Numbered from the stretch's first letter, positions 1-64,000 are shown. The stretch: DNA of 64,000 nucleotides from Chloroflexota bacterium (GCA_016197225.1 JACPWC010000071.1:78217-142216), one strand, 5' to 3'. Program-made: numbers and translations. Notes: generated from the letters alone by a model not told the origin.

Positions 1-2587
1 GGATGAGGTGGGTCTTCACCGTCGCCACGCTGAGGACGAGTTGCGTGGCGATTTCGGGATTGGAGAATCCGGCGGCGACAAGGCGCAAGACTTCTAATTC
101 ACGCTCACTCAAGGCCTCGAAGAGTCCTTCGGGTTTGGGCGCTTCAGCCTTGAGGAGAGCGAGGAGCGCGCGGATGTGGTCAACATGTTTGCCTTGCGCG
201 AGGAGCGCACCCAAAGGATTGAGGAGATTGGCGTCGGCATCTGCAAAGGCCCGGAGGTGGCCCTTTGGCTCGGCGAGGGATAGCGCCCGGTCTAGGGTGA
301 CCGCTGCCTCTGTCATTTTGCCCTGCCGCGCCTGAATGGAGGCAAGAATCACCAACGCTTCCAGCGCATCGCCGTTGCGCTCCTGATCGAGGGCGGCCTC
401 GAGCAATCGTTGAGCAAGTTGAACGGCGGTGGCGTATTGGCCCTGCGCGGCGAGGGTGCGCGCCAGCAAGCGGGCCTCGAACTCGCGGGCAACGGGGACG
501 GGCGCATCGGCGCTGAGGTCGGAGGCGGCGGCCCACTCGGCGACGGAGGCGGCGTCACCAGTTTGAAGAGCGAGCCAAGCGCGGTGCGCGGCGATGCGCT
601 TCAGGACGTGGCCTTTCCCTTCGACCTGCGCCAGTTTCTCAGCCCGTTCCAACTGAGCGTGGGCGGAGTCGAAATCGTTTTGCGCGGCGTGGATGCGCGC
701 CAGTGTGAGATGCGCTTGCCGCCGTTGACCCGGCGATTGGAATTTTTCTGCCAGGTCGAGGGCGCGCCGGGCTTCGCGCAATGCCTCATCAAGCTTGTTG
801 CGCTCCAGCGCAATTTGGGCGAGCGCAAGATGCGCACCAACGAGAATCGGGTCATGGGCTGCGCCGCCGAGGTCGAGGGCCTGTCGGTGCGCGGCTTCGG
901 CGTTGCGCAGTTGCCCTTGCCGGAGACGCACCTCACCCAAATCCGTCAGCGCGTAGAGCGTGACGGTAAGGTTGCCCGCCTGCTGGCCAGCGCGCGCCGC
1001 GCGCTCGAGAATCTCGCCAGCCACCGTGCTCTGCCCCAGGCGCACGCAGATGTAGCCCTGCAACTGCAGCCCCACCGATTGCAGAAACAGATTATCGGGC
1101 GAGAGCGCGTCGAGCGCCTGCCGCGACAGTTCCAGCGCCGTTTGCGTTGCGCCGCGCTCCAGGGCAATCTCGGCGCGCACCATCAGCAGTTCGCTGACGG
1201 CTTCGTCATTTGAATCGGTGGCGGAGGCCGGCGCTTGCTCGACCAACGCGATGTGCGCTTCAATCGCCTCCAAATCCGGCATGCCGAAGAGGCCGTGTGT
1301 CAGGAACAGCAAACGCGCATAGACCGCGCCGAGGCGGGGGCGAGCCATGACAAAATTTTCCGGCAACGCCTGTAGCCACTGTTGTAGCTGCGTAATTTCA
1401 AAACTACGGCGCAGCATATCGCCCGCCACACGCTCGATCAGCCCGGCGGCATAGTCGAAATCGCTGGCGGCCAGCGCGTGCCAGATAGCGTCTTCGACGA
1501 GTTCGGCCTGCTCAAGCCAGTGGGCAGCGCGCTGGTGCAGGCCGCGCACATCCGCGCCAGATTGCTCGAGGCGAGCACGCAGAAAGTCGGCAAAGAGGTG
1601 GTGATAGCGATACCACCGACGTTCATTGTCCAACGGGATAACGAGCAAGTTCGCGCTGTCGAGCAATTGCAGAATGGGCTGGCTCTGCTGGAAAGGCAGA
1701 ACGGTATCGCACAGCGGCGCACAAAAGCGTCTCAGCACCGACGTGTTCAACAGAAAGGTCTGCACCTCCGGCGACTGCCGCGCGAACACTTCATCCAGCA
1801 GATAGTCGGTCACGAAGCGATGGCTGCCGCTGAAGTTGCGAATGAAGACAGCCTGATCAATCCGGCCTGCCCCGGGTGGCGGATTCTGCAACGCGATCGC
1901 CGCGAGTTGCAAAGCCGCGATCCAACCCTCGGTGCGGGCTTCGAGGGTAGCTACGTCATCGGTGGAGAGATTCAACCGCATCGTCTGATTCAGGAACTGC
2001 GCGGCCTCATCCGGCGTGAAACGCAAATCGTCGGCGCGGATTTCAGCCAGTTCACCACGCGCTCGCCAGCGCGAGAGCGGCAGTGGCGGGTCGGTGCGCG
2101 TGAGGATGACGAGGTGAAACTGTGCGGGAGCGTGATCGAGCAGGTAAGTCAGCGCGTCGTGAATAGGCTCTGACTCGATGACATGATAATCGTCGAAGAC
2201 GAGAAAAAACGGGTCAGGCAGGAGGGCGGTTTCGTTGAAGAGGGCCGTCATCAACGAGGTGAAAGCCGTCGGTTGGGCCGAAGGCAACAATGCTATCGCG
2301 TCTTTTCCGAGAGTCGGCTGAAGCTTCTGCAACGCGGCGATCACGTAAGTCCAGAAACGCGCCGGGTCGTTGTCGCCCGCCTCGAGCGAGAGCCATGCGA
2401 CAGGGTGGCGGCTCTGCGCAATCCATTCCGCGAGGAGCGTGGTCTTGCCAAACCCGGCGGGCGCGGCGATGAGCGTGAGTGGACAGGTCGGCCCTTCTGC
2501 GAGGCGGGCAGTGAGGCGCGGGCGCGAGATGAGCGTCGGGCGCATGGATGGGGCGTGGAGCTTTATGGTGAGGAGCGAAGCAGGCAT
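1..2587 (-). CDS. MalT-like LuxR-family ATP-dependent regulator (3' end outside window)
   Basis: One continuous minus-strand frame of 862 codons runs from ATG at 2587 to the left edge with no stop. The N-terminus holds a STAND-type P-loop (GFGKTT, about residue 45) and an FDDYH Walker B-like motif. The middle is a long alpha-helical TPR-like region rich in Leu/Ala/Arg. The last visible residues (about 823-862) are a LuxR helix-turn-helix beginning SERELEVLRLVAAG and ending in VKTHL, so only some 20-30 residues are missing. This is the MalT/LAL architecture: an ATP-dependent transcription activator whose TPR sensor binds an inducer or partner. The inducer cannot be read from the sequence. It is transcribed away from the merR operon. 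Confidence 0.93.
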   Translation of the reverse strand, partial: MPASLLTIKLHAPSMRPTLISRPRLTARLAEGPTCPLTLIAAPAGFGKTTLLAEWIAQSRHPVAWLSLEAGDNDPARFWTYVIAALQKLQPTLGKDAIALLPSAQPTAFTSLMTALFNETALLPDPFFLVFDDYHVIESEPIHDALTYLLDHAPAQFHLVILTRTDPPLPLSRWRARGELAEIRADDLRFTPDEAAQFLNQTMRLNLSTDDVATLEARTEGWIAALQLAAIALQNPPPGAGRIDQAVFIRNFSGSHRFVTDYLLDEVFARQSPEVQTFLLNTSVLRRFCAPLCDTVLPFQQSQPILQLLDSANLLVIPLDNERRWYRYHHLFADFLRARLEQSGADVRGLHQRAAHWLEQAELVEDAIWHALAASDFDYAAGLIERVAGDMLRRSFEITQLQQWLQALPENFVMARPRLGAVYARLLFLTHGLFGMPDLEAIEAHIALVEQAPASATDSNDEAVSELLMVRAEIALERGATQTALELSRQALDALSPDNLFLQSVGLQLQGYICVRLGQSTVAGEILERAARAGQQAGNLTVTLYALTDLGEVRLRQGQLRNAEAAHRQALDLGGAAHDPILVGAHLALAQIALERNKLDEALREARRALDLAEKFQSPGQRRQAHLTLARIHAAQNDFDSAHAQLERAEKLAQVEGKGHVLKRIAAHRAWLALQTGDAASVAEWAAASDLSADAPVPVAREFEARLLARTLAAQGQYATAVQLAQRLLEAALDQERNGDALEALVILASIQARQGKMTEAAVTLDRALSLAEPKGHLRAFADADANLLNPLGALLAQGKHVDHIRALLALLKAEAPKPEGLFEALSERELEVLRLVAAGFSNPEIATQLVLSVATVKTHLI

Positions 2588-2632
2588 AAATTGTACCCGG
2601 CTGAATTTTAGCTGAGGCGCAGTTTAACGCTA

Positions 2633-2742
2633 GTAGTCCGCCAATGCTAAATTGATGGATGTCTAATCCGCCGCAGTTCGCGAAGCGTGCGGCGCGGGCG
2701 GCGGTGCAATTGCCATCCATCAAAACAGGTTTGGCGGACTAC
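2633..2742. repeat. MITE-like 110-bp palindromic element
   Basis: Twelve-base perfect terminal inverted repeats (gtagtccgccaa at 2633-2644, ttggcggactac at 2731-2742) enclose a second inverted pair (ttgatggatg 2652-2661, catccatcaa 2714-2723) and a GC-rich central hairpin. The internal tctaatccgcc (2662-2672) recurs as an inverted-repeat arm at 30258-30268. There is no coding capacity. It could be a non-autonomous mobile element or a REP-like palindrome. Confidence 0.6.
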
Positions 2743-2910
2743 CATGCTTCCACGCCGACTTCTGCCCGGTGGCCCGCAGTATCGGCGGCTGCATGGCGAT
2801 CACGACCTCCTCGACATGAAGACACCTAACGAGTTTTCGGCCTCTGGTAAGAAATTCCGGCATCGTGTTGTCTAAGCGCTATTCAGGCCAGGATAAACGG
2901 ATGATAATTA

Positions 2911-2944
2911 CTCCCGAAGGTATAAGGCCTTCGGGAGTTTTTTT
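2911..2944 (+). terminator. Rho-independent terminator upstream of merR
   Basis: A ten-base stem (ctcccgaagg 2911-2920, ccttcgggag 2928-2937) is followed by a T run to 2944. No gene ends immediately upstream on this strand, so it may insulate the merR promoter from read-through. Confidence 0.75.
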
Positions 2945-2950
2945 GCGGCC

Positions 2951-2981
2951 TTGACCTTCCAGCGACTGGAAGGTGTAGAGT
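2951..2981 (+). promoter_or_regulatory. MerR-type promoter/operator with 19-bp spacer
   Basis: The -35 TTGACC (2951-2956) and -10 TAGAGT (2976-2981) are separated by 19 bp, the over-long spacer typical of promoters that MerR-family regulators twist into activity. The spacer carries a perfect dyad, ACCTTCCAG-cga-CTGGAAGGT (2954-2974), very close to CueR/ZntR-type operators. It drives merR and the two genes behind it. Confidence 0.93.
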
Positions 2982-2989
2982 GAGGAGTG

Positions 2990-3445
2990 ATGACGATGTT
3001 GATTCACGACTTGGCGAAACAAACCGGCGTTCCGGCCAAAACCATCCGCTATTACGAGTCCATTGGCTTGTTGCCGCCCCCGAAACGGGCGGCGAACAAT
3101 TACCGCGAGTACGCGCCGGCCGAGGCCGAACGCTTGCGCTTCATCGCCAGCGCGCGCGGTTTGGGTTTCTCGCTCGACGACGTGGCCGAAATCCTTTCGG
3201 CGCGTGACGGCGGTATTGCCCCCTGCCAGCGTGTGCTCGATGCGGTTGACCGGCGGCTGACGGACGTTGACCGCCGCATTGCCGATTTGCTGGCCTTGCG
3301 CGATTCTCTCCGGCAACTGCAGAGCGAGGGCGCCATTCTTCCCCGTGATGACGTGCAGGGGGAGCACTGCGTGTGTTACTTGCTCAAAGCGTATCGTGAC
3401 ACCGGACACGTCACTATTCAGAGAGGAGAATTTTTCGATGACTGA
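2990..3445 (+). CDS. merR: MerR-family metal-responsive regulator
   Basis: A 151-residue protein with an N-terminal MerR winged helix (LAKQTG..AKTIRYYESIGLLPP), a dimerisation helix and a metal-binding C-terminus. Cys79 (IAPCQ) opens the long helix, and His126, Cys127 and Cys129 (EHCVC) lie where ZntR/MerR-type sensors bind thiophilic metal. ATG 2990 is preferred because it lies 8 nt after the -10, matching the leaderless starts elsewhere in the window; GTG 2987 and ATG 2996 are alternatives. It sits behind a perfect MerR operator and overlaps the next gene by 8 nt, so it probably autoregulates the operon. The metal (Cu, Zn, Cd or Hg) is uncertain. The plasmid-type Hg operon genes merA and merP are absent here. 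Confidence 0.9.
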   Translation: MTMLIHDLAKQTGVPAKTIRYYESIGLLPPPKRAANNYREYAPAEAERLRFIASARGLGFSLDDVAEILSARDGGIAPCQRVLDAVDRRLTDVDRRIADLLALRDSLRQLQSEGAILPRDDVQGEHCVCYLLKAYRDTGHVTIQRGEFFDD

Positions 3446-3965
3446 TACTTGTGGTTGTCCGCCCGAAGCCGGAAGCGCGGTTTGCGAACTGCCGGCGCAA
3501 GGATTTCAACGCCCGGCTCACGCTGCCAATACTTGCCCTGAATGTGGCAAGACAGGCAAGCTCGTGCAGGGGCAAACCGTCAAAGCCCTTCTAGCGGTGA
3601 GTCTGCGCGACGTGCGCGACGTGGAGTATTTGTTTTGCCGGACGCAGACCTGCCCCGTCGTTTACTTTTCACCCGATGGCGAGCAAACCTTCACGGTGGA
3701 AGAAGTGCGAGAGCGCGTCTATCAAAAGGAGCCGAACGCAGAGGAAGTGTTTGTCTGCTACTGCTTCCGGCATACGGTCGGCGAAGTGCGCGCCGCTTCG
3801 CCGGAGACTCGCGCCGTCATCTTGGACGACATCAACGCGGGCATCAACGCCGGGCAGTGCGCCTGCGATCTGCGAAACCCGCAAGGCACGTGTTGTTTGG
3901 GGAATGTGCGCGGCCTGGCTGCTACGCAACAACTTGAGCGCCTGGCGGCGGGAGTGACACACTAA
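3438..3965 (+). CDS. CopZ-like iron-sulfur/zinc metallochaperone
   Basis: A 175-residue cysteine-rich soluble protein. Cys33/Cys36 with Cys67/Cys72 form a zinc-ribbon-like site, and Cys107/Cys109 with Cys141/Cys143 follow the BFD-type [2Fe-2S] spacing. This is the N-terminal half of the Archaeoglobus CopZ type of copper chaperone; the C-terminal HMA domain of full-length CopZ is missing. The ATG at 3438 has a strong ribosome-binding site (gagaggag 3421-3428) and overlaps the end of merR. Its stop shares one base with the next start (TAATG). It probably carries or reduces metal for the operon; the exact metal is not evident. Confidence 0.85.
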   Translation: MTDTCGCPPEAGSAVCELPAQGFQRPAHAANTCPECGKTGKLVQGQTVKALLAVSLRDVRDVEYLFCRTQTCPVVYFSPDGEQTFTVEEVRERVYQKEPNAEEVFVCYCFRHTVGEVRAASPETRAVILDDINAGINAGQCACDLRNPQGTCCLGNVRGLAATQQLERLAAGVTH

Positions 3966-4330
3966 TGCGTCTCGTCATCTTGCGTATCCTCGGCGCGGTC
4001 AGTTCCATTTTCGTCGCCCTGTGTTGCCTGGGCGTCCCGGCGGTGATCGCGGCGCTGTCCGCCATCGGCGCAGGCTTTTTGATTAATGACGCCATTCTGG
4101 CTCCTTTGCTGGTTGTGGCGTTGGGCATAACAGTGGCGGGAAGTTTCTTCACCTTTCGCCAACATCACAACCTGTGGCCTCTCGGTTTGACGATCGCCAG
4201 CGCCGTCGTCGCCTTCGCCAGTGTTTATATCGTTTACCTGCCTGTGGTGGTGTATGGCGCTCTGGCCGTATTGATTCTCACGCAGATTGGCGATTTTGTT
4301 TATCAGCGCAAGTGGCTTCTGCCGGTTTGA
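3965..4330 (+). CDS. merC: MerC-like inner-membrane metal transport protein
   Basis: A 121-residue protein of about four transmembrane helices with a Cys20-Cys21 pair in the first helix (ALCCLGVP), the metal-binding pair of MerC/MerT-type carriers. The later helix ending in IGDF and the overall layout fit MerC better than MerT. It starts on the last base of the preceding stop and is the last gene of the metal operon, followed directly by a strong terminator. The likely role is metal uptake or handling in concert with the CopZ-like protein under MerR control. The metal is not established. Confidence 0.8.
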   Translation: MRLVILRILGAVSSIFVALCCLGVPAVIAALSAIGAGFLINDAILAPLLVVALGITVAGSFFTFRQHHNLWPLGLTIASAVVAFASVYIVYLPVVVYGALAVLILTQIGDFVYQRKWLLPV

Positions 4331-4365
4331 AAGAAGAGGCCAGCATGATCGCTGGCCTCTTCTTT
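4331..4365. terminator. Bidirectional terminator after the metal operon
   Basis: Fourteen-base perfect stem (aagaagaggccagc 4331-4344, gctggcctcttctt 4351-4364) with a 6-nt loop, T-rich on both outgoing strands. It ends the merC transcript and the converging gene at 4365-4964. Confidence 0.9.
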
Positions 4366-4964
4366 TATGATTTTTCGCGTTGGGCCGGTGACTGCATTCT
4401 GCGAAAGATGGCAACCAGGCCAAGCACCACCAGCGCCAACCCGCCAAACACCAGAGCGGGCGAAGGCGAGGGCGGCGGCGCGCCAGAGGTCGCCGGTTGA
4501 GGCGTGGGCGCCGAGGCTTGCGCTTTGGGAAAGGTGGGCATGGGCGCTAACAACGCCTCTTCCTCTTCGCGCAGTTCGCCTTCGCCCTCTGCTTCCAACA
4601 CCGGCGGCCCATAAACGACGATCGGCGCGCTCGCAACCGGCAGGTTGGAGCTTTGGGCCAGCACCTTGTACGTGCCTTCAGGCATGTCAACAGGCACGGT
4701 GAAGGGCTGGGTGAAGTCGCCGTGGCCGTCGCCGGTGGCGACGCCGAGCGGGAACTCGCCTGCGGCCCCGACCAGCGAGACGGTGATTGGCTCGTCGGCG
4801 GCGATATTGACGCCGCGCACTTCCAGCACCAGGCCGGGCTGGAGACGGTCAGAACTGATCTCCACTCGCGGGTCGCCGTCGTGCGCCCGGGCCTGGAGCG
4901 GCAAGAGCAACAACGTGAAGACGGCGAACGCCGCCAGTAGTCGTTGAAACAGTGTTTGCTTCAT
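4365..4964 (-). CDS. Secreted/membrane-anchored Ig-like protein of unknown function
   Basis: A 199-residue protein with a clear signal peptide (MKQTLFQRLLAAFAVFTLLL, cleavage near ARAHDG), a beta-rich extracellular segment of about 100 residues, an acidic then Pro/Ala/Ser-rich linker, and one C-terminal transmembrane helix followed by a basic tail. ATG 4964 is chosen because it starts exactly at the signal peptide; the frame stays open upstream without secretion features. The fold suggests a small cell-surface protein anchored by its C-terminus. No enzyme motif is visible. It lies downstream of the phosphatase fusion gene, separated by an 18-bp hairpin. Confidence 0.8.
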   Translation of the reverse strand: MKQTLFQRLLAAFAVFTLLLLPLQARAHDGDPRVEISSDRLQPGLVLEVRGVNIAADEPITVSLVGAAGEFPLGVATGDGHGDFTQPFTVPVDMPEGTYKVLAQSSNLPVASAPIVVYGPPVLEAEGEGELREEEEALLAPMPTFPKAQASAPTPQPATSGAPPPSPSPALVFGGLALVVLGLVAIFRRMQSPAQREKS

Positions 4965-4972
4965 CGTGGATG

Positions 4973-5010
4973 AGAATTGAGGGCCGGCAAAGTTGCCGGC
5001 CCTCAATTCT
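4973..5010. terminator. Perfect 18-bp hairpin between two secreted-protein genes
   Basis: The arms agaattgagggccggcaa (4973-4990) and ttgccggccctcaattct (4993-5010) pair perfectly around a 2-nt loop. There is no T run, so it may be a factor-assisted terminator or an RNA-stabilising hairpin at the 3' end of the phosphatase gene. Confidence 0.6.
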
Positions 5011-5015
5011 TCAAC

Positions 5016-8000
5016 CTATGGCGTCACAACCGGGCAATTGTTCGAGCTAGCCGGGTTGAACACCTTGACGCATTTAATCCGCCCCTGGATAGTCGGGCTG
5101 ATGGGAGTGTTAGCAACAACATAGTCGGCCAATACCTGATCCATGATGTCGCGAGACGTAGCGCGGCTGAAGAAATTCGGGTACGTATCACCGCCGCTTA
5201 CCATGAAGTCGTTTTCGGCGATGGTGTAGGTGGAAGCCGCTGTCAAATCAACCGCAGCGCCAGTGCAACTTCCATCAGATGCTTGTCTAACGGCGCTGAC
5301 CACTCGATTGCCGGTGCCAGGCACCGGAGTCGGTGAGACGGTTCGTGGTGTTGCTGAGATGTCGTAGGTGAAGCACAAGCCTGAGACCTGCCCATATCGT
5401 CCATTAGCGCCAGGCATCGAGGCGACGGCATTTTCCAACATGTCTTTCAACTCAGCGCCGTTCACCGAGAGGGTGACGACGACGTTGCCGAACGGCAGAA
5501 CCGTGAGCACCTGGCCGCGTGTGATCAGGAAGGGCGGTTGTGTGCCCGGTGGGCAGAAACCTGGGCCGCCACCCGCCGCCGGACAGGTGAGCGCGTCGCG
5601 CAGGCCGCCAGAGTTGGTGACGGCGAAGTCAACGCTGTAGGTTGTTCGCATCGCATCGGCGGTGACATTGCCCACCAGCGACTCGCAGGTGCGGCCGGCT
5701 GTGTTGCCACAGGCGTCGGTGCGCGGGATGAAGCGATTGGAACTGCCAATCTTCGTGCCGAGGATCGGCGCAAGTTGCCCACTCAGATCGTCAATCTGAG
5801 CCTGGATCGCCGGGTCGGGCGTCACGCCAATGTTCCACGGTTTGTGGAAGTCGGCGGTCATGTAGATCACCTTCTTGGTGCTGGGGTCGAAGACAAGGCG
5901 GATGCGGGTGAAGCGGATGCCTTTGCTTCGATTCTCGACGACCAGCACGCCGTTCGGCCTCGTGGTAAGCACCTGGAGGTCGGTGTGGTCGCCGACGACG
6001 GCGTTAACATTGGTGACGTTGTCAGCCAGATCCACCAACGGGCCGGCGGGCGCGGTCAAAGTTCCTGCCGTTGCCCCCAGGTGTCCAAAGGCGACGATGA
6101 TGCCAACCTTCTTGTTCTTCAGCCTCACGGCTTCGGCGTTGACGGCGGCAACCGGGTCAGTCACCTGGAACGGGTCAAAGGAGTTGGGAAAGACCAGGGT
6201 TGGGGCGTCGGGGTTGGTAAAGCCGATCAGGCCCACCTTGACGCCGTCGAACTCGAACACCTTCGACTTCACCCACTCTCTGGGCGTCTTGCCCCGGTTG
6301 TCTACAACGTTGGCCGAGATGTACTTGAAGTCGGCCAGCGGGATCAGGGTGTTACGGAGGTAGGACTGGCCCTTGTCGAAGTTGTGGTTGCCCAGACCGT
6401 CGGCGTTGAAGCCCATTAGGTTCATTAACTCGATAGTGGGCGTGTCGCCGAAGAAGCTGGAGATGGGCGGCGTCGCGCCGACCGAGTCGCCGGCGGCGAT
6501 GGTGATGGATGTCAAATTGTCGTCATTGTCATCATCACCCGCGCTCGCGGCTTCGGCGCGATAGACGTCGAACCAGGGCTTGAGGAAGGCCGACCCGCCG
6601 ATGGCAAAGCTCGGGCCCAGCGTGTCGGCTGTTTCGGAGAGCGGCACAAGCTGGCCGTGGTAGTCGCTGATGTCGAGGATGGTGACTTCCTTCCAGTGAT
6701 CGGAGCGCGGGAGGACGTCGTAGAGAATCTTGCCGCGCGCGTTTTGCGGGCCGGGGATGCCCATGAGGAAGGCAATCGTCGGGGCCAGGTCAATCGCCCG
6801 AACGCCGACGATCGGATCATCGTTTTTCTTGACGCCCGGACCGGAAGCGACGAACGTGCCGTGCATGTTGACGTTGTGTTCGATGTCAACGAGGTTGGGC
6901 AGGTAGCCATGCTGGCCGAAAAACTGGGAGAAGGCGAAGAGTTGACCGGGGGTGGCCGCGTCTGTTTGATAGGGCGGGCGGAAAACGACGACGACGTCGC
7001 CGCTGCGATTGGGATGCAGGGCGTCGGTCCCGTCCACGTTCCGCAAATCTTCTTTCTTGAAGACGGCGGCCACCACTTGCTTGCCGGGGTTGGCCGGGTC
7101 AGTCAAGTTCTGGAAGTAGTTGACCAGATTGTTCCGAACCGTTTCATAGTCAGCCGCGAGGACTTGTGGCGCGTTACTACCGCCCGGATCACGCCCGGCC
7201 AAATCAATATACAACTGAACCGTTCCACCAGCGTGGCATTCTTTGACCAGGGTTGCCGCTACAGCACGGCAGTTGCTGGTCTGTTCGGGGCCATAACCGA
7301 GATCGGCCAGAGCTTTGCTCACGTTCACCGCATACCACTGCGGCGCAAAGCCGTGGTCGGACGAAGCGAAGACGGTGGCATTGGGCAGGAAAGAGCGCGT
7401 CAGCGCCAGTTTTGCATCCGCTTCATGATAGGCGCTACGGATGTAGCCCTCGCGAGTGGCAATCAGACCATCGGGCGTGCCGTTGCCTTCAAGATCGTCG
7501 AAGTACGGATTCGGGTTGCCATCAATGTCAGTCGGCGTCACCAGCGCCATGAACTGGTGCGAGAACTCGTCGGTGACCGGGTAGCCCACGAAAGCAATAT
7601 CGGTGTCTGGCTGTAGCGTGCCGAGGATAAAGTTGAGGTAAGCGTCGGCAGAGGCCTTTTCAAGATCGCGCCCCTGCTGGACGTAAGTCTCTTCGTCAAT
7701 GATGCGCGCTTCGAGCGGGGCGAAGTCAGCCGAGATAAAGGTGGGGAAATTTTCGGCCAGGTACTTCTCAAGCTTATTCTCACCCGCTCCACCGGCTGGC
7801 AGAGCATTGCAGGCGGCAGTGGCGCAAGTTGCAATCACGCGCTCAACTGAGGTGAAGTACAGTTTGAAGGACGAGAGATCGGGCGCGAGTGTAATGAGTT
7901 TGGTATAGAAGCCGGCCGTCTGTCCGGCGCGCGGGCCGATCAACCCATCTGCGCCCATGAGCTTGATCTCTTTGAAGTCGCCTACGGCCAGGTCTACGGC

Positions 8001-8840
8001 CTTTTGATTGCCGTCTTTGGCCGCGCCGCTGCGAACCAGGATGGCGTGATCGTAAGCCGCCGTGCCGTCTATCATGCTGTCATAGATGTAGATGTCGTAA
8101 ATACGGTCGGGGTTAACAGTCGAGCCAGGGTTTGTAGGAACGGTGAGAGAGGATTGTTGAGAGGGGGCGGCGGGATCACCTGTGGGTACATTGCTCCAAC
8201 CACTGGCCGGAGCAAATCCCGCAACTTTATACACGATGCCAAATGCCGCCGCCCCGGCCTGTTCGGTCGCATTTACCGGTGCCGCCAACACGCCACGGTT
8301 CGAGAAAAAGGTGGTGAAGTCAACGGTCGGGCCGGCAATAAGAGCATTCGCGCCGCCGACCCAATCAACTTGGGCAACTTTCTTGCCGGCGCGCTCGGCG
8401 GCGGCGGCCAGGGTGTCGGCCTGCAGGATGCCGGTGGCGGCGAAGCTGGTGCGGGTGTTGAAGTTGCTTTCGCCGGTGCGGTGGAAGGTGTTGTTGGTGG
8501 AGCCATGCTCGCTGGGCCAGGTGCCGGTGGCCAGGGTGTACCAGCCCACCCCCGTGTTCGGCGGGAAGCCCTGGAGCAGGCCGTTGTCGCCGCGAACGCC
8601 GTCGTCCATCAATTCGGCGTAAGTCGGCATCGCGCCTTCTTCGGCATAGCGTTCCATGAGATCGGGGCGCATGCCGTCGGAGGCGAAGAAGATCACTTTG
8701 TCGGCGTGAGGCGGGCCGGACGGATCGGCCAGGGCGGGCGAGGCCGTGGAAGTGGAGGCGGCAGTTGAATTGAGGGGAGATAGAATGACGCCCAGTATCA
8801 AGGTGAGAGTAAAAATTCGTTGCAACAACTTGGTGACCAT
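5016..8840 (-). CDS. Secreted alkaline-phosphatase-superfamily phosphodiesterase fused to 5'-nucleotidase
   Basis: A 1274-residue protein with a signal peptide (cleavage after STA about residue 27). Residues about 45-680 are an NPP/type I phosphodiesterase-like domain: DGMRPDL metal site, GFPPNT nucleophile region and the TGTWPSEHG and SDHGF motifs. Residues about 695-1270 are a UshA-like 5'-nucleotidase: ISDYHGQ at the position of the usual DxHG metal motif, GNHNFD for GNHEFD, GHLGA, then the substrate-binding domain with SLVGN..ADAMR and NSGGLRDAL. One polypeptide could therefore strip nucleotides or phosphodiesters to phosphate and nucleoside outside the cytoplasm. Each half is normally a separate protein. 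ATG 8840 has a good ribosome-binding site (aaggag). Confidence 0.9.
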
Positions 8841-9107
8841 CAGGAACTCCTTATGTATGAATGTTGTGAAGAATGGTTACCACAAAATGCGCGGGGCATT
8901 TCTGCCGCATGGGCAGGCGCAATGCGCTTGAGCGACGCTATTGTCCTAAAGTTTGACACCACCTCCTTAATCTCACAAGTTATGCAGTTGTTGTAGTGTT
9001 TGAGATGTTGCTTGAAGCAGGCCTAACGGCCTCGCTTTGCAACCATAAGGCAAACGGCTGATTGCCCCACCCTCCGATTTTCACCTGCGTGAGCAACAAA
9101 AAAGTGA

Positions 9108-9148
9108 ACGAGGCTCTACCCGCCTTTAGAGGGAGAGCCTCGTTTTTT
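9108..9148. terminator. Terminator-like hairpin with T runs on both strands
   Basis: Stem acgaggctct (9108-9117) pairs with agagcctcgt (9134-9143), followed by T6 on the plus strand and a T-rich stretch on the minus strand. It sits between the divergent phosphatase and amidohydrolase genes, so on the minus strand it could act as an attenuator in a long leader. Confidence 0.7.
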
Positions 9149-9303
9149 AATGCGCCAGATTCTGTTTGGAAAAACACCAAATTGTCATTGCGTTTCAGGT
9201 CTCACAACTCAATTCAGGCCACAAACGTTCTTTTATTTCGGATCAAACTTGTCTAATATTACTGACTAACACACAAGCCTGTCAAGTGAGAATCTAATAG
9301 CGT

Positions 9304-9309
9304 TATAAT
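9304..9309 (+). promoter_or_regulatory. -10 box (TATAAT) of a leaderless gene
   Basis: TATAAT ends 7 nt before ATG 9317 and no Shine-Dalgarno sequence lies between. Transcription would begin at or next to the start codon. No clear -35 is present. Confidence 0.75.
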
Positions 9310-9316
9310 CTTGATC

Positions 9317-10561
9317 ATGACCCTCCTCGTCAACCCCGACCGCTTCAAACAAGACTTTGATTCGCTGGCCAAAATTGGCTCGACCCCCGACGGCGGCGTG
9401 CATCGCCCGGCCTTGAGCGAAGCCAACCTGGCAGCCCGTCGCTGGTTTCTGGCTCGTGCTACTGAAGCCGGGCTTGAGACCCGCGTGGACAGCGCCGGGA
9501 ATCACTCAGCAATCTTTAATTCTCCAATCTCCAATTCTCGCTCCCTCCTCCTCGGCTCCCATACCGACTCCGTTCCCAACGGCGGGCGCTTCGACGGCGC
9601 GCTGGGCGTAGTCGCCGCGCTCGAAGCCGCGCGCACGATCAAAGAAGCCGGACTCAATCTGCCAGTGAATCTTGAAGTGATTGACTTCACCGATGAAGAG
9701 GGAACGCTGGCCGGTATTCTGGGGAGCCAGGCGCTGGCCGGGCAACTCAAGGCTGAAACGCTGGCTCAGCCGCGCGGCGGGCGCGATTTGTTGGAAGCAG
9801 GCATGACTCGCGCCGGGTTGACCGACTCTGGTTTTCTGTCTGCGAAGCGTGATCCTGAAACACTGGCCGGTTATCTGGAACTGCACATCGAGCAGGGGCC
9901 GCGGCTGGTTCAATCGGCGATTGCGATTGGGGTGGTGACGGGCATCGTCGGCATCAAGTCGTACCGGCTCATCTATCGCGGCAAGGCCAACCACGCCGGG
10001 ACAACGCCGATGGAGTCGCGCACGGACGCTTCGCTCGGCGCGGCCACCTTCATCCTCACCGCGCGCGAACTGGTCCTGCGCGATTTTCCAACATGCGTGG
10101 TCAACGTGGGGCAGATGAACCTGAGGCCGGGCGCGTTCAACATCATCCCCGGCGTCGCCGAATTTGCCCTGGAATACCGCGCGCCCGAGGCCAAACAACT
10201 CAAGGAACTGGGATCGGCATTGCTCAGTTTGGCCGAAGTGATCGGGCGGCAGTATGGACTCAAACTCACGGTGGAGCCGGTGGGCGAGTGTGAACCGGCG
10301 CCGATGAGTGAACGGGCGCAAGCCGCCATCGCCTCCGCCGCCGACTCGCTGGCCCTGAGCCGCACTGCCCTGCACTCCGGCGCGGGCCACGACGCCCAAT
10401 CGCTGGCCGTCATCACCGAGGCAGGCATGATTTTTATTCCGTCGCGCGACGGCATCAGCCACTCGCCTCAGGAGTTTAGCGAATGGGAAGCGTGCCTGAA
10501 TGGGGCCAACGTTTTGCTGAGAGCGGCGTTGAAGATGGCGGAGGGCAGATCAATAGATTGA
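9317..10561 (+). CDS. M20-family N-carbamoyl-amino-acid / allantoate amidohydrolase
   Basis: A 414-residue cytosolic metallohydrolase of the HyuC/AllC branch of M20, which hydrolyses N-carbamoyl or ureido substrates. Metal-site motifs are GSHTDSVPNGGRFDGALG, FTDEEG, ELHIEQGP and HSGAGHDAQ, and the dimerisation lid carries GKANHAGTTPM. Length fits the family. ATG 9317 is preferred over TTG 9311 because a TATAAT lies 7 nt upstream. Residues about 64-74 (IFNSPISNSRS) are coded by a heptamer-like array (9510-9537) inserted between two conserved strands. The exact substrate (allantoate, carbamoyl-beta-alanine or another) cannot be decided, and no hydantoinase or purine genes are adjacent. Confidence 0.9.
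   Translation: MTLLVNPDRFKQDFDSLAKIGSTPDGGVHRPALSEANLAARRWFLARATEAGLETRVDSAGNHSAIFNSPISNSRSLLLGSHTDSVPNGGRFDGALGVVAALEAARTIKEAGLNLPVNLEVIDFTDEEGTLAGILGSQALAGQLKAETLAQPRGGRDLLEAGMTRAGLTDSGFLSAKRDPETLAGYLELHIEQGPRLVQSAIAIGVVTGIVGIKSYRLIYRGKANHAGTTPMESRTDASLGAATFILTARELVLRDFPTCVVNVGQMNLRPGAFNIIPGVAEFALEYRAPEAKQLKELGSALLSLAEVIGRQYGLKLTVEPVGECEPAPMSERAQAAIASAADSLALSRTALHSGAGHDAQSLAVITEAGMIFIPSRDGISHSPQEFSEWEACLNGANVLLRAALKMAEGRSID
9510..9537 (+). repeat. In-frame heptamer-like array within the amidohydrolase gene
   Basis: Degenerate 7-mers (caatctt, taattct, ccaatct, ccaattc) encode a Ser/Asn-rich loop between the conserved AGNH strand and the GSHTD motif. They match the short-repeat style seen at other loci in this window. 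Confidence 0.5.
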
Positions 10562-10625
10562 GCAGGGTTTGGTTTGCTTGCCGAGCGCGATAAACTTGCC
10601 ATAGAAAACGACGAAAGGGCTATTT

Positions 10626-11609
10626 ATGCAAAACAGAAAAGCAACGAGTATCAGTTGTGCCAACATCGCCTTCATCAAATACTGGGGGAATCGAGATCAC
10701 ACTCTGCGCCTGCCTGCGACCAGTTCACTCTCCATGAACCTGGCCGGGCTGTTCACTCGCACCACCGTCGCCTTCGATCCGGCCCTTCACTCGGATGTGG
10801 TGGTGCTGGACAACATGGCCCAGTCGCCCGAAGCCTCGCGGCGCGTCAGCGAGCAACTCGACCGGGTACGCAAGCTGGCAAACATTTCCACCCGCGCCCG
10901 TGTGGACAGCCAGAATAATTTTCCGAGCGGCACGGGCATTGCCTCGTCGGCCTCCGGCTTCGCCGCCCTCACTGTGGCCGTCTGCGCCGCCGCCGGTTTG
11001 CAACTCTCGGAGCGCCAGCTTTCCGTTCTGGCCCGGCAAGGCTCCGGCTCGGCCAGCCGTTCTATCCCGGCCGGTTTTGTGGAGTGGCAAATGGGAACAG
11101 GAAGCGATGACTCGTATGCCTTCTCCATCGCCGGGCCGGAGCACTGGGCGCTGGCCGATTGTATTGCCATCGTCAGCCGTGAGCATAAAGCCGTTGGCTC
11201 CTCCGACGGCCACACCCTGGCGAGCACCAGCCCGCTTCAGGAGGCCCGCATTAAAGATACGCCGCGCCGCCTTGACGCCTGCCGCGAAGCCCTGCTGGCC
11301 CGCGACTTTGCCCGCTTGGCCGACGTCGTCGAAGAGGATTCGACGATCATGCACTCGGTAATGATGACTTCGCGCCCGCCGCTTTATTACTGGTTGCCGC
11401 CGACGCTGACGATCATACAGGCCGCGCGCGAGTGGCGGGCCAAAGGATTGCCGGTCTGCTTTACGATTGACGCCGGCCCCAACGTCCACGTGATTACCAC
11501 TGCCGAATATGCAACTGAGGTGAACAAACGCTTACACGCGATTCCGGGCGTGCAGAACGTTCTCACCGCCACTCCGGGGGGCGGCGCTGAACTGGTGACA
11601 GGCTCATAA
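10626..11609 (+). CDS. mvaD: Diphosphomevalonate (or phosphomevalonate) decarboxylase
   Basis: A 327-residue GHMP-superfamily enzyme that makes IPP, or isopentenyl phosphate, from (di)phosphomevalonate by ATP-dependent decarboxylation. Visible features are ANIAFIKYWG with Lys18, the glycine/serine-rich ATP loop (PSGTGIASSASGF) and the catalytic Asp282 in IDAGPNVH. In Roseiflexus, another chloroflexote, a homologue annotated the same way acts on monophosphomevalonate in an alternative mevalonate pathway, so the substrate here should be left open. A gaaagg ribosome-binding site precedes ATG 10626. It begins a plus-strand block with SCP2, AOR and SDR genes. Confidence 0.92.
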   Translation: MQNRKATSISCANIAFIKYWGNRDHTLRLPATSSLSMNLAGLFTRTTVAFDPALHSDVVVLDNMAQSPEASRRVSEQLDRVRKLANISTRARVDSQNNFPSGTGIASSASGFAALTVAVCAAAGLQLSERQLSVLARQGSGSASRSIPAGFVEWQMGTGSDDSYAFSIAGPEHWALADCIAIVSREHKAVGSSDGHTLASTSPLQEARIKDTPRRLDACREALLARDFARLADVVEEDSTIMHSVMMTSRPPLYYWLPPTLTIIQAAREWRAKGLPVCFTIDAGPNVHVITTAEYATEVNKRLHAIPGVQNVLTATPGGGAELVTGS

Positions 11610-11615
11610 AAGATT

Positions 11616-11646
11616 GTTCGGGCGAAAGTTGGACTTTCGCCCGAAC
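11616..11646. terminator. Perfect 14-bp hairpin after mvaD
   Basis: gttcgggcgaaagt (11616-11629) and actttcgcccgaac (11633-11646) form a 14-bp stem with a 3-nt loop. There is no T run. It probably marks the mvaD 3' end. Confidence 0.6.
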
Positions 11647-11736
11647 CGATCAAGCCGCTACGTTGACTGCGCGTTTGACATCCCATCTTCTCTGCCCGAT
11701 AATCCTTAATAAGGTATATAAAAAGGAGAGACTGAC

Positions 11737-12153
11737 ATGTCAAATCCGTTTCCCAGCGATGCCTGGGTCAAAGCCCTCAAAGAGGTGATCAACTCGGACG
11801 CCGACTATGCCCAGGCGGCGCAAAACTGGGAAGGCGACGTGATCTTCCACGTGGAGCCGGACGATCTGGCGCCGAAGCCGATGTTGATGTATGTAGACCT
11901 GTGGCACGGGCAATGCCGTGACGCTTACGAAGTTGCCAGCCTCGACGACAAGAAGGCGGCCTTCGTGCTGGCCGCTCCGACGTCCGTCTTTATTCGCATC
12001 ATTCAGGGCAAGCTCGATCCGATGCAGGCCATGATCACCCGCCAACTCAAAGTTCACGGCAGCATGGTTTACATGATGAAAAACGTGCCGACGGTGCTGA
12101 AGTTCGTCAAGTGCGCCTCGAAGGTGGATTCAGAGTTTCCGGTTGCGCAATAA
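11737..12153 (+). CDS. SCP2 sterol-carrier-domain protein
   Basis: A 138-residue single-domain protein. The SCP2 fold is recognisable from the alternating strands (VIFHVEPDD, MLMYVDLWHG), the loop AAPTSVFIRIIQGKLDP with the usual I..GKLDP motif, and the following helix. SCP2 proteins bind lipids or sterol-like hydrophobic ligands in an internal tunnel. ATG 11737 has an AAAGGAGAG ribosome-binding site. The next gene begins immediately after its stop, so the protein is probably made together with the AOR and may present a hydrophobic substrate to it. That partnership is inference. Confidence 0.85.
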   Translation: MSNPFPSDAWVKALKEVINSDADYAQAAQNWEGDVIFHVEPDDLAPKPMLMYVDLWHGQCRDAYEVASLDDKKAAFVLAAPTSVFIRIIQGKLDPMQAMITRQLKVHGSMVYMMKNVPTVLKFVKCASKVDSEFPVAQ

Positions 12154-13998
12154 ATGAACGGCTATCTGGGGCGCATTCTTACCGTTGACCTTTCCACCGG
12201 CCACATTGCGGATCAACTTCTCGACAGCAACCTTCTCCGCGATTTCGTGGGCGGGGCCTCGCTGGCCGCCGGCCTCTTGTATGGCCGACTGACTCCTGCT
12301 CTCGACCCGCTCGGCCCTGACAATCCGCTGTTGTTTATGACCGGGCCGCTCACCGGCTCGTCCGGCCCGGCGGTTGGCCGCTACACTGTTTGCGCCAAAT
12401 CGCCCGCCACCCATTTGTGGGCCGAGTCGAATTGCGGCGGCTTTGTCGGCCCCGAGATTCGATTCGCCGGCTACGACGGCATTCTGTTCACCGGGCGCGC
12501 AACATCGCCGGTCTATTTGTGGTTGAAAGATGGGCGGGCCGAATTACGTGACGCATCTCATCTCTGGGGCGGCGACACTTACATCACCCAAAGCCGAATC
12601 AAACAAGAGACGGGTGACCCGTCGACTCGGGTGGCCTGCATTGGCGTAGCGGGCGAGCGTCTTATTCCATTTGCCCTCATCCTCGGCGATCATGGCCGGG
12701 TGGCCGGGCGCGCCGGTCTGGGCGCGGTGATGGGTTCCAAGAATCTCAAAGCAGTGGCCGCGCGTGGGTCGGGCGAGTTTCCGGCGGCTCACGCCGGCTT
12801 CAAAACCATCCGCTCTCAGGCTAACCATCAGTTGCGAAAAGATAACATGAGCAACGTCTTGCGCGAGACCGGCTCGGCGGGCGCGGCGGAGTATTTCGAT
12901 TTGCTGGGCACGATGCCGGTTCGCTACTATTCGCGGAGCGGCTTTGCGAATGTGAGCAAGGTGTCGGGCGCGGGCATGGCCGAGACGATCCTCTCTGGCG
13001 TGTCCACCTGCCACGCCTGCGTCATCGCCTGCGGGCGCAAGGTGACGATTCCGGACGGGCCGTATCAACGCGGCGAGGGCAAGGGGCCGGAGTACGAAAC
13101 CATCGTCGGCTTTGGCCCGAACATTGAGAACGACGATCTGGCCGCCATTGTTCATCTGGGCCAGTTGTGTGATTCTTACGGCTTGGACACGATCAGCATG
13201 AGCAACATCATCGGTCTGGCCTTCATGATGTACGACCGGGGCGTTATCACTGCCGCCGACGCGAGCGGTCTTGAACTCAAGTGGGGCGACGTTCACGCCG
13301 CCGAGACTCTTGTTCATCAAACCGCCCGGCGCGAGGGACTCGGCGAGTGGCTGGCGCAGGGCGCGCGCGACTTTGCTCGCCGCTTTGGCGTCGAAGAGAT
13401 GGCGGTGCAGGTGAATGGCCTCGAAGCGGCTTACCACGACCCGCGCGGGGCCACCGGCATGGCCCTGACCTACGCCACCTCGCCGCGCGGCGCGTGCCAC
13501 AACCAGAGCGATTACTTCATCGTCGAGATCGGCGGCGAGATGCCGGAGATCGGCATCAAGACGCTTGACCGTTCAGCCAGCGCCGGCAAGGCCGAAAGCG
13601 TGGCCCGCCATCAGTGGTGGCGCACGCTCAACAACAGTCTGGTCATGTGCGTCTTTGCCAACCTCACCTTCACCACCGCCCACGAGCTAATCAACGCCGC
13701 CACCGGCCTCGACTACTCGGCTGAAGAATTCTTCCGCTGTGGCGAGCGCGGCTGGGCGCTCAAACGGGCCATCAACAACCGCCTCGGCCTCACTGCCGCT
13801 AACGACAAATTGCCCAAAGCCTTTCTCACGCCCTACAACGAAGGCGGCGCGGCGGGCGTCGCGCCTGATATGAAGACTCTGCTGGCTGAATACTACGAGG
13901 TTGAGGGCTGGGACCCGGCCACGGGCAAGCCGACTCGCTCGACCCTGGAACGACTCGGCCTGGCCGGGGTCGCCGCCGATTTGTGGGGGGCGGCATGA
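12154..13998 (+). CDS. aor: Aldehyde ferredoxin oxidoreductase (tungsten/molybdenum-pterin)
   Basis: A 614-residue member of the AOR family, oxidising aldehydes to acids (or the reverse) with ferredoxin through a bis-pterin W/Mo centre and one [4Fe-4S] cluster. Cluster ligands are Cys286, Cys289, Cys293 and Cys499, closely matching Pyrococcus AOR spacing. The N-terminal pterin-binding domain has typical text (TGPLTGS, SNCGGFVGPEIRFAGYDGI). There is no signal peptide, so it is cytoplasmic. It starts directly after the SCP2 stop and overlaps the SDR gene by ATGA, indicating translational coupling. The substrate is unknown. A MoaD-like gene about 40 kb away may be relevant to cofactor synthesis. 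Confidence 0.93.
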   Translation: MNGYLGRILTVDLSTGHIADQLLDSNLLRDFVGGASLAAGLLYGRLTPALDPLGPDNPLLFMTGPLTGSSGPAVGRYTVCAKSPATHLWAESNCGGFVGPEIRFAGYDGILFTGRATSPVYLWLKDGRAELRDASHLWGGDTYITQSRIKQETGDPSTRVACIGVAGERLIPFALILGDHGRVAGRAGLGAVMGSKNLKAVAARGSGEFPAAHAGFKTIRSQANHQLRKDNMSNVLRETGSAGAAEYFDLLGTMPVRYYSRSGFANVSKVSGAGMAETILSGVSTCHACVIACGRKVTIPDGPYQRGEGKGPEYETIVGFGPNIENDDLAAIVHLGQLCDSYGLDTISMSNIIGLAFMMYDRGVITAADASGLELKWGDVHAAETLVHQTARREGLGEWLAQGARDFARRFGVEEMAVQVNGLEAAYHDPRGATGMALTYATSPRGACHNQSDYFIVEIGGEMPEIGIKTLDRSASAGKAESVARHQWWRTLNNSLVMCVFANLTFTTAHELINAATGLDYSAEEFFRCGERGWALKRAINNRLGLTAANDKLPKAFLTPYNEGGAAGVAPDMKTLLAEYYEVEGWDPATGKPTRSTLERLGLAGVAADLWGAA

Positions 13999-14999
13999 TC
14001 TTCGTCACCGGCGCAACCGGCTTCCTCGGCCATCACTTGATTCCGGCGCTGGCCCAAACCGGGTGCGCGGTGCGTGTGCTGGCCCGCTCCACCAGCGACG
14101 TCGGTTTTCTCAAACACTACGGCAACGTCGAAGTGGTGACGGGCGACGTTTTAGATCGAGACTCGATTCTGGCGGCGATGAAGGATTGTGAGAAGGTCAT
14201 TCATGCCGGCGGTCTCTTCCGCTTTTGGGGGCCGCGCGAATCGTTTGAAAAGGTCAACGTGCAAGGCACGGCCAACATGCTCGAGGCGTCTCTGCGCCAG
14301 AACATTCAGCGTTTCATTTACGTTTCCACTGTGGCTGTCGTCGGCATCCCGCAAAATGGCCGGGTCATTGACGAGACCTATCCCTGCCAGCCGGTGGACG
14401 CTTACCAGCGAAGCAAGTTCGACGCCGAGAACATGGTGCGCATGTTCAACCGGAGCACCCGGTTTCCGGCCATCATTCTCCGGCCCGGCGCGTTTTACGG
14501 CCCCTGGGGCCACTACGCCTGGAACCGCCTCTTTTTTGAAGACCCTCTGCGCGGCTTGCGCATCCGGATTCATAAGGGCCAGCGCCTCACCTTCCCGGCC
14601 TTTGTGCCGGATGTGGCTCGCGGTATTGTGGCCGCCCTGAGCCAGGGCCGAACCGGAGAAATTTACAACCTCAGCGGCGAGCCGCTGACGCACAACGAAG
14701 CCAACCGCATCATCAGCAGGCTGGCCGGCATCAGTTCATTCCGGTTGAACTGCCCGGCTCCGCTCATGATGTGGTTGGCCAACCGCCTCACCGACATGGC
14801 CGCCCGCACCGGGCGCGAACCGTACTACCCCATCAACCTGGCGAAATACGTTTTCTACGACTGGCAAGTTTCCTCCGACAAAGCGCGCGCCGAACTCGAT
14901 TTCACGCCCAAGCCGTTTGAAGAAGGCGCAAAGCAGACGGTGGACTGGTATCGGCAGATCGGGTGGGTTAAAGGAAAAAGGAAGAAGGAAGAAGGATGA
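13995..14999 (+). CDS. Extended SDR / NAD-dependent epimerase-dehydratase (3-beta-HSD-like)
   Basis: A 334-residue Rossmann-fold protein. GATGFLG (residues 6-12) is the NAD(P)-binding motif, and YVSTVAV with YQRSK supplies the catalytic Ser/Tyr-x3-Lys set. The sequence resembles the dihydroflavonol reductase / 3-beta-hydroxysteroid dehydrogenase branch. It overlaps the AOR stop by 4 nt. Its basic C-terminal tail (KGKRKKEEG) is encoded by a heptamer array (14972-14999) that supplies even the stop codon, so the native C-terminus was probably changed by repeat growth. The substrate is unknown; hopanoid, isoprenoid or sugar nucleotides are possible. Confidence 0.87.
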   Translation: MIFVTGATGFLGHHLIPALAQTGCAVRVLARSTSDVGFLKHYGNVEVVTGDVLDRDSILAAMKDCEKVIHAGGLFRFWGPRESFEKVNVQGTANMLEASLRQNIQRFIYVSTVAVVGIPQNGRVIDETYPCQPVDAYQRSKFDAENMVRMFNRSTRFPAIILRPGAFYGPWGHYAWNRLFFEDPLRGLRIRIHKGQRLTFPAFVPDVARGIVAALSQGRTGEIYNLSGEPLTHNEANRIISRLAGISSFRLNCPAPLMMWLANRLTDMAARTGREPYYPINLAKYVFYDWQVSSDKARAELDFTPKPFEEGAKQTVDWYRQIGWVKGKRKKEEG

Positions 15000-15018
15000 A
15001 CTTCATCCTTCTTCCTTC
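14972..15018. repeat. Heptamer array with inverted copy at a gene end
   Basis: Four heptamers (AGGAAAA, AGGAAGA, AGGAAGA, AGGATGA) at 14972-14999 run into the SDR stop codon. An inverted copy (15002-15018) follows at once, giving a strong hairpin between the SDR and nnr genes. Confidence 0.75.
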
Positions 15019-15032
15019 ATAATTCATCCTTC

Positions 15033-16595
15033 ATGAAGCTCGTCACTACCGAAGAAATGCGCCGCCTGGAGGCAGAAGCCGCCGCCGCCGGAGTTTCATA
15101 CGCGACGATGATGGAGCACGCCGGCAAAGCAGTCGCGGATGCTATCGTTGAGCGCGTTGATCCCAAGACGGCCAGCGTCGTCGTCCTCGTCGGGCCGGGC
15201 AACAACGGCGGCGACGGGCTGGTGGCCGCCCGCCACCTGACGGACGCGGGGGCAACCGTCAAAGTCTATTGCCTCAAGCCGCCCGAAGAATCCGACTCTA
15301 AAGTCGTCGAGCTTCGCAACCGTTCTATCTTTCTTGTGGACGCCGATAACGACACGCAATCACGGGTGCTCAGGCACTCGCTCGGCGGCGCAAATGTAAT
15401 TGTAGATGCGCTCTTCGGCACGGGCGCGCGCCTGCCACTGCGCGACAAAGCGGCGCAAGTGTTACGGCAGGCGGCGGGGCGGGCGGGCGACGGCCAGCGT
15501 CGCCCCTACATTGTGGCTGTCGATTGCCCGTCCGGCACAAACTGCGACACCGGCGAGGTGGACGGCAACACGATCAAGGCCGATCTCACAGTGACGTTCG
15601 GCGCGGCCAAGATCGGCCAATACAAATTTCCGGCGGCAGATTACGTTGGCGAGTTGATCGTGGCCGACATTGGCTGGGCCGGCTTGCCCGGTTTGCAGGC
15701 GATCAATCTTGAGTTGGCCGACTCGGCGCGAGCGAAAGCTACTTTGCCGGAACGGCGGCGCGACGCGCACAAGTACACATTTGGCAAGACGCTGATCGTG
15801 GCCGGCTCGAAGAACTTCGTGGGCGCGGCCTACCTCGCCGGAGCCGCCGCCTATCGCGCCGGAACCGGACTCGTCACCCTTGCCGTCCCCGACTCGATCC
15901 AGCCCATTCTTGCGACTCAACTTCCCGAAGCCACCTGGTTGCCCCTGCCCGAGTCGTCGGGCGCGATTGCCGAGAGCGCGGCTGAGGTTGTAAGCGCCCA
16001 ACTCGGCAAGGCCGACGCGCTCATTCTTGGGCCGGGCTTTGGCATGGCTGAAGTGACACTGAACTTTTTACGAGCGTTGCTTGCAGACTTCCGAAGTCTC
16101 GCCGGTGTTTGGCGCTTCGGAAGTCTGGTGGACGCCGACGGCCTGCGCCTCCTCGCCCAAATTGAAAACTGGCCGAGCCTTCTGCCCAAACCCGCCATAC
16201 TCACACCGCATCCTGGCGAAATGGAAACGCTCACCGGACTCTCGAAAGAAGAAATTCAGGCCGATCGTTTAGGCGTGGCCCGCAAGTTTGCGGCGCAGTG
16301 GGGGCACGTGGTTCTGCTCAAAGGCGCATTCACCGTCATTGCCGCGCCCGATGGCAAGGCCGCCATCGAGCCGTTTGCGACGGCGGCGCTGGCCAAAGCC
16401 GGGTCGGGTGATGTGTTGTCGGGCTTGATCGGCGGGTTGCTGGCGCAGGGCGCGCCGCCGTTCGAGGCGGCAGTCGCGGGCGCATTCATTCATGGCCGCG
16501 CGGCGGAAATCGCCGCCGAGACTCTCGGCACGACCGTCAGCATCGTGGCCAGCGATTTGTTGAAGGCGATTCCGAAGGCAATTGCGACATTGTAG
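15033..16595 (+). CDS. nnr: Bifunctional NAD(P)H-hydrate epimerase / ADP-dependent dehydratase
   Basis: A 520-residue fusion that repairs damaged NAD(P)H. Residues about 1-215 are the YjeF_N epimerase (GPGNNGGDGLVAARHL, ALFGTG). Residues about 235-515 are the ribokinase-like dehydratase (AGSKNFVGAAYLAG, GPGFG, LTPHPGEM, and KAGSGDVLSG with the catalytic Asp). The fused order is the one common in bacteria such as E. coli YjeF/Nnr. ATG 15033 follows a repeat hairpin. A strong terminator lies just beyond the stop. Confidence 0.95.
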   Translation: MKLVTTEEMRRLEAEAAAAGVSYATMMEHAGKAVADAIVERVDPKTASVVVLVGPGNNGGDGLVAARHLTDAGATVKVYCLKPPEESDSKVVELRNRSIFLVDADNDTQSRVLRHSLGGANVIVDALFGTGARLPLRDKAAQVLRQAAGRAGDGQRRPYIVAVDCPSGTNCDTGEVDGNTIKADLTVTFGAAKIGQYKFPAADYVGELIVADIGWAGLPGLQAINLELADSARAKATLPERRRDAHKYTFGKTLIVAGSKNFVGAAYLAGAAAYRAGTGLVTLAVPDSIQPILATQLPEATWLPLPESSGAIAESAAEVVSAQLGKADALILGPGFGMAEVTLNFLRALLADFRSLAGVWRFGSLVDADGLRLLAQIENWPSLLPKPAILTPHPGEMETLTGLSKEEIQADRLGVARKFAAQWGHVVLLKGAFTVIAAPDGKAAIEPFATAALAKAGSGDVLSGLIGGLLAQGAPPFEAAVAGAFIHGRAAEIAAETLGTTVSIVASDLLKAIPKAIATL

Positions 16596-16621
16596 AGGCG
16601 CGGCTGCCACGCCCGTCGCAC

Positions 16622-16662
16622 AAAATAAAACGCCCCGTCTTGCGAACGGGGCGTTTTATTTT
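16622..16662. terminator. Strong bidirectional terminator
   Basis: A 17-base stem (16622-16638 with 16646-16662, core acgccccgt/acggggcgt) with A-rich and T-rich flanks on both strands. It separates the nnr gene from the converging YtxH gene. Confidence 0.92.
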
Positions 16663-16678
16663 ATGGATCGAGTTGTTC

Positions 16679-17104
16679 TTACACAGCGGCTTCGGAGTCA
16701 GAGGCGGCGCCACCTTTGGGTGTGGTCATCGCCTTCTTGCCGGCTTCAAAGGCATCCTGCAATTTCGCGCGCTGTTCCTCAATCACCACCCGGCCCTGCT
16801 TGGTCAACTCTTCGGTGCGGGTGCGGGCCTCGGCGGCCACGTGCTCGGCGCGGGTCTTGGCCTCGGCGGCCAGCTTCTCGGCGCGGGCGCGGGCTTCGGC
16901 GGCGGCGGCCTCGGTGCGGGCGCGGGCTTCGGCCAGCGACTCTTCGCCCTGCTCGCGCAGTTCAATGCCCTTCTGCCGAATCTGTTCGCGGGTCTCCGCG
17001 CCCGACTGCGGGGCCAGGATGAGGGCCACGGCCGCGCCTACCAGACCGCCGACCACAAAGCCGGTGAGGAAAGCGCCAATATCGTCACTACTGTTGTTTG
17101 ACAT
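16679..17104 (-). CDS. YtxH-domain protein with Ala/Glu/Arg-rich helical repeat
   Basis: A 141-residue protein. The N-terminus has the YtxH signature: a single glycine-rich membrane helix (FLTGFVVGGLVGAAVALILAP) followed by QSGAETREQI. Residues about 50-110 form a charged coiled coil with a repeating pattern close to 11 residues (EARARTEA, EARARAEKLA, EAKTRAEHVA, EARTRTEELT), like LEA or apolipoprotein-type amphipathic helices. YtxH proteins are linked to general stress responses; a role at the membrane is plausible. It is followed downstream by a bidirectional terminator. Confidence 0.85.
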   Translation of the reverse strand: MSNNSSDDIGAFLTGFVVGGLVGAAVALILAPQSGAETREQIRQKGIELREQGEESLAEARARTEAAAAEARARAEKLAAEAKTRAEHVAAEARTRTEELTKQGRVVIEEQRAKLQDAFEAGKKAMTTPKGGAASDSEAAV

Positions 17105-17116
17105 GAGGGTTCTCCT

Positions 17117-17563
17117 TTACTTCTTTATCACGTTGATAAGATCGAAGAATTTGGACAATGCCGCCACGTAACCGTTGAGCTTCATCACCGGCTCGACGAT
17201 GTTCTCGCTGACGAAGATGGCCGTGCCGCGCACCGTGTTCACCGTCTCGTTGGTGCTTTCGAGGATCGGCTTGATCTCGTGTTGGAGCAGGTTGGTGAGC
17301 CGGGCCAGTTGGATCATCAGGATGACCAGGGCAAAGCCGATGAACAACGACTCGACGGCCATGAAGATGATGAAGATGTCGCGGATGACGGTGGTGGCCG
17401 ACGGGTTTTGCACCATGAAGTACACCGCCGCCACGATCCCGGCGACAACGATCAGCGTCATTACGATGGCAATCAAGGCCAGCCGCCGTTGTTCCGGGGT
17501 GAGGTCAGAACTGGTGGGTGGAGGTGTTGGTGTGGGTTGTGAAGGCGGGGTTCCGGTTGACAT
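17117..17563 (-). CDS. Small two-helix membrane protein (DUF948-like)
   Basis: A 148-residue protein with a Pro/Thr-rich N-terminal tail, two transmembrane helices (about residues 28-50 and 62-88) and a cytoplasmic amphipathic segment (NLLQHEIKPILESTNETVNTVRG) resembling DUF948-type proteins, which often sit beside YtxH genes as here. ATG 17563 is chosen because TATAAT (17579-17574) lies 10 nt upstream and the upstream extension has no features. Function unknown; membrane stress or an envelope scaffold is a guess. Confidence 0.75.
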   Translation of the reverse strand: MSTGTPPSQPTPTPPPTSSDLTPEQRRLALIAIVMTLIVVAGIVAAVYFMVQNPSATTVIRDIFIIFMAVESLFIGFALVILMIQLARLTNLLQHEIKPILESTNETVNTVRGTAIFVSENIVEPVMKLNGYVAALSKFFDLINVIKK

Positions 17564-17588
17564 TGCAATTGCGATTATACCGGATAAA

Positions 17589-17867
17589 TCAACTTCGTGA
17601 TTCAGGCTCACGGCCACGCTGGGCCAGCCAGTTGGCGGTGAACAGGGCGATGATGCTGCCCAGGCTGGCCGGGACGATGTGAAGCGCGCCGGCGCTCATG
17701 AAGGTGAAGCCAATGAAGCCGCCGGCAAAGTGGCCGACGACGAAGCCCACCCAACCCGCCAGCAAATACAGCAGGAGACGCCGCGAACTGCCGCCCAGCC
17801 ACAGGTGAAAACCCGCGCCGTAAAGCGTGGAAAGGATGAAGGCTAGAAGATATGCTCCGGTTGTCAT
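17589..17867 (-). CDS. Small conserved membrane protein
   Basis: A 92-residue protein with three predicted transmembrane segments (ending near residues 20, 50 and 80) rich in Gly and Leu. Its ATG overlaps the mnmA stop by 4 nt, so it is translated with mnmA. No enzyme or transport motif is visible. Being downstream of mnmA does not by itself indicate a role in tRNA thiolation. Confidence 0.7.
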   Translation of the reverse strand: MTTGAYLLAFILSTLYGAGFHLWLGGSSRRLLLYLLAGWVGFVVGHFAGGFIGFTFMSAGALHIVPASLGSIIALFTANWLAQRGREPESRS

Positions 17868-18997
17868 CGTTGAATGATTCCTCCTCCCAGGCAAACGTCG
17901 CCATCGTAAAACACGGCGGCCTGCCCCGGAGTGATGTCGCGCATGGGCGCTTCAAACGTCACCCCGGCCCGTTTGTCGTCGAGCGGCGTGATCCGCCCAC
18001 GCCGGGGCTGGGCCTTGTAACGAATTTTGATGTCGGCCTCAAACGGTTCAACCGGCGGCACGCCCGACACCCAGTTGATGCGCCCGACGCGCATCGTCGT
18101 TTGCCCAAGCTCAGACTCGACGCCGACGACGAGGGCGTTGCGAGCCGGGTCGGCACCCAACACGTAGAGCGGCTCGCGGGCGGCGAGGCCGATGCCCTTG
18201 CGCTGGCCGATAGTGTAAAACGCCAGGCCCTTGTGTTCGCCCAGCACATTGCCTGAACTGTCTACGATAGGGCCGGGTTGAGCGACTTGCGGCGCATGCT
18301 CGGTCAAAAAGCGGCGGTAGTCGTTGTCGGCCAGGAAGCACAAATCCTGGCTGTCGGGCCGCTCGGCTACCGGCAGGTTGAACTTGCGCGCCAGCTCGCG
18401 GATTTCGGTTTTGGTGTAGCCGCCAACCGGGAACATGGCGTGGCGAAGTTGGCGCTGGCCCAGCACGCTGAGGACGTAAGACTGATCCTTTTTGTCGTCA
18501 ATGGATTTTAGTAATTGGTAACGACAGTCCCCGGAGCGAAGCGGAGTGGGAATAGTAATTGGGCCGTCGGCGACGGCGCGCACGCGGGCGTAGTGGCCGG
18601 TGGCGAGAAATTCTGCGCCGAAGGAGAGGGCCTTGTTGAGCAAAAACTCCCACCGGATGTGGCGGTTGCACTCCATACAAGGATTGGGCGTGACGCCACT
18701 GGCGTAGCCGTCAATGAAAAAGTTGACGATTGTGTCGTGGAAAACATCCTTCGTGTCCACCACGTAAAACGGGATGTCGAGCGACTCGGCGATATGGCGG
18801 GCGTGGCCCATCGCGTCGGGCGTGCAACAGCGATTGTAAGCCTCCTTGCCCGGCTCGCTCCACAGGCGCATCATCAGCCCGATCACGTCGTAGCCCTGCT
18901 CGACGAGCAAGGCCGCGGCCACCGAACTATCCACGCCGCCCGACATGGCGACGACCACACGCGGTCTAACTCCCAAATCCCAGACTCCAAATCCCAA
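17864..18997 (-). CDS. mnmA: tRNA-specific 2-thiouridylase MnmA
   Basis: A 377-residue enzyme that thiolates U34 of Lys, Glu and Gln tRNAs using sulfur from a cysteine desulfurase. It shows the PP-loop SGGVDSS, the substrate loop GVTPNPCMECN with one catalytic Cys, DSQDLCF with the second, and GQRKGIG. The start is uncertain: TTG 18997 gives a leader coded by repeat-like text, while GTG 18958 is also possible. About 13 extra residues (PITIPTPLRSGDC) sit before YQLLKSIDDKKDQSY, coded within a 44-bp direct-repeat pair. A cysteine desulfurase gene lies upstream in the same transcription unit, with a Fic gene and a broken gene between. Confidence 0.93.
   Translation of the reverse strand: MGFGVWDLGVRPRVVVAMSGGVDSSVAAALLVEQGYDVIGLMMRLWSEPGKEAYNRCCTPDAMGHARHIAESLDIPFYVVDTKDVFHDTIVNFFIDGYASGVTPNPCMECNRHIRWEFLLNKALSFGAEFLATGHYARVRAVADGPITIPTPLRSGDCRYQLLKSIDDKKDQSYVLSVLGQRQLRHAMFPVGGYTKTEIRELARKFNLPVAERPDSQDLCFLADNDYRRFLTEHAPQVAQPGPIVDSSGNVLGEHKGLAFYTIGQRKGIGLAAREPLYVLGADPARNALVVGVESELGQTTMRVGRINWVSGVPPVEPFEADIKIRYKAQPRRGRITPLDDKRAGVTFEAPMRDITPGQAAVFYDGDVCLGGGIIQR
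18509..18562. repeat. Direct repeats bounding extra residues in mnmA
   Basis: The 10-mer tagtaattgg occurs at 18509-18518 and again at 18553-18562. The interval encodes most of a 13-residue expansion not usual in MnmA. It may be a small repeat insertion kept in frame. Confidence 0.5.
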
Positions 18998-19003
18998 AGG
19001 TCA

Positions 19004-19054
19004 GGCGGCGAGGAAGATATCCAACGAGCGCTCCACTGCCTCGGCCATCATCAA
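19004..19054 (-). pseudogene. Remnant of a second fic gene (3' end only)
   Basis: Minus-strand codons spell MMAEAVERSLDIFLAA and then a stop (19001-19003). The Fic protein encoded 400 bases away ends MIAEATDRSLDIFLAA. The shared ending shows a duplicated, diverged fic 3' end left behind the truncated gene at 19055-19393, in the same frame directly after its stop. Confidence 0.75.
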
Positions 19055-19393
19055 CTAACGCAGGCCGACGAAGTTGGACTTGGCGACCGCGCCCCAGCAG
19101 CCGTCGCGTTTGTAGAGCGCCAGCATGTGGTCGTCGTCGCGGTTGGTGGGGAGCATGTCAATGATGAGCGGTGGATGGCCGAGCCGGCGCAGGGCGGCGG
19201 CGGCGAAGGATGCGCCGTCAAAGCAGTGGCCGATGCCGTCGCGCAGAACCCGGAGCGGGCAACGATAGATGTCTTCCGAGCTATAAGTCAGCGTATCGAG
19301 GAAGGCTTGAATTTTGGCCGGGGTCGTCAGGCTGGCGAGAAGTTTGCGATCGGGTTGGGTGAGCAGGTCGTCAAAAGTTTTTGGTTTTGGCAT
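19055..19393 (-). CDS. Transglutaminase-like protein, apparently 3'-truncated
   Basis: A 112-residue open frame. Cys in GHCFDGASFAAAALRRLG followed by His in DDDHMLALY matches the Cys-His order of papain/transglutaminase-fold proteins, but the protein stops after SNFVGLR, where such proteins would continue. Immediately after the stop, in frame, comes the relic of a fic gene. I infer a recombination that replaced the 3' part of this gene. ATG 19393 is preferred over TTG 19423, which abuts the fic stop. Probably non-functional, but an intact short protein cannot be excluded. Confidence 0.6.
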   Translation of the reverse strand: MPKPKTFDDLLTQPDRKLLASLTTPAKIQAFLDTLTYSSEDIYRCPLRVLRDGIGHCFDGASFAAAALRRLGHPPLIIDMLPTNRDDDHMLALYKRDGCWGAVAKSNFVGLR

Positions 19394-19424
19394 TTCGCCT
19401 TGCAAGAAAGCAATCTTCAGCAAC

Positions 19425-20168
19425 TTATGCGGCTAAAAAGATATCTAATGAACGGTCTGTCGCTTCAGCTATCATTACTGTGAACGGTTCAGTGTTACCT
19501 GTATGGGCTTGATCAAGCGCGTCATAGTAAGCAAGCCGATCTTCACGGCGGATGACGGCTGGCGGGTAGCCGTCGCGCATGAGTAGCAAATTCATCAGTA
19601 GGCGGGCTGTGCGACCATTGCCGTCGGCAAAAGGGTGAATATGCACTAGTTGGAAATGAGTCAACGCCGCTCGTTCAATGGTAGATAGTTTTTGACCATC
19701 GCCATTCAACCAAGACATGAATTCCTGCATCAACGCTGGTACACTTAACGCATCAGGAGGAACGTACTCGGAGCCGCTGATGCGAACTTGACCGAGGCGA
19801 TAACGCCCGGCTTCTTCATCGTCAATGCCCTTCAAAACCAGCGCGTGAATTTGCCGCAGATTATGCTCAGTGAGTGGCTCTGCGCCGTTCGCTAAGGCCT
19901 CTACAAAGTCTATCGCGTCTTTATGATTGATAGCCTCAAGATGTTCGCGCAATGTCTTGCCGCCAACAGTAATGCCCTGATGTAACACAACCTCGGTTTC
20001 GCGAAGCGTGAGAGTAGAGCCTTCTATGGCGTTCGAGTGATACGTCCACTCTACATCAAAGTATTCCTTTAGACGAGCGGCGGCAGAGGCCGACAGAGGG
20101 CGATGGGCGTCAAGCGCCGCTTTCTTGTCTGCCAATTGTTCAAGAATCTGCTTCAAGTTCACTTTCAA
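19425..20168 (-). CDS. Fic-domain AMP-transferase (class II, N-terminal inhibitory helix)
   Basis: A 247-residue Fic protein that would transfer AMP (or another nucleotide part) to hydroxyl side chains. The catalytic loop HPFADGNGRTAR is at 178-189 with His178. The inhibitory motif S45-NAI-E49-G50 matches [S/T]xxxE[G/N], so activity is normally blocked in cis by Glu49. Start TTG 20168 overlaps the cysteine desulfurase stop; GTG 20162 is an alternative. It is embedded between iscS and mnmA, which may be coincidental or may point to a target in tRNA or sulfur metabolism. A second broken fic end lies downstream. Confidence 0.92.
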   Translation of the reverse strand: MKVNLKQILEQLADKKAALDAHRPLSASAAARLKEYFDVEWTYHSNAIEGSTLTLRETEVVLHQGITVGGKTLREHLEAINHKDAIDFVEALANGAEPLTEHNLRQIHALVLKGIDDEEAGRYRLGQVRISGSEYVPPDALSVPALMQEFMSWLNGDGQKLSTIERAALTHFQLVHIHPFADGNGRTARLLMNLLLMRDGYPPAVIRREDRLAYYDALDQAHTGNTEPFTVMIAEATDRSLDIFLAA

Positions 20169-21313
20169 CTCCTCATCTGCCCCACCACCCTCGTCACCCC
20201 CTCCACCGCCCGCTCAATCTCCTCCTCCGTCGTCGGACGGCCAACCGTCAGCCTGAGCGAGCCGAGCGCCCAACTGCGGTCGTAGCCCAGGGCCAGGATC
20301 ACGTCGGACGGTTCGGGGTCGCCGGTCTTGCAGGCCGAACCGGAGGAGGCGGCGATGCCTTCCAGGTCGAGCCGCATCAGCAGTTCATTGCCGTCAATGT
20401 TTCGGAAGACGAACGAGGCGTTGTTGGGCAGGCGCTCTGCCGGATGGCCGGTGAGGCGCGAATCTGGAATCTGGGTGAGGGCAGAGATGAGGCGGTCGCG
20501 CAGTCGGCGGTAGCGGGCGTTGTCGGCTTCACGGCGGGCGACGGTGAATTTGAGGGCGGCGGCTAAACCGGCGATGTAAGGCACGTTGGAAGTTCCGGCG
20601 CGGCGGCCCTGTTCGTGCGCGCCGCCAGTTTGAGTCGAAATAAGCGGCGTGCCTTTGCGAACGTACAACGCGCCAACGCCCTTCGGCCCGTAAAATTTGT
20701 GCGCGCCGAGGGCCAGCATATCCACGCCCAGCTTTTGCACGTCCATCTCAAGCTGGCTGGCGGCCTGCACCGCGTCGGTGTGTGTGATGATGCCATGTGA
20801 ACGCGCGAGTTGAGCGATCTCGGCGACGGGCTGGATCGTGCCAATCTCGTTGTTGGCGGTCATTACCGAAATCAGAATCGTGTCGGGGCGGACGGCGGCC
20901 TCCACGTCCGAGAGACGGACGCGGCCACAGTCGTCAACGGGCAGGATCGTTAGGTCGAAGTTGTAGTGTTCGGCAAGCTGGCGGGCGGTGTGCAGAACGG
21001 CGTGATGCTCGACGGCGGTGGTGATGAGGTGGTTGCCGCGCCCGGCTTCGCGCATCGCGTGAGCGGCGCCGCGAAGCGCGTAGTTGTCGGACTCGGTGCC
21101 GCCGGAGGTGAAGATGACTTCGTTCGGCTCGCAGTTGAGGACGGCGGCCATGTCGCGTCTGGCCTCTTCGATGGCCTTTTCGGCGTTGCGGCCCCAGCGA
21201 TGGATGGACGACGGGTTGCCGAAGTTGTCGCGGAAGTGCGGCAACATGGCCTCCAGCACGGCGGGGTCAACCGGGGTAGTGGCGGCGTAATCGAGGTAGA
21301 TTGGGTCGGGCAT
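20165..21313 (-). CDS. iscS: Cysteine desulfurase (IscS/NifS family)
   Basis: A 382-residue PLP enzyme that removes sulfur from cysteine as a protein persulfide. The PLP lysine is Lys206 (GAHKFYGPKG) and the catalytic cysteine Cys328 lies in SSGSACKTGD. It heads a transcription unit that includes mnmA, its expected sulfur acceptor. TACAAT (21325-21320) ends 6 nt before ATG 21313, so the mRNA is probably leaderless. Confidence 0.95.
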   Translation of the reverse strand: MPDPIYLDYAATTPVDPAVLEAMLPHFRDNFGNPSSIHRWGRNAEKAIEEARRDMAAVLNCEPNEVIFTSGGTESDNYALRGAAHAMREAGRGNHLITTAVEHHAVLHTARQLAEHYNFDLTILPVDDCGRVRLSDVEAAVRPDTILISVMTANNEIGTIQPVAEIAQLARSHGIITHTDAVQAASQLEMDVQKLGVDMLALGAHKFYGPKGVGALYVRKGTPLISTQTGGAHEQGRRAGTSNVPYIAGLAAALKFTVARREADNARYRRLRDRLISALTQIPDSRLTGHPAERLPNNASFVFRNIDGNELLMRLDLEGIAASSGSACKTGDPEPSDVILALGYDRSWALGSLRLTVGRPTTEEEIERAVEGVTRVVGQMRS

Positions 21314-21319
21314 GGCGTG

Positions 21320-21325
21320 ATTGTA
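21320..21325 (-). promoter_or_regulatory. -10 box (TACAAT) of leaderless iscS
   Basis: Six bases separate this hexamer from ATG 21313, with no Shine-Dalgarno sequence. Confidence 0.65.
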
Positions 21326-21346
21326 TCACGGCCATTTACTCACTCA

Positions 21347-21444
21347 CCTTACGCAAGCACCCTGAGCGGAGCGGCGGCCCTGAGCGAAACGAAGTGAAGT
21401 CGAAGGGTCGCCGCGCAGTCGAAGGGTGCGGCACCTGTGTAAGG
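21347..21444. repeat. Dispersed palindromic repeat (CCCTGAGC...TCGAAGGGT type)
   Basis: Nested inverted pairs: CCTTAC (21347-21352) with GTAAGG (21439-21444), and GCACCCT (21357-21363) with AGGGTGC (21423-21429). The interior repeats ccctgagc and tcgaagggt. A related copy lies at 33418-33535. Confidence 0.75.
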
Positions 21445-21448
21445 TAAG

Positions 21449-22528
21449 TTACTCAAACAGGCTCACCTTCTCGACGTTGGACGGAACGACAAGATAGCTC
21501 ACCAGCCAGCCCATGACGCCGCACAGCACCACAGCGCCCGTCCAGAGATGGATGCTCCACCACAAGCCAACGGTGAAGAGGGCGGCGAGGAAGTAGAAGA
21601 GGTAGAGGATGGCGGGCAGGGCGGCGGAGAAGAGCCGCAGGGCGCGGATGTTGATGATGGAAGGTTTGAGCCGCCACACTAACACATCGGCGGCTACCCC
21701 GGCGAGGACGCCGGTGACGAACAGCAAAGCCGGGTTGGCGCCGAAGAATATGTCGTGCATCACCACCATCAAGGCGGAGTTGATCGTCAGCATGAAAGTC
21801 AGCGCACCGGGCCGGAGTTTGTGGTTTCGGATCAATACCAGGACGATGGCTGTGAGCAGGGCCGACTGAAACAGGAAGGCGGTGATGCCGAGCGCCTGGG
21901 TGACGAAGACGTAGCCCTGGCCGGGCCGGTCAACGCTGGTGATCCAGGTTCCGCCGAGAGGGCTGGCATAGTCGGTGAAGAAGGTGAGGATCGAAAACAG
22001 GAGGGTGGCTGAAATGAGGAACGGGAAGTACGAAAGCCACGAGGCGTCGTTGGCGCGTTTGAGACCGGCGCGCAGAGGGCCGGTGATCAGCAACACGCCG
22101 CCGAACGCCAGCATGAGATGAGTTGGGCTGAGGAGGGCCTCGACGCCGATCTCGATGCCGAAGAGAATGTGCCAGATCATGTCGCCGACACCACCGACCA
22201 TGAAGATGGCCGCGCCCAGGAGCGAGAGGCCGTAGCCGCTTGGCATGGCCGCCGTGAACGAATGGCCGCGTCGCAGGTTGCGAACGAACAGGCCGGCCAG
22301 AACAGCCGCTTGAATCAGAAACCCGGAATAAAGCGCGCCGTGCCAGGGTGTAAAGAAAGTTTCGAGATTCGGGTTGTGGGTGTGCGCCCAGCCGTCGAGG
22401 TAGAGTCCGCCGATCAGCCACGCGCCGAGGGCGGCCATGAGCCAATCGAAGCCGAGGCCGCCGAGACTTTTCGCCTGTGACGTGTCGAGACCAGTAGTTT
22501 TTGTGGGGGTGGTAGTGATAGTCGTCAT
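21449..22528 (-). CDS. Polytopic integral membrane protein of unknown function
   Basis: A 359-residue protein with about ten hydrophobic segments and very short loops. Histidines near membrane edges (THNPNLETFFTPWHGALYSG, GDMIWHILFG, SPTHLML, VMHDIFFG) could bind metal or haem, which fits the neighbouring cytochrome c lipoprotein but is not proof. ATG 22528 lies 7 nt after TAGAAT; the upstream extension is unsupported. No transporter signature was recognised. Confidence 0.75.
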   Translation of the reverse strand: MTTITTTPTKTTGLDTSQAKSLGGLGFDWLMAALGAWLIGGLYLDGWAHTHNPNLETFFTPWHGALYSGFLIQAAVLAGLFVRNLRRGHSFTAAMPSGYGLSLLGAAIFMVGGVGDMIWHILFGIEIGVEALLSPTHLMLAFGGVLLITGPLRAGLKRANDASWLSYFPFLISATLLFSILTFFTDYASPLGGTWITSVDRPGQGYVFVTQALGITAFLFQSALLTAIVLVLIRNHKLRPGALTFMLTINSALMVVMHDIFFGANPALLFVTGVLAGVAADVLVWRLKPSIINIRALRLFSAALPAILYLFYFLAALFTVGLWWSIHLWTGAVVLCGVMGWLVSYLVVPSNVEKVSLFE

Positions 22529-22535
22529 GCAGGTA

Positions 22536-22541
22536 ATTCTA
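22536..22541 (-). promoter_or_regulatory. -10 box (TAGAAT) of a leaderless gene
   Basis: Seven bases before ATG 22528, with no ribosome-binding site between. Confidence 0.6.
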
Positions 22542-22615
22542 CCAAAGGTTGTCAGGTTTGCTCCTGGCTGGTTGCCCGCTTCACGCCCGCCGGAATGCGC
22601 GCGCACCGATCATTG

Positions 22616-23089
22616 CTATTCGCCCTGCGTGTAGGTAACCCACCACTGAAACTCGCGCTCGTCTTTGCCCCATTTGCTTTTGATGAAGTCCAGGATTGCG
22701 ACAATTTCGTCTTCGGCGAGCTTGTCGCCGAAGGCGGGCATTTTGGCGTTATCGTAGACGGCCTGGCCGCCTTTGGCGATGATCGTGATGAGGAGCGAAT
22801 CGGTGTGGTGCCAGGTGTGGCCGGAACTGTCGTGGGGCGGCGGCGGGAGGGAGCCGTCGGCCAGCGGCCTTTTCCAGTCGGGCGCGCCTTCGAGGTTTGC
22901 GCCGTGACAACTGGCGCAGTGTTGGGCGTAAAGTTGCTCACCCTGGGCCGCGCGATCCGGGTTGAGAGTGGGGACGGGCGGCACGGCGGTTTCGTTGATG
23001 ACGACTGAACTGCTACTGGAGGAGGCGCAAGCCGCTAAGAACAAGGCCGCCATCAACAGAGGCGGCCACCACTTGAGTCGAAAGCGCAT
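22616..23089 (-). CDS. Cytochrome c lipoprotein
   Basis: A 157-residue lipoprotein: signal peptide with lipobox LAAC (Cys21), a Ser-rich tether, then a class I cytochrome c domain with haem motif CASCH (Cys58, Cys61, His62) and Met117 (KMPAFGD) as the probable sixth ligand. It would act as an electron carrier tethered to the outer face of the membrane. The acyltransferase gene lies 12 bases upstream and the His-rich membrane protein gene follows. Confidence 0.9.
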
Positions 23090-23101
23090 GAGGTTGAAGT
23101 C

Positions 23102-23773
23102 TTACCGATACACGCCCCGATACTCTTCCGGCAACATGGCGGCGATGGCGCGCATAACGCGTTCGGTGAGCGAGTCGGTGGTGTCGTCGGCCTGCGGGTA
23201 AATTGGCTGGCCGATGTTGACGGTGACTGGCGTGGGGCGATACCAGGGCTTGAAGAGCCGGTCGGTTCCAACAATGGCGAGCGGCAGAATGGGCGAGTTG
23301 GCGGCAAGAGCAAAGCGCGCCGCGCCGGTCTTGGCTTGTTGCAAACCTTTGCCTTTGCTTCGTTTGCCTTCGGGGAAGATGCCAAGTGTTTGGCCTTCGA
23401 GCAGAACACGCTCGGCAAAGTTCAGCGCCCACTTGTCGCCGCCGCCGCGAAAAACCGGGAAGGCGCACAGGTTGCGAATGAGCCAGCCCAGCGCCGGGTT
23501 CTTGAACAACTCGGCCTTGCCCATGAAGCAGATGGTGCGCGGCAGAGTTGAAATCTGCATCGGGAACACGTCGAAGTTGGTGACGTGGTTGCCGCTGATG
23601 ATGAGCGGGCCGGTCAGCGGCACGTTCTCGTAGCCTCGCACTTCGATTTTCATCACGGGATGGATCAGGAATCGGGTGATGAGAAAAGTGGCGATTGCCC
23701 GGACAGGCGTCATCGTGATGTAGTAACGATGGCGGTCGCGTTCGTCGGTTGGGGCAATGGAGAGCGTCGTCAT
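23102..23773 (-). CDS. plsC: 1-acylglycerol-3-phosphate acyltransferase (PlsC family)
   Basis: A 223-residue membrane-associated acyltransferase of phospholipid synthesis. The HX4D motif is NHVTNFD (His63, Asp68) and block III is FPEGKRS (133-139). ATG 23773 is 7 nt from TATAAT and probably leaderless; Met21 is an alternative start. The -10 overlaps that of the divergent enolase gene. Confidence 0.92.
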   Translation of the reverse strand: MTTLSIAPTDERDRHRYYITMTPVRAIATFLITRFLIHPVMKIEVRGYENVPLTGPLIISGNHVTNFDVFPMQISTLPRTICFMGKAELFKNPALGWLIRNLCAFPVFRGGGDKWALNFAERVLLEGQTLGIFPEGKRSKGKGLQQAKTGAARFALAANSPILPLAIVGTDRLFKPWYRPTPVTVNIGQPIYPQADDTTDSLTERVMRAIAAMLPEEYRGVYR

Positions 23774-23780
23774 GGGCGGG

Positions 23781-23788
23781 ATTATAAT
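23781..23788. promoter_or_regulatory. Shared palindromic -10 (ATTATAAT) for divergent plsC and eno
   Basis: The octamer gives TATAAT on the minus strand (23786-23781), 7 nt from the plsC ATG, and TATAAT on the plus strand (23783-23788), 44 nt from the eno ATG. Two polymerases could not occupy it together. Confidence 0.7.
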
Positions 23789-23829
23789 GGGTGTCGCACT
23801 ATTTCATCCATCTAAAACACGGAGACTGA

Positions 23830-25122
<1,293 letters not shown>

Positions 25123-25164
25123 CCATTTTCGTTGTACAATCATCGTCATGGAAAGGAGGCCGAG

Positions 25165-25812
25165 ATGGCAACACAAGCCCCACCTGCAACACTCATAACC
25201 GAAGCCCAACCGGGCACACGGCCTAAAATGACATACGACGAATTCCTGGCGTGGGCGGGTGAAGATATGCACGCCGAATGGGTCAAAGGGGAGGTTTTTG
25301 TTTATATGACTGCTCACACCATTCATCAAAGACTTGTGGGGTTTTTGATCCGGCTCATTCAAGACTTTGCTGATCTTAGCAATTTGGGTGAGGTATTTGC
25401 TGGGCCGATGCAGGTGAAACTCTCTCCCGAAGGCTCAGGGCGCGAACCGGATGTGTTTTTTGTCGCGCAAGAAAGATTAGAGCACGTCACTGAAAAATAC
25501 TTTGATGGAGCGCCCGACCTGGCAGTGGAAGTCATTTCTGAAGACAGCGTGAATCGTGACCGGGTAGACAAGTTTGAAGAATACGAAGAAGCTGGCGTGC
25601 GCGAATACTGGATCATTGACCCTCGCCCGCGCCGCCGCCGGGCCGACTTTTACCAGTTGGGCGCTGACGGCAAATATCAGCCGGTTCCTTTGAACGCCGA
25701 AGGGGTTTATCACTCGGCCGTGTTGCCAGGGTTTTGGCTCAAAGCAAGCTGGCTTTGGGAAGACCCACTGCCAAAACTGGCGCCGACGTTGAAAGAGATC
25801 GAAGGCAAATAG
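25165..25812 (+). CDS. Uma2-family (DUF820) PD-(D/E)XK protein
   Basis: A 215-residue nuclease-fold protein of the Uma2 family, expanded in Cyanobacteria and Chloroflexota and of unknown cellular role. The core is GREPDVFFV, DLAVEVISEDS and DKFEEYEEAGVREYWIIDP. ATG 25165 has a strong ribosome-binding site (aaggagg 25153-25159), and TACAAT at 25135-25140 is a likely -10, so this gene has a short normal leader. A terminator follows. Confidence 0.9.
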   Translation: MATQAPPATLITEAQPGTRPKMTYDEFLAWAGEDMHAEWVKGEVFVYMTAHTIHQRLVGFLIRLIQDFADLSNLGEVFAGPMQVKLSPEGSGREPDVFFVAQERLEHVTEKYFDGAPDLAVEVISEDSVNRDRVDKFEEYEEAGVREYWIIDPRPRRRRADFYQLGADGKYQPVPLNAEGVYHSAVLPGFWLKASWLWEDPLPKLAPTLKEIEGK

Positions 25813-25813
25813 A

Positions 25814-25843
25814 AAAAGCGGGTGTCACGCGACACCCGCTTTT
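25814..25843. terminator. Bidirectional terminator
   Basis: aaaagcgggtgtc (25814-25826) pairs with gacacccgctttt (25831-25843). It separates the converging Uma2 and zinc-ribbon genes. Confidence 0.9.
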
Positions 25844-25844
25844 G

Positions 25845-26336
25845 TTATGCCTTCTCCGTCTCTTCCTCTTCCGTCTCAAAGTTTGCTCTGGCCTCCCGCC
25901 CCGGCGCAGGCGTGCCGCACGAGGCGCACACGTTCCAGTTCAGGTCGAGCAACTTGCCGCAATTGCTACACACCTTTTTGAGGATCGTCTGGCAGTGCGG
26001 GCAAATCTTCCAGTCGGGTTTGGCGGCCCGGCTACAGCCGGGGCAGGTGGGGCGCTCTTCGATCTCCTGCAGGAGCGCCTCTTCTTCCAGCGAACGGGCG
26101 TAAGATTGAGACAGGGTTTCCGGCGGGCGCAGAATCAAATACACGATGAAGCCGGGGATGTTGAGCACCGCCACCACCAGCGCCGCCAAAAACTGGGCGA
26201 AGATGTCGCGCGAGCGCGAGCGCATATCGCGGAACGTCCAGATGACGAGCGAGAGCCACAGGGCGGCGATGAAGGCCCCCAACAGGGCCACGCCGTAGCG
26301 CACGTAGTTGAGAATGGCAGGCAGGTCGAAGGACAT
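25845..26336 (-). CDS. Two-helix membrane protein with tandem zinc ribbons
   Basis: A 163-residue protein with two transmembrane helices in the first 75 residues, then two CxxC-type zinc ribbons (CPGC..CPHC and CSNC..CASC) like DZANK domains and an acidic tail. TATAAT (26348-26343) ends 6 nt before ATG 26336, so the mRNA is probably leaderless. Function unknown; such proteins often serve as membrane adaptors. Confidence 0.82.
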   Translation of the reverse strand: MSFDLPAILNYVRYGVALLGAFIAALWLSLVIWTFRDMRSRSRDIFAQFLAALVVAVLNIPGFIVYLILRPPETLSQSYARSLEEEALLQEIEERPTCPGCSRAAKPDWKICPHCQTILKKVCSNCGKLLDLNWNVCASCGTPAPGREARANFETEEEETEKA

Positions 26337-26342
26337 GGCGAG

Positions 26343-26348
26343 ATTATA
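26343..26348 (-). promoter_or_regulatory. -10 box (TATAAT) of a leaderless gene
   Basis: Six bases before ATG 26336, with no Shine-Dalgarno sequence. Confidence 0.7.
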
Positions 26349-26449
26349 CAGTGAAACTTTGTCGCCTACTTTTGTTTGGGCGGTAGTTCGCGGAGCGTGC
26401 CGCCCGAACTTCTGGCGAAACCTCATTTGACCTCTCTCTCACTCCGAAG

Positions 26450-26455
26450 TATTAT
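26450..26455 (+). promoter_or_regulatory. -10 box (TATTAT) of the radC unit
   Basis: Eight bases before ATG 26464, with no ribosome-binding site between. Confidence 0.6.
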
Positions 26456-26463
26456 CACGGCAC

Positions 26464-27180
26464 ATGACAACCCAGCCTGAATCGGATACAACGTTCATGC
26501 CGCGCATCGGCGACATGGCCTCGGAAGACCGGCCCCGCGAGCGGCTGGCGCAGGCCGGGCCGGAGGCGCTGAATAATGCCGAACTTATGGCAATCTTGTT
26601 GCGAGTGGGGATGCGGGGCGAAAATGCGGTGCGGCTGGCCGAGCGCCTGCTCTCAACACACGGCGGGCTGGTGGGTTTGTTGAAATTATCTTACGGCGAT
26701 CTTTGTAAGGTCAAAGGGATCGGGCCGGCCAAGGCGGCCCAACTAAAAGCGGCAGTGGAACTGGGCCGGCGGATGGCGGCGGCCTCCCCGCAGGAAAAAC
26801 CCGTCATTAACTCTCCCGCCGACGCCGCCAACCTGGTCATGTACGAAATGCGCGCCCTCGATCAGGAAATCGTGAGGGTCATCCTGCTCGACACCCGCAA
26901 TCGTTTGATGAAGATGGATGACGTTTACAAAGGCTCGCTCAACACTTCGATGATCCGCGTCGGCGAACTGTTCCGCGAGGCGGTGAAACAAAATGCGGCC
27001 TCGATCATCGTCGTTCACAACCACCCCAGCGGCGACCCCTCACCCTCGCCCGACGACGTAGCCGTCACCCGCCTCATGGTGGAAGCCGGCCGCCTGCTCG
27101 ACATCCCGGTGCACGATCACCTCATCATCGGCAGTCAGCGTTTTGTGTCGCTCAAAGAACGCGGGTTGGGATTCAGCTGA
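26464..27180 (+). CDS. radC: RadC-family JAB/MPN-domain protein
   Basis: A 238-residue protein. Residues about 20-110 carry the UPF0758 helix-hairpin-helix part (RERLAQAGPEALNNAELMAILLR, KVKGIGPAKAAQLKAA). Residues about 115-238 form a JAB/MPN metalloprotease-fold domain with HNHPSGDPSPSPDD. RadC is conserved but not truly required for repair in E. coli. Its stop overlaps the next start by one base (TGATG), which ties it to the glycoside-hydrolase-like genes. Confidence 0.93.
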   Translation: MTTQPESDTTFMPRIGDMASEDRPRERLAQAGPEALNNAELMAILLRVGMRGENAVRLAERLLSTHGGLVGLLKLSYGDLCKVKGIGPAKAAQLKAAVELGRRMAAASPQEKPVINSPADAANLVMYEMRALDQEIVRVILLDTRNRLMKMDDVYKGSLNTSMIRVGELFREAVKQNAASIIVVHNHPSGDPSPSPDDVAVTRLMVEAGRLLDIPVHDHLIIGSQRFVSLKERGLGFS

Positions 27181-28382
27181 TGCCCGAACAACGGATCGAG
27201 CAACTCTTTTTAGTGCCCGGCAACACCAAAGCCGACGTGGCAACCTGGGGCGCCGCCGTCTTGGAATTTGCCGCCTACTTCCCCGGCGTGTTCATCTCGC
27301 ACGATTACGCCGACGCCCAGCGGCCCGACTTTGAGCGCCTGACTCTGGTGGAGCCGGACTCCTGGCCTGACGACCTGTGGACGATGATCAAGCAGAACCC
27401 GCGCAAGCCGGCGCTGGAAAAGCTGACCGCGCCTACGCCCGAAGTGCTGGCCGAGATTCTGCACGCGCGCGTTTACTACGGCCTGCGCTTCGGCTTCCAG
27501 ACCGAATACGACTGGGCGCAACAGTGGCCGCCGGGCGTGAGCCTCATCGGCCTGCATGGCCGCTCGGACGGCGAACTGCAGGGCGTGGACTTCGACATTG
27601 CTCAGAAGGCGCGACTCGAAGCAATCAAGCTCACCAGTTCCGCCACGCCCAAAACCCTCGAACGGTTACGGGCCATCAATCCGGGCCTGTTCATCATGTT
27701 GCGGCCCATTCTCAACTTCAACGACGACGGGCGGGCCAGGCGGATCGGCCCGCAGGAATTTTTCGACGCCACCGCCAACGACCTGCAGCGGCTGTTCGAC
27801 TACGACCCGAACATCCAATACATCGAAGTCCACAACGAGCCGAACCTGGTCATCGAAGGGCTGGGCGGGTGGTGGACGAACGGCAAAGAGTTCGGCAGTT
27901 GGTTTGATGAAGTGGTGCGGCTTTACAAGGAGCGATGGCCCGGCAAAAAGTACGGCTTCCCCGGCCTCTCGCCGGGCAATAATATAAATAATGTCCGCCA
28001 GGCCATGCGCCAATTTTTGGGCGAGGCCGCGCTGGCCGCCGCCCGCACCGACTGGATCGCCGTGCACGGCTACTGGGTCAACGACCGCGAGATGACCGAG
28101 CCAATTCACGGCTTCACCTGGCAACTCTATCGCGAGTTCTTCCCCGACAAGCTGTTGTTCATCACCGAGTTCGGCAACCCGACCCAGCCCAAGCACACCG
28201 TCGCCGATCAATATGCGCGTTACTACGGCATTCTGCGCCACGTGCCCGGCCTGGGCGGCGCAGTGTCCTACGTCGTCTCCACCTCCAACTCCTTTGAGTC
28301 GCCGCGCTGGGCCTGGCGCGACGAGAACGGGGTGGACGTAGGCATTGCGGCAGAGATTGGCCTCAGGCGTTATATTCGATGA
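27180..28382 (+). CDS. Clan-A glycoside-hydrolase-like protein with a novel N-module
   Basis: A 400-residue protein. Residues about 95-395 are a TIM-barrel of the GH-A clan: acid/base Glu220 in VHNEPN and nucleophile Glu330 in LLFITEFGNP. Residues about 1-90 form a small alpha/beta module that seems to recur in the next protein. There is no signal peptide or membrane segment, unusual for a polysaccharide hydrolase. Translation is coupled to radC through TGATG. The substrate is unknown; a cytosolic glycan, or secretion by another route, are both possible. It is paralogous to the C-terminal half of the next gene. Confidence 0.8.
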   Translation: MPEQRIEQLFLVPGNTKADVATWGAAVLEFAAYFPGVFISHDYADAQRPDFERLTLVEPDSWPDDLWTMIKQNPRKPALEKLTAPTPEVLAEILHARVYYGLRFGFQTEYDWAQQWPPGVSLIGLHGRSDGELQGVDFDIAQKARLEAIKLTSSATPKTLERLRAINPGLFIMLRPILNFNDDGRARRIGPQEFFDATANDLQRLFDYDPNIQYIEVHNEPNLVIEGLGGWWTNGKEFGSWFDEVVRLYKERWPGKKYGFPGLSPGNNINNVRQAMRQFLGEAALAAARTDWIAVHGYWVNDREMTEPIHGFTWQLYREFFPDKLLFITEFGNPTQPKHTVADQYARYYGILRHVPGLGGAVSYVVSTSNSFESPRWAWRDENGVDVGIAAEIGLRRYIR

Positions 28383-28433
28383 CGAAAGACGATGGACGAC
28401 AGACGATAGCCGTCGTCTTTCGTCTGTCGTCCA
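28381..28433. repeat. Heptamer array with two alternative hairpins
   Basis: Heptamers GACGAAA, GACGATG, GACGACA, GACGATA (28381-28408) precede inverted copies. 28381-28392 pairs with 28413-28424, and 28393-28402 pairs with 28424-28433; the two stems interleave, so only one, or a pseudoknot, can form. It lies between the two GH-like genes. Confidence 0.7.
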
Positions 28434-28455
28434 TTGTCTGATTAGGAGAGTTCTT

Positions 28456-30111
28456 ATGCCCGACCCCCAAATCATCCTCCTCCCGAAACAGAACTACTAC
28501 GCCTGGGTGGCCGCCGCCAAAGATTACGTCCTCAAGTTCGGCCCCAACCTCACCCCCGATCCGGAGACGGCGGCGCATTTCAACGCCCCCAGTCAAACGA
28601 TCACCATTGCCAACACGCCCGACGGTTTTGGCCGTGACATCGTCCAGTGGTTCAAGAACACTTATCCCAACTTGAAGCTGGACGTGGTTGACGCCGGTTC
28701 GCCCGACGACTTCAAGAACGCCCTGGCGACTCGGATCACCAACGATCAGCAGTTTGGGCCGCCGGCCTCCACCAAAGTGGACTCTGCGCCTTTTAGTTTG
28801 CGCTGGCCGACCGACTTCCCCAAAATCACCCAGCCCTTCGGCGTCAACCCGGACATCTACCGCCGCTTCGGCCTGCCCGGCCACGAGGGCCTGGACATTC
28901 GCGCCCCGATGGGGGCCAACGTTTACGCCGCCGCCGACGGAACCGTCTTTCAGGTGAACGCCGACGGCAAGTTGGCGAACGGGGCCGCGCACGCCTACGG
29001 CATTCACGTTCGCGTCCAGCACCGCGACGGCTACCAGACGATCTACGCTCACTTCCAGCAGGCGCTGGCGCAAGTGGGCCAGCAGGTAAAGGCCGGCGAC
29101 AAGATCGGCATCGCCGACTCGACCGGCAACTCCACCGGCAGTCACCTGCACCTGACGCTGAAGAAACAGGGGGCGACGGCCTCCGGCCTCACCAACTATC
29201 CCAACGACATCATTGACCCGACTCCTTTTTTGCAGGACTCAGGCACAGTAACGCCGCCGGCCAACACCTTTGGCTGGGCCTACGGCAAATGCCTGGTGGG
29301 AGTCAATGGCCGGGCCGACGGCCCATTGATGGAAGCCGATTACCCTGTCCTCCAAACGTCCCGCGTCGAAGCCATTAAACTGCTGTCGTCGGGCCGCCCG
29401 GAGAATCTGGATCGCCTGCGCCAGATCAAGAATGATATGTTCGTCATGGTGCGCCTCTTCGCCGACTTCCGGGGCCGCACGGTGCGCTCGGACGAGTTTG
29501 CCTCGTGGGTCGAGTTCGACATGGGCCAGTTTTACAACCGGGGCGTGCGCTACTTTGAAGTGCACAACGAGCCGAACCTGCAACTGGAGGGCTGGAAGTT
29601 TTCGTGGCAGGATGGCCGCGAGTTTGGCAATTGGTTCAAGGACGTGGTCAACCGCCTCAAAGCCAAATACCCTGAGGCCAAGTTTGGCTACCCCGGCCTC
29701 TCGCCGGGCGCGAGCATCAGCGGCCAGCGGGTAGACTCGTGGGCCTTCCTGGGCCAGGGCGACGAAGCCATTCGTTCAGCCGCCGACTGGGTGGCCTGCC
29801 ACTGCTACTGGGTGAGCGACTCGGATCAACTCGCGCCGACCGGCGGCCTGGTGTACGAAGAGTACCGAAAACGCTACCCGAGCAAGCTGTTGTTCATCAC
29901 CGAGTTCTCGAACCCGACCGACAACACCAACACCCGCATCAAGGGCCAGCAGTACGTGAACTACTACAAACGCCTGCGCGACCTGCCCGGCCTGGGCGCG
30001 GCCTTCGCCTTCGTCCTCTCGGCCTCGTCGTTCTTCCCCAACGAAGCCTGGCGGCTGGAGGACGGGACGATGACGGATATTCCGAAGATTGTGGGGGCGC
30101 GAAATTTCTGA
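28456..30111 (+). CDS. M23 (LytM) peptidase fused to clan-A glycoside hydrolase
   Basis: A 551-residue fusion. Residues 1-105 form the N-module. Residues about 120-260 are an M23 zinc endopeptidase with His143/Asp147 (GHEGLDIRAP), His199 (YAHF) and His230-x-His232. Residues about 270-550 are a GH-A barrel with Glu372 (EVHNEPN) and Glu483 (ITEFSNP). All catalytic positions are kept, so it could cut both a peptide and a glycan bond, as a two-headed cell-wall hydrolase. No signal peptide. ATG 28456 has an aggagag ribosome-binding site; the in-frame upstream part is repeat sequence. Paralogue of the preceding gene. Confidence 0.85.
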   Translation: MPDPQIILLPKQNYYAWVAAAKDYVLKFGPNLTPDPETAAHFNAPSQTITIANTPDGFGRDIVQWFKNTYPNLKLDVVDAGSPDDFKNALATRITNDQQFGPPASTKVDSAPFSLRWPTDFPKITQPFGVNPDIYRRFGLPGHEGLDIRAPMGANVYAAADGTVFQVNADGKLANGAAHAYGIHVRVQHRDGYQTIYAHFQQALAQVGQQVKAGDKIGIADSTGNSTGSHLHLTLKKQGATASGLTNYPNDIIDPTPFLQDSGTVTPPANTFGWAYGKCLVGVNGRADGPLMEADYPVLQTSRVEAIKLLSSGRPENLDRLRQIKNDMFVMVRLFADFRGRTVRSDEFASWVEFDMGQFYNRGVRYFEVHNEPNLQLEGWKFSWQDGREFGNWFKDVVNRLKAKYPEAKFGYPGLSPGASISGQRVDSWAFLGQGDEAIRSAADWVACHCYWVSDSDQLAPTGGLVYEEYRKRYPSKLLFITEFSNPTDNTNTRIKGQQYVNYYKRLRDLPGLGAAFAFVLSASSFFPNEAWRLEDGTMTDIPKIVGARNF

Positions 30112-30144
30112 TTTTAGATTTCTGATTTTGGATTGAGGATTGAG

Positions 30145-30177
30145 ACGCCGGGTTTCGGGAAGAGGCCCGGCGTTTTT
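30145..30177 (+). terminator. Terminator after the M23-GH gene
   Basis: acgccggg (30145-30152) pairs with cccggcgt (30166-30173) and is followed by T5. Confidence 0.85.
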
Positions 30178-30184
30178 GATTCAT

Positions 30185-30249
30185 AGCACGGATTCTCGCG
30201 CAAAGCGTGAACGGATCGTATCCGCCCATTCCGAGAATCCGTGCTCTTT
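30185..30249. repeat. 14-bp inverted repeat
   Basis: agcacggattctcg (30185-30198) and cgagaatccgtgct (30232-30245), then T4. It could be a second terminator or a palindromic intergenic repeat. Confidence 0.6.
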
Positions 30250-30257
30250 TGAGGGCG

Positions 30258-30365
30258 TCTAATCCGCCCGCTATCTTTGGTTCTTAGTTGCCCTTGATCC
30301 TGCTGGGGAACTTTCCCGGCAGAACAAAAGGTAATGTGCAGAACAAAGCCGCTTGGCGGATTAGA
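30258..30365. repeat. MITE-like element with tctaatccgcc ends
   Basis: Perfect 11-base terminal inverted repeats (30258-30268 and 30355-30365) enclose about 86 bases. The end sequence also occurs inside the 2633-2742 element, and both are about 110 bp long, suggesting one family. Confidence 0.5.
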
Positions 30366-30431
30366 GCGCCCAACCTACCGCCTCTCTGCTCGCGGCCAAT
30401 TTTCGCATTTGCCCCCTCTTTCAGCCTTCGC

Positions 30432-30437
30432 TATACT
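30432..30437 (+). promoter_or_regulatory. -10 box (TATACT) for the NACHT transcription unit
   Basis: Six bases before ATG 30444, which starts the short upstream ORF. The spacing equals that of other leaderless starts in this window. Confidence 0.55.
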
Positions 30438-30443
30438 TCTGGC

Positions 30444-30545
30444 ATGTTTAGAACAACGGATCGGACGAATTTAGCGGATCAGAATCCGTCGAATTCGGTT
30501 GATCCGCTGTTCTCCCGCCCGGCCAGCAAAGGTTTCTGCCCATGA
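30444..30545 (+). CDS. Leaderless 33-residue upstream ORF coupled to the NACHT gene
   Basis: This short ORF begins MFRTTDRTNL and ends SKGFCP. Its TGA overlaps the NACHT start as ATGA. A TATACT lies 6 nt upstream, so ribosomes would load at the mRNA 5' end and reach the NACHT gene, which has no ribosome-binding site of its own, by reinitiation. Caution: much of it lies in palindromic repeat sequence (AGCGGATCA 30473-30481, TGATCCGCT 30500-30508), so the peptide itself may not matter. Confidence 0.5.
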   Translation: MFRTTDRTNLADQNPSNSVDPLFSRPASKGFCP

Positions 30546-33364
30546 CCACTCCCACCCCCGACGACGAACTCGGCAAAATTGAAGCGGCGTTGAAACCGCT
30601 GGAAGCTCTGCGCGGAAGCCTGCCCGACGAACAGCTTGAGGCTATGATGGCCCCGCTTCGCGCCAAACGTGATGTCCTGCTGGCCCAAATCAACGTGAGC
30701 CAGCGGCAGGGCGGAATAGACAACAGCGGCCAACTCACGGTAGGAAGCGGCGATGTGACGGGACGCGACAAGGTGACGTTGGCGCCGAATGCAACTTACG
30801 TCGCGCCGGGCGCGACTCTCGTTCAAGCGCCGAAAGCCGACGACGCAACGGTGGCCCGCAAGCGCTACCTCGCCAACCTCAGCCGCGCCTGTAAAGCCTT
30901 GCCGCTGGCCGCGCTCGGCGGCGAAGAAGGCGCGGACGAAGAGATCACGCTCGAAGATGTGTATATTGATTTGGACACGACCGCGCCTTTTCCAAAGCCA
31001 TTGACTAAAAGAAACAGCGAGAAGCGTAGGCAGCAAGGTAAAGCCGTTGTCAAGAAAGAGAAGTGGCATAAAGGAGCCGTGTTAGTTAATCAAGACCATC
31101 GCCCGCTCACGACGTTGGAAGCCGCCATTCAATCGCCGAAGCTGGCTCTGCTCGGCGGGCCGGGGTCGGGCAAGAGCACCTTCGTCCGCGAACTGCTGGC
31201 CCAACTGGCCGACGGCAAAGCGCCAGATGGAATCCCGAAGGACTTGTTGCCGGTGCTGATCACCTTGCGTGATCTCGCCCCGGCCCTGGCCGCGCTTGAC
31301 CTGGACCCTCTTCCCGGCGATCGTCAGCGGGAAACACTGGCCGCCCTGGTGCGCGATCAGGCGGTGAGCGATCTGGCCCGGCTGGAAGCCAAAGACTTTG
31401 AACCGGGCTTGCGCGAAGCCTTCAACTCTAGTCAGTGTTTGCTGGCCCTCGACGGCCTGGACGAAGTGCCGCACGACCTGCGCGGACTGGTGCGGCGGAC
31501 AGTTCAAGCCGTGGTGGGTCGCTATCGTCTGGCCCGCATCATTCTCACTTGCCGGGTGCGCTCGTATCAGGGCGAGGCCGTCCTGCCCAACTTTCAGGAG
31601 CGCATATTAGCCCCGTTCGACGAATACGAAGTGAGATCGTTCGCCTCAGCCTGGTACAACGCCCAGAAAAAGTTGAGCCGCTTCGACGCTGAAGAAGCGA
31701 AGAGCAAAGCCGAGAATTTAGCCGAGGCCGCCCTTGGCCCGGATTTGCGCGAACTCTCCGACAACCCGATGATGCTGACCACGATGGCCCTGATCCATCA
31801 AAAAGAGATCGGCTTGCCGAGGGAGCGGGTGCAACTTTACAAGCAGGCGGTGGATGTGCTTCTGCGCCGCTGGCAGAAGCGCAAGACCGGTGAGGCCGGG
31901 CCGTCCGAGGAGATGCGGGCTTTCCTCAAAGACGATTTGCGCCTGCGGGCGACGATGGAACGGTTGGCTTATGAGGCGCACCTCGTGCGCGCGGGCGAAA
32001 GCGACAAGAAGGAAGCGGCTGACTTGGAGCGCGGCGATGCGCTGACCTTGCTCGAAAGCCGAGAGTATCTTGGCAGTGCCGCGCTGGCCGCCGAGTTTTT
32101 GGATTACGTGGATCAGCGGGCCGGGTTGTTGGTGGGGCGCGGTGGCGAGCCGAACCGACCGGCAGTTTACAGCTTCCCGCACCGCACCTTTCAGGAATAT
32201 CTGGCCGGGTGTTATCTTGTAGGCCAGCGCGACGTGGCCCGCGAGTTGTTCGCCCGCGCCGCCGAGGGCGATGACTGGCAATTGGCCGTGAGGCTGGGCG
32301 CGGAAGAATTGCTCTACAACCGCCGCAACTTCAACGAATTGCTCAACACCGCTTATCTTCTGTTTTCTGACCAGAAGGGCCTGCAAGCAGAGCGTGCCTC
32401 GTTGTGGGCGGGCGAGATCGCCGCGCTTGTTGGAAAAGAAAGAGTTGAAAGCGACGATGCGCCTGGCGGCGGAAAGCCTTACCTTGACCACTTGCGGAAG
32501 CGCCTTGTGAATTTGCTAGGAAGTGGACTGCCCGCCACCGAACGCGCCGACGCTGGAAACGCTCTAGGCAAACTGGACGACCCGCGCTTTCTCCCCGACG
32601 CTTGGTACTTGCCCGATGAACCCCTGCTTGGTTTCGTCGAAATTCCCGAAGGGCCGTTCATCATGGGCAGTGACCCAGAATGGGACGAATATGCTCAACC
32701 AGAAGAACAACCTCAGCACGAGTTGACTCTGCCGCGCTACTTCATTGCTCGCTATCCTGTCACTGTCGCCCAATTCAGGGCCTTTGCGAAGGCCAGCGGC
32801 TACACGCCGCGTAACGAAGACAGCTTGCTCGGGCCGCCCAATCATCCGGTCGTCAACGTAACTTGGCACGAAGCTTGCAAGTATTGTGACTGGCTGACTG
32901 AAGCATTGAGGAGATGGGATGGCACGCCGCAGCTTTTAGCTAGATTATTGCGCGAAGGCAAGTGGCGCATCGTTCTGCCTTCGGAGGCCGAATGGGAAAA
33001 AGCAGCACGCGGCAGTGACCCGGATAGAGCAAACACGAGAGAGACTGGCCTCTACATCACCAGCGCCGTCGGTTGCTTTCCGGGCGGGGCCAGCCCTTAC
33101 GACGTGTTGGACTTGAGCGGCAACGTGTGGGAGTGGACGCGAAGCTTGTGGGGGAAAGACTACCAGAAGCCTGACTTCAACTATCCTTACGAAGCCAAAG
33201 ATGGCCGAGAAGTGATGGATGCACCCGATCAAGGATTGCGCGTGTTGCGGGGCGGCTCCTTCATCAGCGACGATAGGGATGCCCGCTGTGTGGCCCGCAA
33301 CATGGGCAGCCTGCGCCACGGGAACTGGGACTTCGGCTTTCGGGTGGCGGCGTCCCCGTTCTAA
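30542..33364 (+). CDS. NACHT STAND NTPase with C-terminal FGE-sulfatase domain
   Basis: A 940-residue protein. Residues 1-55 are a helical, charged segment, followed by a Gly-rich GSGDVTGRDKV linker (68-78) common in bacterial STAND proteins. Residues about 180-350 are the NACHT domain, with P-loop GGPGSGKST (205-213) and Walker B LLALDGLDEVP. A helical region follows to about 690. Residues about 697-938 are a formylglycine-generating-enzyme/SUMF1-like domain (IPEGPFIMGS, NHPVVNVTWHEACKYCDWLT, LPSEAEWEKAARG, LDLSGNVWEWTRS, LRGGSF, GFRVA). NLR-like architectures of this sort act as inducible conflict or antiphage switches in other bacteria; that role here is inference. The FGE-like domain is probably a ligand sensor rather than an enzyme. 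No toxin-type effector domain is recognisable. Confidence 0.9.
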   Translation: MTTPTPDDELGKIEAALKPLEALRGSLPDEQLEAMMAPLRAKRDVLLAQINVSQRQGGIDNSGQLTVGSGDVTGRDKVTLAPNATYVAPGATLVQAPKADDATVARKRYLANLSRACKALPLAALGGEEGADEEITLEDVYIDLDTTAPFPKPLTKRNSEKRRQQGKAVVKKEKWHKGAVLVNQDHRPLTTLEAAIQSPKLALLGGPGSGKSTFVRELLAQLADGKAPDGIPKDLLPVLITLRDLAPALAALDLDPLPGDRQRETLAALVRDQAVSDLARLEAKDFEPGLREAFNSSQCLLALDGLDEVPHDLRGLVRRTVQAVVGRYRLARIILTCRVRSYQGEAVLPNFQERILAPFDEYEVRSFASAWYNAQKKLSRFDAEEAKSKAENLAEAALGPDLRELSDNPMMLTTMALIHQKEIGLPRERVQLYKQAVDVLLRRWQKRKTGEAGPSEEMRAFLKDDLRLRATMERLAYEAHLVRAGESDKKEAADLERGDALTLLESREYLGSAALAAEFLDYVDQRAGLLVGRGGEPNRPAVYSFPHRTFQEYLAGCYLVGQRDVARELFARAAEGDDWQLAVRLGAEELLYNRRNFNELLNTAYLLFSDQKGLQAERASLWAGEIAALVGKERVESDDAPGGGKPYLDHLRKRLVNLLGSGLPATERADAGNALGKLDDPRFLPDAWYLPDEPLLGFVEIPEGPFIMGSDPEWDEYAQPEEQPQHELTLPRYFIARYPVTVAQFRAFAKASGYTPRNEDSLLGPPNHPVVNVTWHEACKYCDWLTEALRRWDGTPQLLARLLREGKWRIVLPSEAEWEKAARGSDPDRANTRETGLYITSAVGCFPGGASPYDVLDLSGNVWEWTRSLWGKDYQKPDFNYPYEAKDGREVMDAPDQGLRVLRGGSFISDDRDARCVARNMGSLRHGNWDFGFRVAASPF

Positions 33365-33417
33365 CTCTGGTCTCTGTTATCTCTGAACTCTGGAGACTCT
33401 GGGGGATATTGACGATA

Positions 33418-33535
33418 GCACCCTGAGCAGAGGCCTGCGTGTTCGTTGCAGGCCGTAGTCGAAGGGTGCGGTGCTGACGCGAGAGCCGCATCCTTCGACT
33501 GCGCGGCGGGACAGCGCCGCCGCTCCGCTCAGGAT
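33418..33535. repeat. Dispersed palindromic repeat (second copy)
   Basis: GCACCCT (33418-33424) with AGGGTGC (33463-33469) encloses GGCCTGC (33432-33438) with GCAGGCC (33448-33454). A second, inverted 'ccttcgact...ctcaggat' part follows. It is related to 21347-21444. Confidence 0.7.
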
Positions 33536-33554
33536 GCTACTCGTTACCCTTGTT

Positions 33555-35315
33555 TCACCGCCTCACCCTCACCACCTCAAACACCGGCGCGCCATCCCGC
33601 CGCGAAATAATCGCCACCTGCTCGCCCCGCCAGCCCTGCGATTGAAGGTAAGCGTCGAACGCTTCGCGGCGCGGGAAGATGGTCTCTTGCGGGAAGTGGA
33701 AGACAAAGAGCGTGCCGGGTTGGGTGGCAACTTCGGCCAGGCGGCCTGAAAAACCATCGTCGGGTTCCCAGGTGTAGCCAAAGATTTCCTGCGGGGCAAC
33801 TCTGCTGTTCGTGAGCATTCGCACCTGCGGCGCAAAGCCCCAATCCATCGCCGCCACTGGCGCGGTCGCGTCGGCGTTTTCTTCAAGAAAGTCCACCAAA
33901 CGATACACGGCATCCGAGTGCGGCCCCAGGCCGCCGCTCTTGTTGAGCGCCAGATGATATTGGGTGACGACAAAAACATCCTGTGTCCACAAAAAACCCA
34001 GGCCGACGGCCAGCACCGTCATGCCCATGTTCAAAAACCCCAACCAGCCAAAAGCCCAATTTCCAAAAAAACTGAGCGGCGGGCCGCTGAGGTGAATCAT
34101 CAGCGGCTCATAAAACGGGTCGAAGACGATCTCGCAAGCGACGGCGATGATGACCGGCCACAGCGGCGCGAAAATCGAAAAGTGAGTCGGAAAGAGGCCG
34201 GAGACGGTGAACGAGGTTTGAATCACGCCGAAGGCCAGCAGGAGCAGGAGGGCGAGCGGGGCGCGCGAGCGTTGGCGGCGAAAGAGGGCGCGGGCGACGA
34301 TGGCTAACGCCGCCAGGCGCAAGGCGGTTTCCCACATGGCGTTGCCAAACGAGCCGCCGAGATACCACAAATGGTCGCGCCCGGCCAGCACCGCCCCAAA
34401 CTGATCGATCCGTCCGCGCAAGTTCTCGGCAAAGTTGAGATTGTTCACGCCGTAATAAGACGTGCCCAGGTTCGTGCCGACCGAGAGAAACGTGCCACCC
34501 GTTTGCAGGTTGTAGGTCAGGAGCGGCAACAGGCCGAGGATGGCCGCCATTCCAAAAGCGGCCAAATCGGCCATTGCCGGAGAGCGCGGGAATAGCTCAA
34601 GCCCCCGAATGCCAAACCACGATGAAATCATCTTTGCGTCTTTGCGCCCTTGCGTCTTTGCGTTAATGAACTGCCGCGCAACAACAAGCAAGTTAATGAT
34701 CGCCAACGCCCCAACCATGCCGCCGATGATCCAGATGAAGAGCAGTTTGGCGTAGAGGCCCGCGCCGCAAATCAGGCCGAGCAGAGCCGCCAGTTTCCAC
34801 GCTGTTTTTGGCGAGCCTCTTTTTGCCCACAGCGCGCCGACCCACAGCGCCGCCATCGTCAGCGTAGCAGTGAGCGAAGTGACGAACACGCCTTGCCTCT
34901 GCCAGAAGATGAACGACGGCGAGGTTGCCAAGAGCATGGCGGCGATGAAGGCCGGGCGCTGGCCGAAAGCTTCTGTGACAAACCCAAAGGTGAAAAGAAT
35001 CGTGACGGCCCCGATCAACACCGTGTACAGCCGCAAGGCAAAGACGGTTGAACCGAAGAGGGCGAAGAACGGCAGTGGCAAGTAAACGTTGAACGCGCCG
35101 ATGTAATCCTGCACCATCAGTGGGAAGGTGCGACCGCCTAAAGTGATTCCTGCGTCGCGAAAGGCGGAGATGGCCCCACCAGAGATGATCTGGCTGGCTT
35201 GCAGTCCGGCCTCGGCGGCTTCGTCGTTGTGCAAACCGGGCAGGTCGAGTTGAGGCAAGGCGAGGGCGAAGTAGACAGCCAGCGGAAGCAAAAGGCCGAG
35301 GAGATAGCGGCGCAT
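33555..35315 (-). CDS. GT39-like membrane glycosyltransferase
   Basis: A 586-residue polytopic protein with about eleven to thirteen transmembrane helices and a soluble C-terminal domain. HNDEAAEAG (Asp31-Glu32) in the first outer loop is the catalytic acidic pair of the GT-C/PMT (ArnT, dolichyl-phosphate mannosyltransferase) fold. It would transfer a sugar from a lipid-phosphate donor to a protein or glycan on the outer face. Between two helices, NAKTQGRKDAK is coded by an octamer array (34632-34663), in frame and apparently tolerated in a loop. Substrates unknown. Confidence 0.88.
   Translation of the reverse strand: MRRYLLGLLLPLAVYFALALPQLDLPGLHNDEAAEAGLQASQIISGGAISAFRDAGITLGGRTFPLMVQDYIGAFNVYLPLPFFALFGSTVFALRLYTVLIGAVTILFTFGFVTEAFGQRPAFIAAMLLATSPSFIFWQRQGVFVTSLTATLTMAALWVGALWAKRGSPKTAWKLAALLGLICGAGLYAKLLFIWIIGGMVGALAIINLLVVARQFINAKTQGRKDAKMISSWFGIRGLELFPRSPAMADLAAFGMAAILGLLPLLTYNLQTGGTFLSVGTNLGTSYYGVNNLNFAENLRGRIDQFGAVLAGRDHLWYLGGSFGNAMWETALRLAALAIVARALFRRQRSRAPLALLLLLAFGVIQTSFTVSGLFPTHFSIFAPLWPVIIAVACEIVFDPFYEPLMIHLSGPPLSFFGNWAFGWLGFLNMGMTVLAVGLGFLWTQDVFVVTQYHLALNKSGGLGPHSDAVYRLVDFLEENADATAPVAAMDWGFAPQVRMLTNSRVAPQEIFGYTWEPDDGFSGRLAEVATQPGTLFVFHFPQETIFPRREAFDAYLQSQGWRGEQVAIISRRDGAPVFEVVRVRR
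34632..34663. repeat. In-frame octamer array within the glycosyltransferase gene
   Basis: Plus-strand units CTTTGCGT, CTTTGCGC, CCTTGCGT, CTTTGCGT encode a basic loop on the minus strand. The same kind of peptide is familiar from repeat-invaded proteins in Nostoc. Confidence 0.75.
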
Positions 35316-35323
35316 GAGAAAGG

Positions 35324-35389
35324 GTCAACGGATTGATCGGATTGAACAGATTTGAATCATAATCCGCTAAATCCGTTCAATCCGTTGAC
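35324..35389. repeat. Palindromic 'aacggattgatcggattgaac' type repeat
   Basis: gtcaacggattg (35324-35335) pairs with caatccgttgac (35378-35389). Similar text occurs upstream of the lipoprotein at 44173 and of the NACHT gene (about 30454-30508). Confidence 0.65.
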
Positions 35390-36645
35390 TAATCCCCGGC
35401 CAGCAGTTCAACTTCGGAGACGAAGGTTTCAAAGGCGTGGCCCTGAGATTCAAGCGAGATGGCGTTGATGATGGCCGGCTCAGCGCCAGTGGTGGTGTTC
35501 TTGAACAACACGATCAACTCCGGCGAATCGTAAAGATACCAGCCGTTGCGCTCCACCCGCTGGTGCAAACTCTGCGGCGGCGGGCAGGTGACGCACGAGG
35601 CGGGCAGTCTGGGATCGGCCAGATAATAAAAGCCCTGTATCCACTCGTGGCTGTTGCCGGCCTTGTCGGTGTATTCGATCTTCACCATCAGCGGGCACTC
35701 CGAGCCGTACTGGCCGCAACTCTGCACGTTCTGGTTGGCCAGGCGCACGGCCAGGTGCAGGCGTAGCGTTTTGTAGTCGCGCACGTCGCGGTTGATCACC
35801 TGCCGGATTCCGGTGCGGCCCCAGTTGAGGCCGGGCCGGAGGAAATGCGCCACGTTGCGCTCGGCCCCGGTCTCGCGGGTGATCTCGCCCAACACGTCGC
35901 CCGGCGTGCGATCCTGGTAGATGCTCCAGGCCGGGGAGAGCGACTCTGAAAAATCACCGTTGACGATCAAGTTATTTTCACCGGTAAAGACGCCTTGCGG
36001 CGGTTGGCCGGCTATTACCAGCGTGCGCTCGTCGGCGGCCAGAGTCAGGCTTTGCCCCTGGGCCGAAACGGTGGCCGACCCCTGGCGCACGGCCACTTCC
36101 GTGCCTTTGTCGGTGACTTCGACCGAATAACTGCCGGGGTGATCCAACAGGACAGCGCCGTGCGGGGTGTTGAGGGTGATCATCACCGGGCGAGCCGCGT
36201 TCTCCTCCAGGTTCACCCGCGCCCGCCCGCTTTGCAATTCAACCGTCATGTGGTGCGGCAGGGCGCTCCACATGAAGCGCGGCGAGAGCATCTGGCTGAG
36301 GGTGGCCCGTGTGCCGCCGTAAATTTGCATCGCCCCCAGCGCCGTCGTCTCGTCGGGCGCAAAGAACTGCACCACCGCCTGCGCGCCCGGGTCGCTTTCA
36401 ATTTCGGTGCCGGGGCTGAGGCCGGGCACGGTTTCGATGACGGCTTCGGGCCGGGCCGCGCCCGGCGACAAGATCAGCACCGTGCCCGACACCAGCGTGA
36501 TCGAAGCCTCCTGCGCGGTTTCGGTGGTGAGCAAATACCAGCGCGCAGTGAGCGGCGCCGAGACCACGAGCAGGCAGAAGATCACAAAGGACGTGATCAG
36601 AATTGACCAGGCGGTGCGCTCGATTTGGTAATGGTTGTTTTGCAT
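35389..36645 (-). CDS. FecR-domain membrane-anchored protein
   Basis: A 418-residue protein with one N-terminal transmembrane helix (about 14-36) and an extracytoplasmic FecR-like domain (about 45-225: SITLVSGTVLI, LNTPHGAVLLDHPGSYSVEV, TEVAVRQGSATVSAQG). A C-terminal beta-sandwich resembling a carbohydrate-binding module (LIVNGDFSESLSPAWSIYQD) and a cysteine-containing loop follow. Unlike classic FecR it has no cytoplasmic sigma-binding N-terminus and no ECF sigma gene nearby. Probably a surface glycan-binding or sensing protein. ATG 36645 begins just before the membrane helix. Confidence 0.8.
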   Translation of the reverse strand: MQNNHYQIERTAWSILITSFVIFCLLVVSAPLTARWYLLTTETAQEASITLVSGTVLILSPGAARPEAVIETVPGLSPGTEIESDPGAQAVVQFFAPDETTALGAMQIYGGTRATLSQMLSPRFMWSALPHHMTVELQSGRARVNLEENAARPVMITLNTPHGAVLLDHPGSYSVEVTDKGTEVAVRQGSATVSAQGQSLTLAADERTLVIAGQPPQGVFTGENNLIVNGDFSESLSPAWSIYQDRTPGDVLGEITRETGAERNVAHFLRPGLNWGRTGIRQVINRDVRDYKTLRLHLAVRLANQNVQSCGQYGSECPLMVKIEYTDKAGNSHEWIQGFYYLADPRLPASCVTCPPPQSLHQRVERNGWYLYDSPELIVLFKNTTTGAEPAIINAISLESQGHAFETFVSEVELLAGD

Positions 36646-36656
36646 GTGGAAAAGGG

Positions 36657-36935
36657 TCAGTGGACGTGGAAGCCGGTGAATTCGCCGCTGGCGGCTTCCC
36701 ACTCCGAGACCACCCGCTCGACGCAGGCGTGGGTTGGGCCGACGCGCAAAAAGTCCAGCAGACTCTCCAGCGCCGGCTTTGGGCCTTCGGCCATCACTTC
36801 CACCGAGCCGCCAGGCAGGTTGCGCACCCAGCCGGTGAGGTTGAGCGAGCGCGCTGTCTGGCGGGTGGTGTCGCGAAAGTAAACGCCCTGGACAAGGCCG
36901 TGAATGCGGGCATGAAGGCGAGTGGATTCTACCAT
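36657..36935 (-). CDS. acyP: Acylphosphatase
   Basis: A 92-residue small enzyme that hydrolyses acyl phosphates. It has GLVQGVYFRDTTRQTA with the catalytic Arg and GWVRNLPGGSVEVMAEG with the catalytic Asn. Length is typical. ATG 36935 lies within the end of the upstream nuclease gene (7-nt overlap), so they are co-translated. Confidence 0.95.
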   Translation of the reverse strand: MVESTRLHARIHGLVQGVYFRDTTRQTARSLNLTGWVRNLPGGSVEVMAEGPKPALESLLDFLRVGPTHACVERVVSEWEAASGEFTGFHVH

Positions 36936-37471
36936 TTGACCGCCACGGTCTTCACCCGCCCGAACTTGTCGCGGTATTTGAGGTGCTTGTGTTGTTGGCC
37001 GTAGTCGTACAACTCGCGAGTCACTTGCACGTCCTGGCGGCAGTAATCGAGCACCTTCTCCACCTGCCCGGCCTTGAACCAGGCTACAGCTTGCAGGCCG
37101 TCGGCGCTTTTGCTGTGATTGAGGGTGGCGGCGGCCACCGAATCGAGCGAGAGCCGGAAGCCCAGCGTTTGATAAATGTTCTCCAGCATGTCGAGGGTGG
37201 GCAGTTGAAGCGGTTTCCCGGCGTAAGGCCGCAGGACTTCATAATCGAAGCGGCGGGTGTTGAAGCCCACTACCAGGCCGGCGGTGCGCAAGTCGGCCAG
37301 CAGTTTGTCCACGTCGGCTTCGAGATAGTCGGTAAATTCGCCGCTGGTCAGGTTATACGTCACCGCGCAGGCCAGCTTCATTTTGGCGATGTTGCTCCAG
37401 CCGCCCACGTCGTCGGAGAGAAGCTGGGTTTCAAGGTCGAAGATGAGGGTGGGAGCGGTTGAAGTGGACAT
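36929..37471 (-). CDS. RNase H-like DEDDy exonuclease-fold protein
   Basis: A 180-residue protein of the YprB/ribonuclease H-like group. Exonuclease motifs are DLETQ (I), GFNTRRFDYEVL (II) and LDYCRQDVQVTREL (III, Tyr/Asp). It would degrade nucleic acid 3' ends. ATG 37471 is preferred. The frame stays open upstream through the heptamer array, which would add SFVICHW repeats, a peptide produced by repeats rather than by selection. It overlaps acyP. Confidence 0.85.
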   Translation of the reverse strand: MSTSTAPTLIFDLETQLLSDDVGGWSNIAKMKLACAVTYNLTSGEFTDYLEADVDKLLADLRTAGLVVGFNTRRFDYEVLRPYAGKPLQLPTLDMLENIYQTLGFRLSLDSVAAATLNHSKSADGLQAVAWFKAGQVEKVLDYCRQDVQVTRELYDYGQQHKHLKYRDKFGRVKTVAVKW

Positions 37472-37496
37472 GGTAAATGATCCCTTCGGGTGGCAA

Positions 37497-37566
37497 ATGA
37501 CAAATGACCAATGACAAATGACGAATGACCAATGACAAATGACGAATGACCAATGACGAGTGACGA
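37497..37566. repeat. Ten-unit heptamer array (ATGACNA)
   Basis: Ten consecutive 7-mers: nine of ATGACAA, ATGACCA or ATGACGA and a final GTGACGA. It lies in the gap between the MA-clan peptidase and nuclease genes, the longest array of this kind in the window. It is strikingly like the STRR heptamers of Nostoc/Anabaena. Confidence 0.9.
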
Positions 37567-37586
37567 TGAACAAAAGTTGTCGTCCG

Positions 37587-38780
37587 TCACCGTTTTCGCC
37601 GGGGCGCGAAGATGAGGGCGGCGATGGCAATGGCCGGCAGGCCGAAGACGGCCAGAGCCGGGAGGGTGTCGCGCAGAAACTTGGTGACCGGGCTGGCTTC
37701 CAGCACATCGTTTTGCCAGTCGGCTTGTAGTTCGGCCAGGCTCACGTTGAGCACCCGTTGCACGCCGCCCTCGCACGAGGCCCCGTCGCGGTACGCCAAT
37801 AGCAGGTCGTTCATCTCACCCGGCCCCCAGCGATCCAGAATATAGCGGGACATGGATCGGCTTTGGGCGTAGGAGAGCAGGGCCTTATCCTGATCCACGG
37901 CAAAGGGCGCGCACAAGACGCGGAGGGTGATCAGCGAGTCGGTTCGGGCGGCGGCATCGAGGGCAAGCGCCAGGTCGGAGCGCGGTTGCAGTTCGTTGTT
38001 GGCCGCCAGCCCCTCGTCCAGCCAGCGCGGCATGTTGTCGTAGCCGGGGCCGACCACCTGATAGATCATGACGTGAGTCAATTCGTGCGGCAGGTCGCGC
38101 TCCAGGTTGAGCACGGCTTCGGGGCCGGGGGCGGCGGTGATGAGCACCACCCCCAGTTCCGGGTCGGCGTGGCCGGCCACCCATTCGCGTCCGCCGAGCC
38201 GCAGGCCCGATTGCAAGTCGTCAATGTTGGCGTATACGTAGACGTTGATCTCCGGCGGCGACTGGGCGGCAATGAAACGGCTGACCTGGTTGAGGGCTTT
38301 GTAGCCGATGTCGGCGATGGCCTGACCGAAGATCAGGTCGCCGTTGTACCAGTGAGCGTTGATGGCGCCGCGCCCGACGGTTTGCCAGTTGAAGCGGTTG
38401 TCTTCGTAAATTTTGATCGCGTCTTCAGTCACCAGGGTGTGGCCGTCGGCGTCGGTGAGCCGCCAGGAGTAATGAACGGGCGCGAAGGGCGGGATGGGCC
38501 GGGCCTGCAAGTCCCAGGTGTATTTGGTTTCGATCCGGGGCGAGGGGGTGATGGGCACTTCGAGGACGTCAGTGTGGTCGGCGTCCCCGATTTGCACCAG
38601 CAGGAAGGCGGAAATGATGTTCGACTCGCTGTGGGCGACGAGGGTGAAGATCATCTGCCCGCCGAAGGTGTAGATCACGTCGTTGGAGTCGTCAACGATG
38701 CCGACCTGGGCCTGGGCGGGGCGGGCGGCTTGAACGAAGAGGACTGATAAGAGAGACAGGGTGACAAGCAGGCGAGGCAT
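37587..38780 (-). CDS. Secreted gluzincin (MA-clan) metallopeptidase with C-terminal anchor
   Basis: A 397-residue protein with a signal peptide (cleavage near AQAQV), a beta-rich N-terminal domain, then a zinc peptidase domain with HELTH (His232, Glu233, His236) and third ligand Glu256 in WLDEGLA. A C-terminal transmembrane helix and RRKR stop-transfer tail follow. It fits the peptidase MA-like family of surface proteases. ATG 38780 opens the signal peptide. The AEC transporter ends 7 nt upstream. Confidence 0.88.
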   Translation of the reverse strand: MPRLLVTLSLLSVLFVQAARPAQAQVGIVDDSNDVIYTFGGQMIFTLVAHSESNIISAFLLVQIGDADHTDVLEVPITPSPRIETKYTWDLQARPIPPFAPVHYSWRLTDADGHTLVTEDAIKIYEDNRFNWQTVGRGAINAHWYNGDLIFGQAIADIGYKALNQVSRFIAAQSPPEINVYVYANIDDLQSGLRLGGREWVAGHADPELGVVLITAAPGPEAVLNLERDLPHELTHVMIYQVVGPGYDNMPRWLDEGLAANNELQPRSDLALALDAAARTDSLITLRVLCAPFAVDQDKALLSYAQSRSMSRYILDRWGPGEMNDLLLAYRDGASCEGGVQRVLNVSLAELQADWQNDVLEASPVTKFLRDTLPALAVFGLPAIAIAALIFAPRRKR

Positions 38781-38787
38781 ATGTTCA

Positions 38788-39696
38788 CTATTGAAGGAAG
38801 GCGATGAGAGGAGCGAGGGTGAGCGGGCTGAGCAGGGTGGTGACGAACACCACGCCGGTGACAAAGACCGGGTCAACATTGTATTCGACGGCGATGATGG
38901 TGGTGATGACGGCGGTGGGCATGGAGGCTTCCACCACCGCCGCTTGCCGGGCCGGGCCGGCGAGGCCCACCAGGGCCGCCATCAGCAACCCGACGAGCGG
39001 GCCGCAGACCAATTGAAAGATCGAAGCCGTTGTCACCAGGCGCAAATTTTCCGGTCGGCGCACTTCGGCCAGTTGCAGGCCCAGCACCACCAGCATCACC
39101 GGCAGGGCGGCCTGGCTCAACAACTTGACGGCGCGAAAGATCGGTAGGGGCAATTCCCAGCCCATCAATCGTAGAAAGATGGCGAGGATAAGACCGTAGA
39201 TCATCGGCACTTTGAAAACGCCCACCAGCGCCTGGCGCAATGCCGCCCGGCCACTGGAGGCGACCACAATGCCGGCGGTGTAAACCAGCGCGGTGCTCAC
39301 CACGTAATAAATGGTGGCCCAGGCCAGGGCGGTTTCCCCGAAGGCAAACAGGTTGAGGGGCAGGCCGTAGTTGCCGCCGTTGCCAAACATGTTGACGAGC
39401 ACCAGCCCGGCCAGAGTGTGACGCTCCAGCCTGAGCAGGCGGCCAAATAAAAATGCGGCCAGCCCCAGCAGGGCCACGGTTCCGGCGGTGAAGAGGGCCA
39501 TGCGCCCGAATTGCTCGCCGCTCAGGTTGCTTTCGGTAAACGAGGTGAGCACCAGGCACGGGCTGAAGATGTAGAAGATGATGCGCGAGAGGGTTTTGAG
39601 ATCGATCTTCTGCGCCCGGCCAATGGCAAACCCGGCGCCGGCGGCCAGCAGGATCGGCGCGATCTGGTTCAGCAGGATGGAAAAGAGCAATGTCAA
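38788..39696 (-). CDS. AEC-family (auxin efflux carrier-like) transporter
   Basis: A 302-residue polytopic protein with the ten-helix AEC layout: an Asn/Gly-rich broken helix (NMFGNGGNYGLPLNL) in the first half and PTAVITTIIAVEY in the second. AEC transporters export organic anions such as malate; the substrate here is unknown. The start overlaps the HEAT gene stop by 4 nt, so it belongs to the rseP operon. Confidence 0.9.
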   Translation of the reverse strand: MTLLFSILLNQIAPILLAAGAGFAIGRAQKIDLKTLSRIIFYIFSPCLVLTSFTESNLSGEQFGRMALFTAGTVALLGLAAFLFGRLLRLERHTLAGLVLVNMFGNGGNYGLPLNLFAFGETALAWATIYYVVSTALVYTAGIVVASSGRAALRQALVGVFKVPMIYGLILAIFLRLMGWELPLPIFRAVKLLSQAALPVMLVVLGLQLAEVRRPENLRLVTTASIFQLVCGPLVGLLMAALVGLAGPARQAAVVEASMPTAVITTIIAVEYNVDPVFVTGVVFVTTLLSPLTLAPLIAFLQ

Positions 39697-40691
39697 TTCA
39701 GGCGGGCTTGGCGCGCGCGCGGATCGTCTTCGTCGTCATCGTCGAGGCCCAGCAGGCTAAAGTCGGCAATGCCGTCCATCAGTTCGGTGTTGGCCAGGGC
39801 GTCGTCAATGATCTCGGCCAGTTCCTCGTCGTCGGTGTCTTCCAGCAGGTTCTGCAACAACTCGCGGGCGTCATCGCCGCCGATCTCGCCCAGCGCCCAG
39901 ATGCTGATTTCTTTGACTTCGGGGTCATCGTCGCGAATGAGTTGGCCCAGAGCCGGGATGGCATCGGCCAGCGACAGTTCGCAGGCGGCCCGCGCCGCCT
40001 CAAACCGGATTCTGGGAGTGCCACGTTCCAGGTTCTCGATCACGGCCCGGCCCCAGCGTTCGCGATTCAAACTGCGGCCCATAGCAAACAGGGCGCTCAC
40101 CTGCAGTTGTTCGTCGTCGCTTGTGTAAGCCTGATTAATGGCGGCGGTCACTTCGGGCTGGTCGGCGAAGCCCAGGGACTCCAACGCCCGGCGGCGAATG
40201 TCGAGGGTGTCGGTTCCGTCGTAAACGGCCAGGAGCGCCTCTTCAACTTTGTGGGCCAGGGCCGGGCCTATTTCTTCCATCTGGCTCAGGTAGATGTACT
40301 GGCCGAGGGCGGTGGCGGCGGCGGCCCGGGCTTCGGAGGCCGGGTCGCGATTGAGAATGACAATAAAGGCGTCAATCAGGTCAACGCCCTCATCTTCCCA
40401 CAGGTTGCGAATGGCCCCGGCCCGCACTTCGCCATCCGGATCGTCGAGGACGGCCCGGGCGACGGCGCGAATATCCAGATCAAAAGTCTCTTCGGCCAGT
40501 TCGCCGAGATCGTTCATGATCGTCAAGCGCCGGGCGGTTGATATTTTGGGCCAGGCTTCGACGAAAGCCGCCACCTGTTTGGCGTTGAGATCAGAGAGGG
40601 CGCGCAGGTCTTGTTTTCGCGGTGGAAATTTTTCATCCGCCAGGTCGGCAAGAATCTGGGGGAAGGCTTTGGGGCCGTGTTTGGTGGGCAT
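39693..40691 (-). CDS. HEAT-repeat protein
   Basis: A 332-residue all-helical protein with about seven HEAT/PBS-lyase-like repeats (for example DPDGEVRAGAIRNLWE, DPASEARAAAATALGQY, DDPEVKEISIWALGEIG) and an acidic C-terminus. Likely a protein-binding scaffold. Located 6 nt after the RseP-like protease gene and overlapping the AEC gene. Confidence 0.9.
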   Translation of the reverse strand: MPTKHGPKAFPQILADLADEKFPPRKQDLRALSDLNAKQVAAFVEAWPKISTARRLTIMNDLGELAEETFDLDIRAVARAVLDDPDGEVRAGAIRNLWEDEGVDLIDAFIVILNRDPASEARAAAATALGQYIYLSQMEEIGPALAHKVEEALLAVYDGTDTLDIRRRALESLGFADQPEVTAAINQAYTSDDEQLQVSALFAMGRSLNRERWGRAVIENLERGTPRIRFEAARAACELSLADAIPALGQLIRDDDPEVKEISIWALGEIGGDDARELLQNLLEDTDDEELAEIIDDALANTELMDGIADFSLLGLDDDDEDDPRARQARLN

Positions 40692-40697
40692 AGGAAC

Positions 40698-41828
40698 TCA
40701 GCGTGGAAAGATGGGATTGAAGATGTCGTTGATGATGAGGAAGACCATGAGCGCCAGCAGGAAAGCCAGGCCCATGACGTGAACAAAGCCCTCGCGCATC
40801 GGCTCCACCCGCCGCCCGCGCACGGCTTCGATAAGGACAAACATAATGCGTCCGCCGTCGAGGGCCGGGAGAGGCAGGAGGTTGGTGAGGGCCAGGGCCA
40901 CGGTGATGGTGCCGATGAATTTGAGAATTGGGAACCAGGCGTTGATTTCAATGGCCGTGTCCACGGCGGCGTCGTTGATGCTCTTGAGGCCGACGACGCT
41001 GACAAAACGCACGTCGCTGGCCTTGATCTCCTGGCTGATAATCCGCACCGGCATCATGATCGTTTCGCTGATCTGATAGAAGACTTCCCTGACTCCAAGA
41101 ACGAAGGCTTGCGGCCACGGATGCTTGACCAGTTGCCAGCCGCTGTCCAGCGCCACGCCCATCGGCCCCTGGCCTTGCGGCCACTCGGTGCGCGGCGTCA
41201 CTTGTATGTTCATCGTCTGGCCGTCGCGGCGGATAGAGAGCGTGACCGGCACGCCCAGGTTCTGGCCCACCACTTCGCTCAGGCGGTTGTTGTTGGTGGT
41301 CACCGCCTCGTCGTTGATGGTCAGGATCGTGTCGCCCGGCCTGAGACCGCCGGCCTCGGCGGGCGTGCCGGAGACGACTTCGGAGATTTTGACGTTGTTA
41401 TCGTAGATCGGCCAGCCGGTGGCGTAGCCGATGGCGAAGACGATGAAGCCGATGAGGAGGTTGGCCGCCGGCCCGGCGGCCAACACGGTGAAGCGGACTC
41501 GTTTAGAAGAGGCGGCCAACCCGTCCGGCACGTTGGGGTCGTCCTCCCCGGCGGGCCGCACAAAGCCGCCGAGCAGTAACCAGTAGAGCGAGTAAATGAC
41601 ATCGTCGGGATCAATATCGGCTGGCGGCTTGCCGAAGAACCAGCGGCGCTTGCCCTGCTTGTCTCGCGCCGTGCCCAGCAGGCGCGGCGGCATGGGCATG
41701 CCGATGCCGAATTCCTTGACCTTGACTTTGAGCTTGATGGCGGCGATGAAGTGGCCCAGTTCGTGGAAGAAGATCAGCCCGCCCAGGACGGCCACAAAGA
41801 TGGCGAAATTGCGGATGGCTTCAAGCAT
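40698..41828 (-). CDS. rseP: RseP-type site-2 intramembrane metalloprotease
   Basis: A 376-residue M50 protease. HELGH (His22, Glu23, His26) lies in the first membrane helix, a PDZ domain (about 145-235: AGGLRPGDTILTINDEAV) is present, and LPLPALDGGR near residue 320 gives the third metal ligand. It cleaves membrane-embedded substrates such as anti-sigma factors or signal-peptide remnants. The loop RDKQGKRRWFFGKPPADIDPDD between helices is longer than in E. coli RseP. First gene of a probable rseP-HEAT-AEC-peptidase unit. Confidence 0.95.
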   Translation of the reverse strand: MLEAIRNFAIFVAVLGGLIFFHELGHFIAAIKLKVKVKEFGIGMPMPPRLLGTARDKQGKRRWFFGKPPADIDPDDVIYSLYWLLLGGFVRPAGEDDPNVPDGLAASSKRVRFTVLAAGPAANLLIGFIVFAIGYATGWPIYDNNVKISEVVSGTPAEAGGLRPGDTILTINDEAVTTNNNRLSEVVGQNLGVPVTLSIRRDGQTMNIQVTPRTEWPQGQGPMGVALDSGWQLVKHPWPQAFVLGVREVFYQISETIMMPVRIISQEIKASDVRFVSVVGLKSINDAAVDTAIEINAWFPILKFIGTITVALALTNLLPLPALDGGRIMFVLIEAVRGRRVEPMREGFVHVMGLAFLLALMVFLIINDIFNPIFPR

Positions 41829-41911
41829 GTTAATTTCCTCTGCGGGAAATTATACCCCGTTGGAGGTTAATGGGGGGTGATAGTTCGGTTGCCGCCCGAT
41901 TGAAGAAAACA

Positions 41912-41943
41912 AAAAGCGGGCAGGAGGCCGCCTGCCCGCTTTT
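41912..41943. terminator. Bidirectional terminator
   Basis: aaaagcgggcagg (41912-41924) pairs with cctgcccgctttt (41931-41943), with T-rich flanks. It ends the sialidase-like transcript before the rseP unit. Confidence 0.9.
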
Positions 41944-41973
41944 GCGTAACATTGAGATTCCGCTGAAGAAGGG

Positions 41974-43494
41974 TTAGCGCGTGATGATCGGCGCGTTGGC
42001 CGAAGCGTGATCAGAAGCCGCGCTGGGGATGGCGTGCTCGCCGCCGGCGTTGACGACAAAGCTACCCGCCGCTCCTCTCAAGCCGCCCGACACTGTGTAC
42101 GTCGCCTGATTACAGTTCGGGGTTGCTGTGGCGCAATCTGTTCCGCCAGCCGTTGGAGTAAAGGCAACCGCAAACGCCCCAAACGCCTGGCCGCTGGCGT
42201 TGAAGGAGGTCGAGATGTAATCGCCAACCATGCGGCCCTGACTGGTGTTGGGGAGCCAGCTCAGGCTCATTGGCCCGGCAATTGCGGTCGGCGCGCTCCA
42301 GCTTGAGCTGCCGTTCGCCGACTCAATGAAACCGACGTTGAGTTGACAGGTGGAGGCGCTACAACTTGACTTGGGGTAGTAGTAGTAAGTCAGCCCCAGG
42401 TGGGCGCTGGCGCCGGAGGTGGCCTTGTCAACCGCCAGGCCCGGAATGAAGTGATCAACTTTGCTGCTGGTGGCGTCAATTGGAATGCGAGTCACTGCCG
42501 ACCAGGTGACGCCGTCATTGGAAGTGCTCATCACAATATCGTTCCGGGCACAACCCGCTCGGAAGCGGCAATCCTGCCAGGCGACATACACCTTGCCAGC
42601 GCTGTCAATTTCGGCGGACGGCAACGGCCCGGTTCGCAGGCCGCCGGCCACGGTGTGGTCTATGGCCGAAGCGACCGTGACGGTGCTGCTCCAGCTTGTG
42701 CCGCCGTTGGTGGAGCGGAAAGCAATGATTTGCGTTTCGTTGGCGTTGGCCGCCGGCACAATCACCGTGCCGTTGGGCTGAACCACCGGCTGGCCGCCGA
42801 GGCCGGTGGCATTGTTAGCCGGCTTGAGGCGCGGCCCCCAGTTCAAGCCGCCGTCCGTTGAGGTGCTCATGTAGATTCGGTCACCATCGCTAAATTCATC
42901 CCATTCGGTATAGCAATTGCCATAGAAAAGGCTGGTGGCCGTGTTGTCGCAGGCAATCCAGTTCTTGTCCACATCGCCGATGGAGGAGTCTGGGATGAGG
43001 ATTGGGTTGCCCCAGGTGAGGCCGCCGTCGGTGGAGCGGCTGGTAACAACGCCTACCCCGCTCACCCCGCCGGCCTCGAGCAGAACCAGAGACGAGATCA
43101 TCCAGACGTTATCCTGGGCGTCGTAGGCGACAGCCGGATCGGTGGCGCGGTCCCAGGGATTGGCCGGGTTGTCGTGCTTGGTGAGGCCGGGCAAATTGCC
43201 GCCCGTCCAGGTCGCGCCGCCATTTGTCGAAGTGGCCCAGGCAATATTGGATGAGCCGCCGTCGAAGAAGCGGCCCGTTTGAGTCGCCATGACAATGGTG
43301 TTGCCAAAGGAGAACGTGTCGGGTTCAACCTGCGTTTTGTGCTGGCTGGTGGTGTTGGTATATGTGTCGAAACTGATCTGGGTGACAGGCACATTGGCGA
43401 AGACGAGCAAGGGCAACGCTAAGACGAGCACGAGCGAAAGGGCCACGATAGCCGCCCGGCGGGTCTGCCGGAGCGCGCGAAAATGCAATTGCAT
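41974..43494 (-). CDS. Secreted sialidase-like beta-propeller with Asp-box repeats
   Basis: A 506-residue secreted protein with a signal peptide (cleavage near VFANVP). At least five Asp-box/BNR motifs are visible (STNGGATW, STDGGLTW, STDGGLNW, STNGGTSW, SNDGVTW), giving a six-bladed propeller. The sialidase arginine triad and FRIP motif are not obvious, so a true neuraminidase is not claimed; it may bind or cleave surface glycans. ATG 43494 has a ggagga ribosome-binding site. Confidence 0.83.
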   Translation of the reverse strand: MQLHFRALRQTRRAAIVALSLVLVLALPLLVFANVPVTQISFDTYTNTTSQHKTQVEPDTFSFGNTIVMATQTGRFFDGGSSNIAWATSTNGGATWTGGNLPGLTKHDNPANPWDRATDPAVAYDAQDNVWMISSLVLLEAGGVSGVGVVTSRSTDGGLTWGNPILIPDSSIGDVDKNWIACDNTATSLFYGNCYTEWDEFSDGDRIYMSTSTDGGLNWGPRLKPANNATGLGGQPVVQPNGTVIVPAANANETQIIAFRSTNGGTSWSSTVTVASAIDHTVAGGLRTGPLPSAEIDSAGKVYVAWQDCRFRAGCARNDIVMSTSNDGVTWSAVTRIPIDATSSKVDHFIPGLAVDKATSGASAHLGLTYYYYPKSSCSASTCQLNVGFIESANGSSSWSAPTAIAGPMSLSWLPNTSQGRMVGDYISTSFNASGQAFGAFAVAFTPTAGGTDCATATPNCNQATYTVSGGLRGAAGSFVVNAGGEHAIPSAASDHASANAPIITR

Positions 43495-43684
43495 AGCTTC
43501 CTCCTGATTGGGGTGAGAATTATGTTGAGACGATGAGTTGCCAGCCTGGGAAACAATTCGATGGTATTCTCCCTGACGCCTCCTTTCTGGCCTAAATAAG
43601 TTGGAGTGAATGGTGCTGTAGAATCAAACCGACGAATCGCCAAAAAGGATACGGAGAATCCGATTAAGAGTTGAGGGCCTTTAT

Positions 43685-44173
43685 TTACCCTACACAGGGC
43701 AACAAGCTGACACTGGTGTCGAGCAGGCTTTGGCTGGTGTTGCCCGCTCCATCCTCGGCCACAATGTAAAACTCCCACGGGCCGTATTCCGACCCTGGCA
43801 CGTCCAGGCCTCTGACAGTTGCCCTGTATTTGTCATTACCCAAAGACTCCAACTCAATTGGCGTGAACGATTGAGCCGCGCCAACGCGATACCATAACAC
43901 CACCTGCGTCACGCCTGACGGATCGGTAATGGTGGCCGTGACCGTGATTGATGTCGGCTTGCAATCTGACTTGGCGAAGACGGCGCTGGAGGCGGCGATG
44001 CTGTCGAAGTCTGGACCGACTGTATCGGCTGAAGTTGGAGAGGCCGGCGGGGCGGTGAGGGTCGGGACATCGCCGCCCCGCGTGGGCGGCGGCTGACCCG
44101 GAATCACCTCCTCGCCCACACAAGCCGCCAATGTCGAAGCGCAGATCATGATGACAAGAAAACTTTTCGTCAT
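43685..44173 (-). CDS. Ig-like lipoprotein
   Basis: A 162-residue lipoprotein: signal peptide MTKSFLVIMICASTLAAC with the lipobox Cys at 18, a Pro/Thr-rich tether, then one Ig-like domain (VTATITDPSGVTQVVLWYRVG...YGPWEFYIVAEDGAGN) and a terminal Cys. It follows the ABC exporter genes and precedes the propeller gene. ATG 44173 gives the best signal peptide; ATG 44206 would add repeat-coded residues. Function unknown. Confidence 0.82.
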   Translation of the reverse strand: MTKSFLVIMICASTLAACVGEEVIPGQPPPTRGGDVPTLTAPPASPTSADTVGPDFDSIAASSAVFAKSDCKPTSITVTATITDPSGVTQVVLWYRVGAAQSFTPIELESLGNDKYRATVRGLDVPGSEYGPWEFYIVAEDGAGNTSQSLLDTSVSLLPCVG

Positions 44174-44202
44174 CCGTTCAATCTGATAAATCCGTTGACC
44201 CT

Positions 44203-44988
44203 TCATGCCGACGCGCCCGAGTAAGCTCTCAGGCCGCGCCGCCACACCCAGCGAGCAAGCAGAAGCAGGGCAACGGCCAGCGTCGCCGCGCCGGGCAGCG
44301 TTTGTGGCGTGAGGCGGTTGGTGAGCGCCTCGGCTGGCACGGTGACGGCAAAGGCGACCGGGACGAGGAAGGTCAGACCCGTGCGAAGCCAATCGGGATA
44401 AATGCCCACCGGCCAGCGCCCGGCGGCGTACACGCCCTGAAACAGATTGACCATCTCGTCAATTCGCAACACCCAAAACGCTATGGTCGTGAGCATGAGC
44501 CAGAAGCTATAAATCATCGCCGCGCCGCAGAGCAAGGCCACTGCGAAAGACAGCGCCTGCCCCGGGCCAACTGCAAACTGCAATTCATAAAGCGCCACGC
44601 CCATCACAACTGCTCCCATCACCAAATCGGTCGTTTGCCACAAACGGAACTCGCGCACGCTGATGAGAACCTGCGAGTCGGCGGGCTTGGTGAGGGCGAA
44701 ATCGAGCGTGCCTTCCTGGATGTCGCCCATCAGCCGTTCCATGTTGGGCTGGATCACGGTGCGGATGACGCCGCCGGTGAGGATGTGGACGCCCATCACC
44801 ATCAACAATTCCGGGCGCGACCAGCCGGCGAGGTCGGCGGTGTGGCTGAAGACCAGCGACAGGCCGACCAGGCCGGTACCCAGGGCGATGAATGATTGAA
44901 GCAATTGAATGAAGAAGTTGACGCGATATTGCAGTTCGTTCAACACGCCAACGCGGAAGTGAATCCAGATGAGTTTGAGAGTGTTCAT
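44203..44988 (-). CDS. ABC-2 type permease (second of pair)
   Basis: A 261-residue six-helix permease of the DUF990-like ABC-2 family. It starts MNTLKLIWIHFRVGVLNELQYRVNFF. It pairs with the permease at 45051-45854 and the ATPase at 45851-46936 to form an exporter. The gap to the upstream permease contains a strong heptamer hairpin that could adjust its expression. The substrate is unknown. Confidence 0.87.
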   Translation of the reverse strand: MNTLKLIWIHFRVGVLNELQYRVNFFIQLLQSFIALGTGLVGLSLVFSHTADLAGWSRPELLMVMGVHILTGGVIRTVIQPNMERLMGDIQEGTLDFALTKPADSQVLISVREFRLWQTTDLVMGAVVMGVALYELQFAVGPGQALSFAVALLCGAAMIYSFWLMLTTIAFWVLRIDEMVNLFQGVYAAGRWPVGIYPDWLRTGLTFLVPVAFAVTVPAEALTNRLTPQTLPGAATLAVALLLLARWVWRRGLRAYSGASA

Positions 44989-45003
44989 GGTTGCACCGTC
45001 GCC

Positions 45004-45052
45004 AATAACCAATAACGAATAACCAGTTATCAGTTATTCGTTATTGGTTATT
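45004..45052. repeat. Heptamer palindrome between permease genes
   Basis: The arm at 45004-45023 is three AATAACC-type heptamers, and a perfect 20-base inverted copy lies at 45033-45052. It forms an AT-rich hairpin in the mRNA between the two permease genes. Confidence 0.85.
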
Positions 45053-45854
45053 AATTTCCAACAGACGAAAACTGCCGAATGCCAAACCGCCACACAATGT
45101 TGACCAGCAGTGTGCCAGACAGAATCCAGAAAAATTGCATGCCCAGGCCGGCGAGCAATTGGGTGGGCGTGAGCTGACTGACGAGCGACTCAATGGGAAA
45201 ACCGAACGTCCACTGAAAAGGCAGGAAGCTCGCCAGCTTTTGCACCCAGCCGGGCATCAACGACATGGGCACCAGCCGCCCGGAAAGCAATAGCTCAATC
45301 GCAAAATACAACTCGTAGATGGCGCTCACGCGCGTTGTCCAGAAGGTGAGCATGCCCAGCAGGGAGAGGGCCATGGTCCGAATCAGGTACGCGCCCCAGA
45401 TGGCAAAGAAGAAGACGGCGATCCCCAAAGGAGTCGGGCTGAAGGTTGGCTTGAAGACCAGCGACAGGAACGCGGCCAGCGGCAACCACAAAATGATGAC
45501 GGCCACTTTCCAACCTGCGAAGTAAGCGATGTCGTTGTGAAGCGGGTGCAACGGGCGCAGAAGTTCGGCGGCCAGGCGGCCCTGCCGGATGCGCCACTCC
45601 CAGCCATAAGGCGTGAAGACGATGTTCATATTGCGCACCAGAGTCCACACGATGTAGTAAGCGGCGAACGCGCCCGGCGTATAGCCGCCCACCGAGCCGC
45701 CCTGGGCGTTGGCGACGGTTGACCAAACGACCAGGTAAATCACCGGCTCGGCGACCATCCCGATCATGTAAAAGTAATTCGCCACCCGGTATTGCAATTG
45801 AGTCACGACGGCGATCTTCATCGTGGTCAGATAGAAGTCGAGCATCCGTTTCAT
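45051..45854 (-). CDS. ABC-2 type permease (first of pair)
   Basis: A 267-residue six-helix ABC-2 permease. It starts overlap-coupled (ATGA) to the ATPase gene. Its C-terminal codons run into the heptamer palindrome, which supplies the stop region. Together with the next permease it would form the membrane channel of the exporter. Confidence 0.88.
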   Translation of the reverse strand: MKRMLDFYLTTMKIAVVTQLQYRVANYFYMIGMVAEPVIYLVVWSTVANAQGGSVGGYTPGAFAAYYIVWTLVRNMNIVFTPYGWEWRIRQGRLAAELLRPLHPLHNDIAYFAGWKVAVIILWLPLAAFLSLVFKPTFSPTPLGIAVFFFAIWGAYLIRTMALSLLGMLTFWTTRVSAIYELYFAIELLLSGRLVPMSLMPGWVQKLASFLPFQWTFGFPIESLVSQLTPTQLLAGLGMQFFWILSGTLLVNIVWRFGIRQFSSVGN

Positions 45855-46936
45855 GAGACGGCCTCTTTCTGCGCCGGCGCTGCCTGAGCAAAGACGCGCT
45901 CGATCACGTCGTCAATTGGCGTGTCTTCCACCGTCAGGTCAGACACAGACAAGTCGGCCAGCAAGCGAGCAGTGGCGCGGGACGTTTCGGCTTTGGGCAC
46001 ACGCAGAGTCACGCGCTCGCCGTCGCGGCCCGCCACTTCGCCGTAAGCGCTCAAGTCAACGCTTGGGTCGTCGAGCGTCAGGCCGATGGTTTTGTAGGAC
46101 GAGAAGCGCTCGACCAGGGTGCTCAGGTCGCCGTCGAACAAAATCTGGCCGTGATGGATGACGATGACGCGCTTGCACAACGCTTCGACATCGGCCATGT
46201 AGTGGCTGGTGAGAAGCACGGTTGCGCCGTAGCGCTGGTTATACTCGGCCACGAAGTGGCGCAGGCGGCGTTGCATGGTCACGTCGAGGCCGAGGGTCGG
46301 CTCGTCGAGGAAGAGCACTTTGGGGCGGTGCAGAAGCGCGCCCACCAGTTCCGCCTTCATGCGCTCGCCCAGCGACAGATTGCGCACCGGTTTGTGGACG
46401 AGTGGCCCAAGTTCGAGCAATTCGATGAACTCGTCGCGGGTCTTCTTGAAGTCGGCCTCGGGGATGTTGTAGATGGCCCGGTTCAGATCGTACGAGTCCA
46501 GGGCCGGGATGTCCCACACCAGTTGATTACGATTGCCCATCACCAGCGTAATCTGCTGGAGAAAGTCTCGCTCGCGCTTCTCCGGCAAGTGGCCCAGCAC
46601 GCTCAACTGGCCGCCGGTCGGATAAAGCAAACCGGACAGCATCTTGAGCGTCGTCGTCTTGCCGGCGCCGTTGGGGCCGAGAAAGCCGACGACCTCGCCG
46701 GGGGTGATGTCGAAGGTGATGCGGTCAACCGCTTTCACCTCGCGTGTCTTGCGGCGCACCAGGCTTTGCATGGCCGCCTTCAGCCCGGCCTCGCGCTCCG
46801 GCACAAAGTAGCTTTTGCTGAGATTGGAAACGTGAATGACAGAATTGTTTGTGGACAAGGTGACCTCTTGGTTGATAACTTTAGCGTCAGCAGTTGGCGC
46901 ATACTCGGCCAGGGCAACTCGCTGGCCATAAGGCAT
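45851..46936 (-). CDS. ABC transporter ATP-binding protein
   Basis: A 361-residue ATPase of the DUF990-associated/NatA-like exporter class, with Walker A GPNGAGKTTT, signature LSLGERMKAE, Walker B VLFLDEPTLGLD and the H-loop LLTSHY. A C-terminal regulatory domain of about 90 residues follows. ATG 46936 is annotated, but TTG 46858 has a good ribosome-binding site (agagg, 5 nt) and gives the usual N-terminus, so the real protein may be 26 residues shorter. Confidence 0.9.
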   Translation of the reverse strand: MPYGQRVALAEYAPTADAKVINQEVTLSTNNSVIHVSNLSKSYFVPEREAGLKAAMQSLVRRKTREVKAVDRITFDITPGEVVGFLGPNGAGKTTTLKMLSGLLYPTGGQLSVLGHLPEKRERDFLQQITLVMGNRNQLVWDIPALDSYDLNRAIYNIPEADFKKTRDEFIELLELGPLVHKPVRNLSLGERMKAELVGALLHRPKVLFLDEPTLGLDVTMQRRLRHFVAEYNQRYGATVLLTSHYMADVEALCKRVIVIHHGQILFDGDLSTLVERFSSYKTIGLTLDDPSVDLSAYGEVAGRDGERVTLRVPKAETSRATARLLADLSVSDLTVEDTPIDDVIERVFAQAAPAQKEAVS

Positions 46937-46972
46937 GTTGGCCTGGCGCACGCGCCACTCCGTTGCCCGCTC

Positions 46973-47980
46973 TTAAACTGGCTTGCGGTAGATGGTATCG
47001 CGCCTAACGACTCGAAAGCCACAGCTCTCATACAAGCGTGTTGCGCCCAGGTTTTCACTATCAGGAGTTAGAGCAGACTCGGACATGCCTTCTGCTTTTT
47101 GCGCTTGTAGGCTGCGGGCGATCAGCGCCCGGGCCAGGCCCCGACGCCGCCAGGCCCGATCTACCCCAATTCCCTCTGTATAGCCGCGTTTTCGGTTGAA
47201 CTTCTCGTTCTGTGCCTGATCGATAAAAGTCAACACATGCCCTGCAACTCGTTGGGTCGCGAGATCCCAGGCTATTTGCCACAGATGCGGTTGAAAGAGA
47301 GGGTTGGTCAGCCAGGCTTGATAATCTTCTTCAGTGGACTTTGTATATCCCCACTCGTCTTGACTGGTGTCGTCAACAGATGCCCAGATGGGGCGATAAT
47401 GTTCAGGTAATGCCGGGCGCACTTCCAGCCCTTCGGGCAACGGCAAATCGGGAATGTCATCAAGTGATGACCGCACCATTTGATAGAAGTGGCGTATGGG
47501 TTGGTAGTCTGCGCGCTCCAGCATTAGGGTCGTGCCTTCTTGAAATTGCGAGGCCGAAGCCTGAAAGAATTTGGCCTGATCCGTTGGATGTGTCGCCGCG
47601 ATGTCACGAAGGCGATTCTCAATCCACCACAGCATCACCCGACCAATCCCCTGACGCCGCCACGTCGGCGCCAGAAAGCCGACAAATTCATATATTCGTC
47701 CGGTTGCTGGTTCATCCCACCACCACCCTCGCGAGTAGCCAATGACCGCGCCCGCGATTTCTGCAAAGATCATATCTTGGTAGGGATCACAGTTGGTCAG
47801 GTGGTTATTATAATTATTGGCGATACCTTCAACGGTATCCGTGCGCTCGATTTTGTCTGCCCCGGCACTGGCCGTAATGACGGCTAATATATGGGGATAG
47901 TCACTCTCGCCTCGAAAGCGGCGAAAACTCAATCCAGAGATAGCAGGGGCATTCGCTACGGCAATCTGATCATCAGACAT
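46973..47980 (-). CDS. Tandem GNAT N-acetyltransferase (MshD-like)
   Basis: A 335-residue protein with two GNAT domains. The first has the acetyl-CoA motif RRQGIGRVML and the second has RRRGLARALI followed by NLGATRLYESCGF. Such duplicated GNATs include mycothiol synthase, but no mycothiol genes are nearby, so the acceptor is unknown. ATG 47980 has an aggag ribosome-binding site 6 nt upstream. Confidence 0.87.
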   Translation of the reverse strand: MSDDQIAVANAPAISGLSFRRFRGESDYPHILAVITASAGADKIERTDTVEGIANNYNNHLTNCDPYQDMIFAEIAGAVIGYSRGWWWDEPATGRIYEFVGFLAPTWRRQGIGRVMLWWIENRLRDIAATHPTDQAKFFQASASQFQEGTTLMLERADYQPIRHFYQMVRSSLDDIPDLPLPEGLEVRPALPEHYRPIWASVDDTSQDEWGYTKSTEEDYQAWLTNPLFQPHLWQIAWDLATQRVAGHVLTFIDQAQNEKFNRKRGYTEGIGVDRAWRRRGLARALIARSLQAQKAEGMSESALTPDSENLGATRLYESCGFRVVRRDTIYRKPV

Positions 47981-48029
47981 AATTGCTCCTAAGTTGCTGA
48001 TCGGATTCAATAAATCCGTGATTTCTTTC

Positions 48030-49382
48030 TTACCCAACCAGCGCCTCAACGCTCTCTCGAAACACTTTCGTGTGATAGTCAACATCCTCCGCTGTTGTGC
48101 TGGGCGACATGAGCGCCATGTTGTGAAACGGCGTCATCAGGATGCCACGATTGAGGGCGAACAGGTGCATAAAACGATCAAGCTCAACGTCCACCGCGGC
48201 GGCAGCCTCGCCGCCGTTTCGTGGCGGCGTCTCGCGGAACCAATATTCGGCCCGGCATCCGAGCCGCTTCACAATCCACGGCAGTCGCTTCTCACGAATC
48301 ACTGATTCGACTCCTTCGCCGAATCGTTCGCCGAGCGGAATCATTCGGGCAAAGGCTTTTTCGGTGAGCACGTGCTCAAGCGTGGCCCGCATCGCCGCCA
48401 GCGCCAACGCATTGCCCGACAGTGTGCCGCCAATGCCGCCCGTGTCAGCATCTTCCACGCTGGTTGCGCTGCGGATTCGTTCGGCCACCTCGACGCTCAG
48501 GCCGTAAGTTGCGGCGGGCATTCCGCCCGCAATCGGCTTGCCGATGGTGAGCAGGTCCGGCTTGAGGCCGTAGGCTTTGGTGTAGCCGCCCGGCCCGGCG
48601 CAGATCGTGTGCGTCTCGTCAATGATCAGCAATGTGCCGGTGTGGCGGGTGATCTCCCGCAGGGTGTCGTGGTAGCCAGGATCGGGATGGATGATGCCGA
48701 TGTTGGTCATGGCCGGTTCGGCCAGCACACAGGCCACGTCGCCGGGGGCGAGCGCCTCTTCAAGAGCGGCCAGGTCGTTGAACTCGATCACTTTGGTCGT
48801 CGTGGCCGGGTTCACTGCAGGGCCAAGGTTGCCCTGCCTGGGGCCGGCGACCCCGTCGTTCAAGGTGACGAACGTCTCATCCACCGTGCCGTGATAACAG
48901 TAATTGAAGGCCAGAATCAGTTTGCGGCCCGTGATGTGTCGGGCGAGCCGGATCGCGAAACGATTAGCGTCGGTGGCGGTCATGGCGATCTGCCAATAGG
49001 GCAGGCCGAAGCGTCGGGCAAGTTCCTCGCCAACCCAGATCGCGTTTTCGGTGGGGAGCATGAGGGTGATGCCATGCCGTGCTTGCTCGACGAGGGCGTT
49101 CACCGTGGCTTCGGGCGCGTGGCCGGTCATCGCGCCCGTGTCGCCCAGGCAAAAGTCAACGTAGTCGTTGCCATCCACGTCGGTGAAGTGCGCGCCCTTT
49201 GCTTCTTTGACGAAGACGGGGTACTTGCCCGCCCAGCGCACCATCCAGTTCATGGGCACGCCACCCAGTAGGCTGGATTTGGCCCGCTCGAACAGTTCGC
49301 GCGAGCGCGGGTGCTTCTCGACGAAGAGTTGTTCTTCTTGTGCCAGGCGTTCTTTCAATCGGGTTCGGTCAATGGTAGTCAT
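48030..49382 (-). CDS. Class III aminotransferase, glutamate-1-semialdehyde aminomutase-like
   Basis: A 450-residue PLP enzyme. Motifs are the small-residue loop (TATDANRFAIRLARHITGR), LLIIDETHT and the PLP lysine in LLTIGKPIAGGMPAATYG. It resembles HemL but lacks the haem-gene context and has an unusual GDTGAMTGH region, so a transaminase of another pathway is possible. ATG 49382 or 49385 (ATGATG), behind aaagga. Confidence 0.85.
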   Translation of the reverse strand: MTTIDRTRLKERLAQEEQLFVEKHPRSRELFERAKSSLLGGVPMNWMVRWAGKYPVFVKEAKGAHFTDVDGNDYVDFCLGDTGAMTGHAPEATVNALVEQARHGITLMLPTENAIWVGEELARRFGLPYWQIAMTATDANRFAIRLARHITGRKLILAFNYCYHGTVDETFVTLNDGVAGPRQGNLGPAVNPATTTKVIEFNDLAALEEALAPGDVACVLAEPAMTNIGIIHPDPGYHDTLREITRHTGTLLIIDETHTICAGPGGYTKAYGLKPDLLTIGKPIAGGMPAATYGLSVEVAERIRSATSVEDADTGGIGGTLSGNALALAAMRATLEHVLTEKAFARMIPLGERFGEGVESVIREKRLPWIVKRLGCRAEYWFRETPPRNGGEAAAAVDVELDRFMHLFALNRGILMTPFHNMALMSPSTTAEDVDYHTKVFRESVEALVG

Positions 49383-49398
49383 CATTTTCCTTTCGGCT

Positions 49399-49848
49399 TT
49401 ATGACTCAGCAATGGTGGGGTGTGACTCTGATTCTAGCGCATCATTGACCAACCACTGGCCGACCACTTTCCCCAGGCCAATGCCCTGATCCTTGAAGCC
49501 CAGCTTCTTGTAAAACTCAACCGCGTCGTCGGTGAACAGGTAGACGTGTTGTCCCGGCAGTTTGTCGAACACAATTTGCATCATCTTGCTGGCAATGCCC
49601 TGATGACGATAGGCCGAGAGCGTCCACACGTCCACAATGTAAGCGTTGCAAACGCCGTCCGACAGCGCCCGCACCGTGCCGATGATGCGAGCGTCGGCGT
49701 AAGCGATGCACGTGATCGCGCTGTTTTCAAACGAGCGCCTGAGTTGCTCCGGGTTTCGGCCATTGTCGAAATTGTCCTGAAGCAGAGTCGCTTTCATCTC
49801 GGTCCAATCCACGCTGTCGAGGTTTTCTTTGTAGACGACTGTTGTCAT
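49399..49848 (-). CDS. GNAT-family N-acetyltransferase
   Basis: A 149-residue single GNAT domain with motif A (VDVWTLSAYRHQGIASKMM) and motif B (VEFYKKLGFK). Acceptor unknown. Located 16 bases upstream of the aminotransferase gene. Confidence 0.88.
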   Translation of the reverse strand: MTTVVYKENLDSVDWTEMKATLLQDNFDNGRNPEQLRRSFENSAITCIAYADARIIGTVRALSDGVCNAYIVDVWTLSAYRHQGIASKMMQIVFDKLPGQHVYLFTDDAVEFYKKLGFKDQGIGLGKVVGQWLVNDALESESHPTIAES

Positions 49849-49891
49849 TGCATTCTATTCCTTGCTCTGGGCGGTAGTTTCAGATTGCGGT

Positions 49892-50794
49892 CTATCCGTC
49901 CGCAAGAACTTCCGCGATTGCACGTCGGGCTATTCCGGCAAGCACTGGATTCGTGTTCTGGTAGTAAGGGAGGGCAATCAACCCGACAGACAGCGCCCAG
50001 CCGCGACCTCGCGCCCAAGTCGCATCATCGACTTGTAGGGTTGCACGGAACACGTCCCGGGTTTCGGCAGACAGGTAGAGCCACGCGGCCATCACGTCGC
50101 AGGCTGGATCACCCACGCCCAGACATCCGAAATCAATGACAGCGATGAGCCGGCCCTGTACAGCCAGCAGATTCCCAGATTGCAGGTCTCCATGGAGCCA
50201 GACGGGCGGGCCGTGCCAAGCTGGCGCCTCGATGGCTGCGTCCCACACAGCGGTCACTGTGTCGGCATCGAGCGTGCCTCGCAGAGTGGCAATTGCGTCG
50301 CGGGTCTCCGTGTCTCGCCTTGCCAGCGGTTCGCCGCGAGAGGAGTTGTGCGGCCCGGGCGGCGGCCCGCCTGTTGCATCAAGTCGTTGCAGGGCAGCTA
50401 TGAATTGCGCTAAATCAATCGCCGCTTGGCGTGGCTCGGCAATGCGCTCGAGGGCCGCATTCTCGCCTTCGAGCCACCGATAAACCGACCAATGCCAGGG
50501 GTAGCCCTCACCGGGTTCACCTTTTGCGAGCGGAACGGGGATGGCGAGCGGCAGGAACGGGGCAAGCCTCGGTAGCCACAAGTGCTCCTCCTCCACCTGT
50601 CCAACGGCCCTATGAATGCGTGGCAATCGCACAACCATGTCATCGCTGAGCCTGTAGAGCGCGTTGTCAGTTCCGGCGGAAGGGACCGGTTCGATGGGAA
50701 GGTCTGCCCACTGCGGAAACTGCGCGGCGAGCAACCGGCCCACGAGGAATGCGTCGGTATCCATCTCGTCGTCATGCATTTTGCCAGCAGTCAT
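49892..50794 (-). CDS. Aminoglycoside phosphotransferase-family kinase
   Basis: A 300-residue APH-fold kinase with the catalytic loop WLHGDLQSGNLL and metal motif VIDFGCLGVGDPACD. Such proteins phosphorylate small molecules; calling it antibiotic resistance would be premature. It is the last of four genes (rsgA, RIO, methyltransferase, this) joined by ATGA overlaps. Confidence 0.88.
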   Translation of the reverse strand: MTAGKMHDDEMDTDAFLVGRLLAAQFPQWADLPIEPVPSAGTDNALYRLSDDMVVRLPRIHRAVGQVEEEHLWLPRLAPFLPLAIPVPLAKGEPGEGYPWHWSVYRWLEGENAALERIAEPRQAAIDLAQFIAALQRLDATGGPPPGPHNSSRGEPLARRDTETRDAIATLRGTLDADTVTAVWDAAIEAPAWHGPPVWLHGDLQSGNLLAVQGRLIAVIDFGCLGVGDPACDVMAAWLYLSAETRDVFRATLQVDDATWARGRGWALSVGLIALPYYQNTNPVLAGIARRAIAEVLADG

Positions 50795-51633
50795 AAGCGC
50801 CTTTCACTGTCGGCAGATTCGTCCTCTTTCCACAGGAACCGCCCAACAGCCAGATATGTTTTGTCATCCTTGAGCGCGGGCGCGATCACGGCGTCGAACT
50901 TGAAGAACTGAATGTCGGTAAGGCCCGCCTGGCGATAAAGCCGGATGACTTGATCGCGGGTGTACCAGCGGGTGGCGGGCGAGCGGCGGTGGAGTTCAGA
51001 GGCAATCACTTCGCCGTTGAGAGTCACTTCGTAGCGGTCTTCAGTATGCTCAAGCTGATTGGCCAGGTCGTACCAGGCCCGCGACCAGCGGCGCACAGTT
51101 GCGCCATCCTCCGGCCTGACCTTCTCGCCCCTGGGTGCCCACTCTGTTTCCGTCGGGCTGCCGTCATCCCAGATGTCCATGAAAGGCATGGCCAGCGTGC
51201 CGCCGGGCAGAAGGTAGGCGAAGAAGCGGCCCATCGCCTCGGCGGCCAAACCCGGATCGGTGAGCAGTTGAAACGAGCTTGAGGGCACGATGATCGTCTG
51301 ATACTTGCGCGGCAAGTCCAGGGACTCCATTCTCTGCTGGAACGTGTTTGGCTTGAGGCCAAGCTTCGCCGCCTTCTGGTGGCAGAGGGCCAGCATCTCC
51401 GGGGAGATGTCCACGCCGTCAATGTCTATTCCCTGCGAGAGGAAATCCAACAGGAGGCGGCCTGTGCCACAGCCCACGTCGAGGGCGGGCTGGCCGTACT
51501 TGCGAATCACTTCGAGGAAGAGAAAGCGGTCTTCCCAGTTGGAAGTGTCGCCGCGAAACAAGTCCCAGGTTGCCGCCATCTGGTCGCGATATTCAAAGTC
51601 TTGTCCGGTGGTAACAACAGCGGTGGTGTTCAT
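50791..51633 (-). CDS. Class I SAM-dependent methyltransferase
   Basis: A 280-residue methyltransferase with SAM motif I ALDVGCGTGRLL, acidic loop VDISPEML and motif IV TIIVPSSSFQLL. Its substrate is unknown. Overlaps the RIO kinase stop and the phosphotransferase start by 4 nt each. Start ATG 51633 follows the overlap; the upstream extension is antisense to other features. Confidence 0.9.
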   Translation of the reverse strand: MNTTAVVTTGQDFEYRDQMAATWDLFRGDTSNWEDRFLFLEVIRKYGQPALDVGCGTGRLLLDFLSQGIDIDGVDISPEMLALCHQKAAKLGLKPNTFQQRMESLDLPRKYQTIIVPSSSFQLLTDPGLAAEAMGRFFAYLLPGGTLAMPFMDIWDDGSPTETEWAPRGEKVRPEDGATVRRWSRAWYDLANQLEHTEDRYEVTLNGEVIASELHRRSPATRWYTRDQVIRLYRQAGLTDIQFFKFDAVIAPALKDDKTYLAVGRFLWKEDESADSERRL

Positions 51634-52583
51634 GCTAACGGTTCCTTTTTTGAAGTGTATTTGTGCCACAAATCGTTCGCCAGTTGCGGCGGGTTGCTCG
51701 CCACGCCGTAGCGGGCAAAGTATTGGCACACCCGCTCCACGTCGCGCCGGAAGATGGCGCGGGCAGACGGGTTGGCTTGCAGGCCGACGACTTGCGGGAA
51801 GTCAATAATCGAGATCGCGCCGTTCCAGTACAGTACGTTGTAAGCCGAGAGGTCGCCGTGCACCCAACCGCACGAGAGCATGATCTCGACGTTCCACATC
51901 AGCCGCTCAAACAGCGGGCGGGCTTCGGCGGAATCCAGCGGCACGTCAATCAACACCGGCGCGGGCATCGTCTCGTCGCCCACGTACTCCATCAACAGCG
52001 CATACTCGTTGTGCTTGAGCGGCTCCGGCACGTCAGCGCCGGCTTCGTGCAGTTGTTGCATGAGGGTGAATTCGTGCATCAACCACGAAGTCTGAGCCGC
52101 CTCCAGCCCCTTGCGCGATTTGCCGGCGATGGCTTTGTGCATGCGCCAGTCGCGGGCGCTGATGGCGTTGCCTTTGGCGTCGAGCATGGCCCGGCCCTGT
52201 TGATACTCGGTTGTGTTTTTGAGAGCGCGGAACTTGCGCGGGCGATACAGCTTGGCGGCGATCAGGTCGCGGCCAGAGTCGGGGTGAGCGGCACAGCAAT
52301 AGACGTTGGCTTCTTTGCCGCCCTTCACCCGCCGGGTCACATCGGCGATAACCTTGCCAAGATAGAACTGGCCGAGATGCTCGATGATCCAGCCCATCTC
52401 TTCGCTTGTCGCGTTCACCGACGGGCTGAAGAGTCGCTCGTTCTTTCCGGCGGCGTCCGGCTCGTAAAGCGAAGCGGCGGCTTCCCATTTGTTCTGTTTG
52501 GGTTTGTGATTCAGCTTGACCCGCCGGGGGCGGCGGTCATCTGTTTGAAGATCCAATTCTTCGTAAGATTCAAGATCGATCAT
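51630..52583 (-). CDS. RIO-family atypical protein kinase
   Basis: A 317-residue RIO1-like kinase/ATPase. Glycine-rich region VKGGKEANVY (86-95), ATP lysine Lys111 (AAKLYR), catalytic loop VHGDLSAYN (His242, Asp244, Asn249) and metal Asp261 (IIDFPQ). RIO proteins mature the small ribosomal subunit in archaea and eukaryotes. Here the gene is overlap-coupled to rsgA, which matures the bacterial 30S subunit, suggesting a related job. That link is inference. Confidence 0.93.
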   Translation of the reverse strand: MIDLESYEELDLQTDDRRPRRVKLNHKPKQNKWEAAASLYEPDAAGKNERLFSPSVNATSEEMGWIIEHLGQFYLGKVIADVTRRVKGGKEANVYCCAAHPDSGRDLIAAKLYRPRKFRALKNTTEYQQGRAMLDAKGNAISARDWRMHKAIAGKSRKGLEAAQTSWLMHEFTLMQQLHEAGADVPEPLKHNEYALLMEYVGDETMPAPVLIDVPLDSAEARPLFERLMWNVEIMLSCGWVHGDLSAYNVLYWNGAISIIDFPQVVGLQANPSARAIFRRDVERVCQYFARYGVASNPPQLANDLWHKYTSKKEPLA

Positions 52584-53581
52584 AGGTTGAAGTACTCTTT
52601 CATGTCCAGGTAACTTTCATATCGTCGGACGGTGACGCCGCCGTTTTCAACAGCGGCTTTGATCGCGCACCCCGGCTCGTGGCTGTGGGTGCAGTCTAGC
52701 CCGAACTGGCACTGGCCGACGTAAGGCCGTAGTTCCGGCAAAAGCGAGGCCAAATCGTCGGAGCCGACATCCCACAGTTTGAACATCCGCAAGCCGGGCG
52801 TATCCACCACACTGCCGCCGAACTCAAGGTCGAACATCTCAAGGTGAGAGGTGGTGTGCCTGCCTTCGCCAGTGTGGGTGTTGACGGCGTTGACGCGCAG
52901 GCCGAGGCCGGGCTGGACGGCATTGAGGAGCGTCGTCTTGCCCACGCCCGACTTGCCGATGAAGGCCGAGAGCTTGCCGCGCAACGCCTCTTTGAGCGAC
53001 GCGATGCCGGTTCCATCTACCGCGCTGGTGAGCAGAGTTGGGTAGCCGAGGCGGCCATACTCTTCGGCAATGAGCGTCAGCGGCTCGGCCTCGTCGGCCA
53101 GGTCGAGCTTGGTGAGGCAGATCAGTGCCGGGATGTTGGCAGCTTCGGCCATCGCCAGGTAACGATCCAGCAGGCGCCACTTAGGATCAGGGTGAACCGG
53201 AAAGACGGCCACCACCTGGTCAACGTTGGCGACGATCACTTGCTCCTGTGGGTGCTTGCCTGCCACTTCCGCCGTCGGTCGCGCCAGCTTGTTGCGGCGC
53301 GGGAGGACGTCGGTGATGACGCCCGTGCCGTGGTCGGCCTCGACGAAGCTGACGCAGTCGCCAATGGCAACCGGGTCAACGACGGCGATCTCTTTGACGG
53401 CCTGCACCCGCTTGCCGCGCCGTTTGGGGTCGGTGGGGGCGGCAATGGGGTAGATGAGATTTTTGCGGAGGCGGTTGGAGATCGAACAATCGAAGACCTG
53501 CCCCGCCGCGCGGACAAAGTATTTGCCCAGGAGTTTTTTGAAGACAGTTCCCTGATGAACTGCCTGAGGGTGTTGAGTCAT
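52580..53581 (-). CDS. rsgA: Small-subunit maturation GTPase RsgA
   Basis: A 333-residue circularly permuted GTPase that checks late 30S assembly. It has an N-terminal OB fold, G4 TKLD (157-160), then G1 GKSGVGKT (209-216), G3 DTPG (260-263) and a C-terminal zinc site of Cys291, Cys297, His299 and Cys305 (His301 also nearby). ATG 53581 is chosen with the ribosome-binding site aaggaa. It overlaps the RIO gene. The leader holds stacked hairpins and a 27-codon ORF. Confidence 0.96.
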   Translation of the reverse strand: MTQHPQAVHQGTVFKKLLGKYFVRAAGQVFDCSISNRLRKNLIYPIAAPTDPKRRGKRVQAVKEIAVVDPVAIGDCVSFVEADHGTGVITDVLPRRNKLARPTAEVAGKHPQEQVIVANVDQVVAVFPVHPDPKWRLLDRYLAMAEAANIPALICLTKLDLADEAEPLTLIAEEYGRLGYPTLLTSAVDGTGIASLKEALRGKLSAFIGKSGVGKTTLLNAVQPGLGLRVNAVNTHTGEGRHTTSHLEMFDLEFGGSVVDTPGLRMFKLWDVGSDDLASLLPELRPYVGQCQFGLDCTHSHEPGCAIKAAVENGGVTVRRYESYLDMKEYFNL

Positions 53582-53751
53582 GGTGTTCCTTATCGAAAGC
53601 GGGCAAGTTGCCAACTTGCCCTACGGCGACTTAAAACGTAACGGCCACGAGTCGCCGCATGTTGCCGCTCTCGTGGCCGGTGAATCAAAACGGCCACGGA
53701 GCAGAGCGCGCCCATGGCCGTTGATGGCTAAAGGGTCAGGCTAACGTCAGG
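53582..53751 (-). other. Structured rsgA leader with stacked hairpins
   Basis: Read on the minus strand after the small ORF come GCTAAC/GTTAGC, a cggcca/tggccg stem, a 10-bp stem (plus-strand arms 53642-53651 and about 53670-53679) and finally gggcaagtt/aacttgccc (about 53602-53621) just before the rsgA ribosome-binding site. The last hairpin could hide that site or terminate transcription without a T run. Confidence 0.6.
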
Positions 53752-53835
53752 TTAGCGTTCAGGCGCGGTCAGACAAGACATGATGGATTTCATGCTGGCG
53801 ACAAGTTGAGGGGAGTTGAAGTAAAGGGTTGTCAT
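53752..53835 (-). CDS. 27-residue leader peptide or small protein ahead of rsgA
   Basis: This ORF begins MTTLYFNSPQLVASMKS and ends SCLTAPER. A strong ribosome-binding site (gaaaggagg, 53854-53846) and a good promoter (53898-53869) make translation likely. It may act in cis as a leader peptide for the hairpins that follow, or be a free micro-protein. It contains no run of a single amino acid as in classical attenuators. Confidence 0.6.
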   Translation of the reverse strand: MTTLYFNSPQLVASMKSIMSCLTAPER

Positions 53836-53868
53836 TGTCTGTGCGCCTCCTTTCGATAGGATGCCGCG

Positions 53869-53898
53869 AGTTTAGCACGGTTTAGCGAAGCCTGTCAA
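53869..53898 (-). promoter_or_regulatory. Sigma-70-type promoter of the rsgA operon
   Basis: TTGACA (53898-53893), an 18-bp spacer and TAAACT (53874-53869). Transcription would start near 53862, about 27 nt before the leader ORF. One of the few promoters here with a clear -35. Confidence 0.8.
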
Positions 53899-53924
53899 GA
53901 AATTTTGAAAATTGCAATGAAGAG

Positions 53925-53996
53925 CGCCCCCGGCGCGACTCGAACGCGCATCCTTAGACTTAGAAGGTCTCTGCTCCTCCATTGAGCTACGGGGGC
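53925..53996 (-). tRNA. trnR-TCT: tRNA-Arg (anticodon UCU)
   Basis: A 72-nt cloverleaf on the minus strand. Acceptor GCCCCCG pairs with CGGGGGC, the D arm is GCTC..GAGC, the anticodon loop CTTCTAA gives UCU, and the T arm is GCGCG-TTCGAGT-CGCGC. The outermost anticodon-stem pair is a G-A mismatch. Discriminator G; CCA is not encoded. It reads AGA codons. Confidence 0.95.
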
Positions 53997-54045
53997 CTTT
54001 AACTCTCTGTCAGATTATACTATGGACGTAAAACAGGAGGGTGAA

Positions 54046-54582
54046 ATGCCAATCTGTCATAAATGTGGCACGGAATTTCCCAACAAATTGACGATTGGAG
54101 GTACGACGCGAAACCTCCAATCTAGAAAATTCTGTATTAATTGCTCCCCGTTTGGGAGTCACAATACGAGAAATCTAAATGAGGTAACCGACCACGGGCG
54201 TCGAAAATGTCCTCGGTGCAAGAAGACTTTGCCGATCGAGAATTTTTACAACCGCCGGAGCAAGACAGGGCACTCATCATACTGCAAGCAATGTACTAAC
54301 CTGCAAACCCTTGAGCGACAGCGCGAACTTAAACAGAAAGCTGTCAAGTATAAAGGTGGCAAGTGTGTGCGATGTGGTTACAACCATTACATCGGCGCGC
54401 TGGAATTCCATCACATTGACCCGAACGGAAAGGATGTGACTATTTCGCACCTCAAGCACACAACTTTCAGAAAAATCGTGCTTGAGCTTGATAAGTGTGT
54501 TTTGGTGTGTGCCAACTGCCATCGGGAGATTCACGCCGAATTCAAAGGATTGATCCGCCAACCACTGGCGGAAACAGGTTGA
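54046..54582 (+). CDS. HNH endonuclease-like protein with three zinc-binding regions
   Basis: A 178-residue protein with CxxC pairs at 30-33 and 55-58, CKQC at 80-83, then an HNH fold: CVRC (107-110), FHHIDP (121-126) and CANCHREIH (155-163). Likely a DNA nicking or cleaving enzyme. ATG 54046 has a good ribosome-binding site (aggaggg); ATG 54022 directly abuts a TATACT that is probably its -10. The gene is noticeably more AT-rich than its neighbours and lies beside a tRNA, signs of recent arrival. Its last 13 codons, beyond the HNH fold, lie opposite the 3' end of the moaD-like gene. Confidence 0.87.
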   Translation: MPICHKCGTEFPNKLTIGGTTRNLQSRKFCINCSPFGSHNTRNLNEVTDHGRRKCPRCKKTLPIENFYNRRSKTGHSSYCKQCTNLQTLERQRELKQKAVKYKGGKCVRCGYNHYIGALEFHHIDPNGKDVTISHLKHTTFRKIVLELDKCVLVCANCHREIHAEFKGLIRQPLAETG

Positions 54583-54790
54583 TCTTGTCGCCGTCGTTCA
54601 GCGGCGTGTCGAGCGTCTTCTGCTGGTTGTTGATGAAGGCGTGGCGGACGAGTTTTTCGGGGAGTTTGAGAGTAGGGATGAGGTTGGCGGCAGTGGCCCC
54701 GGCCGGCAGTTCGACGACGAGCGGCTCGGAGCGGTTGGGGCCGGGATGGTGCTGGCGGAGCAGGGCGAAGAGTTTGACGTAGACCTTCAT
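54542..54790 (-). CDS. MoaD/ThiS-family sulfur-carrier protein with GG-SIL tail
   Basis: An 82-residue ubiquitin-fold protein. INLFPPVVGG is the typical ending, but three residues (Ser80-Ile81-Leu82) follow Gly78-Gly79, while sulfur transfer needs a free terminal glycine. It therefore needs proteolytic trimming or was altered when the HNH gene landed, since the two genes overlap by 41 bases tail to tail. Possible partners are the AOR pterin pathway or thiamine synthesis; no moaE or thiF homologue is adjacent. Confidence 0.85.
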   Translation of the reverse strand: MKVYVKLFALLRQHHPGPNRSEPLVVELPAGATAANLIPTLKLPEKLVRHAFINNQQKTLDTPLNDGDKINLFPPVVGGSIL

Positions 54791-54836
54791 GTCCGCAGAT
54801 TTCGCAGATTTGTTGTCAGCGCGTCCGGGAGACAGA

Positions 54837-55286
54837 TTACCCGTTGTTCAAGTAGGGGCGCAAGCCTTTGTATACCCGCCCGCCGGAGAGCGTTTTGAGA
54901 ATGGTGTTGGCCTGAGTGGGGCGGTTGATGCGCTCGGCCATTTCTATAGGAGTGAGCGGCGTGTTGCCATTGGCCAGAAACACGCGGAAGATGGCGTCTA
55001 CCAGCGAAGTGTGTTGCTGGAGATAGCCGGGTTGTTGTGAGCAGTGGTGGCGCAGAGCATGTTGCAAGCCGTCCAGCCTCTGCACCTCCGCCGTTTCCGG
55101 GTCAACCCAGTCAATCTGATCAGTTTCTTCAAGCGACTGATATTTGGCTTGATGATCCGGGCACAGATGGCTTTGCAGGTAAACGCGAAGTTCCCGGCTC
55201 TCGCGCTCCCACCAGGCGTAATCAATGTGGAAGGGTGTGGTGATCGTCGGCTTGACCAGACGAGTATTCGTAGCAGGCAGAGTCAT
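54837..55286 (-). CDS. Unknown winged-helix-like partner protein
   Basis: A 149-residue protein, not recognised by name. The N-terminus (FHIDYAWWERESRELRVYL) carries two or three cysteines with a CPDH motif. The C-terminal part (SLVDAIFRVFLANGNTPLTPIEMAERINR..NTILKTLSGGRVYKGLRPY) reads like a small winged helix. It starts 2 nt after the stop of the 531-residue gene and so is its operon partner. A nucleic-acid-binding role is plausible but unproven. Confidence 0.75.
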   Translation of the reverse strand: MTLPATNTRLVKPTITTPFHIDYAWWERESRELRVYLQSHLCPDHQAKYQSLEETDQIDWVDPETAEVQRLDGLQHALRHHCSQQPGYLQQHTSLVDAIFRVFLANGNTPLTPIEMAERINRPTQANTILKTLSGGRVYKGLRPYLNNG

Positions 55287-55288
55287 AG

Positions 55289-56884
55289 TTATTCGGTGTA
55301 GGCAGAGTCGTCAAAGCGCCAGTAGGCGTCGCCCACGTGAACAAAGTAAGGTTGGGAGACCAGTTCGGCGAAGATTGGGGCGGCGGGCGACCGGCGAATG
55401 ACGTTGACGGCACTGTACAGTGACCGGGCATGAACGGCAGATTGCGGCGTGAGCTTGGCCAGTTCACGGAAGGTGTCGGCCACCACTTTCGCCAGCGGCG
55501 TTCGCCGCTCGGCGGCCTTCGTCCAAATGTCGTCAATCGCCGCCAGATTGTCGAGCGATACGATCATCTGCTCATCGTAGTCAACGGCAATCGGGCGCTT
55601 TTGCATGGCAAACGAAACGCGGCCTTCGCTGACGGTGGCAGTGCGCACCCACTCGCGCGTCGGCTTGCGGCGGGTAATTTTGATCACCACCTCGCCGGCG
55701 TTGTCGCCGCGTGAGACTTTGATGTGACCGCCGACCAGCATCTCATATTTCTGATACCACTCGGCCAGCCCGAAGACATAGCGGCCCTGCCGCACCACCC
55801 AGCCCGGATGTTTTTCGCCGGTGAAGCCGTCTATCAAAGTGAAACGGATTCTAGGCGACTCATAAGCCGTTGGGAAAAGAGGCGACAGAGCAGGTGAAAG
55901 CGGCAAGGTTCCGGCCCGGCGGTGAGGGAAGGTGAGAGTCAGGGTCACTTCTGCCGGTGATGTTTCCCCTGTCGTGGCGCGCATCGGCCCGAACTCGTCG
56001 TCCAGTTCAACTTCCAGTTGGCTTAGAACGTCAGGCAGTGCCGCCGTCTCCGAGGGCCGTTCGCATCGCAACCAGCGCGGCGTAGCCGTCACTTCGGCGG
56101 GTTCGAGGCGGTGCAGGAACCAGAGCACTTGCCCGGCCGGGCCTACCTCGTCGAAGCGCGAGTCTTCCTGCAGAGCGTAATCGAGCGAGAAGGTTTTGAG
56201 CTTTTCGTTGATGGTGGCCGGCAAGTCGAGATGCGGCAACAAGTCTGAGGTGGGCAGTGGCCCGCCGCCGGCCATGTCGAGCACGGCTTCGGCCAGGTTG
56301 AGGTGGCCTTCGTTGATGGTGGCTAACAGCCCGCGCGGGAACCAGCGGGTGGCAATGCGAACCACGTCGCCTTTGGCTTTGAAGCGGGCTTCGAGTTTGG
56401 CCCACACCAGCGGGCCGTACTCCGCCGCCAATTCTTCGGGCGCGCGTAACGGCGCATCGCCTTCAGCGCGCGTGCCATCAAATTCGTTCAGTTTGTGCTC
56501 GGCCATTCGAGCCGCAAAATGTCGTGGCGCTTTGCCGTCGCCGAAGTCAATGGCGATGACGTCGAACTCGCCAATTTCGGGATTGAGGCCGGGCCGCACT
56601 TCGGCGACTCTGCCGGAAGCGAACTGCAAATGAGCGAAGGTGATTTCCTGGCCGACGGCAAAGGTTTCTTTAGGCAGGTACACTGCGCCGCCGCGATACA
56701 ACTGGCGTTGAATGGCGTGCTCTTCGCGCTCAACGCGGCGGCGGATGAGGGCCAGCACTAGCTCGTCGGCGGTGAGGGGGGTCTCGTCTTCGAGAAGGAG
56801 ATTGTTGAGATGTTCAAGGTCGGCGTCTTCGACAATAAAGTTATCGTCCCAGTAGACAGCCGTCTGCGTTTGGCGTTGAATCAC
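55289..56884 (-). CDS. Unknown 531-residue protein with HARE-HTH-like segment
   Basis: Not recognised as a named family. The start is GTG 56884 behind gagg. Residues about 30-140 mix helices and a beta-rich part. Residues about 205-265 (AEAVLDMAGGGPLPTSDLLPHL...RFDEVGPAGQVLWFL) fit the HARE-HTH winged-helix pattern found in chromatin and restriction proteins. A basic region (KITRRKPTREW) follows, and the end (FVHVGDAYWRF) looks like another winged-helix edge. No catalytic motif. With its partner it may be a transcription- or DNA-associated module. Confidence 0.75.
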   Translation of the reverse strand: MIQRQTQTAVYWDDNFIVEDADLEHLNNLLLEDETPLTADELVLALIRRRVEREEHAIQRQLYRGGAVYLPKETFAVGQEITFAHLQFASGRVAEVRPGLNPEIGEFDVIAIDFGDGKAPRHFAARMAEHKLNEFDGTRAEGDAPLRAPEELAAEYGPLVWAKLEARFKAKGDVVRIATRWFPRGLLATINEGHLNLAEAVLDMAGGGPLPTSDLLPHLDLPATINEKLKTFSLDYALQEDSRFDEVGPAGQVLWFLHRLEPAEVTATPRWLRCERPSETAALPDVLSQLEVELDDEFGPMRATTGETSPAEVTLTLTFPHRRAGTLPLSPALSPLFPTAYESPRIRFTLIDGFTGEKHPGWVVRQGRYVFGLAEWYQKYEMLVGGHIKVSRGDNAGEVVIKITRRKPTREWVRTATVSEGRVSFAMQKRPIAVDYDEQMIVSLDNLAAIDDIWTKAAERRTPLAKVVADTFRELAKLTPQSAVHARSLYSAVNVIRRSPAAPIFAELVSQPYFVHVGDAYWRFDDSAYTE

Positions 56885-56987
56885 TAATGAGCCTCGGTGG
56901 ATTGATATGCTGGCAGTGAAAATGAGGAGGGGAATTGCACCGCCGATGCAAGGTGAATTATATCCAGTGAGGGAGTGTTGTCAAAGG

Positions 56988-58457
56988 TTACGGAAACTCC
57001 CTCTCCAACCACTCCTCAGGGTTCACCTGGTTGCCGTTCACCCAAACGACGAAATGCAAGTGACTGCCGGTCGAGAGTCCGCTGGAACCCACTTCGCCAA
57101 TCAACTCGCCGGCTTGCACCACCTGTCCCACCGTCACATCAATTCTGAATTGATGCCAGTAGCCGGTGTACACGCCCCAGCCGTGGTCAATGATGGTAGC
57201 GTTGCCGCGCACGGTGAGTTGCCCCGCAAAAACCACCGTGCCTGCCGCCGGGGCAGTGATGGGCGAGCCGCCCGGCATGCCCCAGTCAATGCCGTCGTGA
57301 TAACTGTCGAACGGCCCGCCGTTGTAAGACCTGCGCCAGCCGAAGCCGGTCGTGATTCGCTCGGACTGCACCGGCTTGATGAACACGCCCTGCCACTGTT
57401 TGATCTCCGTGTAAGCCGACACGATTTGGGCCACCTGTTCCCGCTCCGGCCCCACCACGTTCGGATCGAGCAGGGCGCTTTGTTCGGCGCCGACGTACAA
57501 CTGCTGCGCCGGATAGCCGGCGTCGGCCACCGGCACCATTTGCTCAAAGATTGTTGTGACTCCATTTGACGAAGTGGCCGTGATGATGAGCGGATACAGC
57601 CCCGGCTCGGTGAAGACGTGGATGCCTTGCAATGCGGCCAGCCCGTTGGCAGCCGTGTTGAAGCGCAATGCCCACTGGCCAAACTGGCCCGAAAGCGTCG
57701 TGCCTTCAAGAGTCTGCGCTAGCACCTCCAACGTGCCGCCCTGAGTCGGGCGTTCCGGCTGGAGGGTGAGCGAGAGGAAGGGTTGGGGCAGGCCGGTGAG
57801 GGCGGGGCCGGTGGCGGCGTCACCGGGGATGACAAGGTGTTGGCCGTTGTAGGTGATGAAGGGCGAGTCCAGATCGTTGAGCAGAGTCAGCCCCCACACT
57901 GTTTGCCCGCTCCGGGCCGCCAGCGCCGCCAGCGAGTCGCCTGGCGCGGCTACCGCCGTGATGCCAGCCGCCAGGCCGCCCACGCCTTCGGGATAGATCA
58001 GGAACTGGCCGACGTACAACGACTCGGGGTTGGTGATGCGGTTGAGGCGGATGAGGATTTCAGGCGCAACGCCGAAACGCTTTGCCAGGCCGGCCAGTGT
58101 TTCGCCAAGCTGGACTCGATAGGTGAGCAATTTGCCGTTCACACCCGTGAAGCCGGGGATGACTAAGGTTTGGCCGACGGCGAGCAGGGACGGGTCGGCG
58201 ATGTTGTTGAACTGTTGCAGGGCCTCGACGGTGATGCCGAAAGCGCGGGCGATTGAGAACAACGTGTCACCTTCCTTCACCACGTATTCCGGGCCGGAGC
58301 TTTGGGCGCGGGCAGGCGCGAGGCCTGAAGCGGTAACAAGCAAAAGAGCTAAACAAACGTGAAACGTCAAACGTAAAAAATGACGTTTGAAGTTTGACGC
58401 TTGCTGAAAACCGGGGATGAGGGAAAGAGCAGATCTAGTCTTCAAAAGCAAGTTCAT
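56988..58457 (-). CDS. Secreted LysM/M23 cell-wall peptidase
   Basis: A 489-residue secreted protein. A signal peptide (about 1-52) is followed by three LysM domains (about 60-205), a beta-sandwich linker, and a C-terminal M23 LytM domain with HDGIDWG, YWHQFR and GSHLHFV metal sites. It would bind peptidoglycan and cut cross-links. The signal peptide is unusually long and includes residues (SNFKRHFLRLTFHV) coded by a heptamer array (58355-58375 and inverted copy). ATG 58457 overlaps the DUF192 gene by 23 nt. Confidence 0.93.
   Translation of the reverse strand: MNLLLKTRSALSLIPGFQQASNFKRHFLRLTFHVCLALLLVTASGLAPARAQSSGPEYVVKEGDTLFSIARAFGITVEALQQFNNIADPSLLAVGQTLVIPGFTGVNGKLLTYRVQLGETLAGLAKRFGVAPEILIRLNRITNPESLYVGQFLIYPEGVGGLAAGITAVAAPGDSLAALAARSGQTVWGLTLLNDLDSPFITYNGQHLVIPGDAATGPALTGLPQPFLSLTLQPERPTQGGTLEVLAQTLEGTTLSGQFGQWALRFNTAANGLAALQGIHVFTEPGLYPLIITATSSNGVTTIFEQMVPVADAGYPAQQLYVGAEQSALLDPNVVGPEREQVAQIVSAYTEIKQWQGVFIKPVQSERITTGFGWRRSYNGGPFDSYHDGIDWGMPGGSPITAPAAGTVVFAGQLTVRGNATIIDHGWGVYTGYWHQFRIDVTVGQVVQAGELIGEVGSSGLSTGSHLHFVVWVNGNQVNPEEWLEREFP
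58355..58398. repeat. In-frame heptamer array within a signal-peptide region
   Basis: AAACGTG, AAACGTC, AAACGTA at 58355-58375, then inverted copies (gacgtttga, gtttgacgc) to about 58400. It encodes part of the LysM/M23 signal sequence. Confidence 0.75.
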
Positions 58458-58791
58458 CACCGACGGCAACTTTTTTCAGGAGAAAGGGAGAAGCCTCAAG
58501 GACGTATTGGGCGGGCGCTTTGGAGGCGTAAAAGGGCCGCCAGGGTTCCGCGAGGCAAGTATCCACGACTCGAAAGCGCGCGTCAAGCCAGACGGCGGCG
58601 ATGGGGAAGGACACAAAGAACATGTGAATGGAGGTGTCCAGGCGCGACTCGCGTTTTTCTACCAGCACCAGGCCTTCGCCCTCGGCCAACGGCCCGCGCA
58701 GAGTTAGCCCGCGCAGGCGGCAGAGGAACGTGTCACACCATTTGACTTTGGTGAGCAGGATGGCGTTGGTGGGTTTGTGGCGGAGGCGCAT
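58435..58791 (-). CDS. DUF192-family protein
   Basis: A 118-residue DUF192 protein with RLRGLTLRGPLAEGEGLVLVEKRE, DTSIHMFFVSFPIAAVWLD and VLEASP. The family is widespread and its role is unclear; it lacks the secretion signal many members have. Coupled by overlap to the LysM/M23 gene. Confidence 0.92.
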   Translation of the reverse strand: MRLRHKPTNAILLTKVKWCDTFLCRLRGLTLRGPLAEGEGLVLVEKRESRLDTSIHMFFVSFPIAAVWLDARFRVVDTCLAEPWRPFYASKAPAQYVLEASPFLLKKVAVGDELAFED

Positions 58792-58799
58792 GAAATGGC

Positions 58800-58848
58800 G
58801 TAGGGGCGATTCAGGCCAAAGGCCCCCATAGTGGTGAATCGCCCCTAC
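58800..58848. repeat. Dispersed palindrome gtaggggcgattc
   Basis: gtaggggcgattc (58800-58812) and gaatcgcccctac (58836-58848) form a 13-bp perfect stem. It resembles a repeat widely scattered in environmental bacteria and may terminate the LysM transcript. Confidence 0.8.
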
Positions 58849-58852
58849 GGCG

Positions 58853-60214
58853 TTACGGCACGATCAACGTCTGCCCGACGAAGATTTTGTTCGGGTCGGA
58901 GAGGCCGTTGAGTTGTTGCAGAACAGCCGTCGTCGTGTTGAACCTGGCGGCGATCTTGCGCAAGTTGTCGCCGCGTTGCACCACGTAAGTCTTCTTCTCG
59001 CCGGCGTTGTTGAACGGCATGTTGATCACCTGGCCGGGGAAGATGCGGTTGGGGTTGATGCCGGGGTTGACGGCGATGATGGCGTTGGCGGTAGTGCCGA
59101 ACTTGCGAGCAATGCTATACATCGTGTCGCCGCGCTGGACGGTGTAAGTGGTGAGCGAGCCTGGTGCGGCTGAAGTTGGCGTGGGGCCTGCGCCGGCGGG
59201 CGGCGCAGTGGGGGCCGGGGCGCTCGCGCCCGGAATCTTGAGCACCTGGCCGGGGAAGATCACATTTGGATTAGGGACGGCATTGAGATTCAGAATGGCC
59301 TGAACGGTGGTGTTGAATTTGCGGGCGATGCTCCGCAGGGTGTCGCCGCGTTGAACGGTGTAAGTTTGGGAAGCGGCGGTTGGAACCGTAGTGGGGGCGA
59401 CGGTGGTGGGCGCTTTGGTTGAGGTGGGCGCGGCGGTGGCCCCCACGCTGGTGGATGTGGGCTGGGGGGTGGCAGTCGCTACCGTTGAACTGCCATCTGT
59501 GACCACCAGGCTGGCGTCGTCAATATAAACATCGTTGTGCTCCAGGCCCCAGCGCGGTTTGGAGTAAGTGAACACGGTGACGGTTGACCCCTGAGCGACG
59601 GCTTCCACAGTGAACAATGCCCAGTTGTCCCAGACGTTGGTCGGCGCGCTCCACACAATCCGGCTGTTGAAGGGATCAGTGCCGCCGGTTGGATCAATAC
59701 CCACTTTCAGACTCATGTCGTTGTCTTTTGTGGTCGAGGTCACACTGCCGCCGTTGGTAGACCAGGCGTGCATGTAAACGCTGAAGCGCAGGCGCTGGCC
59801 GGCGCTAACCCCCGATGCTTGCTGGTACATGCCGGCTTCGTGAACGGAGAAGAAGGTGAAATATTTTTGAGCGTTGGCCCCGCTGTGAATGCGGTTGGTG
59901 AACGGGGCGGCTTCGCGCCACTCGGGGCGGTGCCAGGCGGTGCAACCAGTGCAGGTGGGCGGGTAGTTGGGGAAGCTGGGTTCGCGCCACCAGCCGCGCC
60001 AGCCGTTGGCGACCTGGACTTCGTCAATCGGGGTATTGGGCGGGAAGGTGGATTCGGTGTGACAGCACTGTTTGGCGTATGGGCTTTCGAAGCCAGGGTT
60101 GACGAGCAGGTTGGGGCCGTCGGCGGCGGTGTTTTCGGCCAGGGCCGGGATGGCGCTCCCGATGACGGCCAGAACGGCCAGCAGGCCGAGGGTGAGTTTG
60201 ACGAACTTATTCAT
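58853..60214 (-). CDS. Secreted protein with carbohydrate-binding-like domain and three LysM repeats
   Basis: A 453-residue secreted protein: signal peptide (about 1-27), a beta-sandwich domain starting NLLVNPGFESPYAKQCC (about 33-245, CBM-like), a Thr/Pro/Ala-rich linker and three LysM domains (QTYTVQRGDTLRSIA, TTYTVQRGDTMYSIA, KTYVVQRGDNLRKIA). No catalytic domain, so it is probably a wall-bound adhesin or sheath component. A TATACT -10 (60274-60269) and a gaaagga ribosome-binding site precede ATG 60214. Confidence 0.9.
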   Translation of the reverse strand: MNKFVKLTLGLLAVLAVIGSAIPALAENTAADGPNLLVNPGFESPYAKQCCHTESTFPPNTPIDEVQVANGWRGWWREPSFPNYPPTCTGCTAWHRPEWREAAPFTNRIHSGANAQKYFTFFSVHEAGMYQQASGVSAGQRLRFSVYMHAWSTNGGSVTSTTKDNDMSLKVGIDPTGGTDPFNSRIVWSAPTNVWDNWALFTVEAVAQGSTVTVFTYSKPRWGLEHNDVYIDDASLVVTDGSSTVATATPQPTSTSVGATAAPTSTKAPTTVAPTTVPTAASQTYTVQRGDTLRSIARKFNTTVQAILNLNAVPNPNVIFPGQVLKIPGASAPAPTAPPAGAGPTPTSAAPGSLTTYTVQRGDTMYSIARKFGTTANAIIAVNPGINPNRIFPGQVINMPFNNAGEKKTYVVQRGDNLRKIAARFNTTTAVLQQLNGLSDPNKIFVGQTLIVP

Positions 60215-60294
60215 AAACAGGTGTCCTTTCAGGGGTATGACGATTGCCGCGCTTGTTTGGTTGCAATAAGTATACCCATTCGCCAAGACCGGGC

Positions 60295-60322
60295 AAACAA
60301 AAAGGGACGGCTCAGCCGTCCC
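60295..60322 (-). terminator. Terminator after the response regulator
   Basis: gggacggct (60304-60312) pairs with agccgtccc (60314-60322); on the minus strand it is followed by T5GT3. Confidence 0.85.
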
Positions 60323-60349
60323 CCGTTGACGCGCAGGTGTTGCCGTTAC

Positions 60350-60748
60350 CTATTCCTGAACCCCGGCTTTGTTATTGGCGAAAACCTTGTCAATGCTGTC
60401 CAGAAGCTCTTGTGGGCCAAAGGGTTTGGTGAGGTAATCGTCCACTTTGGCGATGTGCAGGGCCAGAACTTTGTCTATGCTCTGGGCTTTGGCGGTGATG
60501 ATGATGACCGGAATCTTGCGCATGGCTTCGCTGGCTTTGATCTGGTGATAGACTTCCCAGCCGTCTATATCAGGCATCATCAAGTCGAGCAGGATCAGGT
60601 CTGGCCCTTCACGCTGGATGGTCTCTATGCCTTCGTGGCCCCCCACTGCGCCAATCACCTGAAAGCCCTTGCGAACCAGGATCATTTTGATCAGGTCAAT
60701 GATCCCCGGATCGTCTTCGATGCAAACAACGCGTTTTTGTTCAGCCAT
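60350..60748 (-). CDS. Single-domain response regulator
   Basis: A 132-residue receiver domain only. Asp55 (LLDLMMPD) is the phosphorylation site, with acidic pair Glu11-Asp12-Asp13, Thr85 (ITAK) and Lys108 (LTKPF). No output domain, so it works through protein contact or as a phosphate relay. No kinase gene nearby. ATG 60748 begins MAEQKRVV; the upstream extension is unsupported. Confidence 0.93.
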   Translation of the reverse strand: MAEQKRVVCIEDDPGIIDLIKMILVRKGFQVIGAVGGHEGIETIQREGPDLILLDLMMPDIDGWEVYHQIKASEAMRKIPVIIITAKAQSIDKVLALHIAKVDDYLTKPFGPQELLDSIDKVFANNKAGVQE

Positions 60749-60811
60749 GTGTGTTCTTGTGAATGCGCCCAGACTCAGCGGCGGCATGGGTGAGTTTACC
60801 ACACTCATGAT

Positions 60812-60840
60812 GCCTCACAAACAGGCCGAAGGTGTGAGGC
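60812..60840. terminator. Hairpin between the M20 peptidase and response-regulator genes
   Basis: gcctcaca (60812-60819) pairs with tgtgaggc (60833-60840). No T run; possible 3' end of the M20 transcript. Confidence 0.5.
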
Positions 60841-60865
60841 GCGTTTCAGGAAGCGGGCAGATTGA

Positions 60866-62212
60866 TCACCGCTTGCAATACTCGGCCACCACGTCGTAGA
60901 GCACTTGCGCGCCCCAGCCCAGGCCGTCCACCGGGGCGCGCTCGTCGTGAGCGTGGAATAGCTCGGTGAAGTTGAAGGCGGGCGGCATTTTCATGGGCGC
61001 AAAGCCGTAGGATGGCACGCCAAGTTTGGAGAGGTATTTGGCGTCGGTTGCGCCGGTCATCATGTAGGGCACTGGCCGCGCGCCCGGGTCGTGCGCTCTC
61101 AGAGTCGAAACCATCAGGTCGAAGAGAGCCGTGTCGTGCGGCGTTTCGAGCGGCGGCGAGACCATATTCACTTCGTACTCAAAGTTCTCGCCCAGCACCG
61201 ATTTGAGTTCGGCGATGAAGGATTCAGGGTCGAAGCCGGGCAGGGTTCGGCCATCAATCGTCACTTCGGCCTGGCTGGGGATGACGTTGGTTTTGTAACC
61301 GGCGGCCAGCCCGGTGGGCGTGGCCGTGTTGTGCAGAATCGCGTTGAAGAACGGGTGCAGTTCGTGCTTCTTGAGCACGCCGTTCAAAATGAGCGCCGCA
61401 TCTTCCGGCGTCTTGAGTCCTTGCAGGAGCGGCCTGAACGACTCTTCGACGGCGGCGCTGGCCGCGTCGAGAAAACCGGTGGCGGCATCGCACAAATGAT
61501 AGGGCAGGCCGCGCGAGGCCAGCCGATCCACGGCGCGGGCGAGGTGCACGACGGCGTTGTCGTCGTGCGGCTGGGAGGCGTGGCCGGGGCGGCCTTTGGC
61601 CCGAACCTTGAGCCAGCACGTTCCCTTCTCGGCCACCTGAATCGGATACAGTTGCGCTCCGGCGAAGTCCATGTTGTAGCCGCCAAGTTCGGTGAGGCCG
61701 AACTCGGCGCGGATCAACTCGGGGTGATGTTTGACGAGCCAGGCGATGCCATAACTGTCCTCGCCGCCGATTTCTTCGTCGGCGGTGGCGGCGAAGATCA
61801 CATCGCGCTTGAGGGCGACGCCGTTTCGCTTGAGCAGAAGAAAGACCATCAACTGCTGGGCGACCGTCCCTTTCATGTCCACCGCGCCCCGGCCCCAGAT
61901 GAAGCCGTCGGCGATCTCGCCCCCAAACGGCGGGTGCGTCCAATGCTCTGGTTCTGCCGGGACAACGTCGGTGTGGCCGTAGAGCAGGAGCGGCGGCGCG
62001 CCGCCCGTGCCTTTGAGGCGGGCGACGACGTTGCCTCGCCCCGGCGCAGATTCGAGCACGATTGGCTCAACGCCTTCCGCCTTGAGCACGCGGGCCAGAT
62101 ATTCGGCGGCGATCATTTCGTTGCCGGGCGGGTTGGTTGTGTCCAGCCTCAGCAGGGCTTGCAGGTGGTGGATGGTTTCCTGGGTGATGGCAGTTAGATT
62201 CAGCAGGGGCAT
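60866..62212 (-). CDS. M20/M25/M40-family dipeptidase or deacylase
   Basis: A 448-residue metallopeptidase. Motifs are LLYGHTDVVPAE (metal His/Asp), GRGAVDMKGTV, ATADEEIGGEDSYG (catalytic Glu pair), GRPGHASQPHDDNAV and a C-terminal HAHDERAPV. It would hydrolyse dipeptides or N-acyl amino acids in the cytoplasm. ATG 62212 is the natural start. The upstream gap holds a heptamer array and the divergent trmI promoter. Confidence 0.92.
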   Translation of the reverse strand: MPLLNLTAITQETIHHLQALLRLDTTNPPGNEMIAAEYLARVLKAEGVEPIVLESAPGRGNVVARLKGTGGAPPLLLYGHTDVVPAEPEHWTHPPFGGEIADGFIWGRGAVDMKGTVAQQLMVFLLLKRNGVALKRDVIFAATADEEIGGEDSYGIAWLVKHHPELIRAEFGLTELGGYNMDFAGAQLYPIQVAEKGTCWLKVRAKGRPGHASQPHDDNAVVHLARAVDRLASRGLPYHLCDAATGFLDAASAAVEESFRPLLQGLKTPEDAALILNGVLKKHELHPFFNAILHNTATPTGLAAGYKTNVIPSQAEVTIDGRTLPGFDPESFIAELKSVLGENFEYEVNMVSPPLETPHDTALFDLMVSTLRAHDPGARPVPYMMTGATDAKYLSKLGVPSYGFAPMKMPPAFNFTELFHAHDERAPVDGLGWGAQVLYDVVAEYCKR

Positions 62213-62249
62213 TCAAAGGCTCCTTATTTCGTATTGTGTATTCCGTATC

Positions 62250-62284
62250 ACGTGGCACGAAATACGCAACACGCAACACGCCTC
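62250..62284. repeat. Heptamer array (ACGNNNN)
   Basis: Five units acgtggc, acgaaat, acgcaac, acgcaac, acgcctc immediately upstream of the trmI -10 box, in the gap between divergent genes. Confidence 0.7.
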
Positions 62285-62290
62285 ACGCAT

Positions 62291-62296
62291 TATAAT
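62291..62296 (+). promoter_or_regulatory. -10 box (TATAAT) of leaderless trmI
   Basis: Seven bases (ctcagcc) separate it from ATG 62304; no Shine-Dalgarno sequence. The -35 position lies in the heptamer array. Confidence 0.75.
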
Positions 62297-62303
62297 CTCA
62301 GCC

Positions 62304-63128
62304 ATGACAATTGCTTCCGCAGGTGACTTAATTGAATTGATTGACCGTGATGCCCGCAATTTCTACTTCCGGCTCACGCCCGGCCAGCGGCTGGAAACGC
62401 ATCGTGGCATCTTCAAGCACGACGACCTCATCGGCCAGCCTTACGGCTCCGAAGTGTTCTCGCATCTCAATCACGGCTTCTTTCTGATCACACCCTCCAT
62501 CGCCGACCTCATCACCGACCTCAAGCGCAATTCGCAGATCATCTTCCCGAAAGACATCGGCTTGATTTTGATGAAGCTGAACGTGCGGCCGGGGATGACG
62601 GTGGTGGAAGCCGGCACCGGCAGTGGCGGCCTCACCCTGGCTCTGGCTAATGCCGTCGGCCCGACCGGGCGAGTCATTTCTTACGATGCCCGGCAGGACA
62701 TGCAAAATCTGGCCCGGCGCAATCTGGAGCAAGTGGGCTTGCAAGATCAGGTGACGTTCAAGATCAAGGACATCAAAGACGGCTTCGACGAGACGGATGT
62801 GGAAGCGCTGTTTTTGGACATGAACAATCCGTACGATTACACGGCCCAGGCCTACCGCGCCCTGCGCGGCGGCGGGTTCCTAGGCTCGCTGGTGCCCACC
62901 GCTAACCAGGTATCCGATTTGCTGGTGGCGCTCAGGCGCGAACGGTTTTATTTTCCCGAGGTGATCGAAATTTTACTCAGGCATTACAAGACCGTGCCGG
63001 AGCGTTTACGGCCCGTGGATAGAATGGTGGCTCATACCGGCTTTCTGATCTTCGCCAGGCCGGTGATGATGACACCGGAAGTTGTTCAAGAAGAGACGGC
63101 TGAGGGAGGCGAAGAGGGTGAAGCGTAA
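62304..63128 (+). CDS. trmI: tRNA (adenine-58-N1)-methyltransferase TrmI
   Basis: A 274-residue enzyme making m1A58 in tRNA. It has an N-terminal beta domain, SAM motif I VVEAGTGSGGLTLALA, DARQDM, and the conserved LDMNNPYDY in motif IV. Length fits bacterial and archaeal TrmI. ATG 62304 is leaderless behind TATAAT. The stop is followed by a heptamer array. Confidence 0.93.
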   Translation: MTIASAGDLIELIDRDARNFYFRLTPGQRLETHRGIFKHDDLIGQPYGSEVFSHLNHGFFLITPSIADLITDLKRNSQIIFPKDIGLILMKLNVRPGMTVVEAGTGSGGLTLALANAVGPTGRVISYDARQDMQNLARRNLEQVGLQDQVTFKIKDIKDGFDETDVEALFLDMNNPYDYTAQAYRALRGGGFLGSLVPTANQVSDLLVALRRERFYFPEVIEILLRHYKTVPERLRPVDRMVAHTGFLIFARPVMMTPEVVQEETAEGGEEGEA

Positions 63129-63130
63129 AG

Positions 63131-63158
63131 CGACAAACGACAAACGTCAAAGGTGACA
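63131..63158. repeat. Heptamer array after trmI
   Basis: CGACAAA, CGACAAA, CGTCAAA, GGTGACA in the short gap between trmI and the TPR gene. Confidence 0.75.
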
Positions 63159-63171
63159 TACCCTAACTCCT

Positions 63172-63762
63172 ATGCGTTTTCGACCTAACCGTAACCGCCG
63201 CAATCGCCCGTTCCGCCGACTCGTCGGCTCATTGCTTGGCCCGAACCGCCAGCTTGCGAATGATGCTCGCGCCATGCTCGACGAGGCCAATCGCTTGTTC
63301 GACGCTGGAGAGTACGCCGAAGCCGCCCACTCTCTGTCGCAGTTGGCCGAGATGGCGCAGGCCAACAACTTGCCGCGCCGGGCAATTCAACTGCACATTC
63401 GCGCCGCCGAGGCTCACCTCAAGAGCAACCAGGCGGCTGGTGCGGTGGAACATGGCCGCGCGGCGCTGGCGATGTTGATCCAGGCCGGAGGGCAACGCCG
63501 CGCTCTGAAGCTCGCGCCACAAATTGTCGGCGAATTACGAGCCGCCGGTTTCAGCGCCGAGGCAACCGCTTTTGAGAAAGAGATCAACGAACGGTTGGCG
63601 GGGTTGGGCTTGACTCTGGCATCCACACCGGCGGCCCCGCAACCCAGGCCTCGCCGAAGCCTCGCTTCTCATTGCTCGCAATGCGGAGCGCAGTTGCGCT
63701 GGACGGACGACGCCGACGAGGTGGAGTGCGAATACTGCGGAACGATTGCGCGGGCTGAGTAA
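63172..63762 (+). CDS. TPR-like helical protein with C-terminal zinc ribbon
   Basis: A 196-residue protein with a basic N-terminus (RPNRNRRNRPFRR), about three TPR-like helix pairs (MLDEANRLFDAGEYAEAAHSL and following) and a C-terminal zinc ribbon (CSQCG..CEYCG). Probably a protein-protein adaptor. Co-directional with trmI, 43 bases away. Confidence 0.83.
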   Translation: MRFRPNRNRRNRPFRRLVGSLLGPNRQLANDARAMLDEANRLFDAGEYAEAAHSLSQLAEMAQANNLPRRAIQLHIRAAEAHLKSNQAAGAVEHGRAALAMLIQAGGQRRALKLAPQIVGELRAAGFSAEATAFEKEINERLAGLGLTLASTPAAPQPRPRRSLASHCSQCGAQLRWTDDADEVECEYCGTIARAE

Positions 63763-63831
63763 ACACGAGGACACAAAGGCTCAAAGACACAAAGAAAAAC
63801 CTTGTGACTTGGTGTCTTCGTGCCTTTGTGT
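63763..63831. repeat. Octamer array with inverted copy
   Basis: ACACGAGG, ACACAAAG, GCTCAAAG, ACACAAAG (63763-63794), then an inverted part. acacaaaggc (63771-63780) pairs with gcctttgtgt (63822-63831). It lies between the TPR and NUDIX genes. Confidence 0.75.
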
Positions 63832-63857
63832 TAAGTTTCAGCGCCGATAAACCAGCT

Positions 63858-64000
63858 ATGAACTTCGCCGAGTCTCTCAAAGCCGCGTTGACTGCCCGCC
63901 CAGTTCACACCGTCGCCGAGTGGGAAGCTCGCCCCGCCGCCGTGCTGGTTCCGTTGTATCAACACGATGGCGAGTGGCACTTGCTTTTCACCCAGCGCAC
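63858..64000 (+). CDS. NUDIX hydrolase, 5' part only
   Basis: ATG 63858 opens a frame that runs off the right edge. RPAAVLVPLYQHDGEWHLLFTQRT is the N-terminal strand pattern of NUDIX enzymes, closest to the CoA pyrophosphatase (NudL) group. The Nudix box itself lies outside the window, so the call rests on the first 47 codons. Confidence 0.7.
   Translation, partial: MNFAESLKAALTARPVHTVAEWEARPAAVLVPLYQHDGEWHLLFTQR

Follow-up and report, generated by a model that had tools for sequence, protein, structure and literature searches.

A second rsgA paralog (rsgA2), a RIO-family kinase gene and genes for a methyltransferase and an APH-family phosphotransferase overlap in series in a Chloroflexota genome (GCA_016197225.1), downstream of a putative leader attenuator that also precedes drug exporter and acetyltransferase genes. 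The four genes probably form an inducible ribosome-stress operon, in which RsgA2 and RIO are candidate 30S-acting factors. An inducible response to ribosome inhibition is likelier than routine 30S assembly, which we consider the less likely role. Here, "the window" denotes the whole stretch of DNA that was analysed (64,000 nucleotides, JACPWC010000071.1:78217-142216).

Operon layout and promoter

The operon and its leader comprise the following features.

53869-53898, minus strand: sigma-70-type promoter, TTGACA-18-TAAACT, TG before the -10 element
53682-53862, minus strand: putative attenuator in the leader, matched by covariance model R1 at 76.7 bits (E 6e-19; the window leader is itself one of the 32 rows from which R1 was built)
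53836-53850, minus strand: S1, Shine-Dalgarno of the leader ORF, GGAGGCGCACAGACA, predicted to pair with S2
53752-53835, minus strand: predicted leader ORF, 27 codons, MTTLYFNSPQLVASMKSIMSCLTAPER, with ORFs of ~20 codons in the corresponding position in relatives
53761-53775, minus strand: S2, anti-Shine-Dalgarno within the leader ORF end (alignment, pairing tests)
53687-53720, minus strand: first intrinsic-terminator hairpin, S3 (53707-53720) and S4 (53687-53699), with compensatory changes in the alignment
53642-53679, minus strand: second terminator-like hairpin, CGGCCACGAG...CTCGTGGCCG, ahead of a weak T run
52580-53581, minus strand: rsgA2, second RsgA paralog, 333 aa, ATG at 53581 (Pfam/NCBIfam, tree)
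51630-52583, minus strand: RIO-family kinase/ATPase, 317 aa, Rio1-like fold, N-terminal extension (Pfam/NCBIfam, predicted structure)
50791-51633, minus strand: class I SAM-dependent methyltransferase, 280 aa (Pfam/NCBIfam)
49892-50794, minus strand: APH-family (aminoglycoside-phosphotransferase-like) protein, 300 aa (Pfam/NCBIfam)
49399-49848, minus strand: GNAT acetyltransferase, 43 bp downstream of the APH gene

A sequence-only reading of this DNA had described the four genes as joined by three ATGA overlaps behind one strong promoter. The gene order and the overlaps (52580-52583, 51630-51633 and 50791-50794) are confirmed, the gene families were rightly named, and the promoter is a good match to the consensus (10/12 positions); in the 4.8 kb searched, chance alone would give ~1.3 matches of this quality. 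The rsgA product matches RsgA_GTPase (1.4e-53) and TIGR00157 (211 bits, cut-off 100), the RIO product matches RIO1 (PF01163, 124 bits against a cut-off of 22), and the remaining two match Methyltransf_25 (58 bits) and APH (139 bits). The downstream GNAT gene possibly shares the operon transcript. Three features were absent from the earlier description: the leader ORF with its attenuator, the second, housekeeping RsgA of the genome, and this same-strand GNAT gene.

The leader attenuator

The 288-nt stretch 53862-53575, mostly leader ahead of rsgA, folds with a z-score of -6.65 relative to shuffled sequences. Within it lies the 27-codon leader ORF with its very strong Shine-Dalgarno sequence. 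Short predicted leader ORFs with a Shine-Dalgarno (~20-27 codons) are found in the window and its relatives. RsgA2 is preceded by leader ORF, Shine-Dalgarno and terminator in the window and, with the same Shine-Dalgarno, in G054, G276, SJ819 and G443, in the last of which RsgA2 is not near RIO. A scan of 2.2 Mb of fetched DNA for a leader ORF followed by a terminator gave 87 unique matches, 61 of which stand no more than 1.2 kb ahead of a RIO or rsgA gene. The consensus of 32 aligned leaders is GAAAGGAGGCGC-(N)-ATG, followed by ~20 codons that carry GYGCGCCT towards the end of the ORF, where it often encodes SAP; its 3' part reads CGGCCACGGGCGCG...CCGTGG-TTTTT.

The alignment shows three mutually exclusive predicted helices, S1:S2, S2:S3 and S3:S4. 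RNAalifold, unprompted, recovers the Shine-Dalgarno:anti-Shine-Dalgarno helix (S1:S2) and the terminator (S3:S4) from the 32 leaders. S1:S2 is 81.7% paired, with a covariation of 0.221 against 0.172 for shuffled alignments, while in S2:S3, the putative mutually exclusive antiterminator, 93.5% of cells are paired, with a covariation of 0.326 against 0.236; for both helices none of 500 shuffles scored as high, and slid versions scored lower. S3:S4, with its compensatory changes and a short T run after it in the window, is predicted to form an intrinsic terminator that separates the leader ORF from the gene. Equilibrium folding with S1 blocked brings the terminator down and S2:S3 up in only 14 of the 32 leaders, and with S2 blocked the terminator is never lowered by >0.3; the window leader shows the predicted switch under one of the two blocking schemes only. 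These foldings are consistent with the switch model and are not proof of it. The leaders have no obvious single-amino-acid run, which argues against the sensing of a single amino acid.

An Rfam 15 scan of the window gave no match at 53682-53862, and no literature on a matching Chloroflexota leader was found. The same scan placed a tRNA at 53925-53996 and returned one weak sub-threshold match elsewhere. A palindrome directly ahead of rsgA (GGGCAAGTTGGCAACTTGCCC) was rejected as a part of the switch, since it is a dispersed repeat in the genus. Nine nucleotides are complementary between the Shine-Dalgarno region of the leader and the sequence preceding the rsgA start.

The attenuator regulon

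Covariance model R1 has only one convincing match in the 64-kb window, at 53682-53862, and the element there was also found model-free. Upstream of RIO, R1 is present at 54 of the 133 loci with sufficient upstream sequence; more than half of RIO loci are thus without a match, some lineages having a different leader and others none detected. It also precedes RsgA paralogs that do not adjoin RIO (L233, L235, L250, L252 and L253), and is found upstream of none of 38 housekeeping-type rsgA loci. Because R1 was trained on RIO and RsgA leaders, finding it there is to some extent built in; the regulon is supported independently by the model-free scans and by R1 matches away from RIO.

A search of 45 whole genomes found R1 in 33, with one to seven copies each. 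Approximately 40 copies not adjoining RIO or RsgA2 were fetched, of which 12 precede MsbA-type heterodimeric ABC exporters, about 8 DrrA-type ABC exporters, about 14 GNAT acetyltransferases (frequently as tandem genes or alongside MFS pumps) and 2 MFS pumps. One further copy each stands ahead of an RsgA gene in G010 (a genome without RIO), an ABC-F gene and, at weak score, a leucyl-tRNA synthetase gene. In the window genome R1 occurs three times, the other two copies preceding an ABC exporter pair (C66) and a DrrA-like ABC gene with a GNAT gene (C27). Judged by gene family, the genes putatively under the element thus include resistance types (ABC exporters, GNAT, MFS, ABC-F). We consider it very probable, from these sequence comparisons, that the element is an attenuator and that it defines a shared regulon.

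RsgA2 and RIO

RsgA is a 30S factor. The window genome carries two RsgA genes. The other copy (C38, 221 bits) clusters with the main RsgAs of relatives in a housekeeping clade, which contains no RIO-linked member in a tree of 64 RsgA proteins; the window protein is not the housekeeping ortholog of its order and falls in a separate 10-row clade (SH-aLRT 99). Where a genome has two RsgA genes, the RIO-paired one is never the housekeeping copy. RsgA2 resembles RsgA/YjeQ/CpgA in its circularly permuted GTPase motifs, zinc motif and OB domain, and all of its motifs are intact (TKLD, TSA, GKSGVGKT, GRHTT, DTPG, the catalytic His and a Cys/Cys-x-His/Cys zinc motif). It differs in its placement in a paralog clade apart from the housekeeping RsgA of the order and in a ~26-residue insertion in the OB domain. 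By Pfam/NCBIfam its family is RsgA, not HflX or HflXr.

The RIO protein retains the catalytic and metal-binding motifs (GKEA, Lys111, H-G-D-L-S-A-Y-N and I-D-F-P-Q). The best structural matches of its AlphaFold model (mean pLDDT 86.6) are Rio1 proteins, among them that of Archaeoglobus and the one seen on human pre-40S particles. Since Rio1 structures rank first and no winged-helix pattern is seen at the N-terminus, the protein does not belong to the RIO2 subfamily; with 151 bits against an equivalog cut-off of 350, it also falls outside the PA4780-family of RIO1-like kinases (NF041645). It thus shares with this family and with archaeal and eukaryotic Rio1 the RIO domain, the catalytic motifs and a Rio1-like predicted fold, and is set apart by the low PA4780-family score, by a basic N-terminal extension (~75 residues, mostly of low model confidence) and by membership in the attenuator regulon. 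RIO was found in 84 of 400 Chloroflexota genomes and in 140 of 396 genomes of the window's class. The literature yielded neither an established function for bacterial RIO kinases nor a link between RIO and RsgA.

Distribution of the rsgA-RIO pair

The survey of pairing covered 80 named records and ~196 RIO-positive genomes with a located RsgA; excluded from the RsgA-position check were RIO-positive G722 and nine genomes that were weak or fragmentary. At the seven loci listed below, rsgA directly adjoins RIO. The two genes share a strand in each case, either can come first, and the RsgAs involved come from three clades.

Window: rsgA first, ATGA overlap
G054: 1-bp gap
SJ819: 3 bp
LM3-B4.2: 131 bp
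G380: 146 bp
Gw_Eff_bin_337: RIO first, 8-nt overlap
G740: RIO first

Gw_Eff_bin_337 and G528 were counted once because the G528 contig is equal in size and arrangement. In five further genomes rsgA lies 4-14 kb from RIO on the same strand. Four of these belong to one group, f20 (G789, G775, G749 and G763), in which ABC exporter genes and a gene for a ~120-residue orphan protein, together with a varying set of AadA-like, GNAT, hydrolase and APH genes, lie between RIO and rsgA; in the fifth (G456) an ABC exporter pair lies between them.

The linkage appears to have arisen repeatedly, since the paired RsgAs span three clades and the paired RIOs of the three loci tested are scattered in the RIO tree. 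An orthologous operon was rejected, as the same-genus genome G002 has RIO without rsgA. About 0.07 same-strand adjacent cases would be expected by chance in the ~196 RIO-positive genomes (our estimate, not a simulation), against 5 seen, with 2 more from an independent scan. Outside Chloroflexota, three of ten plasmid-collection RIO matches were examined, and no rsgA lies near RIO in the two annotated regions (the third is unannotated there).

The pairing is real but rare. The outcome that the sequence-only reading named as its refutation, a pairing absent from related genomes, was not observed: the adjacency recurs across several Chloroflexota families, at ~5% of RIO loci. The proposed connection between RIO and RsgA is thus supported, and a leader attenuator common to both extends it to shared regulation at unlinked loci. 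A routine role in 30S assembly is unsupported.

Proposed mechanism and related systems

In the proposed mechanism, transcription from the 53898 promoter would produce a leader with the 27-codon ORF. Without translation, S1:S2 would form and S3:S4 would terminate transcription. During normal translation, the ribosome would cover S2, and S3:S4 would again terminate. A ribosome stalled near the start of the leader would occupy S1, allowing S2:S3 to pair, upon which the terminator would be lost and rsgA2, RIO, the methyltransferase and the APH gene transcribed. RsgA2 would then serve as a stress-specific RsgA on 30S subunits, as HflXr is a resistance-specific HflX, and RIO as an ATPase/kinase partner whose target may be the 30S subunit or RsgA2 itself, with the methyltransferase and the APH protein as accessory modifying enzymes. 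The same element on unlinked RIO and RsgA paralogs, drug exporters and acetyltransferases places RsgA2 and RIO in a putative translation-inhibition regulon. From the architecture and the regulon content we infer that antibiotics would induce the operon. Joint action of RsgA2 and RIO on the 30S subunit is plausible, and we propose it with less assurance than the stress operon as such. More speculatively, Chloroflexota RIO kinases in general may confer inducible tolerance to antibiotics by acting together with RsgA paralogs on 30S subunits stalled by drugs, which would amount to kinase/GTPase ribosome protection under a new attenuator class.

A close parallel is Listeria monocytogenes hflXr (lmo0762), which encodes an additional copy of a ribosome-associated GTPase and is expressed when ribosomes stall, under the control of a short leader ORF and of alternative RNA folds that include a terminator (PMC6310831). 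The hflXr leader contains an RLR motif, whereas none is seen in the window leader, and the hflXr system has no kinase partner. Moreover, HflX acts on 70S/50S, RsgA on the 30S subunit. The vmlR attenuator of Bacillus subtilis follows a similar three-helix logic (anti-antiterminator, antiterminator and terminator) that depends on a translated upstream ORF (PMC9226507), but there the ORF has three codons, the sequence is unrelated, and the gene under control is an ABC-F. A RIO kinase and a spare RsgA under a stall-sensing switch common to pumps and acetyltransferases would give bacterial RIO a specific, testable role and, if true, would extend the HflXr principle (a copied ribosome GTPase under attenuation) to the small subunit, with a kinase added. 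The attenuator, which has no Rfam match, may also flag genes of intrinsic-resistance type in a phylum for which experimental tools are scarce.

Alternative explanations

RIO could instead be a dedicated regulator that phosphorylates RsgA2 and tunes its GTPase activity and 30S binding, an unlikely explanation that is nevertheless compatible with the stress operon. A precedent is prpC-prkC-cpgA, conserved in Firmicutes, in which a protein kinase gene adjoins rsgA and PrkC phosphorylates CpgA (the B. subtilis RsgA) at Thr166 (PMC6449344). The intact active-site residues of RIO and the overlapping of the genes, in both orders, fit such a role. However, by our reading of the alignment the Thr166 position is occupied by Leu204 in the window RsgA (with Ser205 adjoining), and many genomes have RIO or RsgA paralogs without each other. 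The window pair is not of the PrkC-CpgA type, having RIO in place of a Hanks kinase; PrkC is a transmembrane kinase paired with a housekeeping RsgA, and no such attenuator is described for that operon in PMC6449344.

A somewhat less probable alternative makes RIO a small-molecule (drug) kinase within a set of drug-modifying enzymes, with RsgA2 helping independently. RIO and APH kinases have distantly related folds (PMC1821047), AadA-like, GNAT, methyltransferase and esterase-like genes occur in the neighbourhood, and ~12 APH-family genes lie within 15 kb of RIO/RsgA clusters across six of nine genomes, compared with 4-16 in a whole genome, an enrichment noticed post hoc. Unlike APH enzymes, however, RIO has kept Rio1-type motifs and fold.

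The constitutive 30S maturation operon of the sequence-only reading is improbable. It would agree with the function of RsgA, with the structural similarity of RIO to Rio1 on human pre-40S particles, and with an RsmE-family (PF04452) 16S rRNA methyltransferase-type gene downstream of RIO in one other lineage. On the other hand, a housekeeping RsgA is present elsewhere in the genome, most relatives are without RIO, and an attenuator with a terminator stands ahead of genes otherwise co-regulated with pumps and acetyltransferases. The rarity of the pairing, the non-housekeeping type of the paired RsgA and the occurrence of the attenuator otherwise on drug-efflux and acetyltransferase genes thus tell against an ordinary assembly role. 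Least probable of all is ordinary accessory-gene shuffling with a meaningless adjacency, which the rarity and the otherwise variable context of RIO would allow but which sits poorly with the excess of same-strand neighbours over expectation and with an attenuator common to unlinked loci.

The methyltransferase and the APH protein

The closest homologs of the methyltransferase elsewhere (46-52%) are unlinked to RIO or rsgA, and it was accordingly rejected as a conserved partner; so was the APH protein, as BLAST gave no APH homolog at the other RIO/RsgA loci fetched. The suggestion that the methyltransferase modifies rRNA or ribosomal proteins found no support, its nearest solved relatives being small-molecule methyltransferases. 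For both proteins, the modification of drugs or metabolites is a better fit than that of rRNA.

Attenuator copies away from the RIO operon

The genome to which the window belongs (G000) carries two more copies of the attenuator besides that of the window, one preceding an MsbA-type ABC exporter pair and the other preceding genes encoding a DrrA-like ABC protein and a GNAT protein. A weak match (28 bits) in another genome, G017, lies upstream of a gene for an ABC-F protein, a class of ribosome-protection ATPases.

G000, contig C66, 54041-54208 (L314): attenuator copy, before the exporter pair
G000, contig C27, 7433-7617 (L315): attenuator copy, before DrrA-like ABC and GNAT
G017, contig C38, 62461-62620 (L353): weak attenuator match, before ABC-F

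Divergent leaders in family f41

A leader-ORF scan found RIO preceded by divergent leaders at five loci (L031, L038, L040, L047 and L050) of large-genome Chloroflexota (family f41), and several of these leaders encode a peptide resembling MMRKE(I/F)...SERAIAASWHP. These five leaders, which were not included in building the attenuator covariance model R1, possibly represent a second attenuator class.

Sequences flanking rsgA in the window

Window 53600-53624: perfect palindrome GGGCAAGTTGGCAACTTGCCC, immediately 5' of rsgA
Window 53836-53862: UAUCGAAAG, 5' end of the transcript
Window 53590-53600: CUUUCGAUA, directly ahead of the rsgA ribosome-binding site
Window 54022-54582 (+): 186-residue ORF

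The palindrome, a dispersed repeat in this genus, also occurs elsewhere in G000, G001 and G003. CUUUCGAUA is the exact complement of UAUCGAAAG, a pairing that could possibly provide a second control layer. The C-terminus encoded by the 186-residue ORF is HNH-like (EFHHID...CANCHREIH); the product also contains CxxC pairs and has no Pfam match at E 0.001.

Genes around RIO and RsgA in relatives

In three Chloroflexota genomes (loci L155, L208, L209), RIO is followed, 139-164 bp downstream, by a gene for an RNA methyltransferase of the RsmE family. The f20 clusters encode, upstream of RsgA-B (their RsgA), a conserved protein of 115-133 residues (L228, 5271-5672; L229, 10260-10610; L230, 13815-14165; L231, 16284-16631), which adjoins RsgA-B in two of the four; one copy was scanned against Pfam and NCBIfam and matched neither. 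Around the RIO/RsgA-B clusters of G749 (C62:30566-43106; five genes) and G763 (C13:132902-144702; three genes), APH-family genes are densely grouped.
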